From Acidobacteriota bacterium (GTDB taxonomy: Bacteria > Acidobacteriota > Terriglobia > Bryobacterales > UBA6623): a stretch of 64,000 bases of DNA. Under the pieces are notes generated by a model. It searched no databases, was not told where the DNA came from, and was given only the letters and a program-made list of their open reading frames with translations. The position numbers were made by a program, and so were the translations under genes. Every line of letters starts with the position of its first letter. Position 1 is the first letter of the stretch. This document shows, one piece after another, positions 1-64,000 of this stretch. The stretch covers positions 1 to 64,000 of the forward strand of contig JAQCLD010000006.1 in assembly GCA_027592785.1 (NCBI GenBank), given 5' to 3'.

Positions 1-27
1 CGGCCCTCCCGACACCTTCGCTCACCC

Positions 28-1491
28 CTACCGCGCCCTCGCCCTAATCCTTACCGACGGATTTGGGCCCCGACCGCCGGTGAGTCGCACGCCACCCTCA
101 CGAAGAAAAAGAGCCGCATTCAGCCGAGACGTTAGCCATGTGGGTGCGAGCGAGCAGGCCAAAGCCGTCAGCAGCGATACCGATGCGGCGAAGAAGATCA
201 CTTCGCTATGGATGCCCGCATCGGCGATGCGCGGAATCTCGGCGGGCGCCCAAGCAACCAGCAACTCGATCAACGCCCAAGCGATCGCTAACCCGAGAGT
301 TCCCGCGATCATTCCTGCCGCCAAACCCTCAACCGCGAATTGAGAGAAGACCTGCCGCGCGGTCGCTCCCAACGAAGTCCTGGTTGCGATCTCTTGCCTG
401 CGGGCGAAAGCTCGGGATAGAAAAAGATTGCCTGCGGTGATGCAGGCCGCGATCAAGAGAAGAAACGATGACCCCAACGAAACCAACAACTGGAGACGAG
501 TTGATCCAGTCCAGTAGTCAGTCAACCGCTTGATGACCGGCTCCTGTGCTGCGGGATAGAACTGCGGGTACTCCTCCGCCTGGCGTTTGAACAGGCCGCG
601 TAGCTGAGCGCTTACCTGTTCGTCCGAGGTGCCCGGCACCACTCGGGCAATGGCCTGCAGCCACTGGCCGCCTCTACCTGCGGAGGAATTGGAAAGGAGC
701 AACCAGAGCTCGGCCCTGCGCGGAAAGTCAATACTGGGACCCATGACGCCGCGCACCCCGTAAGCGCGCCCGTCGATGCTGATCTTTCTGCCGATGATAG
801 AGCGATCGGCGCTGAAATACCCGCGCCACAAATCGTGGCTGAGTATTACCGTGGGACCTCGCGCCTCGTCGTCGCCGGAAGGGGGAAAGTCTTGACCCAG
901 CATCGGAGTGACGCCAAGAGTCCGAAAGAAGTCGGGCGAGACCGGCGCCGTATCCACATCGACTGGCTCAAGCCCCGGTCCTTGGACTACCCTGCCGTTG
1001 GCGTAGGGCGTGGTCGGCAGCACCGCGACCGATTCAAAGACATCGATGCCCTCGGTCAGGTCTTCCACCTCTGCGTAGGCCAATTCCACGGCATACGGAC
1101 TCCCTGGGAGGGCCTTCCAAACAACGCGGAGAGCATTCTGATTGGGAAAGGGCAGCGGCTGCAGCAGAACTGCGTGGACCAACGAAAACAGCGCGGTGGT
1201 CATGCCGATGCCGACGGCAAGCACGACGATGGCAAACACGTAGGCGCCGGTCCCACGCCGAAAAGTGCGCAGTGCGAAGCGCAGATCTCTGGCGATTGCA
1301 TCCAGGCCCTGCATCCAGCCCCACGCGCGGCGGGTGTCCTCTTTCACCGACGTCACGTTGCCGAAGGCTCGCCGTGCTGCATAGCGGGCTTCATCGGGCG
1401 CGAGGCCACTGTCTGCTTGCTCCTCGGCTTCGAGCTCGAGGTGCGCTTCCAGCTCGCGTTCCAGATCCTCGTTGCGGCGGAGCCAACGCAT
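28..1491 (-). CDS. MacB-like/ADOP-type ABC transporter permease, half-size (487 aa)
   Basis: N-terminal helical region plus MacB-type periplasmic core and FtsX-like TM segments; stop codon lies 27 nt from the window edge; usual homologues are about 800 aa. Confidence 0.75.
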   Translation of the reverse strand: MRWLRRNEDLERELEAHLELEAEEQADSGLAPDEARYAARRAFGNVTSVKEDTRRAWGWMQGLDAIARDLRFALRTFRRGTGAYVFAIVVLAVGIGMTTALFSLVHAVLLQPLPFPNQNALRVVWKALPGSPYAVELAYAEVEDLTEGIDVFESVAVLPTTPYANGRVVQGPGLEPVDVDTAPVSPDFFRTLGVTPMLGQDFPPSGDDEARGPTVILSHDLWRGYFSADRSIIGRKISIDGRAYGVRGVMGPSIDFPRRAELWLLLSNSSAGRGGQWLQAIARVVPGTSDEQVSAQLRGLFKRQAEEYPQFYPAAQEPVIKRLTDYWTGSTRLQLLVSLGSSFLLLIAACITAGNLFLSRAFARRQEIATRTSLGATARQVFSQFAVEGLAAGMIAGTLGLAIAWALIELLVAWAPAEIPRIADAGIHSEVIFFAASVSLLTALACSLAPTWLTSRLNAALFLREGGVRLTGGRGPNPSVRIRARAR

Positions 1492-1495
1492 GACC

Positions 1496-1828
1496 TTAGC
1501 TCTTCTCGGGCGGGGCCATGACCAGCCCGATGGCGCGGGTGACTTCCTGCCACTTCGACTCTTCAGCGAGCAGTTGTTTTCTGCCCGCTGCGGTGAGCCG
1601 GTAGAACTTCAACTCGCGGTTGCGGTCTTTCGCCTGTTCCCACTTGGAGACGATCCAGCCTTGACGTTCAAGGCGATGCAGCGCCGGGTAGAGCGAGCCA
1701 TGTTCTACCTGCAGGACGTCTTCTGACGTGCGTTGGATGTGCTTGGCGATGCCGTGCCCGTGCGCCGGACCGAATAGAAGCGTTCGCAACACCAGCATGT
1801 CGAGCGTGCCTTGTATCAGAGAAGCCAT
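1496..1828 (-). CDS. PadR family transcriptional regulator
   Basis: QGTLDMLVLRTLLFGPAHGHGIAKHIQ...VEHGSLYPALHRLERQGWI is typical PadR; adjacent to the permease. Confidence 0.93.
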   Translation of the reverse strand: MASLIQGTLDMLVLRTLLFGPAHGHGIAKHIQRTSEDVLQVEHGSLYPALHRLERQGWIVSKWEQAKDRNRELKFYRLTAAGRKQLLAEESKWQEVTRAIGLVMAPPEKS

Positions 1829-1834
1829 ATCGAT

Positions 1835-1872
1835 GGTAGATAATCTACCACTACGAAGGTAGAGTGTCTACT
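1835..1872. promoter_or_regulatory. Putative PadR operator: two copies of GGTAGA-N3-TCTAC(C/T)
   Basis: ggtagataatctacc (1835-1849) and ggtagagtgtctact (1858-1872), directly upstream of the padR-like start at 1828. Confidence 0.6.
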
Positions 1873-1895
1873 ATCGGAGTCGCCCCGTCAGCGAC

Positions 1896-2630
1896 TTACT
1901 CTTCGAAGCCGCGAAGCGATTCGATGAGGTCGTGGGCGGTGTGGTCAAACCGCAACGGCGTAATCGAAACTTTGCCGTCGCGGACGGCGGCATAGTCGCT
2001 GCCGGGTTCGGCGTCGTGGACGGGGATCTCTTCGTGCATCCAGTAGTAGGGGCGTCCGTAGGGATCTTGCGTCTCGATCATCAGGTTGCGTGAGAGGCGT
2101 CCGCTTTGATGCGTGATGGCAACGCCGTGATACGACGGATGGGGCACGTTGACGTTGAGCGCGATGCCGGCGGGCAGCCCGTGTTCCAGCGTTCGCAGCG
2201 CGATCTTCATGGCGAAGTCCGCCGCCGGGCCATAGTCGATGTCGACGCGCTGGTTGACCGACATGGCGATGGCCGGGATGCCGTATTTGGCGCCTTCGGC
2301 GGCGCCGGCGACCGTGCCGGAGTAATAAACGTTCTCGCCCAAGTTCGGACCGTTATTGATGCCCGAGACGACCAGGTCCGGCTTGAAGTCGAGCAGCAAG
2401 GTGAGTGCCATCATGCCGCAATCGGCAGGCGTGCCGTCGACGGCGTAGCGGTTCTTGCCGTGCATCTCATAACGGAATGGCTTGCGCAATGTGATCCGGC
2501 GGCTGGCCGCGCTTTGCTCGTAGAGCGGCGCTACAGTGTAGACGTCGCCGATGCGCGCCAGCGAGGCTTCGAGAGCGTGGATGCCGGGCGCAGAGATGCC
2601 GTCGTCGTTGGTGATAAGAATGCGCGGCAT
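1896..2630 (-). CDS. surE: 5'/3'-nucleotidase SurE
   Basis: MPRILITNDDGISAPGI...VSGINNGPNLGENVYYSGTVAGA. Confidence 0.97.
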   Translation of the reverse strand: MPRILITNDDGISAPGIHALEASLARIGDVYTVAPLYEQSAASRRITLRKPFRYEMHGKNRYAVDGTPADCGMMALTLLLDFKPDLVVSGINNGPNLGENVYYSGTVAGAAEGAKYGIPAIAMSVNQRVDIDYGPAADFAMKIALRTLEHGLPAGIALNVNVPHPSYHGVAITHQSGRLSRNLMIETQDPYGRPYYWMHEEIPVHDAEPGSDYAAVRDGKVSITPLRFDHTAHDLIESLRGFEE

Positions 2631-2639
2631 GCGGGCGGC

Positions 2640-3044
2640 CTAACGGAGCAGGGCGAGTAGCTCTTGGAGTTCCTTCTTGATCATGTCGATCGTTTCGTTG
2701 CTGGGATCGGCAAAAAGGGCGCCTTGCGACCGAGGCTTGGCCGCGGAACGCGTCCTCTTATTGCGCGTCTTGTCTTTGAGCGCCTTGCGGGCCCCGGCGA
2801 TCGTATAACCCTCATCGTAGAGCAGCCGCTTGATTTCGAGAACGACCTCGACGTCTTTGCGCCGGTATTGCCGCTGGCCGTTAGAAGTCTTCTTGGGCTT
2901 GAGGACGGGGAACTCAGTTTCCCAGTAGCGCAACACGTAGGCCTCGAGTCCGGCAAGCTCGGCGACGTCGCCGATGCGGAAGAAAAGCCGGTTGGGGATC
3001 TGGGGCGCCCCTGTCAATTCCGTCGCTTGGACTTCACCCGCCAT
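2640..3044 (-). CDS. MerR family transcriptional regulator (134 aa; ORF-track start is over-extended)
   Basis: [65 protein letters not shown] at 3044. Confidence 0.9.
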
Positions 3045-3069
3045 CTGTGAAGGTATCGTAACAAAGCAG

Positions 3070-4959
3070 CTAGAACGACAGCGTAACTGTGTGGCTGCCG
3101 CGGGGTAGGCGCAGCGACCAATGACGCTTTGCGGCGACCAGATCGGGCTCGATGAGAGCGCCATCGACGGTGACCTGCCGGGGGCGGCGATCGAGCAATG
3201 CGATCGAGCGGGCGGAGTACTTGTAGCTGAGGCTGACGGTCTGCTCGACGACCTGAGCACTAAGCAAATCACCCGTGAAGCGCACGATACGGCCGGGCGG
3301 ATGGACGGCGGCGGGCTCGACCTTGTGGTGTCCAGCCGGTAGCCAGACGGTAATTGAGTCCGCCACGGGCCAAACCGCGCCGTCGACTTTCGCGAAACCG
3401 CTCCAATTGACGCCGAACGGTTGCGGAGCTTCCGCGATGACCTTGGATGGCGAAGCTTCGAGCAGCTTGGCCCCCGCGGACGCTTGCGGCAGCAGCGCGA
3501 GATCGACCGGAGAAATGGAGTTCTCAAAGTACAGCGCGACACGCGCAAACGAACGCGAGGAGCGATCGACGAGCTGAAACAATTCGCCGCCCGTTTGCTT
3601 GCGCGTTGGGTAAGTCTGCTGGTAGCGCTCGACGATGTTGATGTCGATTGCCAGCCGCTCGGGCGAGTCGGTCAGCGGTTGGTAGCGGCGGGCGATCTCG
3701 GGGTAGCGTTCGGGACCGAGCGACCACAATGGCGCGGGGTCTTCGATGAGCAGGGTGAAGGGATCGTCCAACTCGAGCAGCGTGGCCGCGTCGGCGCCCA
3801 GCAGCTCGCGCATCCGCGGGTCGAACTGGTCGTCGATCTGCGTAATGACCACGTTAGCCTCTGGCAGGGTCGCGCGGATGATCCCTAGCCAATGTTGCTG
3901 CAGGCGCAGCGCGAGTTCCGCTCGATAGTCGACGAAGGCCTGCCAATCTGCGGGTTGCTTGGACCAATGGTGCGGGCCCTGCGCATCGCAAAGCTCAAGC
4001 GGGTCGAAGCCCAGCAACGGTTTCGCCTCGGTCCGTACCGTCTCGTTCATCGGCGTAAAGCGCGCGGGGTTATCGGGGCCATGCAGCGACTCAAAATAGA
4101 GCTCGCCCAGGTTGACGCCGTCCCAGTCGAAGGCCGTCAACAGCCGCTCAACGCCCGTCTCGACCGCGGCCGCGCAAGCGACGTCGGTGAGGTCGATCAG
4201 CTTGCGCCAGTCCAGTTTAGCGTCTTGCAGCGAGGCTGTTTTTTCGCGGCACTCAGCATGCTCCTGCCAGAAGTTTTCGCTGACATGCGGCAGCTCTAGC
4301 CAGGCGTAGACAAGGATGCCTTCACGGCGGCAAGCGGCGATGAGCTTGTCGAGATAAGCCGCCTTCTCGGAGTCGGGGTCGTAGTAGTGCCAAGCGGCGA
4401 CGTGCAGGCCGCTGATGCCGGCCTCGCGCCACTGGCGCGCCAGGTAGCCGGGGTCGGCGCGCAGCCGGTACGAAGAATCAAAAAACGCCCACAGCCGATC
4501 GCCGCGAAAAGGCGGCTCCAGGCCTAGGTCGACCAGCGCATGCAGTAAATAAGGGAAGCGTTCGTAGCCCGCGGCGCCAGGCGGCACGGCGAGCCACAGC
4601 GTATCGCCCACTCCTGCCATCAACGGCGCCGCGGTGTGCCGTTCGCGAACGAACACCCTGGCCGACTCCGGCAACGAGTAGACCGCGACCTCGGCAGGCT
4701 CCTCCCAGAAAATGTCGAGGTCTGGATCGTGCGAATCGACAACCGAAGCCACGCGCACTTTCTCACCCGACTCGCTTACGCCGAGCTGCCTATCGGCGCC
4801 GATGGCAATGCGCAAGGGCGCCCGCTCCGTCGTCGCTTCGATGCCCAGCGTCGAAAGCAATCTATGCCAAACCTCAGGCTCGGCCACTTGCACCCGATAA
4901 CTCGTCTGCGCCCCCAGCGTGACCGTCAGCAGCGCCAGCAGTGCGCCCACGCGTCGCAT
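3070..4959 (-). CDS. Secreted TIM-barrel glycosidase-like protein (629 aa)
   Basis: Signal peptide, central TIM-barrel-like region ([21 protein letters not shown]...[14 protein letters not shown]); start overlaps the upstream gene's stop by 1 nt. Confidence 0.6.
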
Positions 4960-7307
4960 CAGCGGGTGAACGAATACCAGACGCCGATGCGCAGATCGAA
5001 GTAGTTCGGTCCGCGTGTGTTCCCTTGGTTCGACAAGTTCACGCCGCGCACGAAGTCGACCGAGAAATCCATTGGCGGCGTGACGGTCGGCACGCGCAGC
5101 TTGAAGCCCGGCCCCGTCTCAACGTAATTGCCCCAGTACTCGCGGCTGGTATCCGCGGTGACGTTCCAGTTCCAGTAGATCTGCGCGCGCAGCGGGCCAC
5201 GATTGGGCAGCCGGTAGCCGGGACGGAACTGTGAATAGGCCAACACATCGTCGTCGAAGCGGCTCACGTACACCACGTCGACGTTGGCCTCATAGAACGT
5301 CCCAGCCTCATTCCCGCCCAGCGTCGAGCCCCGGGCCCGAAACCAATTCGCTCCGCCGCGATAGTCCGGCGCGGCGCGCGGCACACCGTCAGGAGTCGAA
5401 CCCAAATAGCTGAACGATTCGCCCGCCTCGCCCCACAGCGTGACGCCGTGATCGAGGCGAGCGTTGGCGCCGACAGCAGCGATCAACGCACTCTCCGACA
5501 ACAGGCTCGGAGAAGATCCGCCCGCCCGCCGCCGCACGTCCCCCGCTAGCCGCAACGAGATGTACGGTTTGATAGGCGAGTTCCCGATACGAAATTCCGT
5601 CTTCGCCTGCGCGTAGCCGAACACCGTGCTGAAGCGCCGCGAATAGAACGGATACATCCAAACCGTCGTGCGCGCAAAGCGGTATTGCGGCGCCAGGTTG
5701 GCGTAGGAGCGCGAGGCTTGTCCGGCGATGCGCGGGTCGTCGCTGGCGGTCGCGATGCGGAACCACTCAATCGCTTCGCGGTCTTGCTGCATCAGGTTGT
5801 GGACGACGCCCAGCTTGAGCGCGGCGGCATAGTCGGTCGGGTTAGCCGAGTAGGCTTCGGCGAACTGCTTTTGAGCGTCGAGCAGATAACTCTTCTCTAA
5901 ACTCTTCTCGCCCAACTCGCGCAACGGCGCCGAGCGTTCTTCGCGGATGCGTTCGAGTTGCAAGCGTGCCGGTTCGGCCACTTCGGGGTCTTGCGACTCC
6001 TGCGCTTGTTCGAGCAGCGCCGCGGCGCGTTCCGCCTCCCCGGCTTCTTGGTAGAGAAAGGCCAACTGCGCGGCGGCCTGATAGTCATTCGGATGCGCGG
6101 CCAGCAGCGTCTCGAACTCGGCTATCGCCGGATCGCGCTCGCCGACTTCTAACAACAGGTAGGCTAGCTCTCGCCGCAGCCCGGCGTGTTCGGGGTCCAG
6201 GGCCAGGGCAGCGCGGAACTCGCTCGCCCAAGGGAAGCGGCTGGGCATCAGAGTTTTCGCCGTCTCGGCAATCCGCGTCTCCGCCGACTGTGCGGCCAGC
6301 AACCAGGCGCCGTGCGTGCTTTCGGAGTCGCCGGCTGCCAGGCTCGCACGTGCCAGTTTGAGCAACACTTCATCGCCGTCGGGGCCAGGGAGCCGCCAGC
6401 CTTCCAGGTATTGCGCGGCGGCTTTGGCGGGCTGGTTGCGCTTTTCGTAGAGCTCGGCAAGTTCGAGATGGACCGAACGGTTGGCGGGGTCTTGGACGAT
6501 TGCTTCGACCCAGCGCGCGATGGCCGCATCGAGTTCCGATTCGAGATTGCGCGCCGTGGCGGCGGCCAGTTCGCGGACCTGCGCATCTTCGGAACCGGCG
6601 AGCCGTTGGAACCTCGCCAAAGCCTCGGCGGCCTGCCCGGTCTCGTGTTGCAAGAAAGCCAACTCCATCGCGGCCCGCTCGTCAGCGGGGTCCAGATGCA
6701 CGGCCCGCGAGAAGGCTTCACGAGCTTCGAGCGTCGCGCCGGTTTTGAGCAGCGCGTAGGCCAGTTCCTTCTCGATCTGGGGCCGCGCCGGCGCCGCGGC
6801 CAGTGCCTGGCGGAAATCGTCGACGGCTTGGTCGTAATCTTTTTCGGAGAGCGCTGCGTACGCCTTCGCAAGGTGCGCGAAAGCTCCGTCGCTCGCATTG
6901 CTGAGGCGCTCCAGTGCGGCGGCGGCTTGTTGCGCAAAGGGCTGTGCGCCGATCTGCGCCACGCGGCGGAACTCCTGCGCGGCCTCTTCGGCGCGTCCCT
7001 GCGATCGCAGGATGAAGGCGCGCTGTAGGGCGGTTTCGTGGTCTTGCGGAGTCAGCTTGAGCGTCCACGCGAAGGCGTCGAGCGCGGCGGGGCGGTCGTT
7101 GGCTTTCAGCTGCAGGTAGCCGAGCTGCTTCCAGGCCAGCGGGTTGGCGGGGTCCAGGCGCACCGCGTCCTCAAACTGCGCGATAGCCCCTGGGACGTCG
7201 CCGTTCTGGATCGAGAGATATGCTTTTTTGACGAGATCGCGGGCGGGATCCGGTTCTTGTGCGGCGGCTGACAGGCACACACAGGCCAACAGAATTAGCC
7301 TTTTCAC
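4959..7307 (-). CDS. TPR-repeat protein with C-terminal outer-membrane-barrel-like domain (782 aa)
   Basis: Signal peptide, multiple TPR repeats, aromatic beta-rich C-terminus ending FDLRIGVWYSFTR. Confidence 0.85.
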   Translation of the reverse strand: MKRLILLACVCLSAAAQEPDPARDLVKKAYLSIQNGDVPGAIAQFEDAVRLDPANPLAWKQLGYLQLKANDRPAALDAFAWTLKLTPQDHETALQRAFILRSQGRAEEAAQEFRRVAQIGAQPFAQQAAAALERLSNASDGAFAHLAKAYAALSEKDYDQAVDDFRQALAAAPARPQIEKELAYALLKTGATLEAREAFSRAVHLDPADERAAMELAFLQHETGQAAEALARFQRLAGSEDAQVRELAAATARNLESELDAAIARWVEAIVQDPANRSVHLELAELYEKRNQPAKAAAQYLEGWRLPGPDGDEVLLKLARASLAAGDSESTHGAWLLAAQSAETRIAETAKTLMPSRFPWASEFRAALALDPEHAGLRRELAYLLLEVGERDPAIAEFETLLAAHPNDYQAAAQLAFLYQEAGEAERAAALLEQAQESQDPEVAEPARLQLERIREERSAPLRELGEKSLEKSYLLDAQKQFAEAYSANPTDYAAALKLGVVHNLMQQDREAIEWFRIATASDDPRIAGQASRSYANLAPQYRFARTTVWMYPFYSRRFSTVFGYAQAKTEFRIGNSPIKPYISLRLAGDVRRRAGGSSPSLLSESALIAAVGANARLDHGVTLWGEAGESFSYLGSTPDGVPRAAPDYRGGANWFRARGSTLGGNEAGTFYEANVDVVYVSRFDDDVLAYSQFRPGYRLPNRGPLRAQIYWNWNVTADTSREYWGNYVETGPGFKLRVPTVTPPMDFSVDFVRGVNLSNQGNTRGPNYFDLRIGVWYSFTR

Positions 7308-7532
7308 CGTAATGTGGATCGATTCGAGTGCTTATTCCATCACAGGCCGCGCGAAATAGCAATGGGGAAGTAGCGTCGACTGATCGTAGCCTACCTGAGC
7401 CCGGGCGCGTAAGCGCCGGGTCCTACCGTCGGGAGACCCTTAACCGCTTCGCCACATCCAACAACGCCTCAGCCTTGTTCGGGCTGCCGAACCCAAACTG
7501 GTTGAACAACAACTAGACTGAGTTGGTCCGGC

Positions 7533-7844
7533 ATGAAGCGAGTCAACGCACATCCAGACAATGTTCCTGGGGATTTCTACGTTGAGGACGGATGTTGCAC
7601 TCTTTGCGGCATTCCGCAAGTTCACGCCCCCGAGCTTTTCTCAGATCTATATGACAAGGCGGACCACTGCTACGTAAAGAAGCAACCAACCAACGAGACT
7701 GAACTAGGCCAGATGTTGAGGGTTATCCAGGGTGCCGAACTCCGGTGCGTACGCTACTGCGGCGGTAATTCAGAGATCCGTGCCAAATTGGCGGCGACGG
7801 GCGACGGGGATATTTGCGATAACCAGCCGGACGATCAGGGTTAA
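7533..7844 (+). CDS. Ferredoxin-like small Cys-rich protein
   Basis: DGCCTLCGIPQVHAPELF...DHCYVKKQP...RCVRYCGG; coupled to the next ORF. Confidence 0.7.
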   Translation: MKRVNAHPDNVPGDFYVEDGCCTLCGIPQVHAPELFSDLYDKADHCYVKKQPTNETELGQMLRVIQGAELRCVRYCGGNSEIRAKLAATGDGDICDNQPDDQG

Positions 7845-8209
7845 TGAGTATGCCGCCGCAAACGATCGGTCCCGGAGATACAGAACTACCCACCTATGTA
7901 GGGAGTCTTCCATTGGATGCGCTTGCTCAGGTTTTTTGCCTTGGGGCTAAGAATCTGACGATTGCGGCGAGAGACACGTACGTTCCAGGTTCGTTAGAGG
8001 TTCGCAGCCCAGCCACGCTTCGGAAGATCAACGAATGTCAACACTTCCTTCTAGGTGTTCTCAGCAGACTCTTGGTTGGCAAGGGAATTGACCGCGAGCG
8101 GCTCATAGCGCGGCTCTTGGAACTTTCGGAAGATACGGATATCGGTGCAAGTCTGAAGTGGGCGTTGAGTAGCGCATTGCGCGGAGATCGGTTCGACACG
8201 GACATATGA
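7844..8209 (+). CDS. Hypothetical protein (121 aa)
   Basis: Start overlaps the upstream stop (TAATG) and its end overlaps the downstream ATG. Confidence 0.65.
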   Translation: MSMPPQTIGPGDTELPTYVGSLPLDALAQVFCLGAKNLTIAARDTYVPGSLEVRSPATLRKINECQHFLLGVLSRLLVGKGIDRERLIARLLELSEDTDIGASLKWALSSALRGDRFDTDI

Positions 8210-9195
8210 ACGGCGACACTAGACTGCAAGCAGTGTCTTGGCGTGGGCGTGAGTTGTTTGAGAGCGATGGCTGGCCGTATGAACTGTCAGAGCCCGAAGC
8301 AAATGCGCTCGCAGCACTCGCCGAACGCACAGAGAACCGCGATCCAGAGTCCATCACGCGCGCTGAAGCGAAACTCCCCGCGCTAGCCGACCTAGCCACC
8401 CGCCTCTCTCATGAACTCGAAGAAGGCGCCGGGGTCGTCCTGCTGCGCGGGCTGCCGCTGGACGCGCGAGCCTTGTGGGCGCTGACGCTGCAGCTCGGGA
8501 CGCCGGTTTCGCAAAGCGCCGAGGGCCAGCGCCTCTTCCCTGTCCGCGATGCGGGCTATGCGCCGGGCGACTCGCGCTTTCGCGGGCCGATGTCCAACAA
8601 GCGCCTCAGCTTCCACACTGACCGCTGCGACGTCATCGCCTTTCTTTGCATTCAGCCGGCGGCCGAGGGTGGAGACACCTTCGTTGTCAGCTCCGTCGCC
8701 CTACGGGACGAGTTGCGCCGCCGCGCTCCCGCCGTGCTCGAAACCCTGAGCCGTCCCTACCCCTACTTGCGGCACACCGTCGACCTCGGCAACCAGCGGC
8801 CCTACTGCGAGTTGCCGATTTTCTCCGAGCGCGACGGTTTCTTCGGGGCACACTTTCTACGCGTGCTGATCGACCGCGCCGACCAGTCCGCCGACGCGCC
8901 TAACCTCACCGAAGAGCAACGCGCCGCGCTCGACACGCTCGAAGCCCTCGCCGAAGACCCAGCAATGCACGCCTCGTTCCGCATGGCGCTCGGCGACGTC
9001 CTGCTGCTCAACAACTGGACGACCTTTCATCGCCGCAGCGAATTCATCGACGCTCCAGAGCCCGAGTGCAAACGCCACCTGCTGCGCGTCTGGCTCTCGA
9101 TGGACAACAGCCGCCCCATTGACCCCAGCTTCGCCGATCATTTCGGCGCAACCGAGGCCGGGACCTTGCGCGGCGGCATGCACCCCTTGGCGTAG
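8206..9195 (+). CDS. TauD/TfdA-family Fe(II)/2-oxoglutarate dioxygenase
   Basis: GVVLLRGLPLDA, LSFHTDRCD and NNWTTFHRRSEF motifs. Confidence 0.88.
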   Translation: MNGDTRLQAVSWRGRELFESDGWPYELSEPEANALAALAERTENRDPESITRAEAKLPALADLATRLSHELEEGAGVVLLRGLPLDARALWALTLQLGTPVSQSAEGQRLFPVRDAGYAPGDSRFRGPMSNKRLSFHTDRCDVIAFLCIQPAAEGGDTFVVSSVALRDELRRRAPAVLETLSRPYPYLRHTVDLGNQRPYCELPIFSERDGFFGAHFLRVLIDRADQSADAPNLTEEQRAALDTLEALAEDPAMHASFRMALGDVLLLNNWTTFHRRSEFIDAPEPECKRHLLRVWLSMDNSRPIDPSFADHFGATEAGTLRGGMHPLA

Positions 9196-9234
9196 CTAGA
9201 TTCGCCGCCTGCCGGGGAGTACGATCCAGAGCAC

Positions 9235-9293
9235 TGACATTTTGTGACATTTTACTGACACAAAGCGACATTTCGTTCACAATTTGCTGACGT
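9235..9293. repeat. Helically phased degenerate TGACAT repeats in a convergent intergenic region
   Basis: TGACAT 9235, TGACAT 9245, TGACAC 9256, CGACAT 9266, TTCACA 9276, TGACGT 9287. Confidence 0.6.
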
Positions 9294-9560
9294 TTACTGT
9301 CCTTCCGCGCCGCCTGAGATCGCGGCGATAAAGTGGATTTCGCTATCGGCCTCAACGCGTTCGAGCAAGCCCAGCGGGGCCACTGCACCGTCGACGGCGA
9401 CGGCCAGGTTGGGCTTGAGCTTGGCGCCGTCGAGTAGTTCGGCTCGCAAGTCCGGATCGAGATTGTTGACCACTTCGCGCACGGTCGAGCCAACGACTTC
9501 GATCGACTCTTGGCCATCGGCGAAGGAGCGTAACGCAGTGGGGATGAACACGGTCGGCAT
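9294..9560 (-). CDS. MoaD/ThiS family sulfur-carrier-like protein
   Basis: MPTVFIPTALRSFADGQESIEVVGSTVREVVNNLDPDLRAELLD...NLAVAVDG...EIHFIAAISGG. Confidence 0.85.
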   Translation of the reverse strand: MPTVFIPTALRSFADGQESIEVVGSTVREVVNNLDPDLRAELLDGAKLKPNLAVAVDGAVAPLGLLERVEADSEIHFIAAISGGAEGQ

Positions 9561-9563
9561 GGC

Positions 9564-10559
9564 TTAACGAATGAGAACGGCGGGGAAGTAACGGTGCAGG
9601 ATATCGCGCCACGAGGCGCCTTGTCTTGCCAAGCCCGCGGCGCCGCGTTGGCACAGACCAATGCCGTGACCTTCCCCCGCGCCGGTGAAGGTTGCCGTGT
9701 CACCGCTGGCCGTGGCCTCGTACATGTTGCTGGGGATCGCCTCCAAGCCCAGGCGACGGACAACGTCGAGTCGAGCCTGTTCGCTGTGCTCGCGGATCAG
9801 CGCGGCGACTTCTGCTAGCGGATGAGTGCGCGTCCAGGACTTCGGGGCACGAGCGCAGATGGGACACTCGGCGCTTTGATAGGCGGCGCTCCCTTGGAGG
9901 CCGACTTGTTGCGGCGTGCGCGTGCGTCCGTCGCAACTGCGCGTGAACAGCGCTTCGAAAGGTTTGCCGTTGTACCAGAGCAGTGTTCCGGCGGTCTCGG
10001 CGGCAGCGCTGCGAGCGCGTTCGTCGAGCGCATCGGTGAGGTATTGGCAGTGCGTGGTGTCGCAGAAGTCGAACTCGTCGTGACGACGGCCCGAGGCGAG
10101 GTACGAGCGCGAGGCGACCGCTTGGGCGAGCAGCCCTTGCTGCGGGCCGTCGAGTGCGGCTTCGCCTGCAACGGCAGAGGCGACAGCGGTTTCGAGGTCC
10201 ATCGTCACGACCCCTTGCAGGGCGCCTGCGTGCGCGGTGATCTCGAGCGCACCGTTGTATTGGCGTGTGAGTTTGCCGGGGACGGTGAGTTCAAAGGAGC
10301 CTGCGGTCGAGATACGATCTGTTTCCAGCGCGTGACCAGCGATGCTGATGAGCACGCTGTCGCCGTTGGCGCTGAGCTGCGCCACGCGTTGACCTTCAAT
10401 CGTGCTGCCGCCGGCCAAGCGTAGCGGACCGGCCTGGGAAGCGCGGAGCGTTAGTTCACGAGGTTCAAACAGGCTCAGCACGCCGATGCGGACGGTCTTC
10501 GGTTGCGCTGCTAATGAGGCCGCAGCGATGAGCAGACAGATGAACAGTCGTGCGGTCAC
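9564..10559 (-). CDS. SpoIID/LytB domain-containing protein
   Basis: YNGALEITAHAGALQGVVTMDLETAVASAVAGEAALDGPQQGLLAQAVASRSYL...GHGIGLCQRGA. Confidence 0.92.
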   Translation of the reverse strand: MTARLFICLLIAAASLAAQPKTVRIGVLSLFEPRELTLRASQAGPLRLAGGSTIEGQRVAQLSANGDSVLISIAGHALETDRISTAGSFELTVPGKLTRQYNGALEITAHAGALQGVVTMDLETAVASAVAGEAALDGPQQGLLAQAVASRSYLASGRRHDEFDFCDTTHCQYLTDALDERARSAAAETAGTLLWYNGKPFEALFTRSCDGRTRTPQQVGLQGSAAYQSAECPICARAPKSWTRTHPLAEVAALIREHSEQARLDVVRRLGLEAIPSNMYEATASGDTATFTGAGEGHGIGLCQRGAAGLARQGASWRDILHRYFPAVLIR

Positions 10560-12025
10560 GGGCGAAGATCGTAGGCGGCCATTTCGGTTTGATTGCGTAC
10601 CAGTAGGATGCCGTCGGCTATGGCCGGGACGTTCCAGGTTTTGCCTTCAAGCGCTTGGAACATGGCGAGTTCTTCGTGGCCCTGGGGCGTCGCTTTGACC
10701 AGCACGACTTCGCCGCTCTCGGTGAGCACAACGATGTGCTCGCCGGCGAGCAGGAGTTGGCCGTAGCCGTAGCGGCCGCCCTTCCATTTGCGCTCGCCGG
10801 TCATCACGTCGATACAGGCCATGATCGATTCGTCGAGCCCGTAGATGTAGCCGTCGTGCAGTACCGAGCTATTGAACTTGTTGCGCATGCTGTTCTTTTC
10901 CCAGACGACTTCGACGACGAAACCGTCGCCTCTGGGGACGATCTTCAGCAGTTCCGAACCGTGCCGGTAGGAGGACGAGACCCAAAGGTGATCGTCGTCG
11001 ACCTGGATCGGCTGGGCGGAGTTGATGTCGTTGTTGGAGTACCAGGGATGCTCCCACAACAGTGATCCGTCAGCAGGATCTAGACCCACGATGCGCTTGC
11101 CGCTGAAGTAGAGCAGCTGACGCTTGTCGGCAAGGGTCGCCAGTTGCGGTGAGGCGTATCCGCCCTGGTCGTCTTGCGACGTCCAGGCTATGGAGCCGTC
11201 GGCGGCGTTGTAGGCGATGACGGATTTGTTGTTGCGGCCGCCGGGGAAAACAATGACTCTGCCGTCGTCGACGAGCGGCGCTCCGGACATGCCCCAGGTG
11301 AGATTGCCGACGCCGGCGTCTTCGAGGATATTCCGTCGCCAGAGCAACTCGCCGTTGCTTGCGTTGAGCGCCTGGAGTTCACCCAGAGCGCCCAGCGGAT
11401 AGAGTTTGCCGTCGCTCCAGGTGGGCGTGGCGCGGGGTCCGGGGCCGCCCATGGATTCTTGAAAGAGCCCGGGCCAGCCGTGTTCCCAGTGCTGCAGACC
11501 GCTGCGCAAGTCGTAGGCGGCGACGACCTCGCGGTCGCGGCGCTGTTCGATGGTGTAAACGAGCCCTTGGGCCACGACCATGGAAGCGTAGCCGCCGCCG
11601 ATTTTTACGCGCCAGAGTTCGGGCAGCCCCTTGCTAGGCCAAGCCGTATTGATGGCGGTTTGGTCGTAGACGCCGTCCCGATGGGCTCCGCGGTAGTCAG
11701 GCCAGGGTGCTCTGGAAGGCAAAGGCAATACGCTGGCTTCCGGCGCCGGCGCGGAAACCGAAGGAGCGCCTTCAGGTATCGGCGTGGGTGCGACCGGAGG
11801 AGGTTCGAGCTCGGCGAGGGTTGCAGCTGCCCGTGCGCGGTCGGCCTCGATGGCCTCGTAGTGCGCCTCGTCGTTTTGCAGACTAACGATGGGGATGCCG
11901 ATGCCCTCGCCGGGCATTTCAAACTTCACCCCGACGAACTTGTTTAGGATGAACAACAACCCGAAGCCGACGACGAGTACGATGACCAAGCTCTTGAGCA
12001 GGCCAAGAAAGATGCGCATAAGCAT
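10556..12025 (-). CDS. PQQ-binding-like beta-propeller repeat protein
   Basis: PWPDYRGAHRDGVY...LPELWRVKIGGGYASMVVAQGLVYTIEQR; 4-nt overlap with the SpoIID gene. Confidence 0.9.
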   Translation of the reverse strand: MLMRIFLGLLKSLVIVLVVGFGLLFILNKFVGVKFEMPGEGIGIPIVSLQNDEAHYEAIEADRARAAATLAELEPPPVAPTPIPEGAPSVSAPAPEASVLPLPSRAPWPDYRGAHRDGVYDQTAINTAWPSKGLPELWRVKIGGGYASMVVAQGLVYTIEQRRDREVVAAYDLRSGLQHWEHGWPGLFQESMGGPGPRATPTWSDGKLYPLGALGELQALNASNGELLWRRNILEDAGVGNLTWGMSGAPLVDDGRVIVFPGGRNNKSVIAYNAADGSIAWTSQDDQGGYASPQLATLADKRQLLYFSGKRIVGLDPADGSLLWEHPWYSNNDINSAQPIQVDDDHLWVSSSYRHGSELLKIVPRGDGFVVEVVWEKNSMRNKFNSSVLHDGYIYGLDESIMACIDVMTGERKWKGGRYGYGQLLLAGEHIVVLTESGEVVLVKATPQGHEELAMFQALEGKTWNVPAIADGILLVRNQTEMAAYDLRP

Positions 12026-12045
12026 TCATTGTGAGGGAAGCTGCC

Positions 12046-12061
12046 ATTTCTGGCCAGAAAT
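12046..12061. promoter_or_regulatory. 16-bp perfect palindrome ATTTCTGGCCAGAAAT in a divergent promoter region
   Basis: Read directly; lies between divergent starts at 12025 (-) and 12089 (+). Confidence 0.5.
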
Positions 12062-12088
12062 TGCCGACGTGCGAGAGGATCAAGCCTA

Positions 12089-12988
12089 GTGGGTAAGCGG
12101 GTTGAACAAGGTCTTGGTTCGGCGAAGGCTTGGTTGTGGCGTTGGCAAACGCGAGCGATCACGAGTCTTGGTTTTGCGGCGACCGCGAGACGAGTCAAGG
12201 TGTTGCGCCCCGGGGCGAGCACGCCGGCGTCCCCCGAAAGCCTGGTTGTCGTTTGTTTGATGCGCGACGCGGGCGGCTACGTCGATTCGTACATCGAGCA
12301 CTATCGCCGTTTAGGCGCAGTGCGGATTGTATTGCTCGACAACGGTTCGACAGACGACAGCGTTGAGCGCGCAATGAGCTACGACGGCGTGACGGTGCTG
12401 CGCTGCGAGCTGCCGTTCCGTTGGTTCCGGACAGCCATGCGGCGCTACTTGGTTGAAACGTACGGGGACGGCGGATGGGTGCTGCTGGCGGATGTGGATG
12501 AGCTTTGGGACTACCCGTTCTCCGAAGGGCTGGCGTTAGGGTCGTTTTTGCAGTATCTGAATGAACACTCCGACACAGCCGTGGCCGCGCAGATGTTGGA
12601 TCTGTTCGCTCCAGGGCCGGTGGATGGATGGCCGGATGCAGGTCCGGAGTTGGTTCAGGCGGCGACCTGGTTCGATTTGTCCGATGTGCGCAAGCAAGAG
12701 TTGCCGGCCGCGGCGCTAAGAAATCGATTCGCCGCTGAAGCACCGCCCTGTTTCAACGGCGGGCTGCGGATGCGAGCGTTCTCAGCCGATCCGTTGTTGA
12801 CGAAGTTCCCGCTGACGCGGCGGGAGAACGGTCGTGGGCCGTTAGTAGAGAACGCACACTTCGTGAGTGGAGCGTCGGTCGCTGACGTGACCTGCGTGCT
12901 GTTGCACTACAAGTTCGACGGAAGATTCCGGGAAAGGACAGAGGAAGCGGTCCGGCGAAAGAACTTGAGAACGGCGCTGCAAAACTAG
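12089..12988 (+). CDS. Glycosyltransferase family 2/92-like protein, C-terminus within an inverted repeat
   Basis: VVCLMRDAGGYVDSYIEHYRRLGAVRIVLLDNGSTDDS...LLADVDELWDYPF; GTG start; last codons lie in the repeat arm. Confidence 0.82.
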   Translation: MGKRVEQGLGSAKAWLWRWQTRAITSLGFAATARRVKVLRPGASTPASPESLVVVCLMRDAGGYVDSYIEHYRRLGAVRIVLLDNGSTDDSVERAMSYDGVTVLRCELPFRWFRTAMRRYLVETYGDGGWVLLADVDELWDYPFSEGLALGSFLQYLNEHSDTAVAAQMLDLFAPGPVDGWPDAGPELVQAATWFDLSDVRKQELPAAALRNRFAAEAPPCFNGGLRMRAFSADPLLTKFPLTRRENGRGPLVENAHFVSGASVADVTCVLLHYKFDGRFRERTEEAVRRKNLRTALQN

Positions 12989-13072
12989 ACCACTTCTGCG
13001 GTCTGGTTTTCCGGCGCCTTCCGGCTCCTTCACTCCGCCGCTCTGTGGTCTAGTTTTGCAGCGCCGTTCTCA
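12966..13072. repeat. 107-bp unit bounded by 28-bp perfect inverted repeats (MITE-like or rearrangement scar)
   Basis: TGAGAACGGCGCTGCAAAACTAGACCAC (12966-12993) and its exact reverse complement (13045-13072); 51-bp interior. Confidence 0.85.
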
Positions 13073-13459
13073 GAGTGCTGTCAACCAGAAATAGATAGGA
13101 CGCACCATCAGTGCCGGCGCATCCAATCGCTCTAGCGGCGCAAGCAGCTTCCAACCCTACTTCATCGGACCTTCGACGAAACGCGGCACAAAGATTCGGT
13201 TGAGCACATCGGCGGCTCTGGCCCGGGTGGCCTTATTTAGGGGGTTCAGGCGAATCACCTCCGCTTTATTGGTATCAAGGGGGGCGTCGGTCCACATGCG
13301 CACGAGCTGTCGCATCTCTTCAAGCATGGCACCGCCCTTTTGAATCCGGCTCGTGTAGCGGGACGGCGAGGTAGACCTAGGCTGAGGAACTGACCGGATC
13401 GGCATGCTAGTTCTTGTTTCAGCAGATAGGCGGGGGAAAACGTCGGAGCCAGATTGCAT
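13073..13459 (-). pseudogene. BrxA/DUF1819-like (BREX-associated) remnant with in-frame TAG at 13157-13159 and 3' truncation
   Basis: YTSRIQKGGAMLEEMRQLVRMW...LNKATRARAADVLNRIFVPRFVEGPMK*GWKLLAPLERLDAPALMVRPIYFWLTAL, reading ends at the inverted-repeat boundary. Confidence 0.65.
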
Positions 13460-13696
13460 CAGATCCCCAATTCTACGGGAAGATGTGCAGCCAGTGCCGT
13501 GGCGCTGTCCGAATGCTTGAGCAAGTTGCCACGTTGTTGGAACTTGCCAAAAAGGACGACCGAGGGCAAGATCGGCAAGTGGGACTTACTTCAAATTCCG
13601 TGCACGCGGTTTACGAATGGTCTGGCAATTTGCGGACACCACGCGGACACGGACAACCCCGCTCTCGGGGCCATCGCTGTAAGTGGTTGAGTTAAA

Positions 13697-13773
13697 TGGT
13701 CGGGGCGCCGAGATTCGAACTCGGGACCTCTTGCTCCCGAAGCAAGCGCGCTACCAGGCTGCGCTACGCCCCG
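13697..13773 (-). tRNA. tRNA-Pro (anticodon CGG), CCA encoded
   Basis: Reverse complement CGGGGCGTAGCGCAGCCTGGTAGCGCGCTTGCTTCGGGAGCAAGAGGTCCCGAGTTCGAATCTCGGCGCCCCGACCA folds as a cloverleaf. Confidence 0.97.
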
Positions 13774-13827
13774 ACACGGGAAGAGCTTCATCGATGATAC
13801 CGGATTCCCCGGTGCTCCGCTTGAGGG

Positions 13828-14256
13828 CTAGCGCCAGCCGGCTCCCTGTTCCTGAAGGTAGTCGACAACCGCTCGATGGCCTCCGCGCGCCGCGAACGCT
13901 AGTACGGGTTTGTCTTCCTTGCCGTGGTGGAGGCTCAGGTTCGCCCCAGCTTCGACCAATACTCGAACAGTTTCCAGGTGGCCGCGGTCGGCGGCGAGGA
14001 TAAGCGCGGTAGCACCCTCGTATTGACTCGCGTCGAGGTCGGCGCCCGCCTTGGCCAAAACGCGGCACGCTTCCACGCGGCCGTTCTGGGCGGCCCAGGT
14101 CAAAGCGGTGTCGTCCCACTGGTCACGGGCGTTAACGCGGATGCCGGATTTCAGGAAGCCTTCGAGCACGGCGACGTCGCCCGCTTTGGCGGCTTCAAAC
14201 CAGGTCGGGTCGGTATAGAGGCCGATCGCCTTCTTCAGCTTGTTTGTCCAGGTCAT
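13828..14256 (-). CDS. Ankyrin repeat protein (142 aa; ORF start over-extended)
   Basis: [61 protein letters not shown] at 14256. Confidence 0.88.
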
Positions 14257-14480
14257 GCTGCTACACCAGAGTAACAGTGCGGAAGGCGGCACTGTGCCTG
14301 GTTTGTACTTCATGGAGATTGCTAGCGTGCAAAAGGCGTCACCGACTGGGAAGAAGACTGGATGCGGGAACTCACGACATCGACGCGGATGTCGTCGAGA
14401 TTCGGCGGGGCCTATGGCGCTGGAGGAAACGGGCGACAAGCGGAGACAGTGCGCAAGATGCTCAAGCTCTCGCGGATTGC

Positions 14481-14500
14481 GCCGGTCTAGACCGGCTTTT
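14481..14500 (+). terminator. Putative terminator: GCCGGTCTAGACCGGC followed by TTTT
   Basis: 16-nt perfect palindrome plus a T run in + orientation; overlaps the 3' end of the minus-strand gene. Confidence 0.35.
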
Positions 14501-16133
14501 CGCTTTCGTAGCCGATGACAAGCAACGTCAGATCGTCGGACTGAGCGACGCCTTGCGTAAATTCGGCAATCTCATCCATGAGGGCGTCATGGAGTTCTTG
14601 AACAGAGCCGTACTTTCCGCGGCTGGCGAGGTCCGCCAGACGCTGCTCGCCGTAACGATCTTGGACAGCGTTGGCGGCCTCGGAGACCCCGTCGCTGTAG
14701 AGTACAAGCCGGTCGCCTGGTTGCAGCTCCAGCTCTTCGGAAGGGAATTCCGCGTCGGCGAAGAGTCCGATTGGTACCGCGGTCGGTTTGAGCCAGTCAA
14801 TACCGCCTTGAGCCCGTACGACCAAGCCTGCGCAATGACCCGCATTCACCCAGCGCCCCTTGCCGTCCCGCTGGATCATGGCGCAAAACGCCGTGGTGAA
14901 ACGGGCATGACGGGAGCGCTCGGTAATATAGCGATTGATCTTCGATACTGCGTAGGAGAGATCGGCGCTGGAAGCGACGGCGGAGAAGAACGCCCCCTGC
15001 AAGAGCGAGGACATGAGGGCCGCGGAGACGCCCTTTCCCGAGACATCCGCGAGCACGATGCCCCAAGTGTCGTTACCTAGGTCGATGACGTCGTAGTAGT
15101 CGCCGCCGACCTGAAAGCACGCTTCCGATGAGCCGGCGGCTGCGAACCACCCGCTCGATGGCAGCTTGGCGGGAAGCAACGCTTGCTGAATCTCGCGAGC
15201 GATTTGCAACTCCTGCTCGAGATCGTGGCGCTGGCGGCTTTCGCTCAGGAGCCGAGCATTCTCGAGAACCGTGGAGATCTCGATGCCGAGCGTCTGCAGC
15301 AATTCGCGGTTACCGTCCGCGAGATTAGCGCCGATCTGGCGAGTGTCCATGTAGAGGACGCCGAGGGTGTCTTTGGCCTTCGTCAGTAGGTTAGTTTCGG
15401 ATTCTTGTCCGAGCCGAATGCGCACGAGCGGTACGCAGATGACGCTGCGCAACTCCAGGGCCAACACAGTATGGCCTTGCTCGAGTGCGTCCGTGTCGGC
15501 GGCCGGGTCGAACGACATAGCGAACAGCTCGGATCGATTCTTTAGGGCGTCTTCGATGACTTGGTGAGGCACGCGCAGTTCGTCTGCGGCGAGAATCTCG
15601 CCTTCGCGATCACGGGCGACGCGAATATCCAACTGGCCGTCAGAGCCGTGCAACATCAGAAATCCACGCTCTGCGCCCGTGACCGACAAAGCCGCGTCCA
15701 CCGCAGCTGCAAGCACGTCGTCGAGGGAACCCGACGACTCCAGAACGCGGGCGACGTCGAGGACAGCGCTGAGGCGTCCGAGATTGTCTCCGCCCTCGGG
15801 CATCTCGGCGACCTTCTTAAGTAAGGGGGCCGAAAAGGCAGGGTTGTTGCCGACGAACAAGACGTAGGAGTCTTCCACGCCGAAATCGATGCGATCCCGC
15901 GGTCGCAATCGCGCGCGCTGCACCCGCCGACCGTTGACGAAGACGCCATGACGGCTGTCGCAATCTTCGATGTAGTGCTCGCCGTCTTCCTGCAGAATCT
16001 GCGCGTGGTTCCTGGAAATGCGGCTGTCGCTCAGAGACAGTTCACGGTCTATCAGACGACCAATGCGGAACGGGCTGCGGTTGACCCGAGCTTGGCGGCG
16101 TTCCTGGCTGGGGGAGATGACAGTTAGGATCAT
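14487..16133 (-). CDS. FHA - GAF - SpoIIE (PP2C-type) phosphatase, 548 aa
   Basis: N-terminal FHA (FRIGRLIDRELSLSDSRISRNHAQI), central GAF, C-terminal ARFTTAFCAMIQRDGKGRWVNAGHC...GDRLVLYSDGVSEA. Confidence 0.93.
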   Translation of the reverse strand: MILTVISPSQERRQARVNRSPFRIGRLIDRELSLSDSRISRNHAQILQEDGEHYIEDCDSRHGVFVNGRRVQRARLRPRDRIDFGVEDSYVLFVGNNPAFSAPLLKKVAEMPEGGDNLGRLSAVLDVARVLESSGSLDDVLAAAVDAALSVTGAERGFLMLHGSDGQLDIRVARDREGEILAADELRVPHQVIEDALKNRSELFAMSFDPAADTDALEQGHTVLALELRSVICVPLVRIRLGQESETNLLTKAKDTLGVLYMDTRQIGANLADGNRELLQTLGIEISTVLENARLLSESRQRHDLEQELQIAREIQQALLPAKLPSSGWFAAAGSSEACFQVGGDYYDVIDLGNDTWGIVLADVSGKGVSAALMSSLLQGAFFSAVASSADLSYAVSKINRYITERSRHARFTTAFCAMIQRDGKGRWVNAGHCAGLVVRAQGGIDWLKPTAVPIGLFADAEFPSEELELQPGDRLVLYSDGVSEAANAVQDRYGEQRLADLASRGKYGSVQELHDALMDEIAEFTQGVAQSDDLTLLVIGYESEKPV

Positions 16134-16191
16134 GGACGCGAGTGAGTTAGACGGGCGCGTCTAAACGATGTGAGGCAGGCTTCGGGGGAGC

Positions 16192-16692
16192 CTAGGGGGC
16201 CGTTTGTCCGACTTCTGCAGGGGAGTCGACGGCGTCCTCTCCCTGGCAGTCGGCACACAATCCGCCCACCTCTGTTCGGGCTACTTCGATCTTGAAACCG
16301 AGCGACGCCTCAATTTGATCCCTAAGGTCCTTGACCGGTTCGCCGAAGAACTCTTGGACCGCGCCGCACTTGAGGCAGACCACGTGGGCGTGAGCTCGCT
16401 TCAAACGCGTCTCGTAGTAGTGCTGCTCGCCTTCGTAGTGCAGCAGGTCGAGTTCGTCGATCAAGCCTTCTTGTTTCAGTACTTTGAGTGTGCGGTAAAT
16501 CGTGACGCGATTGATTTTTGGGTCGCGCTTTTTGGCCAGCTCGAATAACTGATCGGCGTTCAGGTGCCGATGAGCATTATTGATGATCTCGAACAACAAC
16601 TCACGTTGGCGGGTGAGCCGAATGCCGTGTGCTTGTAGCGGCGCTCTTGCTGGAGAATTAGCTGGCAAAACGAGGGTTCCGAGAGCCCTCAT
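16192..16692 (-). CDS. Fur family transcriptional regulator
   Basis: GIRLTRQRELLFEIINNAHRHLNADQLFE...INRVTIYRTLKVLKQEGLIDEL...HAHVVCLKCGAVQEF; candidate ATG at 16692. Confidence 0.93.
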   Translation of the reverse strand: MRALGTLVLPANSPARAPLQAHGIRLTRQRELLFEIINNAHRHLNADQLFELAKKRDPKINRVTIYRTLKVLKQEGLIDELDLLHYEGEQHYYETRLKRAHAHVVCLKCGAVQEFFGEPVKDLRDQIEASLGFKIEVARTEVGGLCADCQGEDAVDSPAEVGQTAP

Positions 16693-16863
16693 CCTACCAT
16701 AGGGGCGGCGAAGCGCCTGTGGATTCGCGAATCCGAAGCGCCCCTTCGCGCGTCTATTCAACAGGAGGCGCCTGACGGATTCGCCCTAGAACGTAAGGAC
16801 TATAGACTTCGCTGAAAGCGGTCCCTATAGTAAGAGTTCCGGAGGCCGCAGGCGATACAAAAC

Positions 16864-17085
16864 GTGACCAAGAAGACAACAGACTTGACCGACATCGTGG
16901 ATCCGAAGTTGCTGACCTCTGCCAAGAAGGTCGTCTTCGAACCGTCGATTCGCAAGACCTTTGATTGCAAAGTCTGCGGAGAGGCCGGCGCGAGCCAGGA
17001 GTCGGAAGGTCTTTGCTGGGTCTGTCGTCGCCTCAAGATTAGCGCCTGGCGCGAAGTAGAAATGCAGCTGCCGCTGAACGAATAA
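16864..17085 (+). CDS. Small zinc-ribbon-like protein (73 aa)
   Basis: CKVCG...CWVCRRL two CxxC pairs; followed by a terminator-like hairpin. Confidence 0.65.
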   Translation: MTKKTTDLTDIVDPKLLTSAKKVVFEPSIRKTFDCKVCGEAGASQESEGLCWVCRRLKISAWREVEMQLPLNE

Positions 17086-17111
17086 CGGCGCGCAGTATCC
17101 TGACGGAACCG

Positions 17112-17148
17112 AGGCCGTTCCCATGCATCGCATGCGAGCGGCCTTTTT
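17112..17148 (+). terminator. Rho-independent-like terminator
   Basis: AGGCCG...CGGCCT stem followed by a T run. Confidence 0.55.
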
Positions 17149-17206
17149 GCGTCCGGCTGCTAGAATAGCGTCGATCGATTCATTGGCCACCCTGGAGTTT
17201 GCTGCA

Positions 17207-18064
17207 ATGATCCACCGAATTTGTCTCTTCGCCGGCGCCGTCGCCCTAGCGCTGGTCGGCGCCTTCGCTCAAGAACACGCCCCGGCCACTGGGTATACGG
17301 ATACTCCATTCCTGCCTGGCGGCAAGTGGCGCGTTCATGACGATACTCGACCCAGGCCTGCGGTGGTTACGCCGGGAACATTCCCGACGGATATGCACAG
17401 GAGCACGGCGCCATCGGACGCGGTTGTTCTCTTTGACGGGACGGACTTGTCGCAGTGGGTCGGCTGGCAAGGTCCGTTCGGCATGGAGTTCTATCCGAGC
17501 TACTCCAAGGGCAAGGCGGTGGAACCGACCTGGAAAGTCGAGAACGGCTACATGCAGGTCGACACCAGGGCGAACCTGTTGTCCAAGCAGAAGTTCGGCG
17601 ACATACAACTTCATGTGGAGTGGGCCGCGCCGGAAGCGGTCGCGGGAGCAAGCCAGGGCCGCGGCAACAGCGGCATTGGCATTATGGGGACGTACGAGAT
17701 TCAGGTGTTGGACTCGTTCAACAACAAGACTTATGCCGACGGGCAGGCGGCGTCGCTCTACGGCGAGTACCCGCCGTTGGTGAACGCCTCGCGCGAACCC
17801 GGCAAGTGGCAGACGTACGACATCGTCTTTGAGGCCCCGCGGTTCACCGACGGCAAGCTAGTCAAGCCTGCGTTCGCTACCGTGTTTCACAACGGGGTGC
17901 TCGTGCAAAACCGGCAAGAGCTGCTCGGGCCGACGGCACATCGCGTGAGATCGGAGTATGTGCCCCATGAGGCGGAAGGCCCGATCCTGCTGCAGATGCA
18001 TGGCAATCCGGTTCGTTATCGAAGCGTTTGGGTACGCCGCCTAAATCTAGACGACAAGCCCTAG
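17207..18064 (+). CDS. DUF1080 / 3-keto-disaccharide hydrolase-like secreted protein
   Basis: VVLFDGTDLSQWVGW...DIQLHVEWAAP...GNSGIGIMGTYEIQVLDSFNN...GNPVRYRSVWVRRL; signal peptide from ATG 17207. Confidence 0.9.
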   Translation: MIHRICLFAGAVALALVGAFAQEHAPATGYTDTPFLPGGKWRVHDDTRPRPAVVTPGTFPTDMHRSTAPSDAVVLFDGTDLSQWVGWQGPFGMEFYPSYSKGKAVEPTWKVENGYMQVDTRANLLSKQKFGDIQLHVEWAAPEAVAGASQGRGNSGIGIMGTYEIQVLDSFNNKTYADGQAASLYGEYPPLVNASREPGKWQTYDIVFEAPRFTDGKLVKPAFATVFHNGVLVQNRQELLGPTAHRVRSEYVPHEAEGPILLQMHGNPVRYRSVWVRRLNLDDKP

Positions 18065-18075
18065 GCGTCGCACCA

Positions 18076-18594
18076 TCACCAAACCCAGACACTTACGTCT
18101 TGGTCAGGCTGCCGGACGTCGACGAGCCTGGTGTGAGAGACGCCGTCGAATGCGCCGGCGAGTTCGCCGATTCTGAGATACCCATCGCCTGCAGCACGCG
18201 CCGCCGCCTGCAGCGCGGCCATCGGAACGGTGACGTGGACGGTTTGGTCTTCATCGATCACGGACACATCGAAGCTTTGGCCTACTTTTCGGATCGATAC
18301 GCTGAGACCGGGTTCTTCCACGTGAACCATCTCGAAGTCTGGAGCCTTAGCTAGCTCGTCGACGATCGGCCGCAGCATCGGCAGAAACTCGAGAGCCTCA
18401 GGCGGCAGATCGACCTGCTGAGCCTGGGCTCCGCCGATCCGCAGGGCAATATCGGCGAGAAAGACGGGGGCGGGGACCATCAGCCTCCAGCCCTCCTCTT
18501 TCTGGTGGACGTACACCACAAGCCAACTCGTACTCAGCACGGTCACGATAACCAGGCCAAGAAAGACGCCGACAATGCCTAGAAAAACGCGCAC
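18076..18594 (-). CDS. Hypothetical membrane-anchored protein (172 aa)
   Basis: N-terminal TM segment; D(E/D)xTVxV motif shared with the adjacent upstream gene. Confidence 0.7.
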   Translation of the reverse strand: MRVFLGIVGVFLGLVIVTVLSTSWLVVYVHQKEEGWRLMVPAPVFLADIALRIGGAQAQQVDLPPEALEFLPMLRPIVDELAKAPDFEMVHVEEPGLSVSIRKVGQSFDVSVIDEDQTVHVTVPMAALQAAARAAGDGYLRIGELAGAFDGVSHTRLVDVRQPDQDVSVWVW

Positions 18595-18597
18595 GAA

Positions 18598-19152
18598 TTA
18601 GTCTCCCTGCGAGCCGATCCAGACGCGGACAGTTTCGTCTCCGTCTTCGACGTTCACGATGTCGCCCGTGTTGCCTTCGAGTTCATTGATGGCGGCAAGT
18701 AGGTTGAAGCTTTCGCCGTCGCCGCTAAGCAACGCATCGACGACTCCGATGGGGATATCGACTTTGACGTGCTCGGATTTCTCGCCCGTCTTATCCACGC
18801 GTATTCGCACCCAGTCGCCCTCGCGGGCAACGCGTACGGTCTCGTCGGCTTCTTGCACCGTCACAAACTCGGCGTTGCCCGCATTCTTAATTTCCGCCCA
18901 AAGCTTGCGAATGTCAGCGATCGACACGTCATGCTCGTTGAGTTTCTCGACGGCCTTGTCGGTGAACTGTTTGGGGGCCATGCCCAGGGCCACTTTGGCG
19001 ACCGAGAGGGGCAGATTCACGTTGACTGTTGAGGCCTTCTCGCCGCCATCGGTTACTTGCACGTGAAGCCAGCTGGCAGTCTGCGCCCATAGCGGGGCGC
19101 CGAGGCTCAAACAAGCAGCGAGGGCTGCCGTACACAAAAATCGTCCTGTCAT
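18598..19152 (-). CDS. Hypothetical secreted protein (184 aa), related to neighbour
   Basis: Signal peptide; two internal halves with NVNLPLSVAKVALGM / KVDIPIGVVDALLSG and DETVRV. Confidence 0.7.
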   Translation of the reverse strand: MTGRFLCTAALAACLSLGAPLWAQTASWLHVQVTDGGEKASTVNVNLPLSVAKVALGMAPKQFTDKAVEKLNEHDVSIADIRKLWAEIKNAGNAEFVTVQEADETVRVAREGDWVRIRVDKTGEKSEHVKVDIPIGVVDALLSGDGESFNLLAAINELEGNTGDIVNVEDGDETVRVWIGSQGD

Positions 19153-19249
19153 CTTCGTTCTCCTCCTGAATCCAATTCCTTATGGAACTGACAGGAAGGT
19201 ACGGGACTAGGACAGGAAAGTTCCGACCGCGCTGCGATTTTGAGACCGA

Positions 19250-20281
19250 CTAGTTGAGGTAGTAGGCACGATAGAGCGTATCGCGCTGCTTGGGAACAAA
19301 ACCAGCATCGCGAATCATGCGGCGCAGATCTTCTTCGGTTGCCGAATGCTGGGCGCCAGCTTGACTCACGACGTTTTCTTCGAGCATGACGCTGCCGACA
19401 TCGTTCCCGCCGAACTTCAGCCCCAGCTGACAAACCTTCAAGCCTTGGGTCACCCAGGAAGTCTGGATGTTGACGATGTTGTCGAGATAGAGGCGGCAGA
19501 TCGCCAAGGTCTTCAGGAACTCGACCGCGGTTGCCTCGTCAGCGACCTTTTTGCCCAGAGGGTTGTTGACCGGTTGAAACGGCCACGGTATGAAGGCGGT
19601 GAAGCCGCCGGTCTCCTCTTGGAGTTGACGAATGATCTCCAGGTGGTTGAGGCGGTGCTCGACGGTCTCGCCGCAACCGAACATCATCGTCGAGGTCGTG
19701 CGCACGCCGAGTTGGTGGGCCGTGCGGTGGACTTCGAGCCAGTCGGCGGTAGTGCACTTGAGTCGCGCAATCTTGACGCGGACTTCATCGTCGAGGATTT
19801 CGGCTCCGGCTCCGGGAATGGAGTCGAGACCAGCATCGCGCATACGCGCAATCGTGTCCCTGATGGAAAGATTGCTGACGTTGGCGACCTCCAGGATCTC
19901 CGGCGCCGATAGACAATGCAGATGGATGTCGAACTTCTTCTTCAAGCCGGAGAAGAGGTTTTCGAAGTACACGATGTCGAGGTCCGGATTGACGCCGCCT
20001 TGCATTAAGACGCCGGTGCCGCCGAGATCAATCGTTTCCTGGATCTTATCGGAGATCTCGTCGAAGGAGAGGACATAGCCCTCTTTGTGGCCCATGGGCC
20101 TATAAAAGGCGCAGAATGTGCAGTACTCGGTGCAGAAGTTGGTGTGATTGATGTTGCGGTCGATGATGTAAGTCGCGACGCCTTCAGGATGGAACTTGCG
20201 GCGAACGGCGTCCGCTTCCATGCCGACGCCGATCAAATCGTCGCTTGCGAACAGGTCGCGGGCTTGCTGCTGAGTCAACAT
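19250..20281 (-). CDS. mqnC: Cyclic dehypoxanthinyl futalosine synthase, radical SAM
   Basis: CTEYCTFCAFYRPMGHKEGYVLSFDEI...TGVLMQGGVNPDL. Confidence 0.95.
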   Translation of the reverse strand: MLTQQQARDLFASDDLIGVGMEADAVRRKFHPEGVATYIIDRNINHTNFCTEYCTFCAFYRPMGHKEGYVLSFDEISDKIQETIDLGGTGVLMQGGVNPDLDIVYFENLFSGLKKKFDIHLHCLSAPEILEVANVSNLSIRDTIARMRDAGLDSIPGAGAEILDDEVRVKIARLKCTTADWLEVHRTAHQLGVRTTSTMMFGCGETVEHRLNHLEIIRQLQEETGGFTAFIPWPFQPVNNPLGKKVADEATAVEFLKTLAICRLYLDNIVNIQTSWVTQGLKVCQLGLKFGGNDVGSVMLEENVVSQAGAQHSATEEDLRRMIRDAGFVPKQRDTLYRAYYLN

Positions 20282-21126
20282 CAGTTCTGCTCCTGGCCGG
20301 CAATGGCCGAAGATTCAAGATAGCGCGCCGCGCAGCCTTTTGGCGCATATCCGGCTTGCTCGGCGAGCTCGAGATAACGGTCCATTGCCAGTCGCTCTCG
20401 GGGCCCTAGGTCGTACGAGATGTGGCCGGTAATGTACTCGCGCACTAGGTCTGGATCGAAGGCTCGCGCTGTGCTTTCCAAGCGGACGATCTCTTCGGTA
20501 TGACTGAGCCCGTAACACTTGGATTCTTCGAGAACGCCGGCGGCCGATGGATCGACGTGCTCCTTCGCGGCCCAGACGGCGAATACCATCGGCAGACCAG
20601 TCATCTCCACCCATTGCTGACCAACGTCATAGACGAACACGGGCTGGCCTTGCCATGCGGACATCTCCGGATCGAGCCGCAATGCCGGATCGCCGATGAT
20701 CAGCGCTGCGTCAGCTATCCGTAACATCGCATCGAGATCGGGTTGGTGCGGCGTTACGACGGGCGCCTCGACGCCTTTGGAACGCAGCACGAGTTGCGTG
20801 AGTACGACGGAAGTCCGCGAAGAGGTGTCCGCAGCGAGAGTGCGGATCTCGGCCATGGGACATTTAGAGACCAGCAAAATGCTGCGGACGGGCCCCTGGC
20901 AAACGATCGCGCTGCCGGGGATGACGGCCAGGTCCGGCTGCCGGGCCAGTTCAATGATGGGTACGAGCCCGATGTCGGCGCGGCCTTCTCTCAAGTCGTC
21001 CGCACATTCGGAAGGTACGACGAAACGGAGGTCCATTCGGCCCTTCTGCGGTCCGTGCAGCAGTCCCCAAACGAGCGGTGAGGTATTTAGGAAGCTGACG
21101 GCGCTAACTCGTGGCAGAACGGGCAT
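20281..21126 (-). CDS. mqnA: Chorismate dehydratase
   Basis: RVSAVSFLNTSPLVWGL...VPSECADDLREGRADIGLVPIIEL; 1-nt overlap with mqnC. Confidence 0.93.
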   Translation of the reverse strand: MPVLPRVSAVSFLNTSPLVWGLLHGPQKGRMDLRFVVPSECADDLREGRADIGLVPIIELARQPDLAVIPGSAIVCQGPVRSILLVSKCPMAEIRTLAADTSSRTSVVLTQLVLRSKGVEAPVVTPHQPDLDAMLRIADAALIIGDPALRLDPEMSAWQGQPVFVYDVGQQWVEMTGLPMVFAVWAAKEHVDPSAAGVLEESKCYGLSHTEEIVRLESTARAFDPDLVREYITGHISYDLGPRERLAMDRYLELAEQAGYAPKGCAARYLESSAIAGQEQN

Positions 21127-21249
21127 CGCAAGACCTCCATTCTACCAGCGTGCCCGATCAGTAAACGTCAAAGGCCATGTTCAACCCCGCCGCCATCTGA
21201 GGATAAGGCCTTATGGCCATGCCCTCGTCTCAACACTCAGAATAGGGAG

Positions 21250-21819
21250 GTGGACCGTCCTTTGAAGCTTTACGCTGGTTCGTGGAATCTGGCCCGGCGC
21301 CTATTCCTCGTGGCCGCGATTGCGTCCCTGGCGATGGCCCAACAAGCTCCTGAACCGCGCAACTACCAAAGCCCGCCCGAGACGCTGCCCCGGCGAGTTC
21401 CTGGGCAGCCGGTGCGCTTCAGCCACAAGGCACACGCGGCCCAAGGCATCGATTGTATCCGCTGCCACCCGGATTCAGCGAAGAAGTTTGAGGCGGGATT
21501 GCCGACTCCGCGCGATTGCATGGGATGCCATCGCACGGTCGCGCGCGATAACACCAGCATCCAAAAACTCGTTCAGTTGATCGCCGCCGATGTGCGCATC
21601 GATTGGATTCCGGTGTACGACTCGCCGAGCTACGTGATTTTCTCTCATCGCAAGCACGTACGCGCCGGGGAGACCTGCCAAACCTGCCACGGCGACGTCA
21701 CCCAATATGACGCCTTGCCGCAGGAAGTATCGATCAGTATGACCTCCTGCATGAACTGTCACACGCAGCGCGGCGTTGAGAACGAATGCTTCTGGTGCCA
21801 CGAGCTCAACGGTTTTTAG
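21250..21819 (+). CDS. Pentaheme c-type cytochrome (class III-like)
   Basis: Five CXXCH motifs: CIRCH, CMGCH, CQTCH, CMNCH, CFWCH; signal-peptide-like N-terminus. Confidence 0.9.
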   Translation: MDRPLKLYAGSWNLARRLFLVAAIASLAMAQQAPEPRNYQSPPETLPRRVPGQPVRFSHKAHAAQGIDCIRCHPDSAKKFEAGLPTPRDCMGCHRTVARDNTSIQKLVQLIAADVRIDWIPVYDSPSYVIFSHRKHVRAGETCQTCHGDVTQYDALPQEVSISMTSCMNCHTQRGVENECFWCHELNGF

Positions 21820-21823
21820 GTTG

Positions 21824-23422
21824 TTAGCCCTGACTTTCTTGCTTCGCTCCCGGCTGACCTTCGTCGACCCGAAATGAAGCCCGCGTAACGAGCGGGGCGC
21901 CGGGGCGGCTTACGTACTCCACCACCCGGTATTCGGATTGCCAAGACTGTGGGGTTACCGTGCAGCTGACGTAGCCGCGCTGCGCATTGTAGAAGCGTAC
22001 AAACGAGTTGTCGTTTTGGACGGATTCGGCGTACTCCACATTTTGGCTGCCGTCGCCTCCTGAGGTGATCGAAGTGCCCACGAACTCCGTTGCAACGACT
22101 GGCGATTCCTCGCGATCGAAATCGATCTTGATGTCGTTGACCCAGTTCGAATGGATGTCGCCGGTTAGCACGATAGGGTTGCGGACGTCCGGTTTGGAGA
22201 GCCGCTCAACGAATCGCTTGCGGGCCGCATCGTAGCCGCTCCACTGGTCCATGCTGTAGGCGATCTCTTCGCCAGCCTGGCGATCGACGCGGGCGACCAT
22301 GATCTGTTGAGCCAAAACGTCCCAAGTCGCCTGCGACTGGCTGAGCCGATCCGAGAGCCAGTTCTCTTGCGATTCTCCCAGCAGAGTTGCCTGGGGGTCG
22401 AAGACGCCTTCGCAAGGAGCGGTGTTGTGATCTCCGCAGGGCTGGTCGGTGCGGTACTGGCGAGTGTCGAGTACGTGAAAAGACGCCAAACGGCCGTATT
22501 CGCATCCCCGATAAAGCTGCATGTTGCTGCCGCGGGGACGCGTGGCTGAACCAATGGGCATGTGCTCGTAGTAAGCCTGATAAGCGTGTGCGCGACGCGT
22601 GAGCAGTTCGTCGGCGGAGACGGCTTGTTGTTCTGAAAAACGATCGGCGTAATTGTTGTCTACTTCGTGATCGTCCCAGGTGACGATCCAGGGGAACGCC
22701 GCGTGGGCTCTCTGAAGGTACGGATCCGACTTGTATAGCGCGTGGCGCACCCGGTAGTCGGCGATGGTCGTAATCTCGTCGCCGGTGTGCGCCCGAACTT
22801 GGCCGGTTCGGGCCGGCCCTTCGTAAATGTAGTCGCCCAGATGGACGACCACGTCGAGGTCCTCACGCGCCATGTGTTCGTAGGCGGTATACAAGCCGCT
22901 CTCATAGTGCTGGCAGGAGGCGAAGGCGAAGCGCAGCTGCCCGGCGAGATCGGCGGCGGCAGGAGCCGTGCGAAACCTGCCGACGGGGGAGATTTCGCTC
23001 CCAGCCCGAAAACGGTAGAAGTACCAGCGATGCGGCAGCAAGCCGGAAACCTCAACGTGCACGGAGTGCGCTAGCGCTTGCGGAGCCGTGACCTCGCCCG
23101 ATGCCGCCACGTTGCTGAAGCCTTCGTCCGCGGCGACCTGCCACTCCACGCGAACGTCTTCCGCCGCCATGCCTCCATCCGCCGCGAGCGGCTCAGGGGC
23201 CAACCTGGTCCAGAGGACGCATCCGCTGGGAGTGGGGTCACCGGAGGCGACGCCGAGCCGAAATGGGTAGTCCGAGTAGCGGCCCCGACCGGCGCCTGCT
23301 TGAGGCGGCGCGGCGGCCAGTCGCGCTAAGCCCCCTGCCATTCCGAGGCCGACGGCCAAAACATCTCTGCGGTTCAGTCCCCGCACATTCTGCTGCGATC
23401 TTCTCAAGCCTGTGTCCTCCAA
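21824..23422 (-). CDS. phoD: Alkaline phosphatase D (PhoD) family protein
   Basis: RLGVASGDPTPSGCVLWTRLAPEPL...VHLGDYIYEG...TWDDHEVDNNYAD...VLTGDIHSNWV. Confidence 0.93.
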   Translation of the reverse strand: MEDTGLRRSQQNVRGLNRRDVLAVGLGMAGGLARLAAAPPQAGAGRGRYSDYPFRLGVASGDPTPSGCVLWTRLAPEPLAADGGMAAEDVRVEWQVAADEGFSNVAASGEVTAPQALAHSVHVEVSGLLPHRWYFYRFRAGSEISPVGRFRTAPAAADLAGQLRFAFASCQHYESGLYTAYEHMAREDLDVVVHLGDYIYEGPARTGQVRAHTGDEITTIADYRVRHALYKSDPYLQRAHAAFPWIVTWDDHEVDNNYADRFSEQQAVSADELLTRRAHAYQAYYEHMPIGSATRPRGSNMQLYRGCEYGRLASFHVLDTRQYRTDQPCGDHNTAPCEGVFDPQATLLGESQENWLSDRLSQSQATWDVLAQQIMVARVDRQAGEEIAYSMDQWSGYDAARKRFVERLSKPDVRNPIVLTGDIHSNWVNDIKIDFDREESPVVATEFVGTSITSGGDGSQNVEYAESVQNDNSFVRFYNAQRGYVSCTVTPQSWQSEYRVVEYVSRPGAPLVTRASFRVDEGQPGAKQESQG

Positions 23423-23453
23423 CTCGTAAAGGGTAGTGAAGAGCGTTGACGAT

Positions 23454-23795
23454 TCAATTGCCTAGCGCAGCCAGCTCATCGGGGGCGAAACCCAGGATAA
23501 TCCGACGACCGGCGACGGTCACCGGGCGCTTGATCAAGTTTGGATGTTCGGACATCAGGCGCAGAGCTGCTGCGCGATTCGGCGGATTTCGTTTCATGTC
23601 GCTCTCGCGGTAGAGGACATTGCGCGTGTTCAGGAACAGCTTGTAGTCGCGATCGCCGATCAGGCGATCCAACTCCTCGACGCTGAGGCCTTTGTTGAGG
23701 TCGATGCGGTTCATCGTGACCCCCTTTTCCTCAAGCAAGCCCCGAGCCTTGCGGCAACTCGTGCAGCTTGGCTTCTCGTAGAACTTGACGGTCAT
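23454..23795 (-). CDS. ArsC/Spx-family thioredoxin-fold protein (113 aa; ORF start over-extended)
   Basis: MTVKFYEKPSCTSCRKARGLLEEKGV...LFLNTRNVLYRE...NLIKRPV. Confidence 0.88.
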   Translation of the reverse strand: MTVKFYEKPSCTSCRKARGLLEEKGVTMNRIDLNKGLSVEELDRLIGDRDYKLFLNTRNVLYRESDMKRNPPNRAAALRLMSEHPNLIKRPVTVAGRRIILGFAPDELAALGN

Positions 23796-23812
23796 TCTTG
23801 CACCCCTAGCTA

Positions 23813-24139
23813 TCAATAGCGTGGCAGGTCGGGATCGACTTGAAGGCTCCAGGCATCGATGCCTCCAGCCAGGCTGACGACGTCCGTCAGGCCTTGTGAG
23901 CGTAGCCACTGCACAACGTACATACTGCGGACGCCGTGATGGCAATAGACAACCAGCTGGCCCTCCATCCCGCGCAGCTCTTCGACGCGGCTCGGCGTAT
24001 CGTTCATCGGGATCAGAGTTGACTGCTCCAAGCGGACGAACTCGTTCTCCCACGGCTCGCGGCAATCGATCAACTGGATTGCCTCGCCGCGTTGCCGGCG
24101 TTCGTCGAGCTCCTTGGCACTGATCTCCGGCGAGGTCAT
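23813..24139 (-). CDS. Rhodanese-like domain protein
   Basis: QLIDCREPWENEF...LVVYCHHGVRSMYVVQWLRSQGLTDVVSLAGGIDAWS. Confidence 0.93.
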   Translation of the reverse strand: MTSPEISAKELDERRQRGEAIQLIDCREPWENEFVRLEQSTLIPMNDTPSRVEELRGMEGQLVVYCHHGVRSMYVVQWLRSQGLTDVVSLAGGIDAWSLQVDPDLPRY

Positions 24140-24201
24140 CTTCGCGAGTCACAGTGTAACAACGGAGTCCCTGAGAAGCGCCAATGTTATGATCGATCCG
24201 T

Positions 24202-24705
24202 ATGCACTACGTGGAGGCCAGAGGCAGGAGGTTGGTTACGCTTGAGCCGGATCACGCCACGCTTTGCAGTCTGTCGGAACAGGCCGGTTTCGCCTGCGTA
24301 CTCGAAGACCGGGATCGCCAAATCGTTCTCGACCTCAGCCTTAACAACTCTCTTGAACCGTTTGTGCTCTTTGACGCGGCCGACCCGGCGAACCTCGGCT
24401 GGTTTTCGCGGTGCCAGTTCTACGTGGACGGCCTGAGCGGGCGCGTTCTACAGACTCCGCTGACGATCTCTAATAGCCGAGTTAGCGGTCGAGTCCAGCC
24501 GGACCGCCTGCAGGTGAGCCTTTCCACCGAACTGCCTGCGACCTATTTGCTGCCCGGAAAGCAGAGCGTCAGCGAACAAGTGGTCTATTCGTTGCTGTTT
24601 AACTTCCTCACCGCGCTTCGCGAGAATGGCGTTGCTGTTTGCGGACGGGGAAGCGTCGAGCCCCTGACCGGCAACCGCAGCGTGCTGCAACCGCGCCGGC
24701 GATAG
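24202..24705 (+). CDS. Hypothetical protein (167 aa)
   Basis: Intact ORF with plausible codon usage; no family recognised. Confidence 0.6.
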   Translation: MHYVEARGRRLVTLEPDHATLCSLSEQAGFACVLEDRDRQIVLDLSLNNSLEPFVLFDAADPANLGWFSRCQFYVDGLSGRVLQTPLTISNSRVSGRVQPDRLQVSLSTELPATYLLPGKQSVSEQVVYSLLFNFLTALRENGVAVCGRGSVEPLTGNRSVLQPRRR

Positions 24706-24905
24706 GGTTCCCCGATACAAGAATGGTCCTACTACCTTCCGTAGAAGGCGTAGGGTAAGTCCCACTGCTGTGGGGTACCCAGGTACCGCCGGAAATTGAA
24801 CCGTTCTTACCATTGAGGGGATCACCATCGCGGGTGACAATCAAGGCGTACCAGGGAAGACTCACTGGAGCTCGCAAGGGGGGACGGGGTTCCGGAGGAG
24901 TCGAG

Positions 24906-24929
24906 GCCGGCTCGAAAGAGCCGGCTTTT
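24906..24929 (+). terminator. Rho-independent terminator GCCGGCTC-GAAA-GAGCCGGC-TTTT
   Basis: Perfect 8-bp GC-rich stem, GAAA loop, T tract. Confidence 0.85.
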
Positions 24930-24948
24930 CCTTCGGTACAAAAGGAAA

Positions 24949-24976
24949 GGCCGCCGAGATAATCGGCGGCCTTTTT
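24949..24976 (+). terminator. Second terminator GGCCGCCGA-GATAA-TCGGCGGCC-TTTTT
   Basis: Perfect 9-bp stem, 5-nt loop, T5; could work in both directions with the tolC-like operon. Confidence 0.85.
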
Positions 24977-24998
24977 ACGTTGAGGAGGGACCGCAGTT

Positions 24999-26642
24999 CT
25001 AGTCGTATTGGATCTGCACGTTGCGCTGGTTGAGCAAGTCGCCGGTGGCTTGATGCAAGCCGGTCACTGCTCGGCGGTAATTGATCGACTGGTTGACGAC
25101 CTGGCTCTGACTCTGAATCAGAGCGTCTTGGGCTTGCAGCAGAAAGAAGATCGTGCTGACGCCGAGGTCGTAGCGTTGTTGTTCGGCGTCAAGACGGAGT
25201 TGCGAGAAGCGGCGCGCCTCAAGAGCCTGTGTCACACCGGCCTTTGCCTGCTCGACTTGAGCGATGGCCTGCACGACATTGAGACGGATGTCTTGTTCGG
25301 TGCTGCGAAGATCGTAGAGATCTTGTTTTTTCGCGATCGACTGGTTGGCGAGCGTCGCGGCAGCCGCGCGGTTTCGTAGCGGCAGGTTCAGGCTAAGACC
25401 GACGCTGTAGGTCGGAAAGTCGAGTCCCCCGATCTGGCCGAACGCATCGCCGAGACCGCCTGGCAGTACCCCGATTACCGGACCCTCCGGTCCGTCTCGA
25501 AGCAATGAGTTGCCGCCGAGACCTTGAACCGAGTAGCTCGCGTTCAACGAGAGATCCGGGCGCATCTGATTCGTAGCCTGCTTGATATTCAAATCGCGGA
25601 CGTCTAGTTGCCTTCTTTGGACCGTCAACTCTGGACGCATCTGAAAGGCTAAGGCGATGAGTTCGTCCTCATTCAGTACGAGGGCATCCTCCGGGGGATT
25701 CGCAGATTCGGTGAGGTGCAGCGGCATGTCTCGGAAGTCAGCGTCTAGGTCAGCTCCGACCTGCCGCCGGACCGCCGCGTCAGCCTGTTGAAGCGCATAG
25801 ATCGCGTTCGTGACGGACACCTGCGCGTTCGCCGCCTGCTGTTCCGGCTGATAGATGTCAAGAGGCGAAATGGCGCCGAGTTCCAACTCTCGACGGCTCC
25901 GCTCGAGCGAGGTTTGCGCGAGGTTCAGATTGTTCCGTTGCACCTCTAGGCTTTCCCGCTGCTGGACGGCCAGCCAATACTGGATCTCGGCTCGCGCGAG
26001 GAGTGCGATGATCTGCTGTCTCGCTTGCTCTCGTGAACGGTCTAGCTGTACGCGGGCCACCAGGTACGGTATACGCTGGATCGACCTGCCACGACCGCGC
26101 AGCAACGGCTGAGACAAGTTCACTCCGAAAGTTTCGCGAAGAGATGGATTAAACGTCGCGATACTCCGATTGTTCGAGTTCCTACTGGTGCTGAAGTTCG
26201 CGTTCAGGTCGGTTCCCGTATCGAACGTCTTGCCGAACTGGGCTCGACCAACTTGGTTCAGCGACGACACGATGTCGCCTCCCTGCAAATTGTCTTGTGA
26301 GGGCGTCTGGCCACGTGTGGTGTCGAATGAGGCAGTGAAACTTGGGTCAAACGGGCTCAGTGCCGCCTGGACTTGGTTCTCTTGCGAGTAAACGTTGAGT
26401 TTCGCAACCTGCACGTCGCCGTGATTGGCCAACACCAATTCGATGTACTGCTGCAGCGACAGAGTAAGCGTGCCGTCCACCACAAAATCCCGCAATCGGG
26501 ACACCGGCTCGATCTCCACTTCGGTCGGCGGAGCCTGCCAGATCGAGTTCCAGTAGCTTGTTCGCGGGAATCCGCTGAACTGCGCCCAGGCCGGGGTGAC
26601 CATCAAGGCTGCCATCAACAACGCTAAACTCTTCTTTTTCAT
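24999..26642 (-). CDS. TolC family outer-membrane efflux protein
   Basis: LNLSQPLLRGRGR...LSLNLPLRNRAAAATLANQSIAKKQDLYDLRSTEQDIRLNVVQAI. Confidence 0.92.
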   Translation of the reverse strand: MKKKSLALLMAALMVTPAWAQFSGFPRTSYWNSIWQAPPTEVEIEPVSRLRDFVVDGTLTLSLQQYIELVLANHGDVQVAKLNVYSQENQVQAALSPFDPSFTASFDTTRGQTPSQDNLQGGDIVSSLNQVGRAQFGKTFDTGTDLNANFSTSRNSNNRSIATFNPSLRETFGVNLSQPLLRGRGRSIQRIPYLVARVQLDRSREQARQQIIALLARAEIQYWLAVQQRESLEVQRNNLNLAQTSLERSRRELELGAISPLDIYQPEQQAANAQVSVTNAIYALQQADAAVRRQVGADLDADFRDMPLHLTESANPPEDALVLNEDELIALAFQMRPELTVQRRQLDVRDLNIKQATNQMRPDLSLNASYSVQGLGGNSLLRDGPEGPVIGVLPGGLGDAFGQIGGLDFPTYSVGLSLNLPLRNRAAAATLANQSIAKKQDLYDLRSTEQDIRLNVVQAIAQVEQAKAGVTQALEARRFSQLRLDAEQQRYDLGVSTIFFLLQAQDALIQSQSQVVNQSINYRRAVTGLHQATGDLLNQRNVQIQYD

Positions 26643-26693
26643 CGTTTTCTCGAATCTCGCTTCTCGTCGCGTCCTCGACGAATCCTCGCCCGC

Positions 26694-27947
26694 CTACTCG
26701 TGCCGGATCGCTTCGATCGGGTCGAGCTTAGCCGCCTGCGTCGCCGGATAGATTCCAAATAGCAATCCAACGCCCACTGAGACGCCGAATGCTACTGCAA
26801 TGGAGACGAAAGTCACCACGGTCGGCATATCCGCCAAGATGGAGATTACCGTTGACCCCAGGAAGCCGGTGGCAATACCCAGCAGACCGCCGACAATGGA
26901 GATCATCACGGCCTCAATCAAGAACTGACGCACGATATCCCGCTGGCGTGCGCCGATGGCGCGACGAATGCCGATCTCACGCGTTCTTTCCAAGACGGTT
27001 GCCAGCATGATGTTCATGATGCCGATGCCGCCAACTAACAGTGAGATGCCGGCGATGGAGATCATCACGATCTCGAACATCCGCTGTTGCTGCTGGCGCT
27101 GGGCAAGCAAACCGGCAGGCACCGTAATGGAGAAATCTCCGGAGTCGTTGTGCCGGGCGGTGACGATGGCGCGGACGATCTCGGCTACTTCCACGGAACT
27201 GGAATCTGACTCGACGCGCACGAAGATCCCGTCAATCTCGTCCTTGAGGTAGCTGTTGTTGTCCTCGAACCGCCGCATGACAGTGTTTAACGGCGCGACG
27301 ACCAAATTGTTCCGATCGTCGGACTCCAATCCCTCAACCTTCGCGTCCGCTGTTGCGGCCGGGGACATCACGCCGACAACGCGAAGCCAGACTTCGTTGA
27401 GCTTGATGTATTTGCCCACGGCGCTGCCGTATCCAAGGAGGCTGCCTTTGGCCGCCTCGCCCAGAATGCATACCGGAGCCGAGTGCAGGTTTTCTTCTTC
27501 GGTGAAGAATCGGCCTTCGAGCATCCTGGTCGCGTAGATGTCTGTGTAGTTCGACATGACGCCGATCAGCTGCGGTACGTCTTGCTCGGTGGGAGGCAGA
27601 GTACTGGTTGGCGTAAATGTCTTGCGGGGCGACATCGCGGCGATGTGCGGCGTGTTGGCCTCAATCGCTCTCGCATCGCGGAAGGTCATGCCAGGCGATA
27701 CCTGCCGCATCGCCAGCAACGTATCGCGATCGATCGCCTCGGTCGCTTCGATGATGATGTTGTTGACGCCGAGTTGATCGATAAAACGCAACGTCTCTTC
27801 CTGCGCTCCTTGGGTGATCGATAGCATCGCCACGACCGCGCCGACGCCGAAGATCATGCCCAGCATGGTGAGCAGCGAACGCAGCTTGTGCGCTAGAAGG
27901 CTGGCCAAGCCCATCCAGAGCTCGGGTAGTACTGACGGAACACGCAT
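26694..27947 (-). CDS. MacB-like ABC transporter permease
   Basis: HKLRSLLTMLGMIFGVGAVVAMLSI...LVGGIGIMNIMLATVLERTREIGIRRAIGARQRDI. Confidence 0.95.
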   Translation of the reverse strand: MRVPSVLPELWMGLASLLAHKLRSLLTMLGMIFGVGAVVAMLSITQGAQEETLRFIDQLGVNNIIIEATEAIDRDTLLAMRQVSPGMTFRDARAIEANTPHIAAMSPRKTFTPTSTLPPTEQDVPQLIGVMSNYTDIYATRMLEGRFFTEEENLHSAPVCILGEAAKGSLLGYGSAVGKYIKLNEVWLRVVGVMSPAATADAKVEGLESDDRNNLVVAPLNTVMRRFEDNNSYLKDEIDGIFVRVESDSSSVEVAEIVRAIVTARHNDSGDFSITVPAGLLAQRQQQQRMFEIVMISIAGISLLVGGIGIMNIMLATVLERTREIGIRRAIGARQRDIVRQFLIEAVMISIVGGLLGIATGFLGSTVISILADMPTVVTFVSIAVAFGVSVGVGLLFGIYPATQAAKLDPIEAIRHE

Positions 27948-27949
27948 CT

Positions 27950-29728
27950 CTAGAAAGCCCTTCCGAGTCCGCCGGGCGCCTGAGAGGTTTTGGCAGCCGC
28001 CTTCTTACGAGGAGTAGCCGGACCGTCCGGCGATTGGAGGCTGATCTGATCGCTCTCTTCGAGTCCGCTGAGGATGACCACCTGAGACTCGGAACGCTTG
28101 CCTAGTTCGACCGGGCGCGGTTCCAGCGTGCGGCCGTTCCAAAGATACACAACAGGGCCTTGGGTCGTGTCGAAGACCGCCTGGTAAGGAATGTAAACAA
28201 CATTCCGCAGGTTCTCCACAATCACCTCGGCATCGGCCAGCAGACCAGGACGCAAGAGGATATCGATATCGGAGCCCACATCAGGGGGGCTCGGCAACGT
28301 GGCGCTTTCGCGTTGCTGCTGACTGAATCCGCCCGGGGCCCCGCGACCGCCGCCGCCTGGTGCTCCGCCCAGCTCCTGTTGCATTCGTTGGCGGAGCTGC
28401 TGACGCTCTTCGGCGCTCAACTCGCTGATTTGCCGTCCGGCTAGCATTGCCTGCATGCGTTCGCGCATTTCCGGAGAGGGAGCAGCGCCCCCGGCGCCGC
28501 CTGGGCCATTAGCCCCGCGTTGCCGCCGGCCAGCGCCGGCACCTTCAGGGGCCTGGCCGCCCGGTTGCCCGCCGCCTGCGCCCGCACCCGCACCAGGGAA
28601 CCCGCCCCTTGCGCCGCCGCCTACAGCGCCACCCTGACGGGAGGCGCCAAAGCCCTGGCTGCGGTTCTGTTCAGCCGTTGCCAGAATCCGCTGGATCTGT
28701 TCGGGCGTTGCTCCGACGTGTCCGAGCAACTCCTTCATGTCGATCGACAGGATGCAGTCGAATTTCTTTGTCGCTTCGCCGCGGAATACGTTGATAGAGG
28801 CGGTGGCGCCCAACCGTTTGATTTTGCCGTGAATGAGCTTTCCAGGCAAAGCGTCCAGACGGATGAGAGCCTCTTGGCCTTCCGCTAGGTTGGCCCGTTC
28901 CACCTCTTCTACCTGCGCCACTAACTCCATTTCAGAAAGGTCCAGCAATTGGGCTACCGCCAAACCTGCCGGGATCTGATCGCCTTCTTGGACTGTGGGC
29001 GTCGTCGTACCGAAGCCGCCGCGACCACCGGAGCGGTTCTCCAGAATAGAGACCAAGCCGCTAATGGGGGCCAAGACCCGGGCGTCGTCGATTCGGCGCT
29101 GCTCTCGATTGACGTCCAGCTGAGCCTTCGTCAGTCGTTCGCGAATCACAGCTAGCTCGGCTTCACTTTGGGCCAAACGGTTCTTGATGTCGCCTTCGAG
29201 TTTCTTCTGGCGGGCCTGGGCCTCCTCTAATGTGAGCTCGTTTTTGCGGGCGTCGATGGCTGAGATCAACTCGTTGCGGCGCACTTGCAACTCAGCTCTG
29301 CGTACCTGGAAGGCGGCGCGCGTTAGTTCCACGTCGTCCTGCAGCTTACGGATTTCCAGCTCCGTCTCTGCCTGCTTCAGTTGTTCCTGGACCTGCTCGA
29401 CTTCTAAGCGATCATCCTCAAGGGCCGCGACGCGTTCGGAATCGTCCAATTCGACGATCAGGTCGCCCCGCTTCGCCAAGGCGCCTGCCGGAGCCAGCTT
29501 GGTGACCTGCGATTGCGACCCTAGGTTGGGCGCGGTCAGCGTCAAGGAACGCACCGCGCGCAGTTCGCCGCGGAAGAAGCTGCGAACCGTTAGGTCGCCG
29601 CGCTTGACTGCCGCCAGAGCGATCTCTTCCTTGGTTCCCAACGAGGCGTTCTGGACGAGGTAAAAACCGCCGAGCACAAGTGCGGCCACGGTCCCTAGGA
29701 CGAGGATACGAACAATCAACTTGCGCAT
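27950..29728 (-). CDS. HlyD/MacA-like periplasmic adaptor with long Gly-rich insertion (592 aa)
   Basis: Adaptor-type coiled-coil and lipoyl regions; GGGARGGFPGAGAGAGGGQPGGQAPEGAGAGRRQRG insertion. Confidence 0.88.
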   Translation of the reverse strand: MRKLIVRILVLGTVAALVLGGFYLVQNASLGTKEEIALAAVKRGDLTVRSFFRGELRAVRSLTLTAPNLGSQSQVTKLAPAGALAKRGDLIVELDDSERVAALEDDRLEVEQVQEQLKQAETELEIRKLQDDVELTRAAFQVRRAELQVRRNELISAIDARKNELTLEEAQARQKKLEGDIKNRLAQSEAELAVIRERLTKAQLDVNREQRRIDDARVLAPISGLVSILENRSGGRGGFGTTTPTVQEGDQIPAGLAVAQLLDLSEMELVAQVEEVERANLAEGQEALIRLDALPGKLIHGKIKRLGATASINVFRGEATKKFDCILSIDMKELLGHVGATPEQIQRILATAEQNRSQGFGASRQGGAVGGGARGGFPGAGAGAGGGQPGGQAPEGAGAGRRQRGANGPGGAGGAAPSPEMRERMQAMLAGRQISELSAEERQQLRQRMQQELGGAPGGGGRGAPGGFSQQQRESATLPSPPDVGSDIDILLRPGLLADAEVIVENLRNVVYIPYQAVFDTTQGPVVYLWNGRTLEPRPVELGKRSESQVVILSGLEESDQISLQSPDGPATPRKKAAAKTSQAPGGLGRAF

Positions 29729-29748
29729 TTCAGAATCTCTATTTCCGC

Positions 29749-30981
29749 CTAGCTTTCGCCGATTCCCGGATTCTCCAACGCGATCTCGGCGCCTTCCTCA
29801 AGTCCCGATGACACCACGATTTCATTTCCGCTGCGGGCCTGCACTTCGATAGGCTGCGGCCGGAAGGTCTGACCTTCTTTCACGAACACGGTGGGTTTGC
29901 CGTCGATTTGAAAGCTCGCCTTCGCAGGGATAACGATGACGCCCGGAAGCCTCTCGACGATGACTTCGGCGGTGACGCGCATCCCCGGACGGAGGCGGTC
30001 ATCGAGCTTCCGGATGTTTGCCAATGCGGGGAAACTCTTGCCTGGCGGGATGGTATTGAAAACCAGCGCGGCGATGGGGCTCAGCCACGTAATTTCGCCT
30101 TCCAAGCGCGCGTCGGGCACTGCATCCACCTTCAAGCGAACCTCTTGGCCCTGATTGACGCGCCCACGGTCGATCTCGCCAATATGAAACTCCGCTTCCA
30201 GGGATCCCAAGTCCGGGATCTGGGCGATCGCCGCGCCGGTCCACACGGTGTCGCCTTCCTGGAACGGCGGTCGGCTGGTCCCGAACGATCCCTGAGCGCG
30301 ATTGTTGTCCATGATCTGCACGACTCCATCTACCGGAGACCGCAATTCCATACTGGTCAGATACGTCTTCGACAGATCGCGGTCGCGAATCGCCTTCTGC
30401 AGGCGTTCCTTTTTCCGGGCGAGGTCAGCGGACTGCGACAGGTCGGTCGCTTCGACGGTGACTTCGGCTTTGCCTAGCTCACCGGCGGCAGTACCCACAT
30501 CGATGCGGTTCTTGAGCCCCTCAATCTCGGATAGAATTTCTTGCTTGCCCGCCTCCAACTCAGCGCGCTCCAGGTTGTACTTCGACTGCATAACGGCCAT
30601 TTCGTTTTGCTGATCCGCGATCGAATGCTGCGCTTCAAGCTGTTTGATCTCGCTTTGGACCTGGCGCAAGTCAGTCTCTTCTTCCAAGAGCCTGTCTTCC
30701 TGGGCGGCGGCGTCAAACTTGACGACGATATCGCCCTGCCTAATCCGGGAGCCGCTTTCGGCTAGCTGCACGATCTTCAAGTCAGGAGTTCGGGGAGCGG
30801 TGACCTGGACGGACTTGGCGCTTTTCAATTCGCCGCGGCTGGACACTGTGGTGATGAAATCACGCTTTTCCACACGCGCCGTGGGTATTTCCCGCGCGGC
30901 AGGTTGGAAGTAGCCCCAGCCCAGGTAGACGAAGGCCGCTCCGATTGCGGCAAAAACGATCCATGAAACGACACGGCCCAA
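29749..30981 (-). CDS. Efflux periplasmic adaptor subunit (410 aa)
   Basis: REIPTARVEKRDFITTVSSRGELKSAKSVQVTAPRTPDLKIVQLAESGSRIRQGDIVVKFD. Confidence 0.9.
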   Translation of the reverse strand: MGRVVSWIVFAAIGAAFVYLGWGYFQPAAREIPTARVEKRDFITTVSSRGELKSAKSVQVTAPRTPDLKIVQLAESGSRIRQGDIVVKFDAAAQEDRLLEEETDLRQVQSEIKQLEAQHSIADQQNEMAVMQSKYNLERAELEAGKQEILSEIEGLKNRIDVGTAAGELGKAEVTVEATDLSQSADLARKKERLQKAIRDRDLSKTYLTSMELRSPVDGVVQIMDNNRAQGSFGTSRPPFQEGDTVWTGAAIAQIPDLGSLEAEFHIGEIDRGRVNQGQEVRLKVDAVPDARLEGEITWLSPIAALVFNTIPPGKSFPALANIRKLDDRLRPGMRVTAEVIVERLPGVIVIPAKASFQIDGKPTVFVKEGQTFRPQPIEVQARSGNEIVVSSGLEEGAEIALENPGIGES

Positions 30982-30992
30982 AGTACATCCCC

Positions 30993-32387
30993 CTACTTAT
31001 CTTCCGCTTCTTCCACGTGACCGACCGCGAGCTTATCGCCTTCTTTGAGGCCCGCGCTGACGGCAATCTGCGTATCGGTCCAAGAGCTGACTTCCACGGC
31101 ACGCCGTTCCGGCTTTTGATCTTCGCCGCCCAGTAGCCAGACGTACCAATCCTCGCCGATTTGGCTCAGCGCCTCGCGCGGCGCCAGCAGGACGTCTTCT
31201 TGGGTTTCCAACACGACATCGGCGCTCGCCGAGAGGTCGGGAATGATGACTGGGTCTGAATCCAGAATATTGACCGCAACCGCCACGTTCCTGACGTACG
31301 TGCCCGACCCACCACGGCCCCTGCCGGGCATTCCGGCGCCGCCGCCGGCCATAGCCGCGACCGATTCGACTCTGCCCTTCCACGTCCGGTCCGGATAAGC
31401 GTCCAGGTGAATCTCAGCCAACTGGCCAACCCGCAACAAATGAATGTCCGCTTGGTTCACCTGCGTTTGAAGCACCATATCGCTGGGATCGACCACCCGC
31501 ATGAACAGCGAACCGGAATTGACTTGGTCGCCCACCGACGTCTGAGCGAATGATCCGCCGCGAAAACTGGTTTCCAGCACGACGATTCCTGCAATTGGCG
31601 TACGGATCTCAAGGAGCTCTGAGTTGGTTTCCGCTCGCTGTAGGTCGATTCTCTCCATATCACGCTCGAGTTCCACCTGCCGGAGTCGAGCCGCATGCGA
31701 TCTTTCCAGCTTGGCGATCTCCGCCTCCAGCTCCTCGGCGGTAGCTTTCGACTCTTCCATTTGGGCCTGCAACAACTGCGCCTCGATCTCAGACTTGACG
31801 GCCGCGGTTCGCAAATCCAACTCAGTCTTATGGAAGTCGCCCTGAGCCACAACCAGCTGTTGCTTGAGTGCTTCCATCTCGATCATCAGATTGGCCCGCT
31901 GGCGGTCAATTGAGGCTTCTGCCTGGACGAGGTTGGCCCGTTGGCTGTCGATCGTTTGTTCCTGACTCTGGCGGTCAAACTCAGCGACGATGGCGCCGGC
32001 CTTCACCATAGAGCCTGCCGGAGCCATGCTGACCAGCGTCAGGCCTGCACCTCCGCCTCCGCCGACCCGGCGGCCGCGGCGGATTTGGGGCGCCCGAATC
32101 GGCGCGAATCTGCGGGCGACGATCGAACCGCCGACACGCAATGTGCGCTTCAATTCGCCGCGCGTCGCAGCTACTGTCTGTATTCCTCCAGTCGTCGTTC
32201 CGCCGCCGTCGAAGGCTGAGCCGGACCACTGCCATGCCGCCGCGCCCAGCGCAGCAGCCCCGAGGATCAGCCACAAGGACCTGCGGCTGCCCGTCTTGCG
32301 CCGCGGCGCAACCGGTTCCGGTCTAAGCGGAGCGGGAGTTCCCGGTTGATCCGGCTCAAATTCAGGCAAACTCGGTGCAGTGCTCAT
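30993..32387 (-). CDS. HlyD-family periplasmic adaptor (464 aa)
   Basis: TM anchor, RGELKRTLRVGGSIVARRFAPIRAPQI and GSMVKAGAIVAEFD; ATG at 32387. Confidence 0.88.
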   Translation of the reverse strand: MSTAPSLPEFEPDQPGTPAPLRPEPVAPRRKTGSRRSLWLILGAAALGAAAWQWSGSAFDGGGTTTGGIQTVAATRGELKRTLRVGGSIVARRFAPIRAPQIRRGRRVGGGGGAGLTLVSMAPAGSMVKAGAIVAEFDRQSQEQTIDSQRANLVQAEASIDRQRANLMIEMEALKQQLVVAQGDFHKTELDLRTAAVKSEIEAQLLQAQMEESKATAEELEAEIAKLERSHAARLRQVELERDMERIDLQRAETNSELLEIRTPIAGIVVLETSFRGGSFAQTSVGDQVNSGSLFMRVVDPSDMVLQTQVNQADIHLLRVGQLAEIHLDAYPDRTWKGRVESVAAMAGGGAGMPGRGRGGSGTYVRNVAVAVNILDSDPVIIPDLSASADVVLETQEDVLLAPREALSQIGEDWYVWLLGGEDQKPERRAVEVSSWTDTQIAVSAGLKEGDKLAVGHVEEAEDK

Positions 32388-32504
32388 ATCAAGGGCCGCT
32401 CCGCGGCTGGGTCTTACTAGGACCTCACACATAGAGACGCCAGGTCCAAGATTAGGTTATCGGGAACTGAAAAAACCTGCGGGCTGGGGAGCGCTGCTGC
32501 GTCG

Positions 32505-33359
32505 CTAGAAATTGGGAAGATTGCGCAGCAAAGAGCCGGTGTCGCCGCCGCGAGAAAGGTGCGCTGCATCCAGCACCTTACGGGAAGGATCGTGCAATGT
32601 GCCGATATATCGCATATCCGCTCGTGTCCCGCCCATCAGGATGACCAAATAACTTCGTTGGGGGTACCACAAGGCCTGAAACTGTAAGTCCGCCTCTTCG
32701 GCGTTGAGCCACTGTTCCCGTTCGGCCTGGCCCATCTTGGACACCACGAGATAGTACGAATCGGTGTTGGTGAGACCCAAATAGCGCTGGTCCGTCGTGG
32801 AGGTGTCCGTGCGAAACAGTGCCGCAATCGGGTTCTCCCCCTTACTGAAGTTGAACATGACGAAAAGCAACACGACTGCCAGCCCGGCTAGCAGGGCTTT
32901 GCCGATGAACGAAAGCGTTTGGCGGTCCGCTGCGGAGTTGGTACGCTTCGGGGCTGGCGGTTCGGGACTCGTTACCGTGGGTCGCGACGCTCCACCAGGG
33001 GGCGACATCGATACAACCTGTTGCCGAAAAGGCGACACCCCGCCGCCCTTAAACTGAAGCTCTCGCAGCAACCCAACGATTAGAATCGGGGCGTCGGCGC
33101 TGGAAATCTTCCCGATGTGGCTGCGCGGCACCCAAACCTCTTCGCCTGTGCCGGCGTTTCTAGCCAGCACTTCCGACCAGGTCTCCTTTTCGAGAGTCCA
33201 TTCGTTGTGCTCGATGTTCCGTATCGCAGGGAAAAAGGCAAACGTGCGCCCGGCCAGTTCAGCAAAGCGCGGATCTTCATGAGTCTTCACGGATCGGTGC
33301 CTGATCGAAAGTATATCCGCGAATTGGCTTGCAGCGCCCCGGGCCTCGCGGATGGCCAA
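32505..33359 (-). CDS. Hypothetical membrane protein (284 aa)
   Basis: Long ORF with one TM segment (LLAGLAVVLLFVMFNF). Confidence 0.65.
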   Translation of the reverse strand: MAIREARGAASQFADILSIRHRSVKTHEDPRFAELAGRTFAFFPAIRNIEHNEWTLEKETWSEVLARNAGTGEEVWVPRSHIGKISSADAPILIVGLLRELQFKGGGVSPFRQQVVSMSPPGGASRPTVTSPEPPAPKRTNSAADRQTLSFIGKALLAGLAVVLLFVMFNFSKGENPIAALFRTDTSTTDQRYLGLTNTDSYYLVVSKMGQAEREQWLNAEEADLQFQALWYPQRSYLVILMGGTRADMRYIGTLHDPSRKVLDAAHLSRGGDTGSLLRNLPNF

Positions 33360-33424
33360 GTAACCAAGTTGGACTGCAAGAGCGTCAAGACGAGTTGATA
33401 GAATGACCTACGGTCTCCTGATCC

Positions 33425-35635
33425 ATGCAATTCCTACGAGTTTCGATCCTCTGCCTTGTCCTGCTTGCTTTGGCGACCGCCGATGTTGCGTCAGCCGCGG
33501 ATTGGCCCTCTTGGCGAGGCCCCTCGTCGACCGGCGTTTCTCCAGACACGCGGATGCCCGGCTCTTGGTCGCCAGACGGTGAGAATCTGCTCTGGAAGAC
33601 CGAATTCGGAGGCCGCGCGACTCCGGTTGTAGTCAAAGGGATGGTTTGTACGATCCGTCTCGCAGAGCCGGAAACCCCCGCCAAGTGGCAAGAGCAGGTC
33701 GTTTGCCTCGATGAGGCTAGCGGGCAGGTTCGCTGGCAGCGCCGCCAGAACGTGTTTCAAACCGACATTCCGCACCACCGCGTCGGCTGGGCGTCGCTGG
33801 CCGCTGATCCGGAATCGGGCACGCTGTATGCGCAAGGTATCTCCGGCGTCGTCACTGCCTATCGCCCTGACGGGACCGTTCTTTGGGCTCGTTCCTTGGA
33901 TGAAGAAATTGGCCGTTTCTCCGGTTTTGGCGGCCGCACGACGACTCCGGTCGTCGACGGCGATCTGGTGGTAGTGACTTTCCTCACCGCGGGATTCGGC
34001 CCCAACGCGATTCCCCGCCACCGCTTCTATGCTTTGAACAGGGCTTCCGGTGAGACCGTTTGGATTTCGACGCCCGGCGTTGCCCCCCAAGACACGACGT
34101 ACTCGACGCCGATTGTGCGGGTCATCGGCGGACAGCGTCTACTCATCGCCGGCAATGGCGACGGGGGAGTCTACGCGATCAAGGTGGGCACCGGCGAAAA
34201 GGTTTGGGGTTTCCCGCTATCCAAGCGCGGCCTCAACACTTCGGTGGTGGAGAGCGGCGGCATCGTATACGCCTCACACAGCGAGGAGAACGTTGACGAA
34301 TCGACGAACATGGGCCGCCTGATCGCCCTGGACGCAAACGTGATTACCGAAGGGAAACCGAAGCTGTTGTGGATGGTCGATGGTTTCGGAGGCGGTTATT
34401 CCTCGCCCATCATCGATGGCGGAATCCTCTATCAGGCGGATAACTCGGCTAACCTTGTGGCCTTCGATGCGCTGAACGGCGAGCGGCTTTGGCTGGAGAA
34501 CTTGGGGATCGCGCAGAAAGCGTCCCCGGTGATTGCCGACGGCAAGATTTATGTCTCCGACGTCGACGGGCAATTCCACATCTTCAAGCTCAATGGCCGC
34601 ACAGCGCCGGAACGCTTGGATCTGGACACGTTTAAGAATGAAGACGGCTCCGCGACTCAGATCAACGGTTCGCCGGCGATCGCCAACGGGCGGATTTTTC
34701 TGCCTACGGATAACATGCTCTACTGCATCGCTACCGGCAACGGTATGTCGATGCCGGCTGTAACGGTTCCCGGTCCGGTGGAGAATGCGCCAGTCAGCGC
34801 TACGCCGGCTTATTTGCAAGTGACTCCGACGGAGGCGGCCCTTCGCCCCGGCACACAACAACATTTCGCGGCGCGCTTGTTTGATGCCCAAGGAAGATTC
34901 ATTCGCCAGGCCGACGCGGAGTGGAGTCTGGCTGGAATAGACGGACAACTCAATGCCGGCCACCTGGCGCTGACGGCCGAGAATGCGCCCCAAGGCGGAA
35001 CCGTAACCGCCAAAGCCGCGGGGCTAACCAGCGTCAGCCAGGTTCGCGTCATGCCCACCGTCGGCTATACCGAAACATTCAATTCCTATCCTGTGCAAGG
35101 TATCGTTGCCGGCGCTCCCGCGATGCGCGGCCGCTTCGCCGTCGTCGAGAAGGATGGCGAGAAAGTCCTCTACAAGGACGCGGCCAACTTAAGAAGCCAG
35201 AAAACGACGGCCTATCTGTCGCCCCCGAGCGATCGCGAGTACGAAGTTCAGGTGGACGTTTTCGCCGCCGAGAAAGGACGACGCATGCCGGACGTTGGCC
35301 TGATTTCCCATCGCTACACGCTCGATCTGATGGGCAACAAACAGCGCATGATGGTCCGAACATGGACGTCGGAGCTGGGTCGCTTCTCCGAGCAGGTCCC
35401 CTTCCGCTTCGATCCCAACGTCTGGTATCGTCTTCGCTTCCGGGTGGAGCCCAGCGGAGAGAACGGCCCGACGCACATCATGGCCAAGGCCTGGAAGCGC
35501 GACGAGCCGGAGCCTGACGCCTGGACTATTGATGTCGTCGACCCGATCGGCAATGCGCACGGCAGCGCGGGCATCTACGGTTATGCCCTGGCGGACATTT
35601 ACTACGATGATTGGAAAGTGCTTCCGCTGCAGTAG
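33425..35635 (+). CDS. PQQ-binding-like beta-propeller protein with C-terminal extension (736 aa)
   Basis: ADWPSWRGPSSTGVSPDTRMPGSWSPDGENLLWKTEFGGRATPVV and repeated propeller motifs. Confidence 0.92.
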   Translation: MQFLRVSILCLVLLALATADVASAADWPSWRGPSSTGVSPDTRMPGSWSPDGENLLWKTEFGGRATPVVVKGMVCTIRLAEPETPAKWQEQVVCLDEASGQVRWQRRQNVFQTDIPHHRVGWASLAADPESGTLYAQGISGVVTAYRPDGTVLWARSLDEEIGRFSGFGGRTTTPVVDGDLVVVTFLTAGFGPNAIPRHRFYALNRASGETVWISTPGVAPQDTTYSTPIVRVIGGQRLLIAGNGDGGVYAIKVGTGEKVWGFPLSKRGLNTSVVESGGIVYASHSEENVDESTNMGRLIALDANVITEGKPKLLWMVDGFGGGYSSPIIDGGILYQADNSANLVAFDALNGERLWLENLGIAQKASPVIADGKIYVSDVDGQFHIFKLNGRTAPERLDLDTFKNEDGSATQINGSPAIANGRIFLPTDNMLYCIATGNGMSMPAVTVPGPVENAPVSATPAYLQVTPTEAALRPGTQQHFAARLFDAQGRFIRQADAEWSLAGIDGQLNAGHLALTAENAPQGGTVTAKAAGLTSVSQVRVMPTVGYTETFNSYPVQGIVAGAPAMRGRFAVVEKDGEKVLYKDAANLRSQKTTAYLSPPSDREYEVQVDVFAAEKGRRMPDVGLISHRYTLDLMGNKQRMMVRTWTSELGRFSEQVPFRFDPNVWYRLRFRVEPSGENGPTHIMAKAWKRDEPEPDAWTIDVVDPIGNAHGSAGIYGYALADIYYDDWKVLPLQ

Positions 35636-35660
35636 GCGCTCAGCCCACGGAGTTCAGACA

Positions 35661-37079
35661 ATGCGATCCCCACGATTCATACAACTTCTGGCTCTTCTCG
35701 CTTTCGCGGCGGCGCCCTCGTTCGCCGAAGATTGGCCCATGTGGGGCGGCAAACCGGAACGCAACATGGTTTCCACCGAGAAGGGAATCCCGCGCACCTG
35801 GGACATCGGCGCGAACGAGAACGTCAAATGGTCGGCGGAGATCGGATCGCAGTCCTACGGCAATCCCGTGGTGGCTGGCGGCAAGGTTTTCGTCGGGACC
35901 AACAATCAGTTGGAGCGCAACCCGAAGATCACCGGTGACCAGGGCGTCATGATGGTCTTCGACGAGAAGACGGGCGAGTTTCTCTGGCAGATGACTCACG
36001 CCAAACTAGAGTCGGGCCGCGTCAACGATTGGCCCGAGCAGGGCGTGTGTTCTTCGCCCGCGGTTGCGGACGGAATTGTCTACTATCTCTCCAGTCGCGC
36101 CGAGTTGATGGCCTTGGATGTCGAAGGTTTTCGCGACGGCGAGAACGACGGGCCCTTCACAGAGGAAGAGTTCACTTCTGAGTTCGACGGCGACGTGATC
36201 TGGAAGCTAGATCTGTTTAACGATCTAGGCGTGTTCCCTCACAACATGGCGGCGACTTCGCCGCTGATCGTCGGCGATCTAATTTTTGTAAATACGTCTA
36301 ACGGCGTCGACGAGAGCCATTCGAATATCCCTTCGCCGCGCTCGCCCAGCTTTCTGGCGGTCAATCGCAAGACCGGCGAGATTCTCTGGGAAGACGCTTC
36401 GCCCGGCGAGAACATCCTTCACGGGCAGTGGTCTTCACCCGGTTACGGCACGATCGGCGGAGTGGAGCAAGCGATCTTCGCCGGCGGAGACGGCTGGCTG
36501 CGAAGTTTTGAACCGCAAACCGGCAAGATCCTCTGGCAGTTCGACGTGAACCCGAAGGATTCGGAGTGGAAGCAAGGCCGCGGCGACCGCAACAACATCA
36601 TCGCCACCCCGGTCGTCTTCGATAACAAGGTATTCATTGCGGTCGGCCAAGACCCCGAACACGGGGAAGGCGTCGGACATCTCTATGCTGTCGACGGAAC
36701 CAAGCGCGGTGACATTACCGAAAGCGGTCTGGCCTGGCGCCATCCTTTCCGGCGTACGATCTCGACCGTGGCGATCTCGGACGGCGTCGTTTATGCAGCC
36801 AACTTCTCCGGTTTTCTCCATGCGCTTGATCTGAAAACCGGCGAGTTGCTCTGGGAGCATGATCTGCTGGCAGCCGTTTGGGGCTCCCCTTACATCGTCG
36901 ACGGGAAAGTTCTCATCGGCGATGAAGACGGCGACATCGCCGTGTTGCAGGCAGGCAAGACCCACGAACTTCTCTCTGAGGTCAACATGGGCAACTCCGT
37001 ATACTCCACGCCCGTAGTCGCCAACGGGGTGCTCTACATCATGACTCGTTCGCGGCTTTACGCGATCGCCCAGAAGTAG
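35661..37079 (+). CDS. PQQ-binding-like beta-propeller protein
   Basis: Signal peptide then EDWPMWGGKPERNMVSTEKGIPRTWD; corrected ATG 35661. Confidence 0.9.
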   Translation: MRSPRFIQLLALLAFAAAPSFAEDWPMWGGKPERNMVSTEKGIPRTWDIGANENVKWSAEIGSQSYGNPVVAGGKVFVGTNNQLERNPKITGDQGVMMVFDEKTGEFLWQMTHAKLESGRVNDWPEQGVCSSPAVADGIVYYLSSRAELMALDVEGFRDGENDGPFTEEEFTSEFDGDVIWKLDLFNDLGVFPHNMAATSPLIVGDLIFVNTSNGVDESHSNIPSPRSPSFLAVNRKTGEILWEDASPGENILHGQWSSPGYGTIGGVEQAIFAGGDGWLRSFEPQTGKILWQFDVNPKDSEWKQGRGDRNNIIATPVVFDNKVFIAVGQDPEHGEGVGHLYAVDGTKRGDITESGLAWRHPFRRTISTVAISDGVVYAANFSGFLHALDLKTGELLWEHDLLAAVWGSPYIVDGKVLIGDEDGDIAVLQAGKTHELLSEVNMGNSVYSTPVVANGVLYIMTRSRLYAIAQK

Positions 37080-37128
37080 GGCGCACCGGGCCGCTGACTT
37101 TCTTCGAAACTAGATAACGCCATAGAAC

Positions 37129-38223
37129 ATGTCTGTTGCCGTCGACTCCCAACTCCAAACAAAAGTGGCCGCTGCCCGCGAGCGCCTCGATGCGCACGTC
37201 CGCGAGATCGTGCAGTGGCACTTCAATCCCGAGACCGGTTGTGAGTTCTGGCTCAACAGAGCGAAGAGTTTCGACTTCGACCCGCGTAAGGACGTCAACA
37301 GTTTTGACGACCTCAAGAAGTTCGGCTTATTTGAAGACGAGTGGCTGCGCGGCGGACCGGTGCGCCGTTGGGTGCCCAAAGGCCTTGCCGACAAGCCTGT
37401 CTATGTCTTTGAAACGGGCGGCACGACCGGCGTTCCCAAAAGCCGCATCAACATTGACGACTTTAGAACTGACTATTCGGAGTTCTCGAAGACTCTGCCC
37501 GATCAGCATTTTCCGAAAGGTTCGGACTGGCTCATGCTCGGGCCCAGCGGCCCGCGGCGTTTACGACTAGCGGTGGAGCATCTGGCCCAAGTTCGCGGCG
37601 GCATCAGCTTCTGCATCGATCTGGACCCCCGTTGGGTGGTCAAGCTGCTGAAACGCGGCGAGATGGACGAAGTCGAGCGATACAAGAAACATTGCATCGA
37701 TCAGGCCATTACGATTCTCGGCGCCCACGAGGGCATTAAGTGCATCTTCACGACTCCGAAGTTGCTTGAGGCCCTATGCGACCGCATTTCGCTCAAGAAA
37801 TACGGCATCACCGGCGTCTTCTGCGGCGGTACCGAGATGACCCCGCAGTTCAACCGCTTCGCTCACGAAGAGCTGCTTGAAGGCGCATACTTCGCCGCGA
37901 CGTACGGCAATACGCTGATGGGTTTGGCGTGTCACAAACCGTTCGACCCCGCCGACGACTACGCCATCATCTACTTCCCTCCGCAGCCTCGCGCTGCAAC
38001 CCAAGTCGTCAATCCGGACAGCATGGACGAGGAAGTTGGCTATGGCGAGACGGGCCGCGTCCTGCTGACGACGCTGACCAAAGAGTTCTTCATGCCGCGC
38101 TTCCCGGAGCGCGACATGTGCGAGCGCGAAGCTCCCTGTGACGCATACCCTTGGGAAGGCGTTCGAAACGTGCGCCCATTCCAGACCGGAAAGAGCGGCC
38201 AAGTGACAGTCGGCGTCTATTGA
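37129..38223 (+). CDS. LuxE/PaaK-superfamily AMP-forming acyl/aryl-activating protein (364 aa)
   Basis: VFETGGTTGVPKSR, FCGGTEMTPQ, YGNTLMGLA; short, with no obvious separate C-terminal AMP-ligase lid. Confidence 0.75.
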   Translation: MSVAVDSQLQTKVAAARERLDAHVREIVQWHFNPETGCEFWLNRAKSFDFDPRKDVNSFDDLKKFGLFEDEWLRGGPVRRWVPKGLADKPVYVFETGGTTGVPKSRINIDDFRTDYSEFSKTLPDQHFPKGSDWLMLGPSGPRRLRLAVEHLAQVRGGISFCIDLDPRWVVKLLKRGEMDEVERYKKHCIDQAITILGAHEGIKCIFTTPKLLEALCDRISLKKYGITGVFCGGTEMTPQFNRFAHEELLEGAYFAATYGNTLMGLACHKPFDPADDYAIIYFPPQPRAATQVVNPDSMDEEVGYGETGRVLLTTLTKEFFMPRFPERDMCEREAPCDAYPWEGVRNVRPFQTGKSGQVTVGVY

Positions 38224-38260
38224 TGAGCGCCGTCCCCGGTCGAATCGGAACGCTCAGCGC

Positions 38261-39370
38261 ATGACCTCTTTCGACTTCCAGCCCCGCACCCGGGTCATTT
38301 TTGGCGCAGGTTCGATCCAGCGTCTGGGCGAGCTGGCGGCGAGCCTCGGCGCGTCGCGCGTCTTGCTCGTCGCTGACCCGGGTATCGTCGCCGCCGGCCA
38401 TCCGCAAACGGCGATTCGCTTGTTGACGGCGGCGGGAATCGAAAGTCTCCTCTTTGACCAAGTTGCTGAGAACCCAACAACGGATCACGTCAACGCAGGT
38501 TTGGAGTTTGTCCAGGGCCGCGGCGTCGATCTGATCATTGGATTAGGCGGCGGCAGTTCGCTGGACTGCGCCCGCGGCATCAACTTTCTGCTGACCAACG
38601 GCGGTCAGATGGCCGACTACTGGGGCGTCGGTAAGGCGTCGAAGCCGATGCTTCCGTTTATCTCGATACCGACCACGGCAGGCACCGGCAGCGAGGCCCA
38701 ATCCTATGCGCTCATCGCCGATCCTGTCACCCACCAGAAGATGGCCTGCGGAGATCCCAAAGCAGCCGCGGCGATCGCCCTGCTCGACCCGGAACTGACC
38801 CTAACGCAGCCGGCCCAGGTCACCGCGGTTACGGGCATGGATGCAATAGTCCACGCCCTCGAGACGCTGGTGGCGACCAAGCGCAACCCAATCTCCGAAG
38901 TCTTCTCGCAGCGCGCCTGGCAGCTGTTGTCTCGCAACTACCCGCTGGTCCTGAGTGAGCCCAACAATCCCGAAGCGAGGGCCGGAATGTTGCTCGGCGC
39001 ACACTTCGCCGGCGCGGCGATTGAGAACTCTATGTTGGGCGCCGCCCACGCTTGCGCTAATCCGTTAACTGCACGGTTTGACGTGACTCATGGCGCCGCC
39101 GTCGGACTCATGCTGCCCGCAGTCATCCGTTTCAATGCTTTGCAGCAAGCCTCGCTCTACGAAACCGTCGGCGGGGCCGAACACGTCACCCGGCAGGTCG
39201 AAGACTTGATGGAACAGGCCACGCTTCCGGCGCGTCTGTCTGAATACGGAATCTCTGAAAACGACGTTCCGCAACTGGCCGAGGATGCCGCCAAACAGTG
39301 GACGGCTCAGTTCAACCCGCGTCCGGTCGAATTGAACGATTTCGTCGGGCTCTACCAGAGCGTTCTGTAA
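38261..39370 (+). CDS. Iron-containing alcohol dehydrogenase
   Basis: TRVIFGAGSIQRLGELA...LIIGLGGGSSLDCARGINFL...IPTTAGTGSEAQSYALI. Confidence 0.93.
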   Translation: MTSFDFQPRTRVIFGAGSIQRLGELAASLGASRVLLVADPGIVAAGHPQTAIRLLTAAGIESLLFDQVAENPTTDHVNAGLEFVQGRGVDLIIGLGGGSSLDCARGINFLLTNGGQMADYWGVGKASKPMLPFISIPTTAGTGSEAQSYALIADPVTHQKMACGDPKAAAAIALLDPELTLTQPAQVTAVTGMDAIVHALETLVATKRNPISEVFSQRAWQLLSRNYPLVLSEPNNPEARAGMLLGAHFAGAAIENSMLGAAHACANPLTARFDVTHGAAVGLMLPAVIRFNALQQASLYETVGGAEHVTRQVEDLMEQATLPARLSEYGISENDVPQLAEDAAKQWTAQFNPRPVELNDFVGLYQSVL

Positions 39371-40498
39371 ATGCGAATGAAGATGCCAAACCAGCGACCG
39401 AACGCCCGCCGCTTGCTCGCCGCTGCTTGGCTCCTAGCCCTGGCCGCTTTGCCCGTTGCCGCCGACTGGCCTATGTTTCTCGGCAACGCCCAGCGCAACT
39501 CGGTCATCGAGCGCAGCTTTCCTCCGCCGCTCGCCGTGGAGTGGACCTATGACGCCCCCGACGGAATCGATTCCACCGCCATCATCGTCGACGGGACGGT
39601 CTACTTCGGCGAGATGAACGGCAAGTTCCACGCAGTGGAGCTGGCAACAGGGAAGGGCAAATGGGTCTATCAGGCGGGCCTCGGCGTTCCCGCTTCGGGC
39701 TGCGTGATGGACGGCGTCGTTTTCTTCGGAGACGAAGAAGGAGCTTTCCACGCCGTCGATATCGTGACCGGCGCGCTGCGCTGGAAGTACCAGACCGGCG
39801 CCGAGATTCTCTCCTCGCCCAGCTGCCTGCCCGGCGCGGTCCTCGTCGGCTCCTACGATTCCAGCCTTTACAGCCTCAATCCCGCGACGGGCGAGCCCAA
39901 CTGGGACTACCGCACCGAAGACCGCGTCCATTGCAGCCCGGCAGTGCAGGACGGCAAGACCTTCGTGACGGGCTGCGACGGGCGCCTGCGCGTCATCGAC
40001 GTCAAAACCGGCAAAGAGGAGTCCCAAGTCTCGACCGACGATTACATTGCTTCAACGCCCGCCCTAGTCGGCGACCGCATTTATATCGGAACCATGGGCG
40101 GCCAAGTGCTGGCCATCGATTGGAAGAAGGGCGAAATCGTCTGGTCTTATCGATACTCGGACGCCAACAACCAATTCCTGTCTTCGCCCGCCGTGGTGGA
40201 CGGCAAGGTGATCCTCGGCGGCCGCGACCGGCGCGTTCACGCCATCGACGAGCAGACAGGCACCCTCGTCTGGGAGTTCATGACTAGATCCCGGATCGAC
40301 TCGTCCCCCGTCGTTGCCGGCCAGACGGTATGGGTTGGCTCCAACGACGGCAATCTCTACGCTCTTGACCTCAAAACCGGCCAAGAACAATGGAAATTCA
40401 CCCTCGGCGGCCCCGTCGTCGCCCAGGCGGCGATTTCCGGAGACCGCTTGATTATCGGTTCTCGGGACGGCGTCCTCTACAGCTTGAAAAAGCCCTAA
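39371..40498 (+). CDS. PQQ-binding-like beta-propeller protein
   Basis: ADWPMFLGNAQRNSVIERSFPPPLAVEWTYDAPDGID; ATG directly follows the upstream stop. Confidence 0.92.
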   Translation: MRMKMPNQRPNARRLLAAAWLLALAALPVAADWPMFLGNAQRNSVIERSFPPPLAVEWTYDAPDGIDSTAIIVDGTVYFGEMNGKFHAVELATGKGKWVYQAGLGVPASGCVMDGVVFFGDEEGAFHAVDIVTGALRWKYQTGAEILSSPSCLPGAVLVGSYDSSLYSLNPATGEPNWDYRTEDRVHCSPAVQDGKTFVTGCDGRLRVIDVKTGKEESQVSTDDYIASTPALVGDRIYIGTMGGQVLAIDWKKGEIVWSYRYSDANNQFLSSPAVVDGKVILGGRDRRVHAIDEQTGTLVWEFMTRSRIDSSPVVAGQTVWVGSNDGNLYALDLKTGQEQWKFTLGGPVVAQAAISGDRLIIGSRDGVLYSLKKP

Positions 40499-40576
40499 GT
40501 CGCTGACAGCAAAATACCTATTGCCTCACCACGATCTTGTGGTGTATTATCCTCCACAGGGAGCCTTGTGCTCGCT

Positions 40577-40771
40577 ATGCAGATGAAACTCACATTTTTC
40601 AAGTCTTACTCGAAGCTCGGTTGGTGGGCTGCCCGGTTGCCGAAAGGCGAACAATGGGCCGGCCAGGAAGTCGAGTTGATGGGCTTTGGCGTCACCCAGA
40701 CCCAAGCCGAGCGTGATCTCGCGGAGAAAGAGCAGGCGCAAATGAGCGCCGAAGCGGAACTCGCCGCCTAA
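40577..40771 (+). CDS. Small hypothetical protein (about 64 aa)
   Basis: MQMKLTFFKSYSKLGWWAARLPKGEQWAGQEVELMGFGVTQTQAERDLAEKEQ; protein-like composition. Confidence 0.5.
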   Translation: MQMKLTFFKSYSKLGWWAARLPKGEQWAGQEVELMGFGVTQTQAERDLAEKEQAQMSAEAELAA

Positions 40772-40960
40772 CAGCGGACCTCTCGCCGCCCCCTCCCTCA
40801 AGCAATATTCCCGACGCCTCTAACCAGTTCAGCGATTCTCGCCCGAGGCGAGCAAGACTGTAGCGGAGTTAGTTTGTCAGGGGAACGCTTGGATTACGCC
40901 CCCGATCGGACTGTCGCGCATTACCCTCGTACTCGGAGGCAAGTTAGGGCTGCGTCTCGG

Positions 40961-41173
40961 CTAAGGACGCAGGTCCATCACCAGCCCGGAATCGAGGAAG
41001 AACTGCCGCACCGGAACAGCTTCGGGCCCTTCCACCGTCACAGTCAAACTCAAATCCTGCGGCGGACCCAGCAGGCGGATATCGATGCGGTCCAACTCGT
41101 CGTAGAAGCGCACGTAAGAAATGGCCTGTACGTTGATGACGCGATTGCGGATTCGGATAAACGGCGAGCTCAT
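40961..41173 (-). CDS. Small hypothetical protein (70 aa)
   Basis: MSSPFIRIRNRVINVQAISYVRFYDELDRIDIRLLGPPQDLSLTVTVEG; beta-rich plausible domain. Confidence 0.55.
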   Translation of the reverse strand: MSSPFIRIRNRVINVQAISYVRFYDELDRIDIRLLGPPQDLSLTVTVEGPEAVPVRQFFLDSGLVMDLRP

Positions 41174-41231
41174 GACGCGGGGAGTCTCTCAAGTCTAGCT
41201 GAGGTCACAGGCCGTATAATCGACGTTCGCC

Positions 41232-42476
41232 ATGAACGTTGAAAACAGTCTCGACCTCGATTGGATTCGCTCCCAGTTTCCAGCGCTATCTATTGAGGTC
41301 GCCGGCGGCCCAGCGGTCTTCCTCGATGCCCCCGGCGGTACGCAGGTCCCCCAACAGGTCGTGTCGGCCGTCTCCGATGCCCTAGTGAACGCCAACGCCA
41401 ACACTCACGGCGCGTTTCTGACGAGCCAACGTGTTGACCAGATCATCGCCGCCGCCCACCAAGCGGCGGGCGACTTCCTCGGCTGCGATGCAGACGAAGT
41501 CGTATTCGGCCCCAACATGACCAGTCTGACTTTTTCGCTGAGCCGCGCCATGGGCCGAGCACTCAAGCCAGGCGATGAGATCGTGCTCACTTACCTCGAT
41601 CACGACGCGAATTTTGCCCCCTGGAAGGCGCTGGAAGAGACCGGCGCAGTCATCCGGGTTGCCGACTTTCGTCGTGAGGACTGTACTCTCGACATCGATC
41701 AGCTACTTGGCCTAATCAACCACAACACTAAAATCGTCGCCGTCGGCTACGCGTCGAACTCGGTCGGCTCGATCAACGATGTCGCCCAAATCGCTGCAGC
41801 CGCCAAAGCCGTCGGGGCCTACAGCTTCATCGACGCCGTTCACTACGCGCCACACGGTCCGATTGATGTGCGCGCCATCGGTTGCGACTTCCTGGCCTGC
41901 TCGGCGTACAAGTTTTTCGGACCGCATCAGGGGATACTCTACGGACGCCGCGAGCTTCTCGAGCGGCTCCGGCCCTACAAAGTCCGCCCGGCCAGCGACG
42001 AGCCTCCCTGGCGCTGGGAGACGGGTACGCAGAATCACGAGGCCATGGCCGGCGTGACCGCTGCTGTCGATTATCTGGCAGCCCTGGGCGAACGATTGGG
42101 CGAAACCGGCGCACGACGGCAGCAGCTGCAGGCGTCGATGCATGCGACCAGCGCCTACGAGCGGCGTCTTTCAGAGAAGCTAATCGCCGGCTTGCTCGAT
42201 ATCCCCTCCGTTGAGTTCTTCGGGATTCGCGAACTCGAGCGCTTCTCCCAGCGGACCCCAACCGTCTCGATTCGCGTCCAAGGCCTCTCGCCGCGCGATG
42301 TCGTCGAAAGGCTCGCCGAATTGGGATTCTTCGTCTGGGAGGGGAACTACTACGCCCTCAATCTCAGCGAACGGCTAGGCGTTGAGTCCTCCGGAGGCAT
42401 GATCCGGATCGGTTGCGCCCACTACAACACCCTCTCTGAAATAGATCGTTTGCTGGCGGCTATCGAGACCCTGTAG
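41232..42476 (+). CDS. Cysteine desulfurase-like class V aminotransferase
   Basis: VFLDAPGGTQVPQQVV...VGYASNSVGSINDV...YSFIDAVHYAPHGPIDVRAIGCDFLACSAYKFFGPHQGILYGRRELLE. Confidence 0.93.
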   Translation: MNVENSLDLDWIRSQFPALSIEVAGGPAVFLDAPGGTQVPQQVVSAVSDALVNANANTHGAFLTSQRVDQIIAAAHQAAGDFLGCDADEVVFGPNMTSLTFSLSRAMGRALKPGDEIVLTYLDHDANFAPWKALEETGAVIRVADFRREDCTLDIDQLLGLINHNTKIVAVGYASNSVGSINDVAQIAAAAKAVGAYSFIDAVHYAPHGPIDVRAIGCDFLACSAYKFFGPHQGILYGRRELLERLRPYKVRPASDEPPWRWETGTQNHEAMAGVTAAVDYLAALGERLGETGARRQQLQASMHATSAYERRLSEKLIAGLLDIPSVEFFGIRELERFSQRTPTVSIRVQGLSPRDVVERLAELGFFVWEGNYYALNLSERLGVESSGGMIRIGCAHYNTLSEIDRLLAAIETL

Positions 42477-42561
42477 GTCCGCGCCGAAAAAGGTTTGCTC
42501 CTCGGGTGTTACCGTCCTACCGCCGGTCACGCCTAACCAATGAAGGCATACTAAGAGTTTC

Positions 42562-43308
42562 ATGGCGACAGCAGCACTAGAAAAAGAACGCGCAATCGGG
42601 GAAGAGCTGAAGCGCAACAACGTAATCATCCAGACTTACGATCTTTGGAAAACCTACCGGATGGGCGACCAGCTTATCCATGCGGTCTCCGGCGTCGACA
42701 TGACCATCAAGAAGGGCGAATATGTCGCCATCATGGGTCCATCCGGTTCCGGTAAGTCGACCTTCATGAACCTGATCGGCTGCCTAGACACGCCCAGCGC
42801 GGGCGATTACTACATCCGCGGGCAGCTAGTGTCCAAGATGAGCGACGACGACCTGGCCCACGTCCGCAACATAGAAATTGGGTTCGTTTTCCAGACGTTC
42901 AATCTCCTGCCCCGCCTATCGGCCTTGCAGAACGTCGAACTGCCCTTGATCTACAGCGGCATCAAGCCGGACGAACGTATGGAGCGCTCCAAAAAGGCTT
43001 TGGCGATGGTCGACCTGACCCCGCGCATGCACCACAAGCCGAACGAGTGCTCCGGCGGTCAGCGTCAGCGCATCGCCATCGCCCGTGCGTTGGTGAATGA
43101 TCCGGCGATCTTACTGGCCGATGAGCCGACTGGCAATCTCGATACCGCCACGGGCATCGAGATCATGGCAATTTTTGAAGAACTTCATCGCCGAGGACAT
43201 ACGATCGTCGTCGTTACCCACGAGCCTGACATCGCCGAGCACGCCCGTCGAGTGATCCATGTCCGCGACGGCAAGATCGAGCGCGACGAGCAAATCCCGC
43301 ACAGCTAG
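42562..43308 (+). CDS. MacB/LolD-type ABC transporter ATP-binding protein
   Basis: Walker [10 protein letters not shown], signature SGGQRQR, Walker [13 protein letters not shown]. Confidence 0.96.
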
Positions 43309-43316
43309 TCGCCGGC

Positions 43317-43880
43317 TCAGAGCTCCAGGAAGTTCTTGAGCAGTTTCTTGCCGGGCTCGGTGAGAATCGACTCCGGGTGGAACTGCACGCCTTCGATCAG
43401 CATTTTCTTGTGGCGCAGGCCCATGATCAGCCCGTCCGCCGTTGTCGCTGTGATTTCCAACTCCTTCGGCAGCGATTCCCGCTCGACGATCAGCGAGTGA
43501 TAGCGAGTAGCGACGAAGTCCTGATCCATGCCCTTGAAGATCGTTTTTCCGTCGTGGTGGATACGGCTGACTTTGCCGTGCATCAAGTACGGCGCCCTGA
43601 TTACCTTGCCGCCAAAGGCCTGTCCAATCGACTGATGGCCCAGGCAAACTCCCAGGATCGGAATCTTTCCGCCGAGCTGCCGCACGACGTCGAGCGAGAT
43701 GCCCGCCTCGTTGGGCGTACATGGTCCCGGCGATATCACAATCCGTTCCGGCGCCAAGTCCTCGATCTCGGAGATGGTGATCTTGTCGTTGCGGCGCACT
43801 TCTAACTCGGCGCGTAATTCCCCGAGGAATTGCACGAGATTGAAAGTGAACGAGTCGTAGTTGTCGATGACGAGAATCAT
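43317..43880 (-). CDS. trpG: Anthranilate/aminodeoxychorismate synthase component II
   Basis: [32 protein letters not shown]...[17 protein letters not shown]...GVQFHPES. Confidence 0.95.
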
Positions 43881-43884
43881 GGCT

Positions 43885-45354
43885 CTACAACTCCCGCGCC
43901 CGTTCCACCGCTTTCAGCATGCCGCGAGCCTTGTCCATCGACTCTTGCCATTCCGTCTCCGCCACCGAATCAGCCACGATGCCCGCCCCCGCCGGAAGGT
44001 ATGCTTGCCCGTCTTTGATGAGCATCGTGCGGATGGCGATGCACGAATTCAAGTTGCCCGAGAAGTCCAGATACATTACGCATCCCGCGTAATGACTGCG
44101 AGCGGTGGGCTCGAGCTCTCCGATAATCTCCATCGCCCTGACCTTCGGCGCGCCACTTAACGTACCCGCCGGGAAGCAGGCCATCAGGGCGTCGAAGGCG
44201 TCTTTGTCCTCGCGTAACTTGCCGCGAATCCCCGAGACGATGTGCATCACGTGCGAATAGCGTTCGATGATCATGAACTCGGGCACGTGGACGCTGCCGA
44301 ACTCGCTCACCCGTCCGACGTCATTGCGCCCTAGGTCGACTAGCATCACGTGCTCCGCACACTCTTTCTCGTCGGCCGCCAGTTCGTCCGCCAGCGCTTG
44401 ATCTTCAGCCTCGTCCTTGCCGCGTGGCCGCGTTCCCGCGATCGGACGATACTCGATATCGCGGCCTTCGACCTTCACCAGCATCTCCGGAGAGCTGCCG
44501 ACGATGGTCGTGTCGTCCAGCGACAGGTAGAACAGGTAAGGCGATGGGTTTACCGCGCGCAGGGCGCGGTAGATCTGAAAGGAGTCGACCTTCGGCTCAA
44601 ACGTCAGGCGATGCGCCAGTACGACCTGGAATACATCCCCGGCCAGGATGTACTCTTTGGCCTTCTCGACGATCTTGCAGTAGGCTTCCTTGCCCACATT
44701 CGACTTGGCCTCGACCGGCTCCACGTACTTCGCGCTCGGTGGCAACACTACCGGCCGCGCCAGCGCGTGCTCCATGCGTTCGATCGCCCGCTGCGCCGCC
44801 TTAAACCCATCGTCGATGTCTTCGTAATCTTGAGTCCGGACGTTCGCGACCAGGTAGACCTCGTGTCTTACGTGATCAAAAACCACCAGGCTCGAGAAGA
44901 ACATGAAGATCGCATCAGGCGCGTCGACATCTCGTTCTCGAAAGGCAGGAACGCGCGGTTCAATCTGACGGACCAGGTCGTAACAGATATAGCCAACAGC
45001 ACCCGCGCTAAGGGGCGGAAGACCCTCTTGCCCGGCTGGCTCGTAACGCTGCGTGAGTTCACGCAACACCTCGAACATGTTGCCTTCGCGCTCGGTCTTC
45101 GTGCCGCCTTCATCCAGCTCAATGCGCGTGCCCCAAGCCTTCACCGTCAGAAAAGGGTCGCGGCCGATGTAGGTGTAACGCCCAACGCGCTCGCCGCCCT
45201 CGACGCTTTCCAATAAGAACGAGTATTTCTCGCCCTCCGCCAACTTGAGATAGGCGGATACCGGCGTCTCTAAGTCGGCTGTTAGGGTCTTCCAAACGGG
45301 CGCAACATTGCCGTTGGCCGCCGCTCGGCGGAAAGCTTCTAAGTCCATTTGCAT
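43885..45354 (-). CDS. trpE: Anthranilate synthase component I
   Basis: [11 protein letters not shown]...[21 protein letters not shown]...[21 protein letters not shown]. Confidence 0.95.
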
Positions 45355-45364
45355 GTTGGCTGGG

Positions 45365-46870
45365 TTAGACCCCTTGTAATACGTCTAGCACAGCGTTACG
45401 CATCACGGCCCGCGGCGCCGGCAGCTTCGTCCACAGTTCAAATTGGGCTGCCGCTTGTTCGATGAACATTTCGAGGCCCAATACGACGGTTTTTCCCTGT
45501 TCTCGGGCCCTCTTGATCAAGGCGGTTCGCAAAGGGTTATAGACCATGTCCAATACGATTTCTGCGGGAACAGCATCCGGGAACAGGTTGTCCTCCACAT
45601 TCGGCCACATGCCGACAGGCGTCGATTGCACCAAGATGTCGAAGCCGCGCTGGGTCGCTACGTCCCACGCCAATCCCTCCGCTCCCGTCGCCTGGGCCAG
45701 AGCGCGCACCTTCTGCGGGCGTCGGCCCGTGACGGCTACCCGTGAGCCCTTGGCCTGCAGTGCGAAAACGGCCGCCCTCGCCGCTCCCCCCGTCCCAACG
45801 ACCAAGGCCGTCGCGCCCTTCAATCGCCGCAGTCGTTCGAGCGGAGCTGTGACGCCGATCGCGTCGGTGTTCACCCCCCACCAATGCTTTCCCTTGCGGA
45901 AGACCGTATTGACGGCGCCGATCTGCAACGCCAGCTTGTCGCTGCCGGCTAGATGCCGCATCACCTTTTCCTTGTGCGGCAGCGTGACGCTGAAGCCCTC
46001 GACAGGCAGCTCTTCTGCGAAGCGAAAGAAGTCGCCCAACCGTTCCGATTCCACTCGAAACGGAAGGTAGACGCCGTCGACGCCGCACCTGCGCAAAGCC
46101 CGGTTATGGAGCACCGGAGACATGGAATGGGCTACCGGCGAGGCGATTACCCCGAAAACCCGCGTGTCCGGAGTGAGCTTGTCGACTCGATAGAGTCCTT
46201 GCATCACTGCGGCGGAATACTGTCCTGGCGCCGTTCCCGGCGATGTGTTGGGTGCTGCAAAGGTGAAAGCCGCTCCGCGGGAAGGCCCCAGAATGCGGCT
46301 CGCGGCGCCAACCTCTCCCATCGCCAGCACCACGAGCGGCGGCGCATCCGCCTGGCCGAGCAGCCGCAACAGGCGGCTGCTGTCGCTCGGCTTCACGCCG
46401 GCCACCGCCATCTTGTAGAGGTCCGCCCGGACCTTCCGCAGACGCCTCAAGACCTTCTCTGGCGACGGAGCCTTCTCAAAGTCGTGGAAAGAAACGACCA
46501 CCCGGCTTTTCTGCCTCAATCGCGCGGCGACGTCCGGAGCCGCTTCCGCTGTTTCAATCTCCAGGTCCAGCAGTTGAGCGCCGTTTGCTGCCGCCTTCGC
46601 CAGGATACGCTCCTGTTCTTCGATCGACCCTGCGAATCCTCCCTGCGCCTCTTTGCGGCGGCAGGTCGCCAGGATATTCAGTTTCGGCCAGCGCTCCCGT
46701 AGCAATTTGATCAGCGGCAGACCCGCTTCCGGCTGCGGCAACAGATCGAGCCGCAACTCAACGAACTTGGCCCCCGCTTCGCACTCAGCCAGCGCGAGAC
46801 GCTTGAGGCCGTTTGGGTCTGCAGCGCTGAGAGCAACGCAGATTGGCGGAAGGGAACGGACCGAAATCAT
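45365..46870 (-). CDS. aroDE: Bifunctional type I 3-dehydroquinate dehydratase / shikimate dehydrogenase fusion
   Basis: N-terminal KFVELRLDLLPQ...; C-terminal VFGVIASPVAHSMSPVLHNRALR...GVNTDAIG...VVGTGGAARAA. Confidence 0.92.
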   Translation of the reverse strand: MISVRSLPPICVALSAADPNGLKRLALAECEAGAKFVELRLDLLPQPEAGLPLIKLLRERWPKLNILATCRRKEAQGGFAGSIEEQERILAKAAANGAQLLDLEIETAEAAPDVAARLRQKSRVVVSFHDFEKAPSPEKVLRRLRKVRADLYKMAVAGVKPSDSSRLLRLLGQADAPPLVVLAMGEVGAASRILGPSRGAAFTFAAPNTSPGTAPGQYSAAVMQGLYRVDKLTPDTRVFGVIASPVAHSMSPVLHNRALRRCGVDGVYLPFRVESERLGDFFRFAEELPVEGFSVTLPHKEKVMRHLAGSDKLALQIGAVNTVFRKGKHWWGVNTDAIGVTAPLERLRRLKGATALVVGTGGAARAAVFALQAKGSRVAVTGRRPQKVRALAQATGAEGLAWDVATQRGFDILVQSTPVGMWPNVEDNLFPDAVPAEIVLDMVYNPLRTALIKRAREQGKTVVLGLEMFIEQAAAQFELWTKLPAPRAVMRNAVLDVLQGV

Positions 46871-46927
46871 CTGGGATGAGCGGCCGAGGACCGCCAATCG
46901 GGCTAGCGTATCACACGCGAATCGGAC

Positions 46928-48097
46928 CTATGCTGCCGGCGTGCGCTCCGCGGGCGCAACTGAGTGGTCCGCCAAGACTCGCTGCAGCCGTATCAAGTCG
47001 ACCGCGTCATGGGCTGGGTCAGCCTGCTCCAGCCGCCGCTCTTCCATCCACAGCACGTTGTGGTAGCTCGCCTGTCGATAGTCGTCGACCAGTCCGGCCG
47101 CCAGCTTGGAGTCAATCTCCCGGATTCCTTCTTCGAGAGAAGTCAGGGCCCGGAAGCGGAGTACCCGCTCGATTGCGCCGAATTCTACTCGATAGTTGCG
47201 GCGGTCGTCCGTCTCTTCGAGAGCGATACTCGCCTGTGGGTGCAACCGCCGCAGGACGTCTGCGATAGACGACAAGCGGTGATTGCCTGCGTTCGAGCCC
47301 AGGTTCAGAACTTTGCCGTGAATCGCTTGATGCGGCGCCGTTAACGCTTTCTCGAAGCCGCGCGCAATATCTTTGACGTGTACAAACGGTCGCCAACGAT
47401 CTCCGTTGAAGATCACCGCCCTGCCTTCAAAACGAGCCTTGGCTGTAAGCAAGTTGACTAGAAGATCGAAGCGAGGCCTCCGCGACCAGCCAAACGCTGT
47501 ACCGATGCGCAACGCCGTGGGCGAGAAAGTCGGAGCGGCGCACTCCAGCACCAGCCGCTCAGCGTCGATCTTGGTCTCGGCGTAAAGGCTGACCGGGTTG
47601 AGCTCGGAGGTCTCATCCACGGTCAGCGGATTCGAGCCGTACACGCTACAGGTCGAGGCAAACACAATCCTCCGCACGCCCAAGCCACGCGACAGCTTGG
47701 CCAGCATTCCACTGGCCTGCCGATTCGTCTCGATAGCCTCTCGCTCATGAGCGGCGCAGGCCGGGTCTCCGACAACCGCGGCCAAATGGATCACGGCATC
47801 CGCATCTCGTAACGCTTGAGCCGCCACATCGATGTCTCGCAAGTCTCCGTTCACCAACTCGAAGCGCTTATGCGGCAGCAGATGGCGGATCGCGGCGTCT
47901 CCAAAGTCCAGCCGGTCTAAAGCGACAACGGAATGGCCCATCTCCAGCAGTCGCTCTGTCAAGATGTTGCCGATATAACCGGCCGCACCCGTCACCACGA
48001 CCCGTTCGGGGCGTTCGCGCCGCCTCGGAATCCACATCGACGGCACGCTCAGCCGCGGCCTCTTGGGACGGTTCAGCCATTGGGTCAACCCGGACAT
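46928..48097 (-). CDS. NAD-dependent epimerase/dehydratase
   Basis: RVVVTGAAGYIGNILTERLLEMGHSVVALDRLDFG; corrected ATG 48097. Confidence 0.92.
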   Translation of the reverse strand: MSGLTQWLNRPKRPRLSVPSMWIPRRRERPERVVVTGAAGYIGNILTERLLEMGHSVVALDRLDFGDAAIRHLLPHKRFELVNGDLRDIDVAAQALRDADAVIHLAAVVGDPACAAHEREAIETNRQASGMLAKLSRGLGVRRIVFASTCSVYGSNPLTVDETSELNPVSLYAETKIDAERLVLECAAPTFSPTALRIGTAFGWSRRPRFDLLVNLLTAKARFEGRAVIFNGDRWRPFVHVKDIARGFEKALTAPHQAIHGKVLNLGSNAGNHRLSSIADVLRRLHPQASIALEETDDRRNYRVEFGAIERVLRFRALTSLEEGIREIDSKLAAGLVDDYRQASYHNVLWMEERRLEQADPAHDAVDLIRLQRVLADHSVAPAERTPAA

Positions 48098-48237
48098 AAG
48101 TTCTTGTGGCTTATCGTCCACAACGCTCGATCTCGTTAGCTTCTCGCTGAACCCGGCGCTGGGCGTTTCAGGACAATTGCTCAATGCCGCCGCTCTCCGC
48201 GTGCTGTAGAATCTGGAAGCGCATAAGGAGTCTTCCC

Positions 48238-49131
48238 ATGGAACGCAAACAAGCACGTGATTTCCCCCAAGAGCTGCTCGACATCTTTGATCTGTATGTT
48301 CACGGCGATATCGACCGCCGCCAGTTCTTAGACCGCGCCAAAAAGTTTGCGGTCGGCGGCGTGACCGCCATGGCTCTGCTTGAGGCCCTCAGGCCGAACT
48401 TCGCCTGGGCGCAACAAGTCCCCAGCGACGATCGCCGGATTTCCACCTCGCGCGTGACCGTACCTTCGCCGCAAGGCAACGGAACGATCAACGGCTACTT
48501 GGTCCGACCGGCGAATCTCTCGGGCAAGGCGCCCGGAGTCCTCGTCGTACACGAGAACCGCGGCCTGAACCCCTATATCGAAGACGTCGCCCGCCGCCTA
48601 GGTACGGAAGGCTACGTCGCCCTGGCGCCGGATGGTTTGACCAGCGTCGGCGGCTATCCGGGCGACGAAGATAAGGGCCGCGAACTGTTCACGACCGTGG
48701 ACCGTCAGAAGATGGCCAACGATTTCATCGCCGCGGCCCGCTGGTTGAAAGCCCGCGAGGATTGCACCGGCAAGATCGGAGCCGTAGGTTTCTGCTTCGG
48801 CGGCGGCGTGAGCAACAACTTGGCCGTTCAACTGGGCGCCGACCTCTCAGCGGCCGTCCCGTTCTACGGCGCACAGCCCGCCGCCACAGACGTCGCCAAG
48901 ATCAAGGCTCCGCTTCTGGTCCAGAACGCGGGTCTCGACACGCGCATTAACGCTGGCTGGCCAGCCTACGAAGCCGCCCTGAAGGCTAACAACGTCAAGC
49001 ACGAGATGCACATGTACGAAGGCGCCAACCACGGCTTCCACAACGACACCACCCCGCGCTACGACGAAGCCGCCGCCAAACTGGCCTGGCAACGCACGCT
49101 AGCCTTCTTCGCCGCGAACTTGCGGGGGTGA
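48238..49131 (+). CDS. Dienelactone hydrolase family protein
   Basis: GVLVVHENRGLNPYIEDVARRLGTEGYVALAPDGLT...GKIGAVGFCFGGG...ANHGFHNDTTPRYD. Confidence 0.93.
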   Translation: MERKQARDFPQELLDIFDLYVHGDIDRRQFLDRAKKFAVGGVTAMALLEALRPNFAWAQQVPSDDRRISTSRVTVPSPQGNGTINGYLVRPANLSGKAPGVLVVHENRGLNPYIEDVARRLGTEGYVALAPDGLTSVGGYPGDEDKGRELFTTVDRQKMANDFIAAARWLKAREDCTGKIGAVGFCFGGGVSNNLAVQLGADLSAAVPFYGAQPAATDVAKIKAPLLVQNAGLDTRINAGWPAYEAALKANNVKHEMHMYEGANHGFHNDTTPRYDEAAAKLAWQRTLAFFAANLRG

Positions 49132-49164
49132 AGCCGGCACATAATCCAGGTGAGAACTTGGGGC

Positions 49165-49297
49165 GGTATATATACCGGTCCGTCTAGTGTCGTATCCGAT
49201 CAAGGTATATATACCCTGATCGGATACGACACTAACAACACTGGTATATATACCATAGTTGAAATCAACCTCAAGTTCCAACAGAGGTATATATACC
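49165..49297. promoter_or_regulatory. Four-copy array of palindrome GGTATATATACC upstream of abiEi-like gene
   Basis: Exact copies at 49165-49176, 49204-49215, 49243-49254, 49286-49297. Confidence 0.9.
49185..49234. repeat. 50-bp near-perfect palindrome centred on the second GGTATATATACC
   Basis: TAGTGTCGTATCCGATCA ... TGATCGGATACGACACTA (18-bp arms); one mismatched pair (a49203/c49216) around the core. Confidence 0.92.
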
Positions 49298-49328
49298 AAT
49301 CTTAGTATCTGAACTACAATGTCAGTAG

Positions 49329-50204
49329 ATGGCCCGCCGCGCTCCACTAGGCCTTGCCGTACAGCAGGTTGCGGCAGATTTTGACCAACTCCCGCAAACG
49401 GTCTTCTCCGGTCGCGCTCTGAACCAGCTTGTCGGAGAGCATGGCGCCGGCTGGCGGCTCCCGCCCCGTGAAGCTCCTATCGAACTCTTGCTTGAGAACA
49501 CCGCCCTGCGCGAGATCCAACTTGACTCGGTCAACCATCCCAACGTCGCCTCAGTCACCCGCTACGCCTGGGGTGAACCGGACGCCTTCGAGGTCGCCCT
49601 CTCGCTGAAAAAGAACGGCTACTTGTCGCACGGCAGCGCCGCCTTCCTCCACGGCCTCACCGACGAGCTGTCGAGCACCGCCTACTTGAACGTGGAGCAG
49701 AGCCCCAAGCCGAAGCCAGCCGGCCAACTAACCCAAGGAGGCATCGACCGGGCCTTCAGCGGCCAACAGCGGCAGTCGACAATGATTTACCGCTACGACG
49801 ACAGCCAGATTGTCATCCTCAACGGCAAAAATACGGGATTGCTCGAGGTCGGCGAGATCCTCTTCCAGGGTAAGAGCTACCTGGCCGCCAAACTGGAGCG
49901 GACCTTGATCGACATCGCCGTCCGGCCAGTTTACGCGGGCGGTGTCTATCAAGTGCTCGAAGCCTACCGCCGGGCGCGAGAGACGGTTTCCGTCGGCACG
50001 TTGCTGGCGACGTTGAAAAAACTCGACTACGCCTACCCCTATCACCAGGCGATCGGTTTCTATATGGAGCGGGCGGGTTACGAGTCTAAACTCTACGATC
50101 GGCTGAAGGCGCTTGGGATGGAGTTGGACTTCTACCTGGCCCACGGCAGCCGCGACCGCGAGTACTCATCAGACTGGCGGCTCTTCTACCCAAAGGGCTT
50201 GTAA
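49329..50204 (+). CDS. AbiEi-like type IV antitoxin / transcriptional regulator (291 aa)
   Basis: N-terminal wHTH-like region, [51 protein letters not shown]; next to an AbiEii-like gene. Confidence 0.8.
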
Positions 50205-51023
50205 GCGGTTGACCTGGCCAATCACAAGGTCGAAGTAGACATCGTATTCTTCTAGATCCGCAGCTACTGAGTTGACGACAGCCGGCCAGTCTGGTCTGTG
50301 AAACTCTCGATAGTCGCCAACCAAACGCAGCAGATCGAGGGGAACTTGCTTCACTGCAAAAACCTGTCTCAACAGCTCCAAATTTTCGGCGCTGGCGATG
50401 TCGATGTTCGTACTGGTCAGAACTAGATGAATGTCGTAGAAATCACGCGCCCGCGCTCGGCCGAGACCAAACTCGTATTCGCGCATCTGCTGGCAAATCG
50501 CCCGCAGCTTCTCCACCACCACCATCTCCAGGCTGTAAACGTAGATCGTGTAGTTTTCTAATTCGAACGACCGCTTACCTATCGTGTACTCGTTCTTGCT
50601 CAGGTCCACAGTGAAGACGCGACGTTGGCCAGGGCCTGTCGTTTCGACGTCTAGACTACGCTTCTCGGGACTCAGTCGTTGAAACTTCGATTTTTCGATG
50701 ATCTTGAAGCAGAGTTCGTAACCGCCCCACCAGGGCCGCACGTCCGGACCTTCCAAGCGAGGTTTTGGCTGTAGCCGTTCATCGAAGACAGCGTAGCCGT
50801 GCGAATCAAAGCGATCTCTTAGAGCACGAAAGATTCTGGTCCGCGAACGATCCAGGTCTTCAAAATCGGTCTCGAGAGAAAAATCAAGATCGAGCGATGC
50901 CCGCTTGCTGATCCCGTGTATCAAACTCAGGGCGTTGCCGCCTTTGAGGACCAACTGGTCGAGAAGTTCGTCGTCGGAGAAAAGCGCGACGATTGTGAGT
51001 CGCCGGATTTCTTCAAACGTCAT
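50169..51023 (-). CDS. AbiEii/AbiGii-like nucleotidyltransferase toxin (284 aa)
   Basis: [28 protein letters not shown] (GG/S and DxDxS NTase motif), [28 protein letters not shown]. Confidence 0.85.
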
Positions 51024-51041
51024 GGTCGGGCGTCTTCCGCC

Positions 51042-51770
51042 CTACTCCGCCGGGCCGCTGTAGGTCACTGTCAGCCGCGCGCCGTCTGCGGTGGTCGTTG
51101 CCGAGGCGGAGATTTAATACTCGGCCGACCGGCCCTGAACGCTCTCGACGGTGTTGCCGCCGCCGGAGAACGACGACCGGTTCGCTTCCAGGTCCAAGGC
51201 CTCCAACCGGCCTTCGTAGTAGCTCAACGACGCTGCCGCATCGTTAGTGGCGAAGCTGTAAATACCGCTGCGCTTGCCGTTCGAGGTTGCCGCATATCCG
51301 CCCACGTCGGTCTTCGCTCCCGGATACTCGCCCAGCCAACTGGGGACTTCGACCGCCGCGCCGGCGGCCCCTATAGACATGCTCGAACCATTGCTGCCCG
51401 TAATAGAGATCGGCCCGCCATCAGCTGAAGTGTTGGACTGAATCCGCACCTCCTCGCCCTCGCCGTCTTCGAAAACCAGCTCGCCTCTCTCCAGCTGCGA
51501 GTAGTTGACCGTCAGCTCTTTGCCCGTCGCCTTCTCGCGAATAGTGATCGTGCCGGCTTCCCGGTCGCTGTCCACAAGATCTAACTCGGGGTTGATCCGT
51601 ACGATGGCCTCGGCCGCCGCAGCAGCCGGGTTGTCGCCGACGAAGTCCGAGACGGTCTTGGCGGCAAAATATCCGCCGACGCTCACGACCACGATTCCAA
51701 TCAGCAGCAGTCCGCCGCAGCCAATCCCAATCCACGCTAGCGGGCTAAGGCCCTTCTTTTGTTCGGTCAT
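51042..51770 (-). pseudogene. Hypothetical membrane-anchored protein, in-frame TAA at 51114-51116 (218 aa + 23-codon open extension)
   Basis: N-terminal TM segment; ...VESVQGRSAEY*ISASATTTADGARLTVTYSGPAE*, the extension reads like the natural C-terminal beta-strands. Confidence 0.55.
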
Positions 51771-51858
51771 GAGTTTCTCTCCTGAGACAAGCAGATTAGC
51801 TTAATCGCCGACGACGCTGCTGCCGCGATCCCCTCCCCAGGCCCAGCGATCAGGTCGT

Positions 51859-51887
51859 TCGTCATAGTTTCGTCGCACTCCTGTAAC
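51859..51887 (+). promoter_or_regulatory. Pho-box-like repeat TCGTCAT-AGTT-TCGTCGC-ACTC-CTGTAAC
   Basis: Three 7-mers at 11-bp period, upstream of the DUF47 gene. Confidence 0.5.
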
Positions 51888-51917
51888 ATATAAAGCAATC
51901 GTCTTTCGGAGTCCCCT

Positions 51918-52613
51918 GTGCTGAACGATCTCCTAAAAATCTTTCGCTCTCAAGGCCCAGGCAAAGGCCTCCGGGAAGATTTGGATCAAATGATTCGCCA
52001 GAGCGCGGAACTCGTCGAGGTGGCCGGCGACGTCTATTTCCAACGAGGCGACAAGCACGGCGAGCCCCATGACATCGCCGCCGAAGACAAGAAGATCAAC
52101 AAGTTGCAGCGCCAGATCCGCAAAGACGCCCTGCTGCGCGCGGTGGCCAGCGAAGATGGTTTCGATCTGCCCTTCTGCCTGTCGCTCATGAACGTCGTCA
52201 AAGACGTCGAGAGGATCGGCGACTACGCCAAAGACGTCGCCAAGCTGGCTGAGAAGTCGACAGCTTCTGACGCGTCTTCCTACGATGGCCTAGCTCTCGA
52301 AGCCGAGAGGATCGGCATGCGCCTGGCCAAAATTCTCCAGGACTCGGATCAGCTTGAGGCAGTCAATCTGATCGAGGAAGGCAAGGATCTGAGGAAGCGG
52401 ATCAATACGGAACTGTTTGCCCACGTCGAATCCAGCGAACCCGGCGCCGGCCGCCATGTGCTGTGCCTGCAGTACTACCAGCGCATCGTCGGCCACATGA
52501 TGAACGTCCTGTCGACGATCGTGACTCCGCTGCACCGCATGGACTACACCGGCAAGCGCAGTCTGCTTCCTGAGGTCAAGGCGAAGCTCGGCGCGCCCAA
52601 CGCCGACAAGTAG
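51918..52613 (+). CDS. DUF47/PhoU-like protein
   Basis: Helical PhoU-like repeats (SLMNVVKDVERIGDYAKDVAKLAE); next to phosphate transport genes. Confidence 0.8.
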   Translation: MLNDLLKIFRSQGPGKGLREDLDQMIRQSAELVEVAGDVYFQRGDKHGEPHDIAAEDKKINKLQRQIRKDALLRAVASEDGFDLPFCLSLMNVVKDVERIGDYAKDVAKLAEKSTASDASSYDGLALEAERIGMRLAKILQDSDQLEAVNLIEEGKDLRKRINTELFAHVESSEPGAGRHVLCLQYYQRIVGHMMNVLSTIVTPLHRMDYTGKRSLLPEVKAKLGAPNADK

Positions 52614-52620
52614 ACGCTGC

Positions 52621-53910
52621 CTAGAACGAAGCGTCCCATTGGACGCGCACCCCGATTCGCGGCCCCAGATTACTGTCGACCGCTGCCAGCGAATAGCGGC
52701 TCACATCGACGGACAGCTTGTCGGCGTGTCCCTTGAAGAACCAGTTGGCGACAACTCCGGTTTCGTGGATGAGATCGTTTGACCGCCCTGTTTGGGGATC
52801 GACAAAGGCATACCGTCCCGCAAACTCTAACTGGCGGGGAATCTTGCTGTAGATCTCGTTGAAAAAGTAACCCGCCTGAACATAGCTGCCGCGCAAGTGG
52901 GTCTCGCTGGAGTTCACGTTGTCGATCACCAGCTTCCAGTGGAACTCTTGTTGCAATGAGAACCCTCGCTGCTTGTAGGCCGCCTCAGTCAGGTATTGGC
53001 GCAGCGAATATTGCCCGGGCGCTCCAGCCTGGAACCCGTCCATTTGGCCGCCGCCGCTGGACGAGAAGCGAGTGTAGCTGCTGCGATTACCGGTCGTCGC
53101 CACAGCCAGACTAAGGCGTGGATCCTTTTGCCGTTCTAAATCGCTTTGGGACAGGGATACCCCTCCGCCGAGTGGGTTCCACTGATATCGCGCCAACCAC
53201 ATCGGCGCGCCATCCGCTGCGTTCGTCGGTACCCGCCGATCGCGGAAGATGCCGCGGCCCTGGCCTGTGAAGACGCCCACAAAATACTGAGAATCCGCGA
53301 CAGATCCTTTTGCCAGCCGGCCAACTAGTTCGACTCCTTTCTGACGGTCAATCGTGAACTCGCGGTTGACGATCGACCGTTCGACAAACTGTTGCTTGCC
53401 CGACGAATCCATCCGCTCGCGACTGTAGTCGGCCTTCCACTGGCCAACGAGCAACTTCATCCACTCCGGGCCGACGTCGAAGCGCAAGTCGAGCAGATTG
53501 CCGCCTACTAGATCGTGCTCGTACTTGTACTCGATCCACGGAGCGGCGATATGACCCTCCATCTTGAAGCGGGCCCGGCGAAACTTAAGGTTCGATTCGT
53601 CCGCCTGACTTAGATGGCTTTCCTTGCGCGGCGCAGATTCGAACGGCGAGGTGAATCGCAGTTGTGAGCGCACGTTGACCTTGGCGCTGAAGGGTCCATC
53701 CTGCGAACCGAGCTGGAGTCCCGAGGAGCCGTAACGAAGCCACCTACTGGGCTCTTTGGCATCCTCGCCGCTATCGCCTGGGCGCAAAGCAGCCACAACC
53801 TCGGCTGCAGCCGATCCTGGTTCTGCCGCGGCAGGCATGCTGAATTGAGCAATGAGAAAAGCGCAGCCGAGCAGCTGTGCCCCGCGCCACATTAAAGTGG
53901 TCTTCATCAC
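52621..53910 (-). CDS. Phosphate-selective porin O/P-like outer-membrane protein
   Basis: FKMEGHIAAPWIEYKYEHDLVGGNLLDLRFDVGPEWMKLLVGQWKADYSRERMDSSGKQQFVERSIVN; C-terminal VRVQWDASF. Confidence 0.85.
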   Translation of the reverse strand: MMKTTLMWRGAQLLGCAFLIAQFSMPAAAEPGSAAAEVVAALRPGDSGEDAKEPSRWLRYGSSGLQLGSQDGPFSAKVNVRSQLRFTSPFESAPRKESHLSQADESNLKFRRARFKMEGHIAAPWIEYKYEHDLVGGNLLDLRFDVGPEWMKLLVGQWKADYSRERMDSSGKQQFVERSIVNREFTIDRQKGVELVGRLAKGSVADSQYFVGVFTGQGRGIFRDRRVPTNAADGAPMWLARYQWNPLGGGVSLSQSDLERQKDPRLSLAVATTGNRSSYTRFSSSGGGQMDGFQAGAPGQYSLRQYLTEAAYKQRGFSLQQEFHWKLVIDNVNSSETHLRGSYVQAGYFFNEIYSKIPRQLEFAGRYAFVDPQTGRSNDLIHETGVVANWFFKGHADKLSVDVSRYSLAAVDSNLGPRIGVRVQWDASF

Positions 53911-53967
53911 TACTGTTACGGTAAGCAGTCAACGGTTTAGATCAGGTAAAGGATCTGCGGTAAATTC

Positions 53968-53996
53968 GTGACTCTTTGTTTAAGGATTCGTTAAGG
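53968..53996 (-). promoter_or_regulatory. Pho-box-like repeat CCTTAAC-GAAT-CCTTAAA-CAAA-GAGTCAC
   Basis: 7-4-7-4-7 arrangement upstream of the porin start at 53910. Confidence 0.5.
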
Positions 53997-54006
53997 CTGT
54001 GCGGCT

Positions 54007-55173
54007 CTATCGCAAAAAAACCGCCACTAACGCCGGGGCGCCGTAGAACACGCTGCCGACATAGGCGAATGCCCGCGGCTTGGAGTGCGCGGCGACATCT
54101 GCCAAGCGCTCCGCCATCCGCAGCGGAATCTCGCGAATTGCCGGTATCGGGTAAATAATCGCAACACCGATGACGTTGAAGAGCAGATGTACGATGGCGA
54201 TCGTACATCCGGCCGCGGCATTCTCCCCCGAAACCGCCAGCGACGCGGCCAAGGCCGTTACCGTCGTGCCGATATTCGCTCCCAGAGTCACCGGGAAGGC
54301 TTGCCGAAGCGTCAGTACGCCGGCCGCCGCGAACGGGATCAGCAACGACGTCGTCACCGAACTCGACTGCACCATGACCGTAACCGCAATACCCACGATC
54401 ATCGCGGTGATGCCCCGGCCGCCCAGTGCCCGCTCGATCTTCTCTCCTGCCGTATGTCCTAACCATTTACGCAACGTCTTCACTAGCATCAGCAGCGATC
54501 CGATGATGAGCACTGCGCTCATGATTGCCAAGGCCGTGCCTTGCGCCGAGGCCGAACTGAACAGCGCCTCAGCCACCGTTGTCAGTTGATCCGACCCAGC
54601 TTTCATGGCTGTCTTGATCGGACTGTCGAACTTCAAGCCGCCCAGGCCCGCTAGGCTGCCCGCCAGCCGAGCCGAGATGGTCCCCAAGAATCCCGTCGCG
54701 ATTTCTAAGGGAAGCAGTATGGCGACGGTGATGAAGTTGAAAAAGTCATGGCACGTCGCAACAGCAAAGGCGCGGCGAAACTCCTTCGTCTCACCCATGT
54801 GCGCCAGCGCCACCAGCGTGTTCGTGACGGTCGTTCCGATATTGCTGCCCATAATCATCGGTATGGCATTCACAACAGGCAGCGGGTTTTCCGGCGCCGC
54901 GACCATGCCGACGACCATCGACGTCGTCACCGACGAACTTTGCACCAACGTCGTCGCCAAGATGCCCACCATCAGGCCCACGAAGGGATTCTCAGTCGCG
55001 CGGAAGAACGAGTCGAGCGTCCCGGAGCCCAACATGTGGAATCCGTCGCCGAACGCGCGTACGCCCACCAAGAACGCGAAAAGCATCGCCAGGACCTTGC
55101 CGACGGCCGCCAAGGTCTGCAACTTGCCGTCGGTTCGAGCGGTAGTGGGGGCTACTGGGCTAGTGGTACTCAT
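54007..55173 (-). CDS. Na/Pi cotransporter family protein (NptA-like)
   Basis: VGILATTLVQSSSVTTSMVVGM and VGIAVTVMVQSSSVTTSLLIPF, the duplicated QSSS motif. Confidence 0.93.
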   Translation of the reverse strand: MSTTSPVAPTTARTDGKLQTLAAVGKVLAMLFAFLVGVRAFGDGFHMLGSGTLDSFFRATENPFVGLMVGILATTLVQSSSVTTSMVVGMVAAPENPLPVVNAIPMIMGSNIGTTVTNTLVALAHMGETKEFRRAFAVATCHDFFNFITVAILLPLEIATGFLGTISARLAGSLAGLGGLKFDSPIKTAMKAGSDQLTTVAEALFSSASAQGTALAIMSAVLIIGSLLMLVKTLRKWLGHTAGEKIERALGGRGITAMIVGIAVTVMVQSSSVTTSLLIPFAAAGVLTLRQAFPVTLGANIGTTVTALAASLAVSGENAAAGCTIAIVHLLFNVIGVAIIYPIPAIREIPLRMAERLADVAAHSKPRAFAYVGSVFYGAPALVAVFLR

Positions 55174-55589
55174 TACATCAATTCCTCTTGCGTGGGCAGC
55201 GAGTCCTGCAACTTCACTTGAGCTTGGACGCGCCTGAGCAATTCGCGAATGCTGAACGGCTTCGGCAGATAGTCGTCTTGCGAAGAAAACCGGTAAGACC
55301 GCAGGTAAGTCTCTTTGGGGTGCGCGGTGACAAATAGAATCGGAATGCTTGCCGACGAAGGGCTCTGCCGAATCTGCCTGGCTAAATCCAGACCCGATCC
55401 GTCGGGCAGCATGAGATCGAGGATGACCAGGCTTGGAGTTCCGTCCTCAAGAACTTGTCGAGCGGAGCCAAGATCAGCCGTCAACTAGACCGCATAGCCG
55501 CTCCGGCCGAGGTTGTAGCCAATCAATGCGCGAAGATCGCCTCCATCCTCGACAACGAGGATCGCGGCCGGAAACGGTTGGTCTGACAT
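55173..55589 (-). pseudogene. Single-domain response regulator interrupted by in-frame TAG (55485-55487)
   Basis: MSDQPFPAAILVVEDGGDLRALIGYNLGRSGYAV*LTADLGSARQVLEDGTPSLVILDLMLPDGSGLDL...LFVTAHP...YLPKPFSIRELL; single reading frame across the stop. Confidence 0.85.
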
Positions 55590-55639
55590 GGGCCAGCCGG
55601 CAATACGCTCCGGCAAGCCTCGAATATAGCTACCGCAAC

Positions 55640-55657
55640 ATTTCAGTTCGGTTAAGA
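55640..55657 (-). promoter_or_regulatory. Pho-box-like repeat TCTTAAC-CGAA-CTGAAAT
   Basis: 7-4-7 repeat upstream of the receiver gene; similar to the site at 55684-55701. Confidence 0.45.
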
Positions 55658-55683
55658 GACGGGCAAGTTTCGACTGTAAAACT

Positions 55684-55701
55684 GTTACAGAACGATTAAG
55701 A
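55684..55701 (-). promoter_or_regulatory. Pho-box-like repeat TCTTAAT-CGTT-CTGTAAC
   Basis: 7-4-7 repeat upstream of the receiver gene. Confidence 0.45.
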
Positions 55702-55739
55702 GGAACCGCACGGCGGCAGGGAAGGGGGCAAGAACAACG

Positions 55740-56150
55740 TTAGCCGCGCGACTTTTCCCAGGCATCCAGTTTCGCCTTAGCCGCTGCTACGGCCGCTTCG
55801 GCGTCCTCGACATCCTCTTCCATCACGTGTTCTCCGAGAATGTCGCTGGCGCGCTGCAGGGCGATACGCGCACGTTCGACCTCGGCCGCATCCACCCAAC
55901 TGGCACTGGACGCCAGCACCCGAACACGGTGCGGCTGGGCTTCCAAAAAGCCGTCCACCAGAGCAATATGGCGCGGGACCCCGGCCTGCGTGAAGGTCAG
56001 CACGCCCGCGCCCAGCTCGGTCAGCAGGGGTGCATGACCAGGCAAGATGCCAATGTAGCCGTCCGAGGCAGGGGCTTGCACGTCATCCACTTCTTCGCTG
56101 ACGAGGGACCCTTCAGGGGACGCGACCTCAAGATGGAGCTTGTTGGCCAT
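55740..56150 (-). CDS. atpC: F1 ATP synthase subunit epsilon
   Basis: LHLEVASPEGSLVSEEVDDVQAPASDGYIGILPGHAPLLTELGAGVL. Confidence 0.96.
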   Translation of the reverse strand: MANKLHLEVASPEGSLVSEEVDDVQAPASDGYIGILPGHAPLLTELGAGVLTFTQAGVPRHIALVDGFLEAQPHRVRVLASSASWVDAAEVERARIALQRASDILGEHVMEEDVEDAEAAVAAAKAKLDAWEKSRG

Positions 56151-56156
56151 GGGACC

Positions 56157-58483
<2,327 letters not shown>

Positions 58484-60025
58484 TTAGCTAGCCTCGGGCG
58501 TCCCGATCTTGTGGCGCTGCACAAACGTCTTCTTGAAGTCGTTCAGCGTCGCTTCGACCTCTTTGACGATCTCGTCCGTAAGCGTCTTTGTCTCAGCGAT
58601 CTTCCCGAGCACGCTCGTTTCCTTGCGTTCCAGCGAATCAAACAATTCGCTTTCGAACTCGGCCAAGCTCTCGACCGGCAGATCGTCGACGAAGCCGTTG
58701 ACGCCCGCGTAGATGATCAGCACTTGCTTTTCCATCGACATCGGCGTGTACTGCTTCTGCTTGAGAATCTCAACCAGACGTCGACCACGATCCAACTGGC
58801 GCTGCGAGGACTTATCTAACTCAGACCCGAACTGCGCAAACGCTTCCAGGTCGCGGAACTGCGCCAAGTCAAGGCGTAGCGTACCAGCAGTCTTTTTCAT
58901 CGCCTTCGTCTGCGCGGCGCCGCCGACTCGGCTAACCGACAGTCCGACGTTGACGGCAGGTCGGATGTTCTTGTTGAACAAGTCCGACTCCAGGTAAATC
59001 TGTCCGTCCGTGATCGAGATGACGTTGGTCGGAATGTATGCCGAAACGTCGCCCGCCTGGGTCTCGATGAACGGTAAGGCCGTCAACGAACCGCCTCCCT
59101 TTTCGTCGCTCAGCTTCGCCGCGCGTTCCAGCAACCGGCTGTGCAAATAAAAGACGTCGCCGGGGTAGGCTTCGCGGCCTGGAGGACGGCGCAGCAGTAG
59201 CGAGATTTCGCGATAAGCGACTGCATGCTTCGAAAGATCGTCGTACACGCACAAAGCATGCTTGCCGTTGTCGCGGAAGTACTCGCCCATCGCACACCCG
59301 GCGTACGGCGCAAGATACTGCATGGGCGCCGGGTCAGAGGCCGATGCTACGACGATGATCGAGTACTCCATCGCGCCCGCTTCTTCGAGTGTGCGCACAA
59401 CTTGTGCAACCGTCGAGCGCTTCTGGCCAATAGCGACGTAGATGCAGACTAAGTCGCCGCCCTTCTGGTTGATGATCGTGTCGACAGCGATGGCGGTCTT
59501 GCCGGTCTGGCGATCGCCAATGATCAACTCCCGCTGTCCCCGGCCCACCGGCACCATCGCGTCGATTGCCTTCAGTCCCGTCTGCATCGGCTCGCTGACC
59601 GATTTGCGGTCGACCACGCCCGGCGCCATGCGCTCGATTGGAAAGAACGTATCGGTGTCGATCGGCCCCTTGCCGTCCAGCGGACGACCGAGCGCGTCAA
59701 CCACACGGCCGATCAACGCCTTGCCCACAGGCACCGAGATGATCTTGCCTGTTCGCCGCACCTCGTCGCCTTCGGTCAGCTGCGTGTAGTCGCCCAGCAG
59801 AACGGCGCCCACCTGATCCTCTTCGAGGTTCATGGCGATTCCCGCCACGTCGTGTGGGAACTGCAACATCTCACCTGCCATGACTTTCTCCAAGCCATGC
59901 AAACGAGCAATGCCGTCGCCCAACGAGATGATTGAGCCGACTTCCGCAACCTGAACCGCGCTGTCGTAGTTCTCGATTTGGTCGCGAATCAGCTTCGTGA
60001 TCTCTCCAGCGCTGATCTGAGCCAT
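58484..60025 (-). CDS. atpA: F1 ATP synthase subunit alpha
   Basis: [28 protein letters not shown]; corrected ATG 60025. Confidence 0.98.
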
Positions 60026-60050
60026 AGAAACCTCTTGGTCTAGTGAATCC

Positions 60051-60602
60051 TTACAGACGGCCGGACATCGCCCGGTCGAGCACCTGCAACTGGGCCGACA
60101 CGGAGCCGTCATAGAGCTTCGAGCCCACTCTCACGACCACGCCGCCTAGCAGCGCCTCGTCCAGATGGAAAGATGCATGAATCTCGCGGCCGGTAAGCCG
60201 CTGGAACTTATCGATTACCGACGTGCGTTGGTCATCCAACAGCGCGGTCGACGAAGTGACGCTGATCCGGCTTATGCCCTGCTTTTCGTCGAACCATTTT
60301 TCAAAAGCAGTGATCAGCTCGGGCAACAGCGTGATCCGCCGGTTATCGAGCATGACGAATATCAAATTGCGGATCGACTTCGAGAAGCCAATGCGATCGC
60401 CGATCGTTTCCGCCAGACGCTTCTTGCTCTCGACATCGACCGAAGGCGCCGAAAACAACGTCCGCAGCTCCGGGGCCGCTTCAATCGTCCCCTGAAAATC
60501 GCGAAGCTGATTGAGCGCCGCTTCCGGCGTCGCATCCGCTTTGTCGCCGGATAGGACATCCGCGAGGGCCGTGGCGTAGCGACTAGCGATTGCGAGTGAC
60601 AT
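60051..60602 (-). CDS. atpH: F1 ATP synthase subunit delta
   Basis: [12 protein letters not shown]...[15 protein letters not shown]...ISRISVTSS...[29 protein letters not shown]. Confidence 0.94.
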
Positions 60603-60778
60603 AAACGTCCAGAAGCCGTCCTGCTTACAGTCCTAGTACACCTCGAAAGCCCGTGCCTCGAAGACCATTCAGTCACCTTGTGGTGGAGCGGACGTGCACC
60701 TACGAGGCGCAAGAACCTGAAGCTTCAAGCTATCACAGCCGATCCATAGATTCAACAAGGCCCGAGCGCGATAACTCG

Positions 60779-61780
60779 ATGAAAACATTGCCCCAGACAA
60801 ATGCATCCGAGTACACTCAAAGAGCCGCGTGGTTCCCGCAACGCGACGGTCCGAAGACAGGCGTGACTGGCGTTCCATTAGAGTATTCGGGAGCCGCTCT
60901 CGACAGCAAACGTTGTTCTGGTTGCGGACATTGGGTCGCGATTCAGGCGCAGCGTTGCGACCGCTGCGGTCGTCTACTCCGCAATCGGGACGCCGCCGCG
61001 CGCCTCCGCCGCGGATTCGAGCAGGCAGAGGCCTTGCCCGAACCTTCGGCCCCGCCCCCGCCGCGGCCCTCCCCTGAACCGGAATGGAAACGCGAACTTC
61101 AGGAAAGATTAGCGGGTTATCGGGATCGCCTCGACCCGCTTGCAGACGCACCGCGACCGGCCCTAGACCTGCCGCCGCCGAAACCGGCCGCCGCTCCACA
61201 AATCCGCCCTCGGCCGAAGCTGCCCGAAGCGCGCCCTGCATCGTACGTCCGTCCTGCTCCAGCTGACTCCGCGCCGGTAGCGCGCCTGCCGGAAACCACG
61301 CCGCCGATTATCGATCTACGGCCCACTGGCGGCGATAGCCCACGTCTGGCGCGTCTGGAACCGATCCCAGCCCCCCTATCGATCCGAGCTATCGCCGGCG
61401 CCATGGACCTCGGCGTGGCCCTGTTAGCCACGGGCCTTTTCATGGGAATCGTCTCCCAAGTCGAGCAGGTATCCCTCTCGCCCGACGAGGCCGTCCGCGT
61501 CATCGGGGCCGCCTTAGCGCTGAATCTAACCTGCTATCTTCTTTGTTTTCTGCTCTATGCAGGGCGCACAGCCGGCATGAGCTGGCTCGGGCTGAGCGTC
61601 CTCAACCTAGACGGCGAACCCCCTGCCGCCGCTCAACGTCGCAGCCGCGCTTTCGGAACCCTGCTGAGCCTCGCAGCTCTTGGCGTCGGATTCATCTGGG
61701 CCGCCGCGGACGAGCAGGGCCTTACCTGGCACGACCGCATGTCTCGAACCTTCGTCGCTCAAGACGATCCGCTCCCCTAA
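60779..61780 (+). CDS. RDD family membrane protein with N-terminal zinc ribbon
   Basis: CSGCGHWVAIQAQRCDRCGRLL ... RDD-type TM region ending RTFVAQDDPLP; corrected ATG 60779. Confidence 0.8.
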   Translation: MKTLPQTNASEYTQRAAWFPQRDGPKTGVTGVPLEYSGAALDSKRCSGCGHWVAIQAQRCDRCGRLLRNRDAAARLRRGFEQAEALPEPSAPPPPRPSPEPEWKRELQERLAGYRDRLDPLADAPRPALDLPPPKPAAAPQIRPRPKLPEARPASYVRPAPADSAPVARLPETTPPIIDLRPTGGDSPRLARLEPIPAPLSIRAIAGAMDLGVALLATGLFMGIVSQVEQVSLSPDEAVRVIGAALALNLTCYLLCFLLYAGRTAGMSWLGLSVLNLDGEPPAAAQRRSRAFGTLLSLAALGVGFIWAAADEQGLTWHDRMSRTFVAQDDPLP

Positions 61781-61803
61781 AATCCCTCACCGCGACCCGC
61801 ACG

Positions 61804-63993
61804 CTAGGCGAAGCGGTAACCGTGCTTCCTCAGCGGCAGCGAACGAATCCGCTCACCCGTCACCGCGAATATCGCGTTGCAGATCGCCGGCAGCACAGGC
61901 GGCAAGGCCGGCTCGCCAATTCCTGTTGGCGGCACGTCAGTCTTGACGAAGTGGACCTCGATCTCCGCCGGCGCGTGCGCCATCCGCAGCAGCTCGTGCT
62001 CGTGGTAGTTCGATTGAACGACGCGGCCCTTCTCCACCGTAATCTCCTGGTACATCAACTCGCTCATCCCGTCGATCACCGCGCCTTGAGCCTGGTTAGT
62101 AGCGCTACTTGGGTGCACGATGTGCGCGCCGATATCGCCGCCGACCCAGAATTTGTTGACCTTGACTCGCTTCTGATCGTCGACCGCCACTTCCGCCACG
62201 TGAGCGAAGTAACCCGCATGGCTGAAGTAGAAGGCGATGCCCAGAGCCGTTCCTTCGGGAAGCGCGCGCTTCCCCCAGCCGGATTTCTCGGCGACTAGCT
62301 GCACCACGCCCCTCATCCGCCCGGCGTCGAAGGCGTCCCGCTCATCGCTCACTCGCGGGTAGCTCAGCAATTCCAGCCGGAATTCCAACGGGTCCTTGCC
62401 TGCGGCATGCGCCAGCTCGTCAATGAACGACTGAATCACCCATGCGTGCGAATTACTGCGCGGAGCCCGCAGCGCGCCGCACGGAATCCGGGTGGACATC
62501 AGCGTGCAATCCGTGGCGAAGTCCTTCACGAAAAGAGCCGGGAACTCCGTCGCAGAAATATTGGCCGCACGGGCGAACTCTTCTCCCTCCCCGTAGCTGA
62601 CAAAGAAGTTGCGCCAGGCAACCAATTTCCCGTCGGCGCTGACGCCGCCCTTGAGAAATTGGAATCCGCCGGGCCGGTAGAAGTCGTGACGCATGTCGTC
62701 TTCGCGCGTCCACAACAACTTCACCGCGGGACCGTTCAACTCCCGTGCGATGTAGGCAGCCTGAACCATGTAGTCGATGTTGAGCCGTCGGCCGAATCCG
62801 CCGCCGATGCGCAACATGTGAACGGTGACGTCGTCTGCTGCGATTCCCAATGTCTGAACGACAGCCGGGAGGCCGCGGTCGGGACTCTGCGACGGCGCCC
62901 ATATTTCCATCTTGCCGTCCTTGTACTGCGCAGTGCAGTTCTGCGGCTCCAGCTGGGCGTGCGAGATAAAGGGATAGGAGTAGGCGGCTTCCACGACTTT
63001 GGCGGCGCGGCCAAGGGCTCCTTCCGGGTCGCCGACCCGACGCAAACTGAACCGCGGCTCTTGCTGCGACAACTCTGCCGCCCGACGGGCATACTCTGCG
63101 GTGCTCTGCTCGGCGCCGATTCCCTCGTTCCAGGTCACCTTCAAGCTCTTGCGGGCCTGCTGCGCCTGCCACCACGTATCAGCCACGATGGCGACGCCGC
63201 CGCCGAGGATCTGGAGATCTTCTAGGCCCTTGACGATCAGCACCTCGCGGACGCCCGGCAGCTTCTTCAGTTCATCCACATTCGCTGTTAGCGGCTGTCC
63301 GCCGAACACCGGGCTATGTTCGAAGACCGCGTGCAACATCCCCGGCAGCGTGAAGTCAATGCCGTAGATCGGCTTGCCAGTCACCATGTCCGCCAGTTCC
63401 CACGTGGGCAACGACTTACCGATCAGCTTGAAATGCTTGGGATCTTTCAGCGAAACCGTGCTTGGATCGGGAGGCGTCAACAGCGCCGCATCCGCCGCTA
63501 ACTCGCCGTAGCCCAGAACGCGTCCGCTGGCTTTGTGCCGGACCTGCCCCGAGGCTGTCGTACATTCGGAGGCCGCAGCGCCCCACCGTTGTGCCGCGGC
63601 CGCAACCAGCATTTGGCGGGCGCCCGCGCCCGCGCGGCGCAGCATATCCCAGTCGGATGGTATAGCTCGGCTGCCGCCGGTGTGTTGGCGCCCGTAGAGC
63701 GCTTCATTCAAGTCGACCTGCTCAACGCGAACATGTTCCCAGTCCACATCGAGTTCATCCGCCACGATCATGGGCTCGCTGGTGCGGATGCCCTGGCCGA
63801 CTTCGGGATTCTTGCTTGCGATCGTCACAATCCCGTCCAGCGCAATGCGCACGAAAACATTCGCGACAAACTCCCCGTCTGTTCGGCCCTGCGCCTCGGA
63901 GCGCATGTCGAAGACAGGCGCGACCAGCATCCCGCCGCCCGCCAGGGCGGTGACTCGCAGGAAGTAACGGCGATTCACGGCTCTCGTAGTCAT
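61804..63993 (-). CDS. Xanthine dehydrogenase/isoquinoline 1-oxidoreductase-like molybdopterin-binding subunit
   Basis: N-terminal Tat-like VNRRYFLRVTALAGGGMLVAP; KNPEVGQGIRTSEPMIVADELDVDW; IGGGFGRRLNIDYMVQAA; TGIGEPALPPVLPAICNAIFAVTG. Confidence 0.93.
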   Translation of the reverse strand: MTTRAVNRRYFLRVTALAGGGMLVAPVFDMRSEAQGRTDGEFVANVFVRIALDGIVTIASKNPEVGQGIRTSEPMIVADELDVDWEHVRVEQVDLNEALYGRQHTGGSRAIPSDWDMLRRAGAGARQMLVAAAAQRWGAAASECTTASGQVRHKASGRVLGYGELAADAALLTPPDPSTVSLKDPKHFKLIGKSLPTWELADMVTGKPIYGIDFTLPGMLHAVFEHSPVFGGQPLTANVDELKKLPGVREVLIVKGLEDLQILGGGVAIVADTWWQAQQARKSLKVTWNEGIGAEQSTAEYARRAAELSQQEPRFSLRRVGDPEGALGRAAKVVEAAYSYPFISHAQLEPQNCTAQYKDGKMEIWAPSQSPDRGLPAVVQTLGIAADDVTVHMLRIGGGFGRRLNIDYMVQAAYIARELNGPAVKLLWTREDDMRHDFYRPGGFQFLKGGVSADGKLVAWRNFFVSYGEGEEFARAANISATEFPALFVKDFATDCTLMSTRIPCGALRAPRSNSHAWVIQSFIDELAHAAGKDPLEFRLELLSYPRVSDERDAFDAGRMRGVVQLVAEKSGWGKRALPEGTALGIAFYFSHAGYFAHVAEVAVDDQKRVKVNKFWVGGDIGAHIVHPSSATNQAQGAVIDGMSELMYQEITVEKGRVVQSNYHEHELLRMAHAPAEIEVHFVKTDVPPTGIGEPALPPVLPAICNAIFAVTGERIRSLPLRKHGYRFA

Positions 63994-64000
63994 GGTGCTT

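Follow-up and report, generated by a model that had tools for sequence, protein, structure and literature searches.

A probable array of AbiEi operators upstream of a divergent abiEi gene that converges on abiEii

AbiE toxin–antitoxin systems, which act against phages and stabilise plasmids, are common and are described as a self-repressed operon. In a 64,000-nucleotide stretch of an Acidobacteriota genome (hereafter the window), four identical copies of the 12-bp palindrome GGTATATATACC fill the space that separates a dienelactone-hydrolase-like gene (48184-49131) from an AbiEi-like ATG at 49329. We asked to which gene the sites belong, what they probably do and how they compare with known AbiE operators. 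An earlier note on this DNA had listed the four copies and their spacing of 39, 39 and 43 bp, and all were confirmed at the positions in Table 1; the gene positions likewise bear out the intergenic place that it gave them, just before the AbiEi-like start. Allowing up to 2 mismatches, the window still contains four matches, whereas shuffled sequences contain 0.23 on average and none reached 4. The whole genome (4,549,964 bases) contains no exact copy beyond the window's four, and the reversed control pattern does not occur. A search of the window for a sigma-70-like promoter or terminator found none.

Table 1. Sites and genes of the AbiE-like locus (window coordinates)
Feature	Position	Strand	Description
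Core site 1, GGTATATATACC	49165..49176	.	without long paired arms
Core site 2, GGTATATATACC	49204..49215	.	middle of a long palindrome
Loop-less palindrome around site 2	49185..49234	.	50 bp; 25-nt arms; one A-C mismatch
Core site 3, GGTATATATACC	49243..49254	.	short remnant arms, 5/7 pairs
Core site 4 (proximal)	49286..49297	.	unpaired arms; centre 37 bp 5' of ATG
abiEi-like antitoxin/regulator gene	49329..50204	+	291 aa; winged-helix-like N-terminal and antitoxin-like C-terminal domain
abiEii nucleotidyltransferase toxin gene	50169..51023	-	284 aa; Pfam PF08843 1.4e-27; PADLOC AbiEii 5.5e-19
Tail-to-tail abiEi/abiEii overlap	50169..50204	.	36 bp; most often 24 bp in relatives

The product of the gene behind the sites is a divergent AbiEi that belongs to the family by sequence and by fold. 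It matches PADLOC AbiEi (1.9e-14) and falls under the cut-off of Pfam AbiEi_1 (14.6 vs 22.2 bits). The best PDB matches of its AlphaFold2 model (built from 11 homologues, mean pLDDT 89) are Rv2827c (1zel, 2.1e-6) and Streptococcus agalactiae AbiEi (6y8q, 1.2e-5). Nucleotidyltransferase folds (2ewr, ANT(2'')-Ia and MenT1, E 0.01 to 0.1) come next after these AbiEi structures, and the C-terminal domain of AbiEi may therefore be a degenerate relative of the fold of its own toxin. Three residues that are present in close relatives are absent from the N-terminal domain of the window AbiEi (around residue 50), and DNA binding by this copy may differ as a result.

The adjoining gene encodes an AbiEii/DUF1814 nucleotidyltransferase, a partner characteristic of AbiE and presumably toxic here. 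In AbiE, a type IV system, growth is arrested by the toxin and the antitoxin counteracts this without binding the toxin in a complex. Because the abiEii gene is convergent with abiEi and overlaps its 3' end, the locus departs from the described abiE operon, which is bicistronic with the antitoxin gene first (PMC3985639), and sites upstream of abiEi cannot repress abiEii as an operon member. The same arrangement recurs: 46 of 54 relatives' loci with abiEii are convergent, 8 are divergent (Lactobacillales and Staphylococcus plasmids) and none has both genes on the same strand, although a few of the 46 contain truncated genes or misplaced gene ends that make their individual overlap figures unreliable. 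The window genome also carries a second antitoxin gene, of the AbiEi_4 type, at G000:C20:34150-34290, with no GGTATATATACC nearby.

We collected relatives about 25–57% identical to the window AbiEi, some of them up to 82% identical to one another, from Acidobacteriota, Verrucomicrobiota, Myxococcota, Alpha- and Betaproteobacteria, Planctomycetota, Bacteroidota, Bacillota and Campylobacterota. Many are plasmid-borne, and none was found in the phage records searched. The 23 further genomes with a window-type AbiEi contain 46 exact copies of GGTATATATACC, 44 directly 5' of abiEi and 2 5' of abiEii (both in G1053), and no match to the control pattern anywhere. Including the window, this amounts to 50 exact copies in 24 genomes (~131 Mb): 48 before abiEi, 2 before abiEii and 0 elsewhere. 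One of the 23 genomes (G1016) lacks GGTATATATACC because its core is AGTATATATACT. The sites are still present in loci where abiEii does not follow abiEi (L018, L021, L047-L049 and L056) and thus track abiEi, not the toxin. There are 1 to 4 sites per locus, counts in which sites from related loci are non-independent and some start codons and orientations are predicted; in two relatives, L010 and L050, no sites were seen.

The palindromes of one locus usually have a common core, and the core varies with the AbiEi tree (GGTATA, AGTATA, GGTACG, AGCGTT, ATCATA, TTCATA and TGCGTA). It tracks the AbiEi clade and not the host: plasmids of S. aureus and S. pseudintermedius have a GGTATA core and an AbiEi that clusters with streptococcal AbiEi, and an S. 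epidermidis plasmid has an AGTATA core and an AbiEi that clusters with those of Macrococcus and Bacillus. The clade-tracking core and the restriction of all 50 exact copies to this locus type support the assignment of the sites to abiEi. The earlier note held that its reading would fail if the motif proved frequent genome-wide and unrelated to AbiE loci; in the 24 genomes every exact copy is associated with such a locus, so this condition did not refute the reading.

Some relatives have unusual neighbourhoods. In G1053, two more GGTATATATACC cores (L124:2587-2719) lie ~110 and ~230 bp 5' of the convergent abiEii (~1623-2474, minus strand), so that the motif is carried by both genes, which suggests that AbiEi can be wired separately to the toxin. 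A Sulfurimonas plasmid (L056) carries an AbiEi gene with AGTATATATACT palindromes beside a HipA gene and without abiEii. Read by eye, the window-type AbiEi gene divergently adjoins a second AbiEi-like gene in L018, L021, L047 and L049; in L018, L021 and L049 an AbiEii-like gene comes after this second gene, as though the window-type AbiEi regulated a canonical pair.

The near-regular spacing of the four sites had been taken as a sign of cooperative binding. The relatives do not support this, with centre-to-centre spacings from 39 to 231 bp and no convincing helical phasing (Rayleigh p 0.03 to 0.29 for three periods); we rejected regular spacing and phasing as conserved features, and the spacing in the window is the shortest of the family. 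The position relative to the gene varies less: the centre of the proximal site is mostly 20-50 bp 5' of the start codon. In several relatives, read by eye, this site lies over or just past -35/-10 elements. It coincides with the -10 in L011 and L042 (TTGACA-N17-TATATA) and directly follows the -10 in L028, L029 (TTGATT-N17-TATAAT), L031 (TTGACA-N17-TGTAAT), L032 and L056. L028 also has, ~60-170 bp 5' of its ATG at 1320, two tandem TTGACT-N17-TATAAT elements, each followed by its own palindrome.

Such positions raise the question of whether the core instead forms part of the promoter or is recognised by another host protein, its link to abiEi then being one of position only. TATATATA could indeed act as a -10 in several loci. 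However, distal copies ~40 to 230 bp further 5' are equally conserved, the Hymenobacter and Burkholderia cores contain no TATA, and the core tracks the AbiEi clade without copies elsewhere in the genomes. We therefore regard this explanation as very improbable.

We consider it probable that the four sites are operators by which AbiEi represses its own promoter. The same site precedes abiEi in unrelated bacteria, mostly within palindromes with paired arms, and is therefore very probably the antitoxin's own switch. The likeness of the AbiEi model to Rv2827c and S. agalactiae AbiEi counts for this reading, since both are proven autorepressors that bind inverted repeats in their promoters (PMC7319586, PMC3985639). 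Binding by AbiEi, repression rather than activation, any role of the arms and the toxicity of AbiEii are inferred, autorepression from comparative evidence. The winged-helix-like N-terminal domain would bind the 12-bp palindromic core, most simply with two protomers per site, and bound AbiEi would shut its own promoter, which appears to overlap the proximal site in several relatives. The convergent orientation of abiEii means that only the antitoxin level would be set in this way; the toxin would be controlled separately, or indirectly via the overlapping 3' ends.

Autorepression through a simple operator leaves a second property of the sites unaccounted for. The 12-mer is the middle of longer loop-less palindromes, of which we found 87 in the 420 bp 5' of abiEi in 52 loci (score at least 12; a few near-duplicate loci included), against 0.01 expected from dinucleotide shuffles. 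At least one was present in 45 of the 52 loci, and equal stretches within genes contained none. The palindrome around site 2 of the window, folded as single-stranded DNA, reaches -21.9 kcal/mol (z = -10.7). Sites 1, 3 and 4 have a perfect core without long arms, which indicates that the arms are not needed for conservation of the core. In the usual layout each core lies within a longer palindrome whose arms are dispensable for core conservation and may stay paired either through a function as a DNA hairpin or through homogenisation by template switching.

The arms are paired without being conserved in sequence. We computed arm statistics on 67 sites in 32 non-Firmicute loci after removing near-duplicates. 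Watson–Crick pairing at 6 or more of the first 8 positions was seen at 57 of the 67 sites, compared with 1.1% in a null that joined the left arm of one locus to the right arm of another. From the third position outwards the distal arms hold no more than ~0.1 bit per position, and the identity of arms within a locus (0.32) is near that between loci (0.29). In Firmicutes the arms are conserved in sequence too. Compensatory changes are found between orthologous sites: two paired swaps at the proximal site of L021 and L067, and several paired changes at the distal site of L066 and L049. The distal arms of L006, L071 and L072 differ throughout but pair completely, and the proximal 29 bp of these loci are identical, a mismatch included. 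As controls, the flanks of 19 parS sites (16-bp perfect palindromes) from related genomes are unpaired (mean 0.31, maximum 4/8), and 30 AbiEi_4 loci from related genomes contain no palindrome of this kind. Paired arms are thus explained neither as a general trait of conserved palindromes nor as a general trait of AbiEi loci, and both ideas were rejected.

One possible cause of pairing is an RNA hairpin in the abiEi leader, acting in translation control or as a repeated RNA antitoxin resembling type III systems. The right arm includes the ribosome-binding site in L008, L013 and L015, and the Firmicute palindrome starts near the predicted transcription start. Against this, only 2 of the 24 mismatches within paired arms are T-G, which is no excess, and 7 are A-C or C-A, a slight excess. 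The lack of a G·U bias points to a constraint on DNA rather than on sense RNA; apparently, judging from these mismatches, the pairing constraint acts at the DNA level. The predicted -10 of L008, L011 and L042 is the core itself, which would leave the left arm untranscribed. Matches to Rfam are sub-threshold miRNA hairpin models only. A structure of the sense RNA was rejected on the missing wobble bias and a known RNA family on the Rfam result; the repeats also differ from a type III antitoxin in that the arms are unconserved, carry no G·U bias and match no Rfam family above threshold. There is little chance that RNA hairpins explain the arms.

Two explanations at the DNA level concern the arms and are compatible with operator binding of the core. 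In the first, the arms are a functional cruciform or DNA-hairpin switch, extruded when the DNA is negatively supercoiled or single-stranded. AbiEi or RNA polymerase would tell the forms apart, so that antitoxin expression would respond to supercoiling, replication, plasmid entry or phage attack; this complements and does not exclude AbiEi binding of the core. The frequency of pairing over nearly information-free distal arms, the compensatory changes, the negative parS and AbiEi_4 controls and the absence of G·U bias all favour a function in DNA. Several observations do not fit: three of the window's four sites and seven others have lost the arms yet have a perfect core, several cores are not AT-rich (GGTACGCGTACC, AGCATGCATGCT), the AT-rich Firmicute arms are shorter and not longer, opposite to what stability would need, and the identical proximal arms of L006, L071 and L072, with their shared mismatch, suggest a sequence constraint there. 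We regard an arm function as tentative and rather unlikely.

In the second, only the core is selected and the arms are a mutational by-product of template switching at quasi-palindromes, which copies one arm to the other. Homogenisation of inverted-repeat arms by this route is documented (PMC8604942, PMC3820800, PMC7202029). It agrees with the bimodal distribution of the sites, at which pairing is either almost complete or gone, and with the scarcity of single-mismatch intermediates even though orthologous distal arms differ wholly (L006/L071/L072, L021/L067). However, parS sites are conserved loop-less palindromes too and gain no arms, and the presence of arms at most sites across many phyla would require an origin that is repeated or very old. 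A by-product is possible and somewhat easier to credit than a switch, though we would not assume it.

The broadest interpretation is of a widespread, horizontally spread AbiE-like type with convergent, 3'-overlapping genes, whose antitoxin is controlled by palindrome arrays selected for self-complementarity; AbiEi would read the centre, and sequence-free cruciform or hairpin arms would sense DNA topology or single-stranded DNA. Taken as a whole, this is doubtful. The earlier note was right about the exact sites, and its link between them and abiEi is supported; its inference of cooperativity from spacing is not supported, the four-site layout that it did not recognise has a precedent, and it missed the longer palindromes and the convergent toxin gene. 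Because the recurrent branch fully separates the promoters of the two genes, the logic of joint toxin and antitoxin repression cannot apply to it. Strict pairing without sequence conservation is a rule rarely seen in bacterial DNA, and either outcome for the arms would be informative: an antitoxin promoter that senses topology or hairpins, or a clear natural case in which template switching maintains palindromes. AbiEi genes of the window type are also easy to find in genomes by their fixed core.

We compared the locus to described AbiE systems. It shares with S. agalactiae abiE an antitoxin of the AbiEi fold, an AbiEii nucleotidyltransferase and inverted repeats over the abiEi promoter. That system, however, is a bicistronic operon with abiEi first and a 4-nt overlap, and has one pair of 23-bp inverted repeats 3 bp apart with an outer TGTTGCTTTTA (PMC3985639), whereas here the genes are convergent with a 3'-end overlap and are preceded by 1 to 4 separate loop-less palindromes with a fixed centre and free arms. 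The canonical 23-3-23 operator with a conserved outer sequence is absent: the palindromes lack a loop, their centres are 39 to 231 bp apart and the outer arms are unconserved outside Firmicutes. In ICESsuHN105 of Streptococcus suis, AbiEi binds two palindromes in its own promoter and represses it, as shown by EMSA and reporter assays (PMC11062541); palindromic sequences in the abiEi promoter are common to both, but the sites there are IR1/IR2 of the abiE promoter, and the available text of that report mentions neither free-arm palindromes nor convergent genes. The four-site architecture, which the earlier note did not recognise, has a precedent in M. tuberculosis Rv2827c-Rv2826c, with four repeats in ~130 bp 5' of the antitoxin gene (PMC7319586), so an array of four repeats before an AbiEi gene is already known; Rv2827c is also the structure that the window AbiEi model matches best. 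Unlike the sites in the window, the M. tuberculosis repeats fall into two 23-bp inverted-repeat pairs that differ in affinity, and the antitoxin and toxin genes are organised as an operon (PMC7319586). In the open-licence literature searched, exact GGTATATATACC occurs in one gene-therapy paper only, and neither the convergent branch nor palindromes with free arms were found described, which is weak evidence of absence. The locus would work like AbiEi autoregulation but with another operator layout and without the operon. The observation is real, and the locus probably represents a new form of AbiE autoregulation, one that leaves the rule of its palindromes unexplained.
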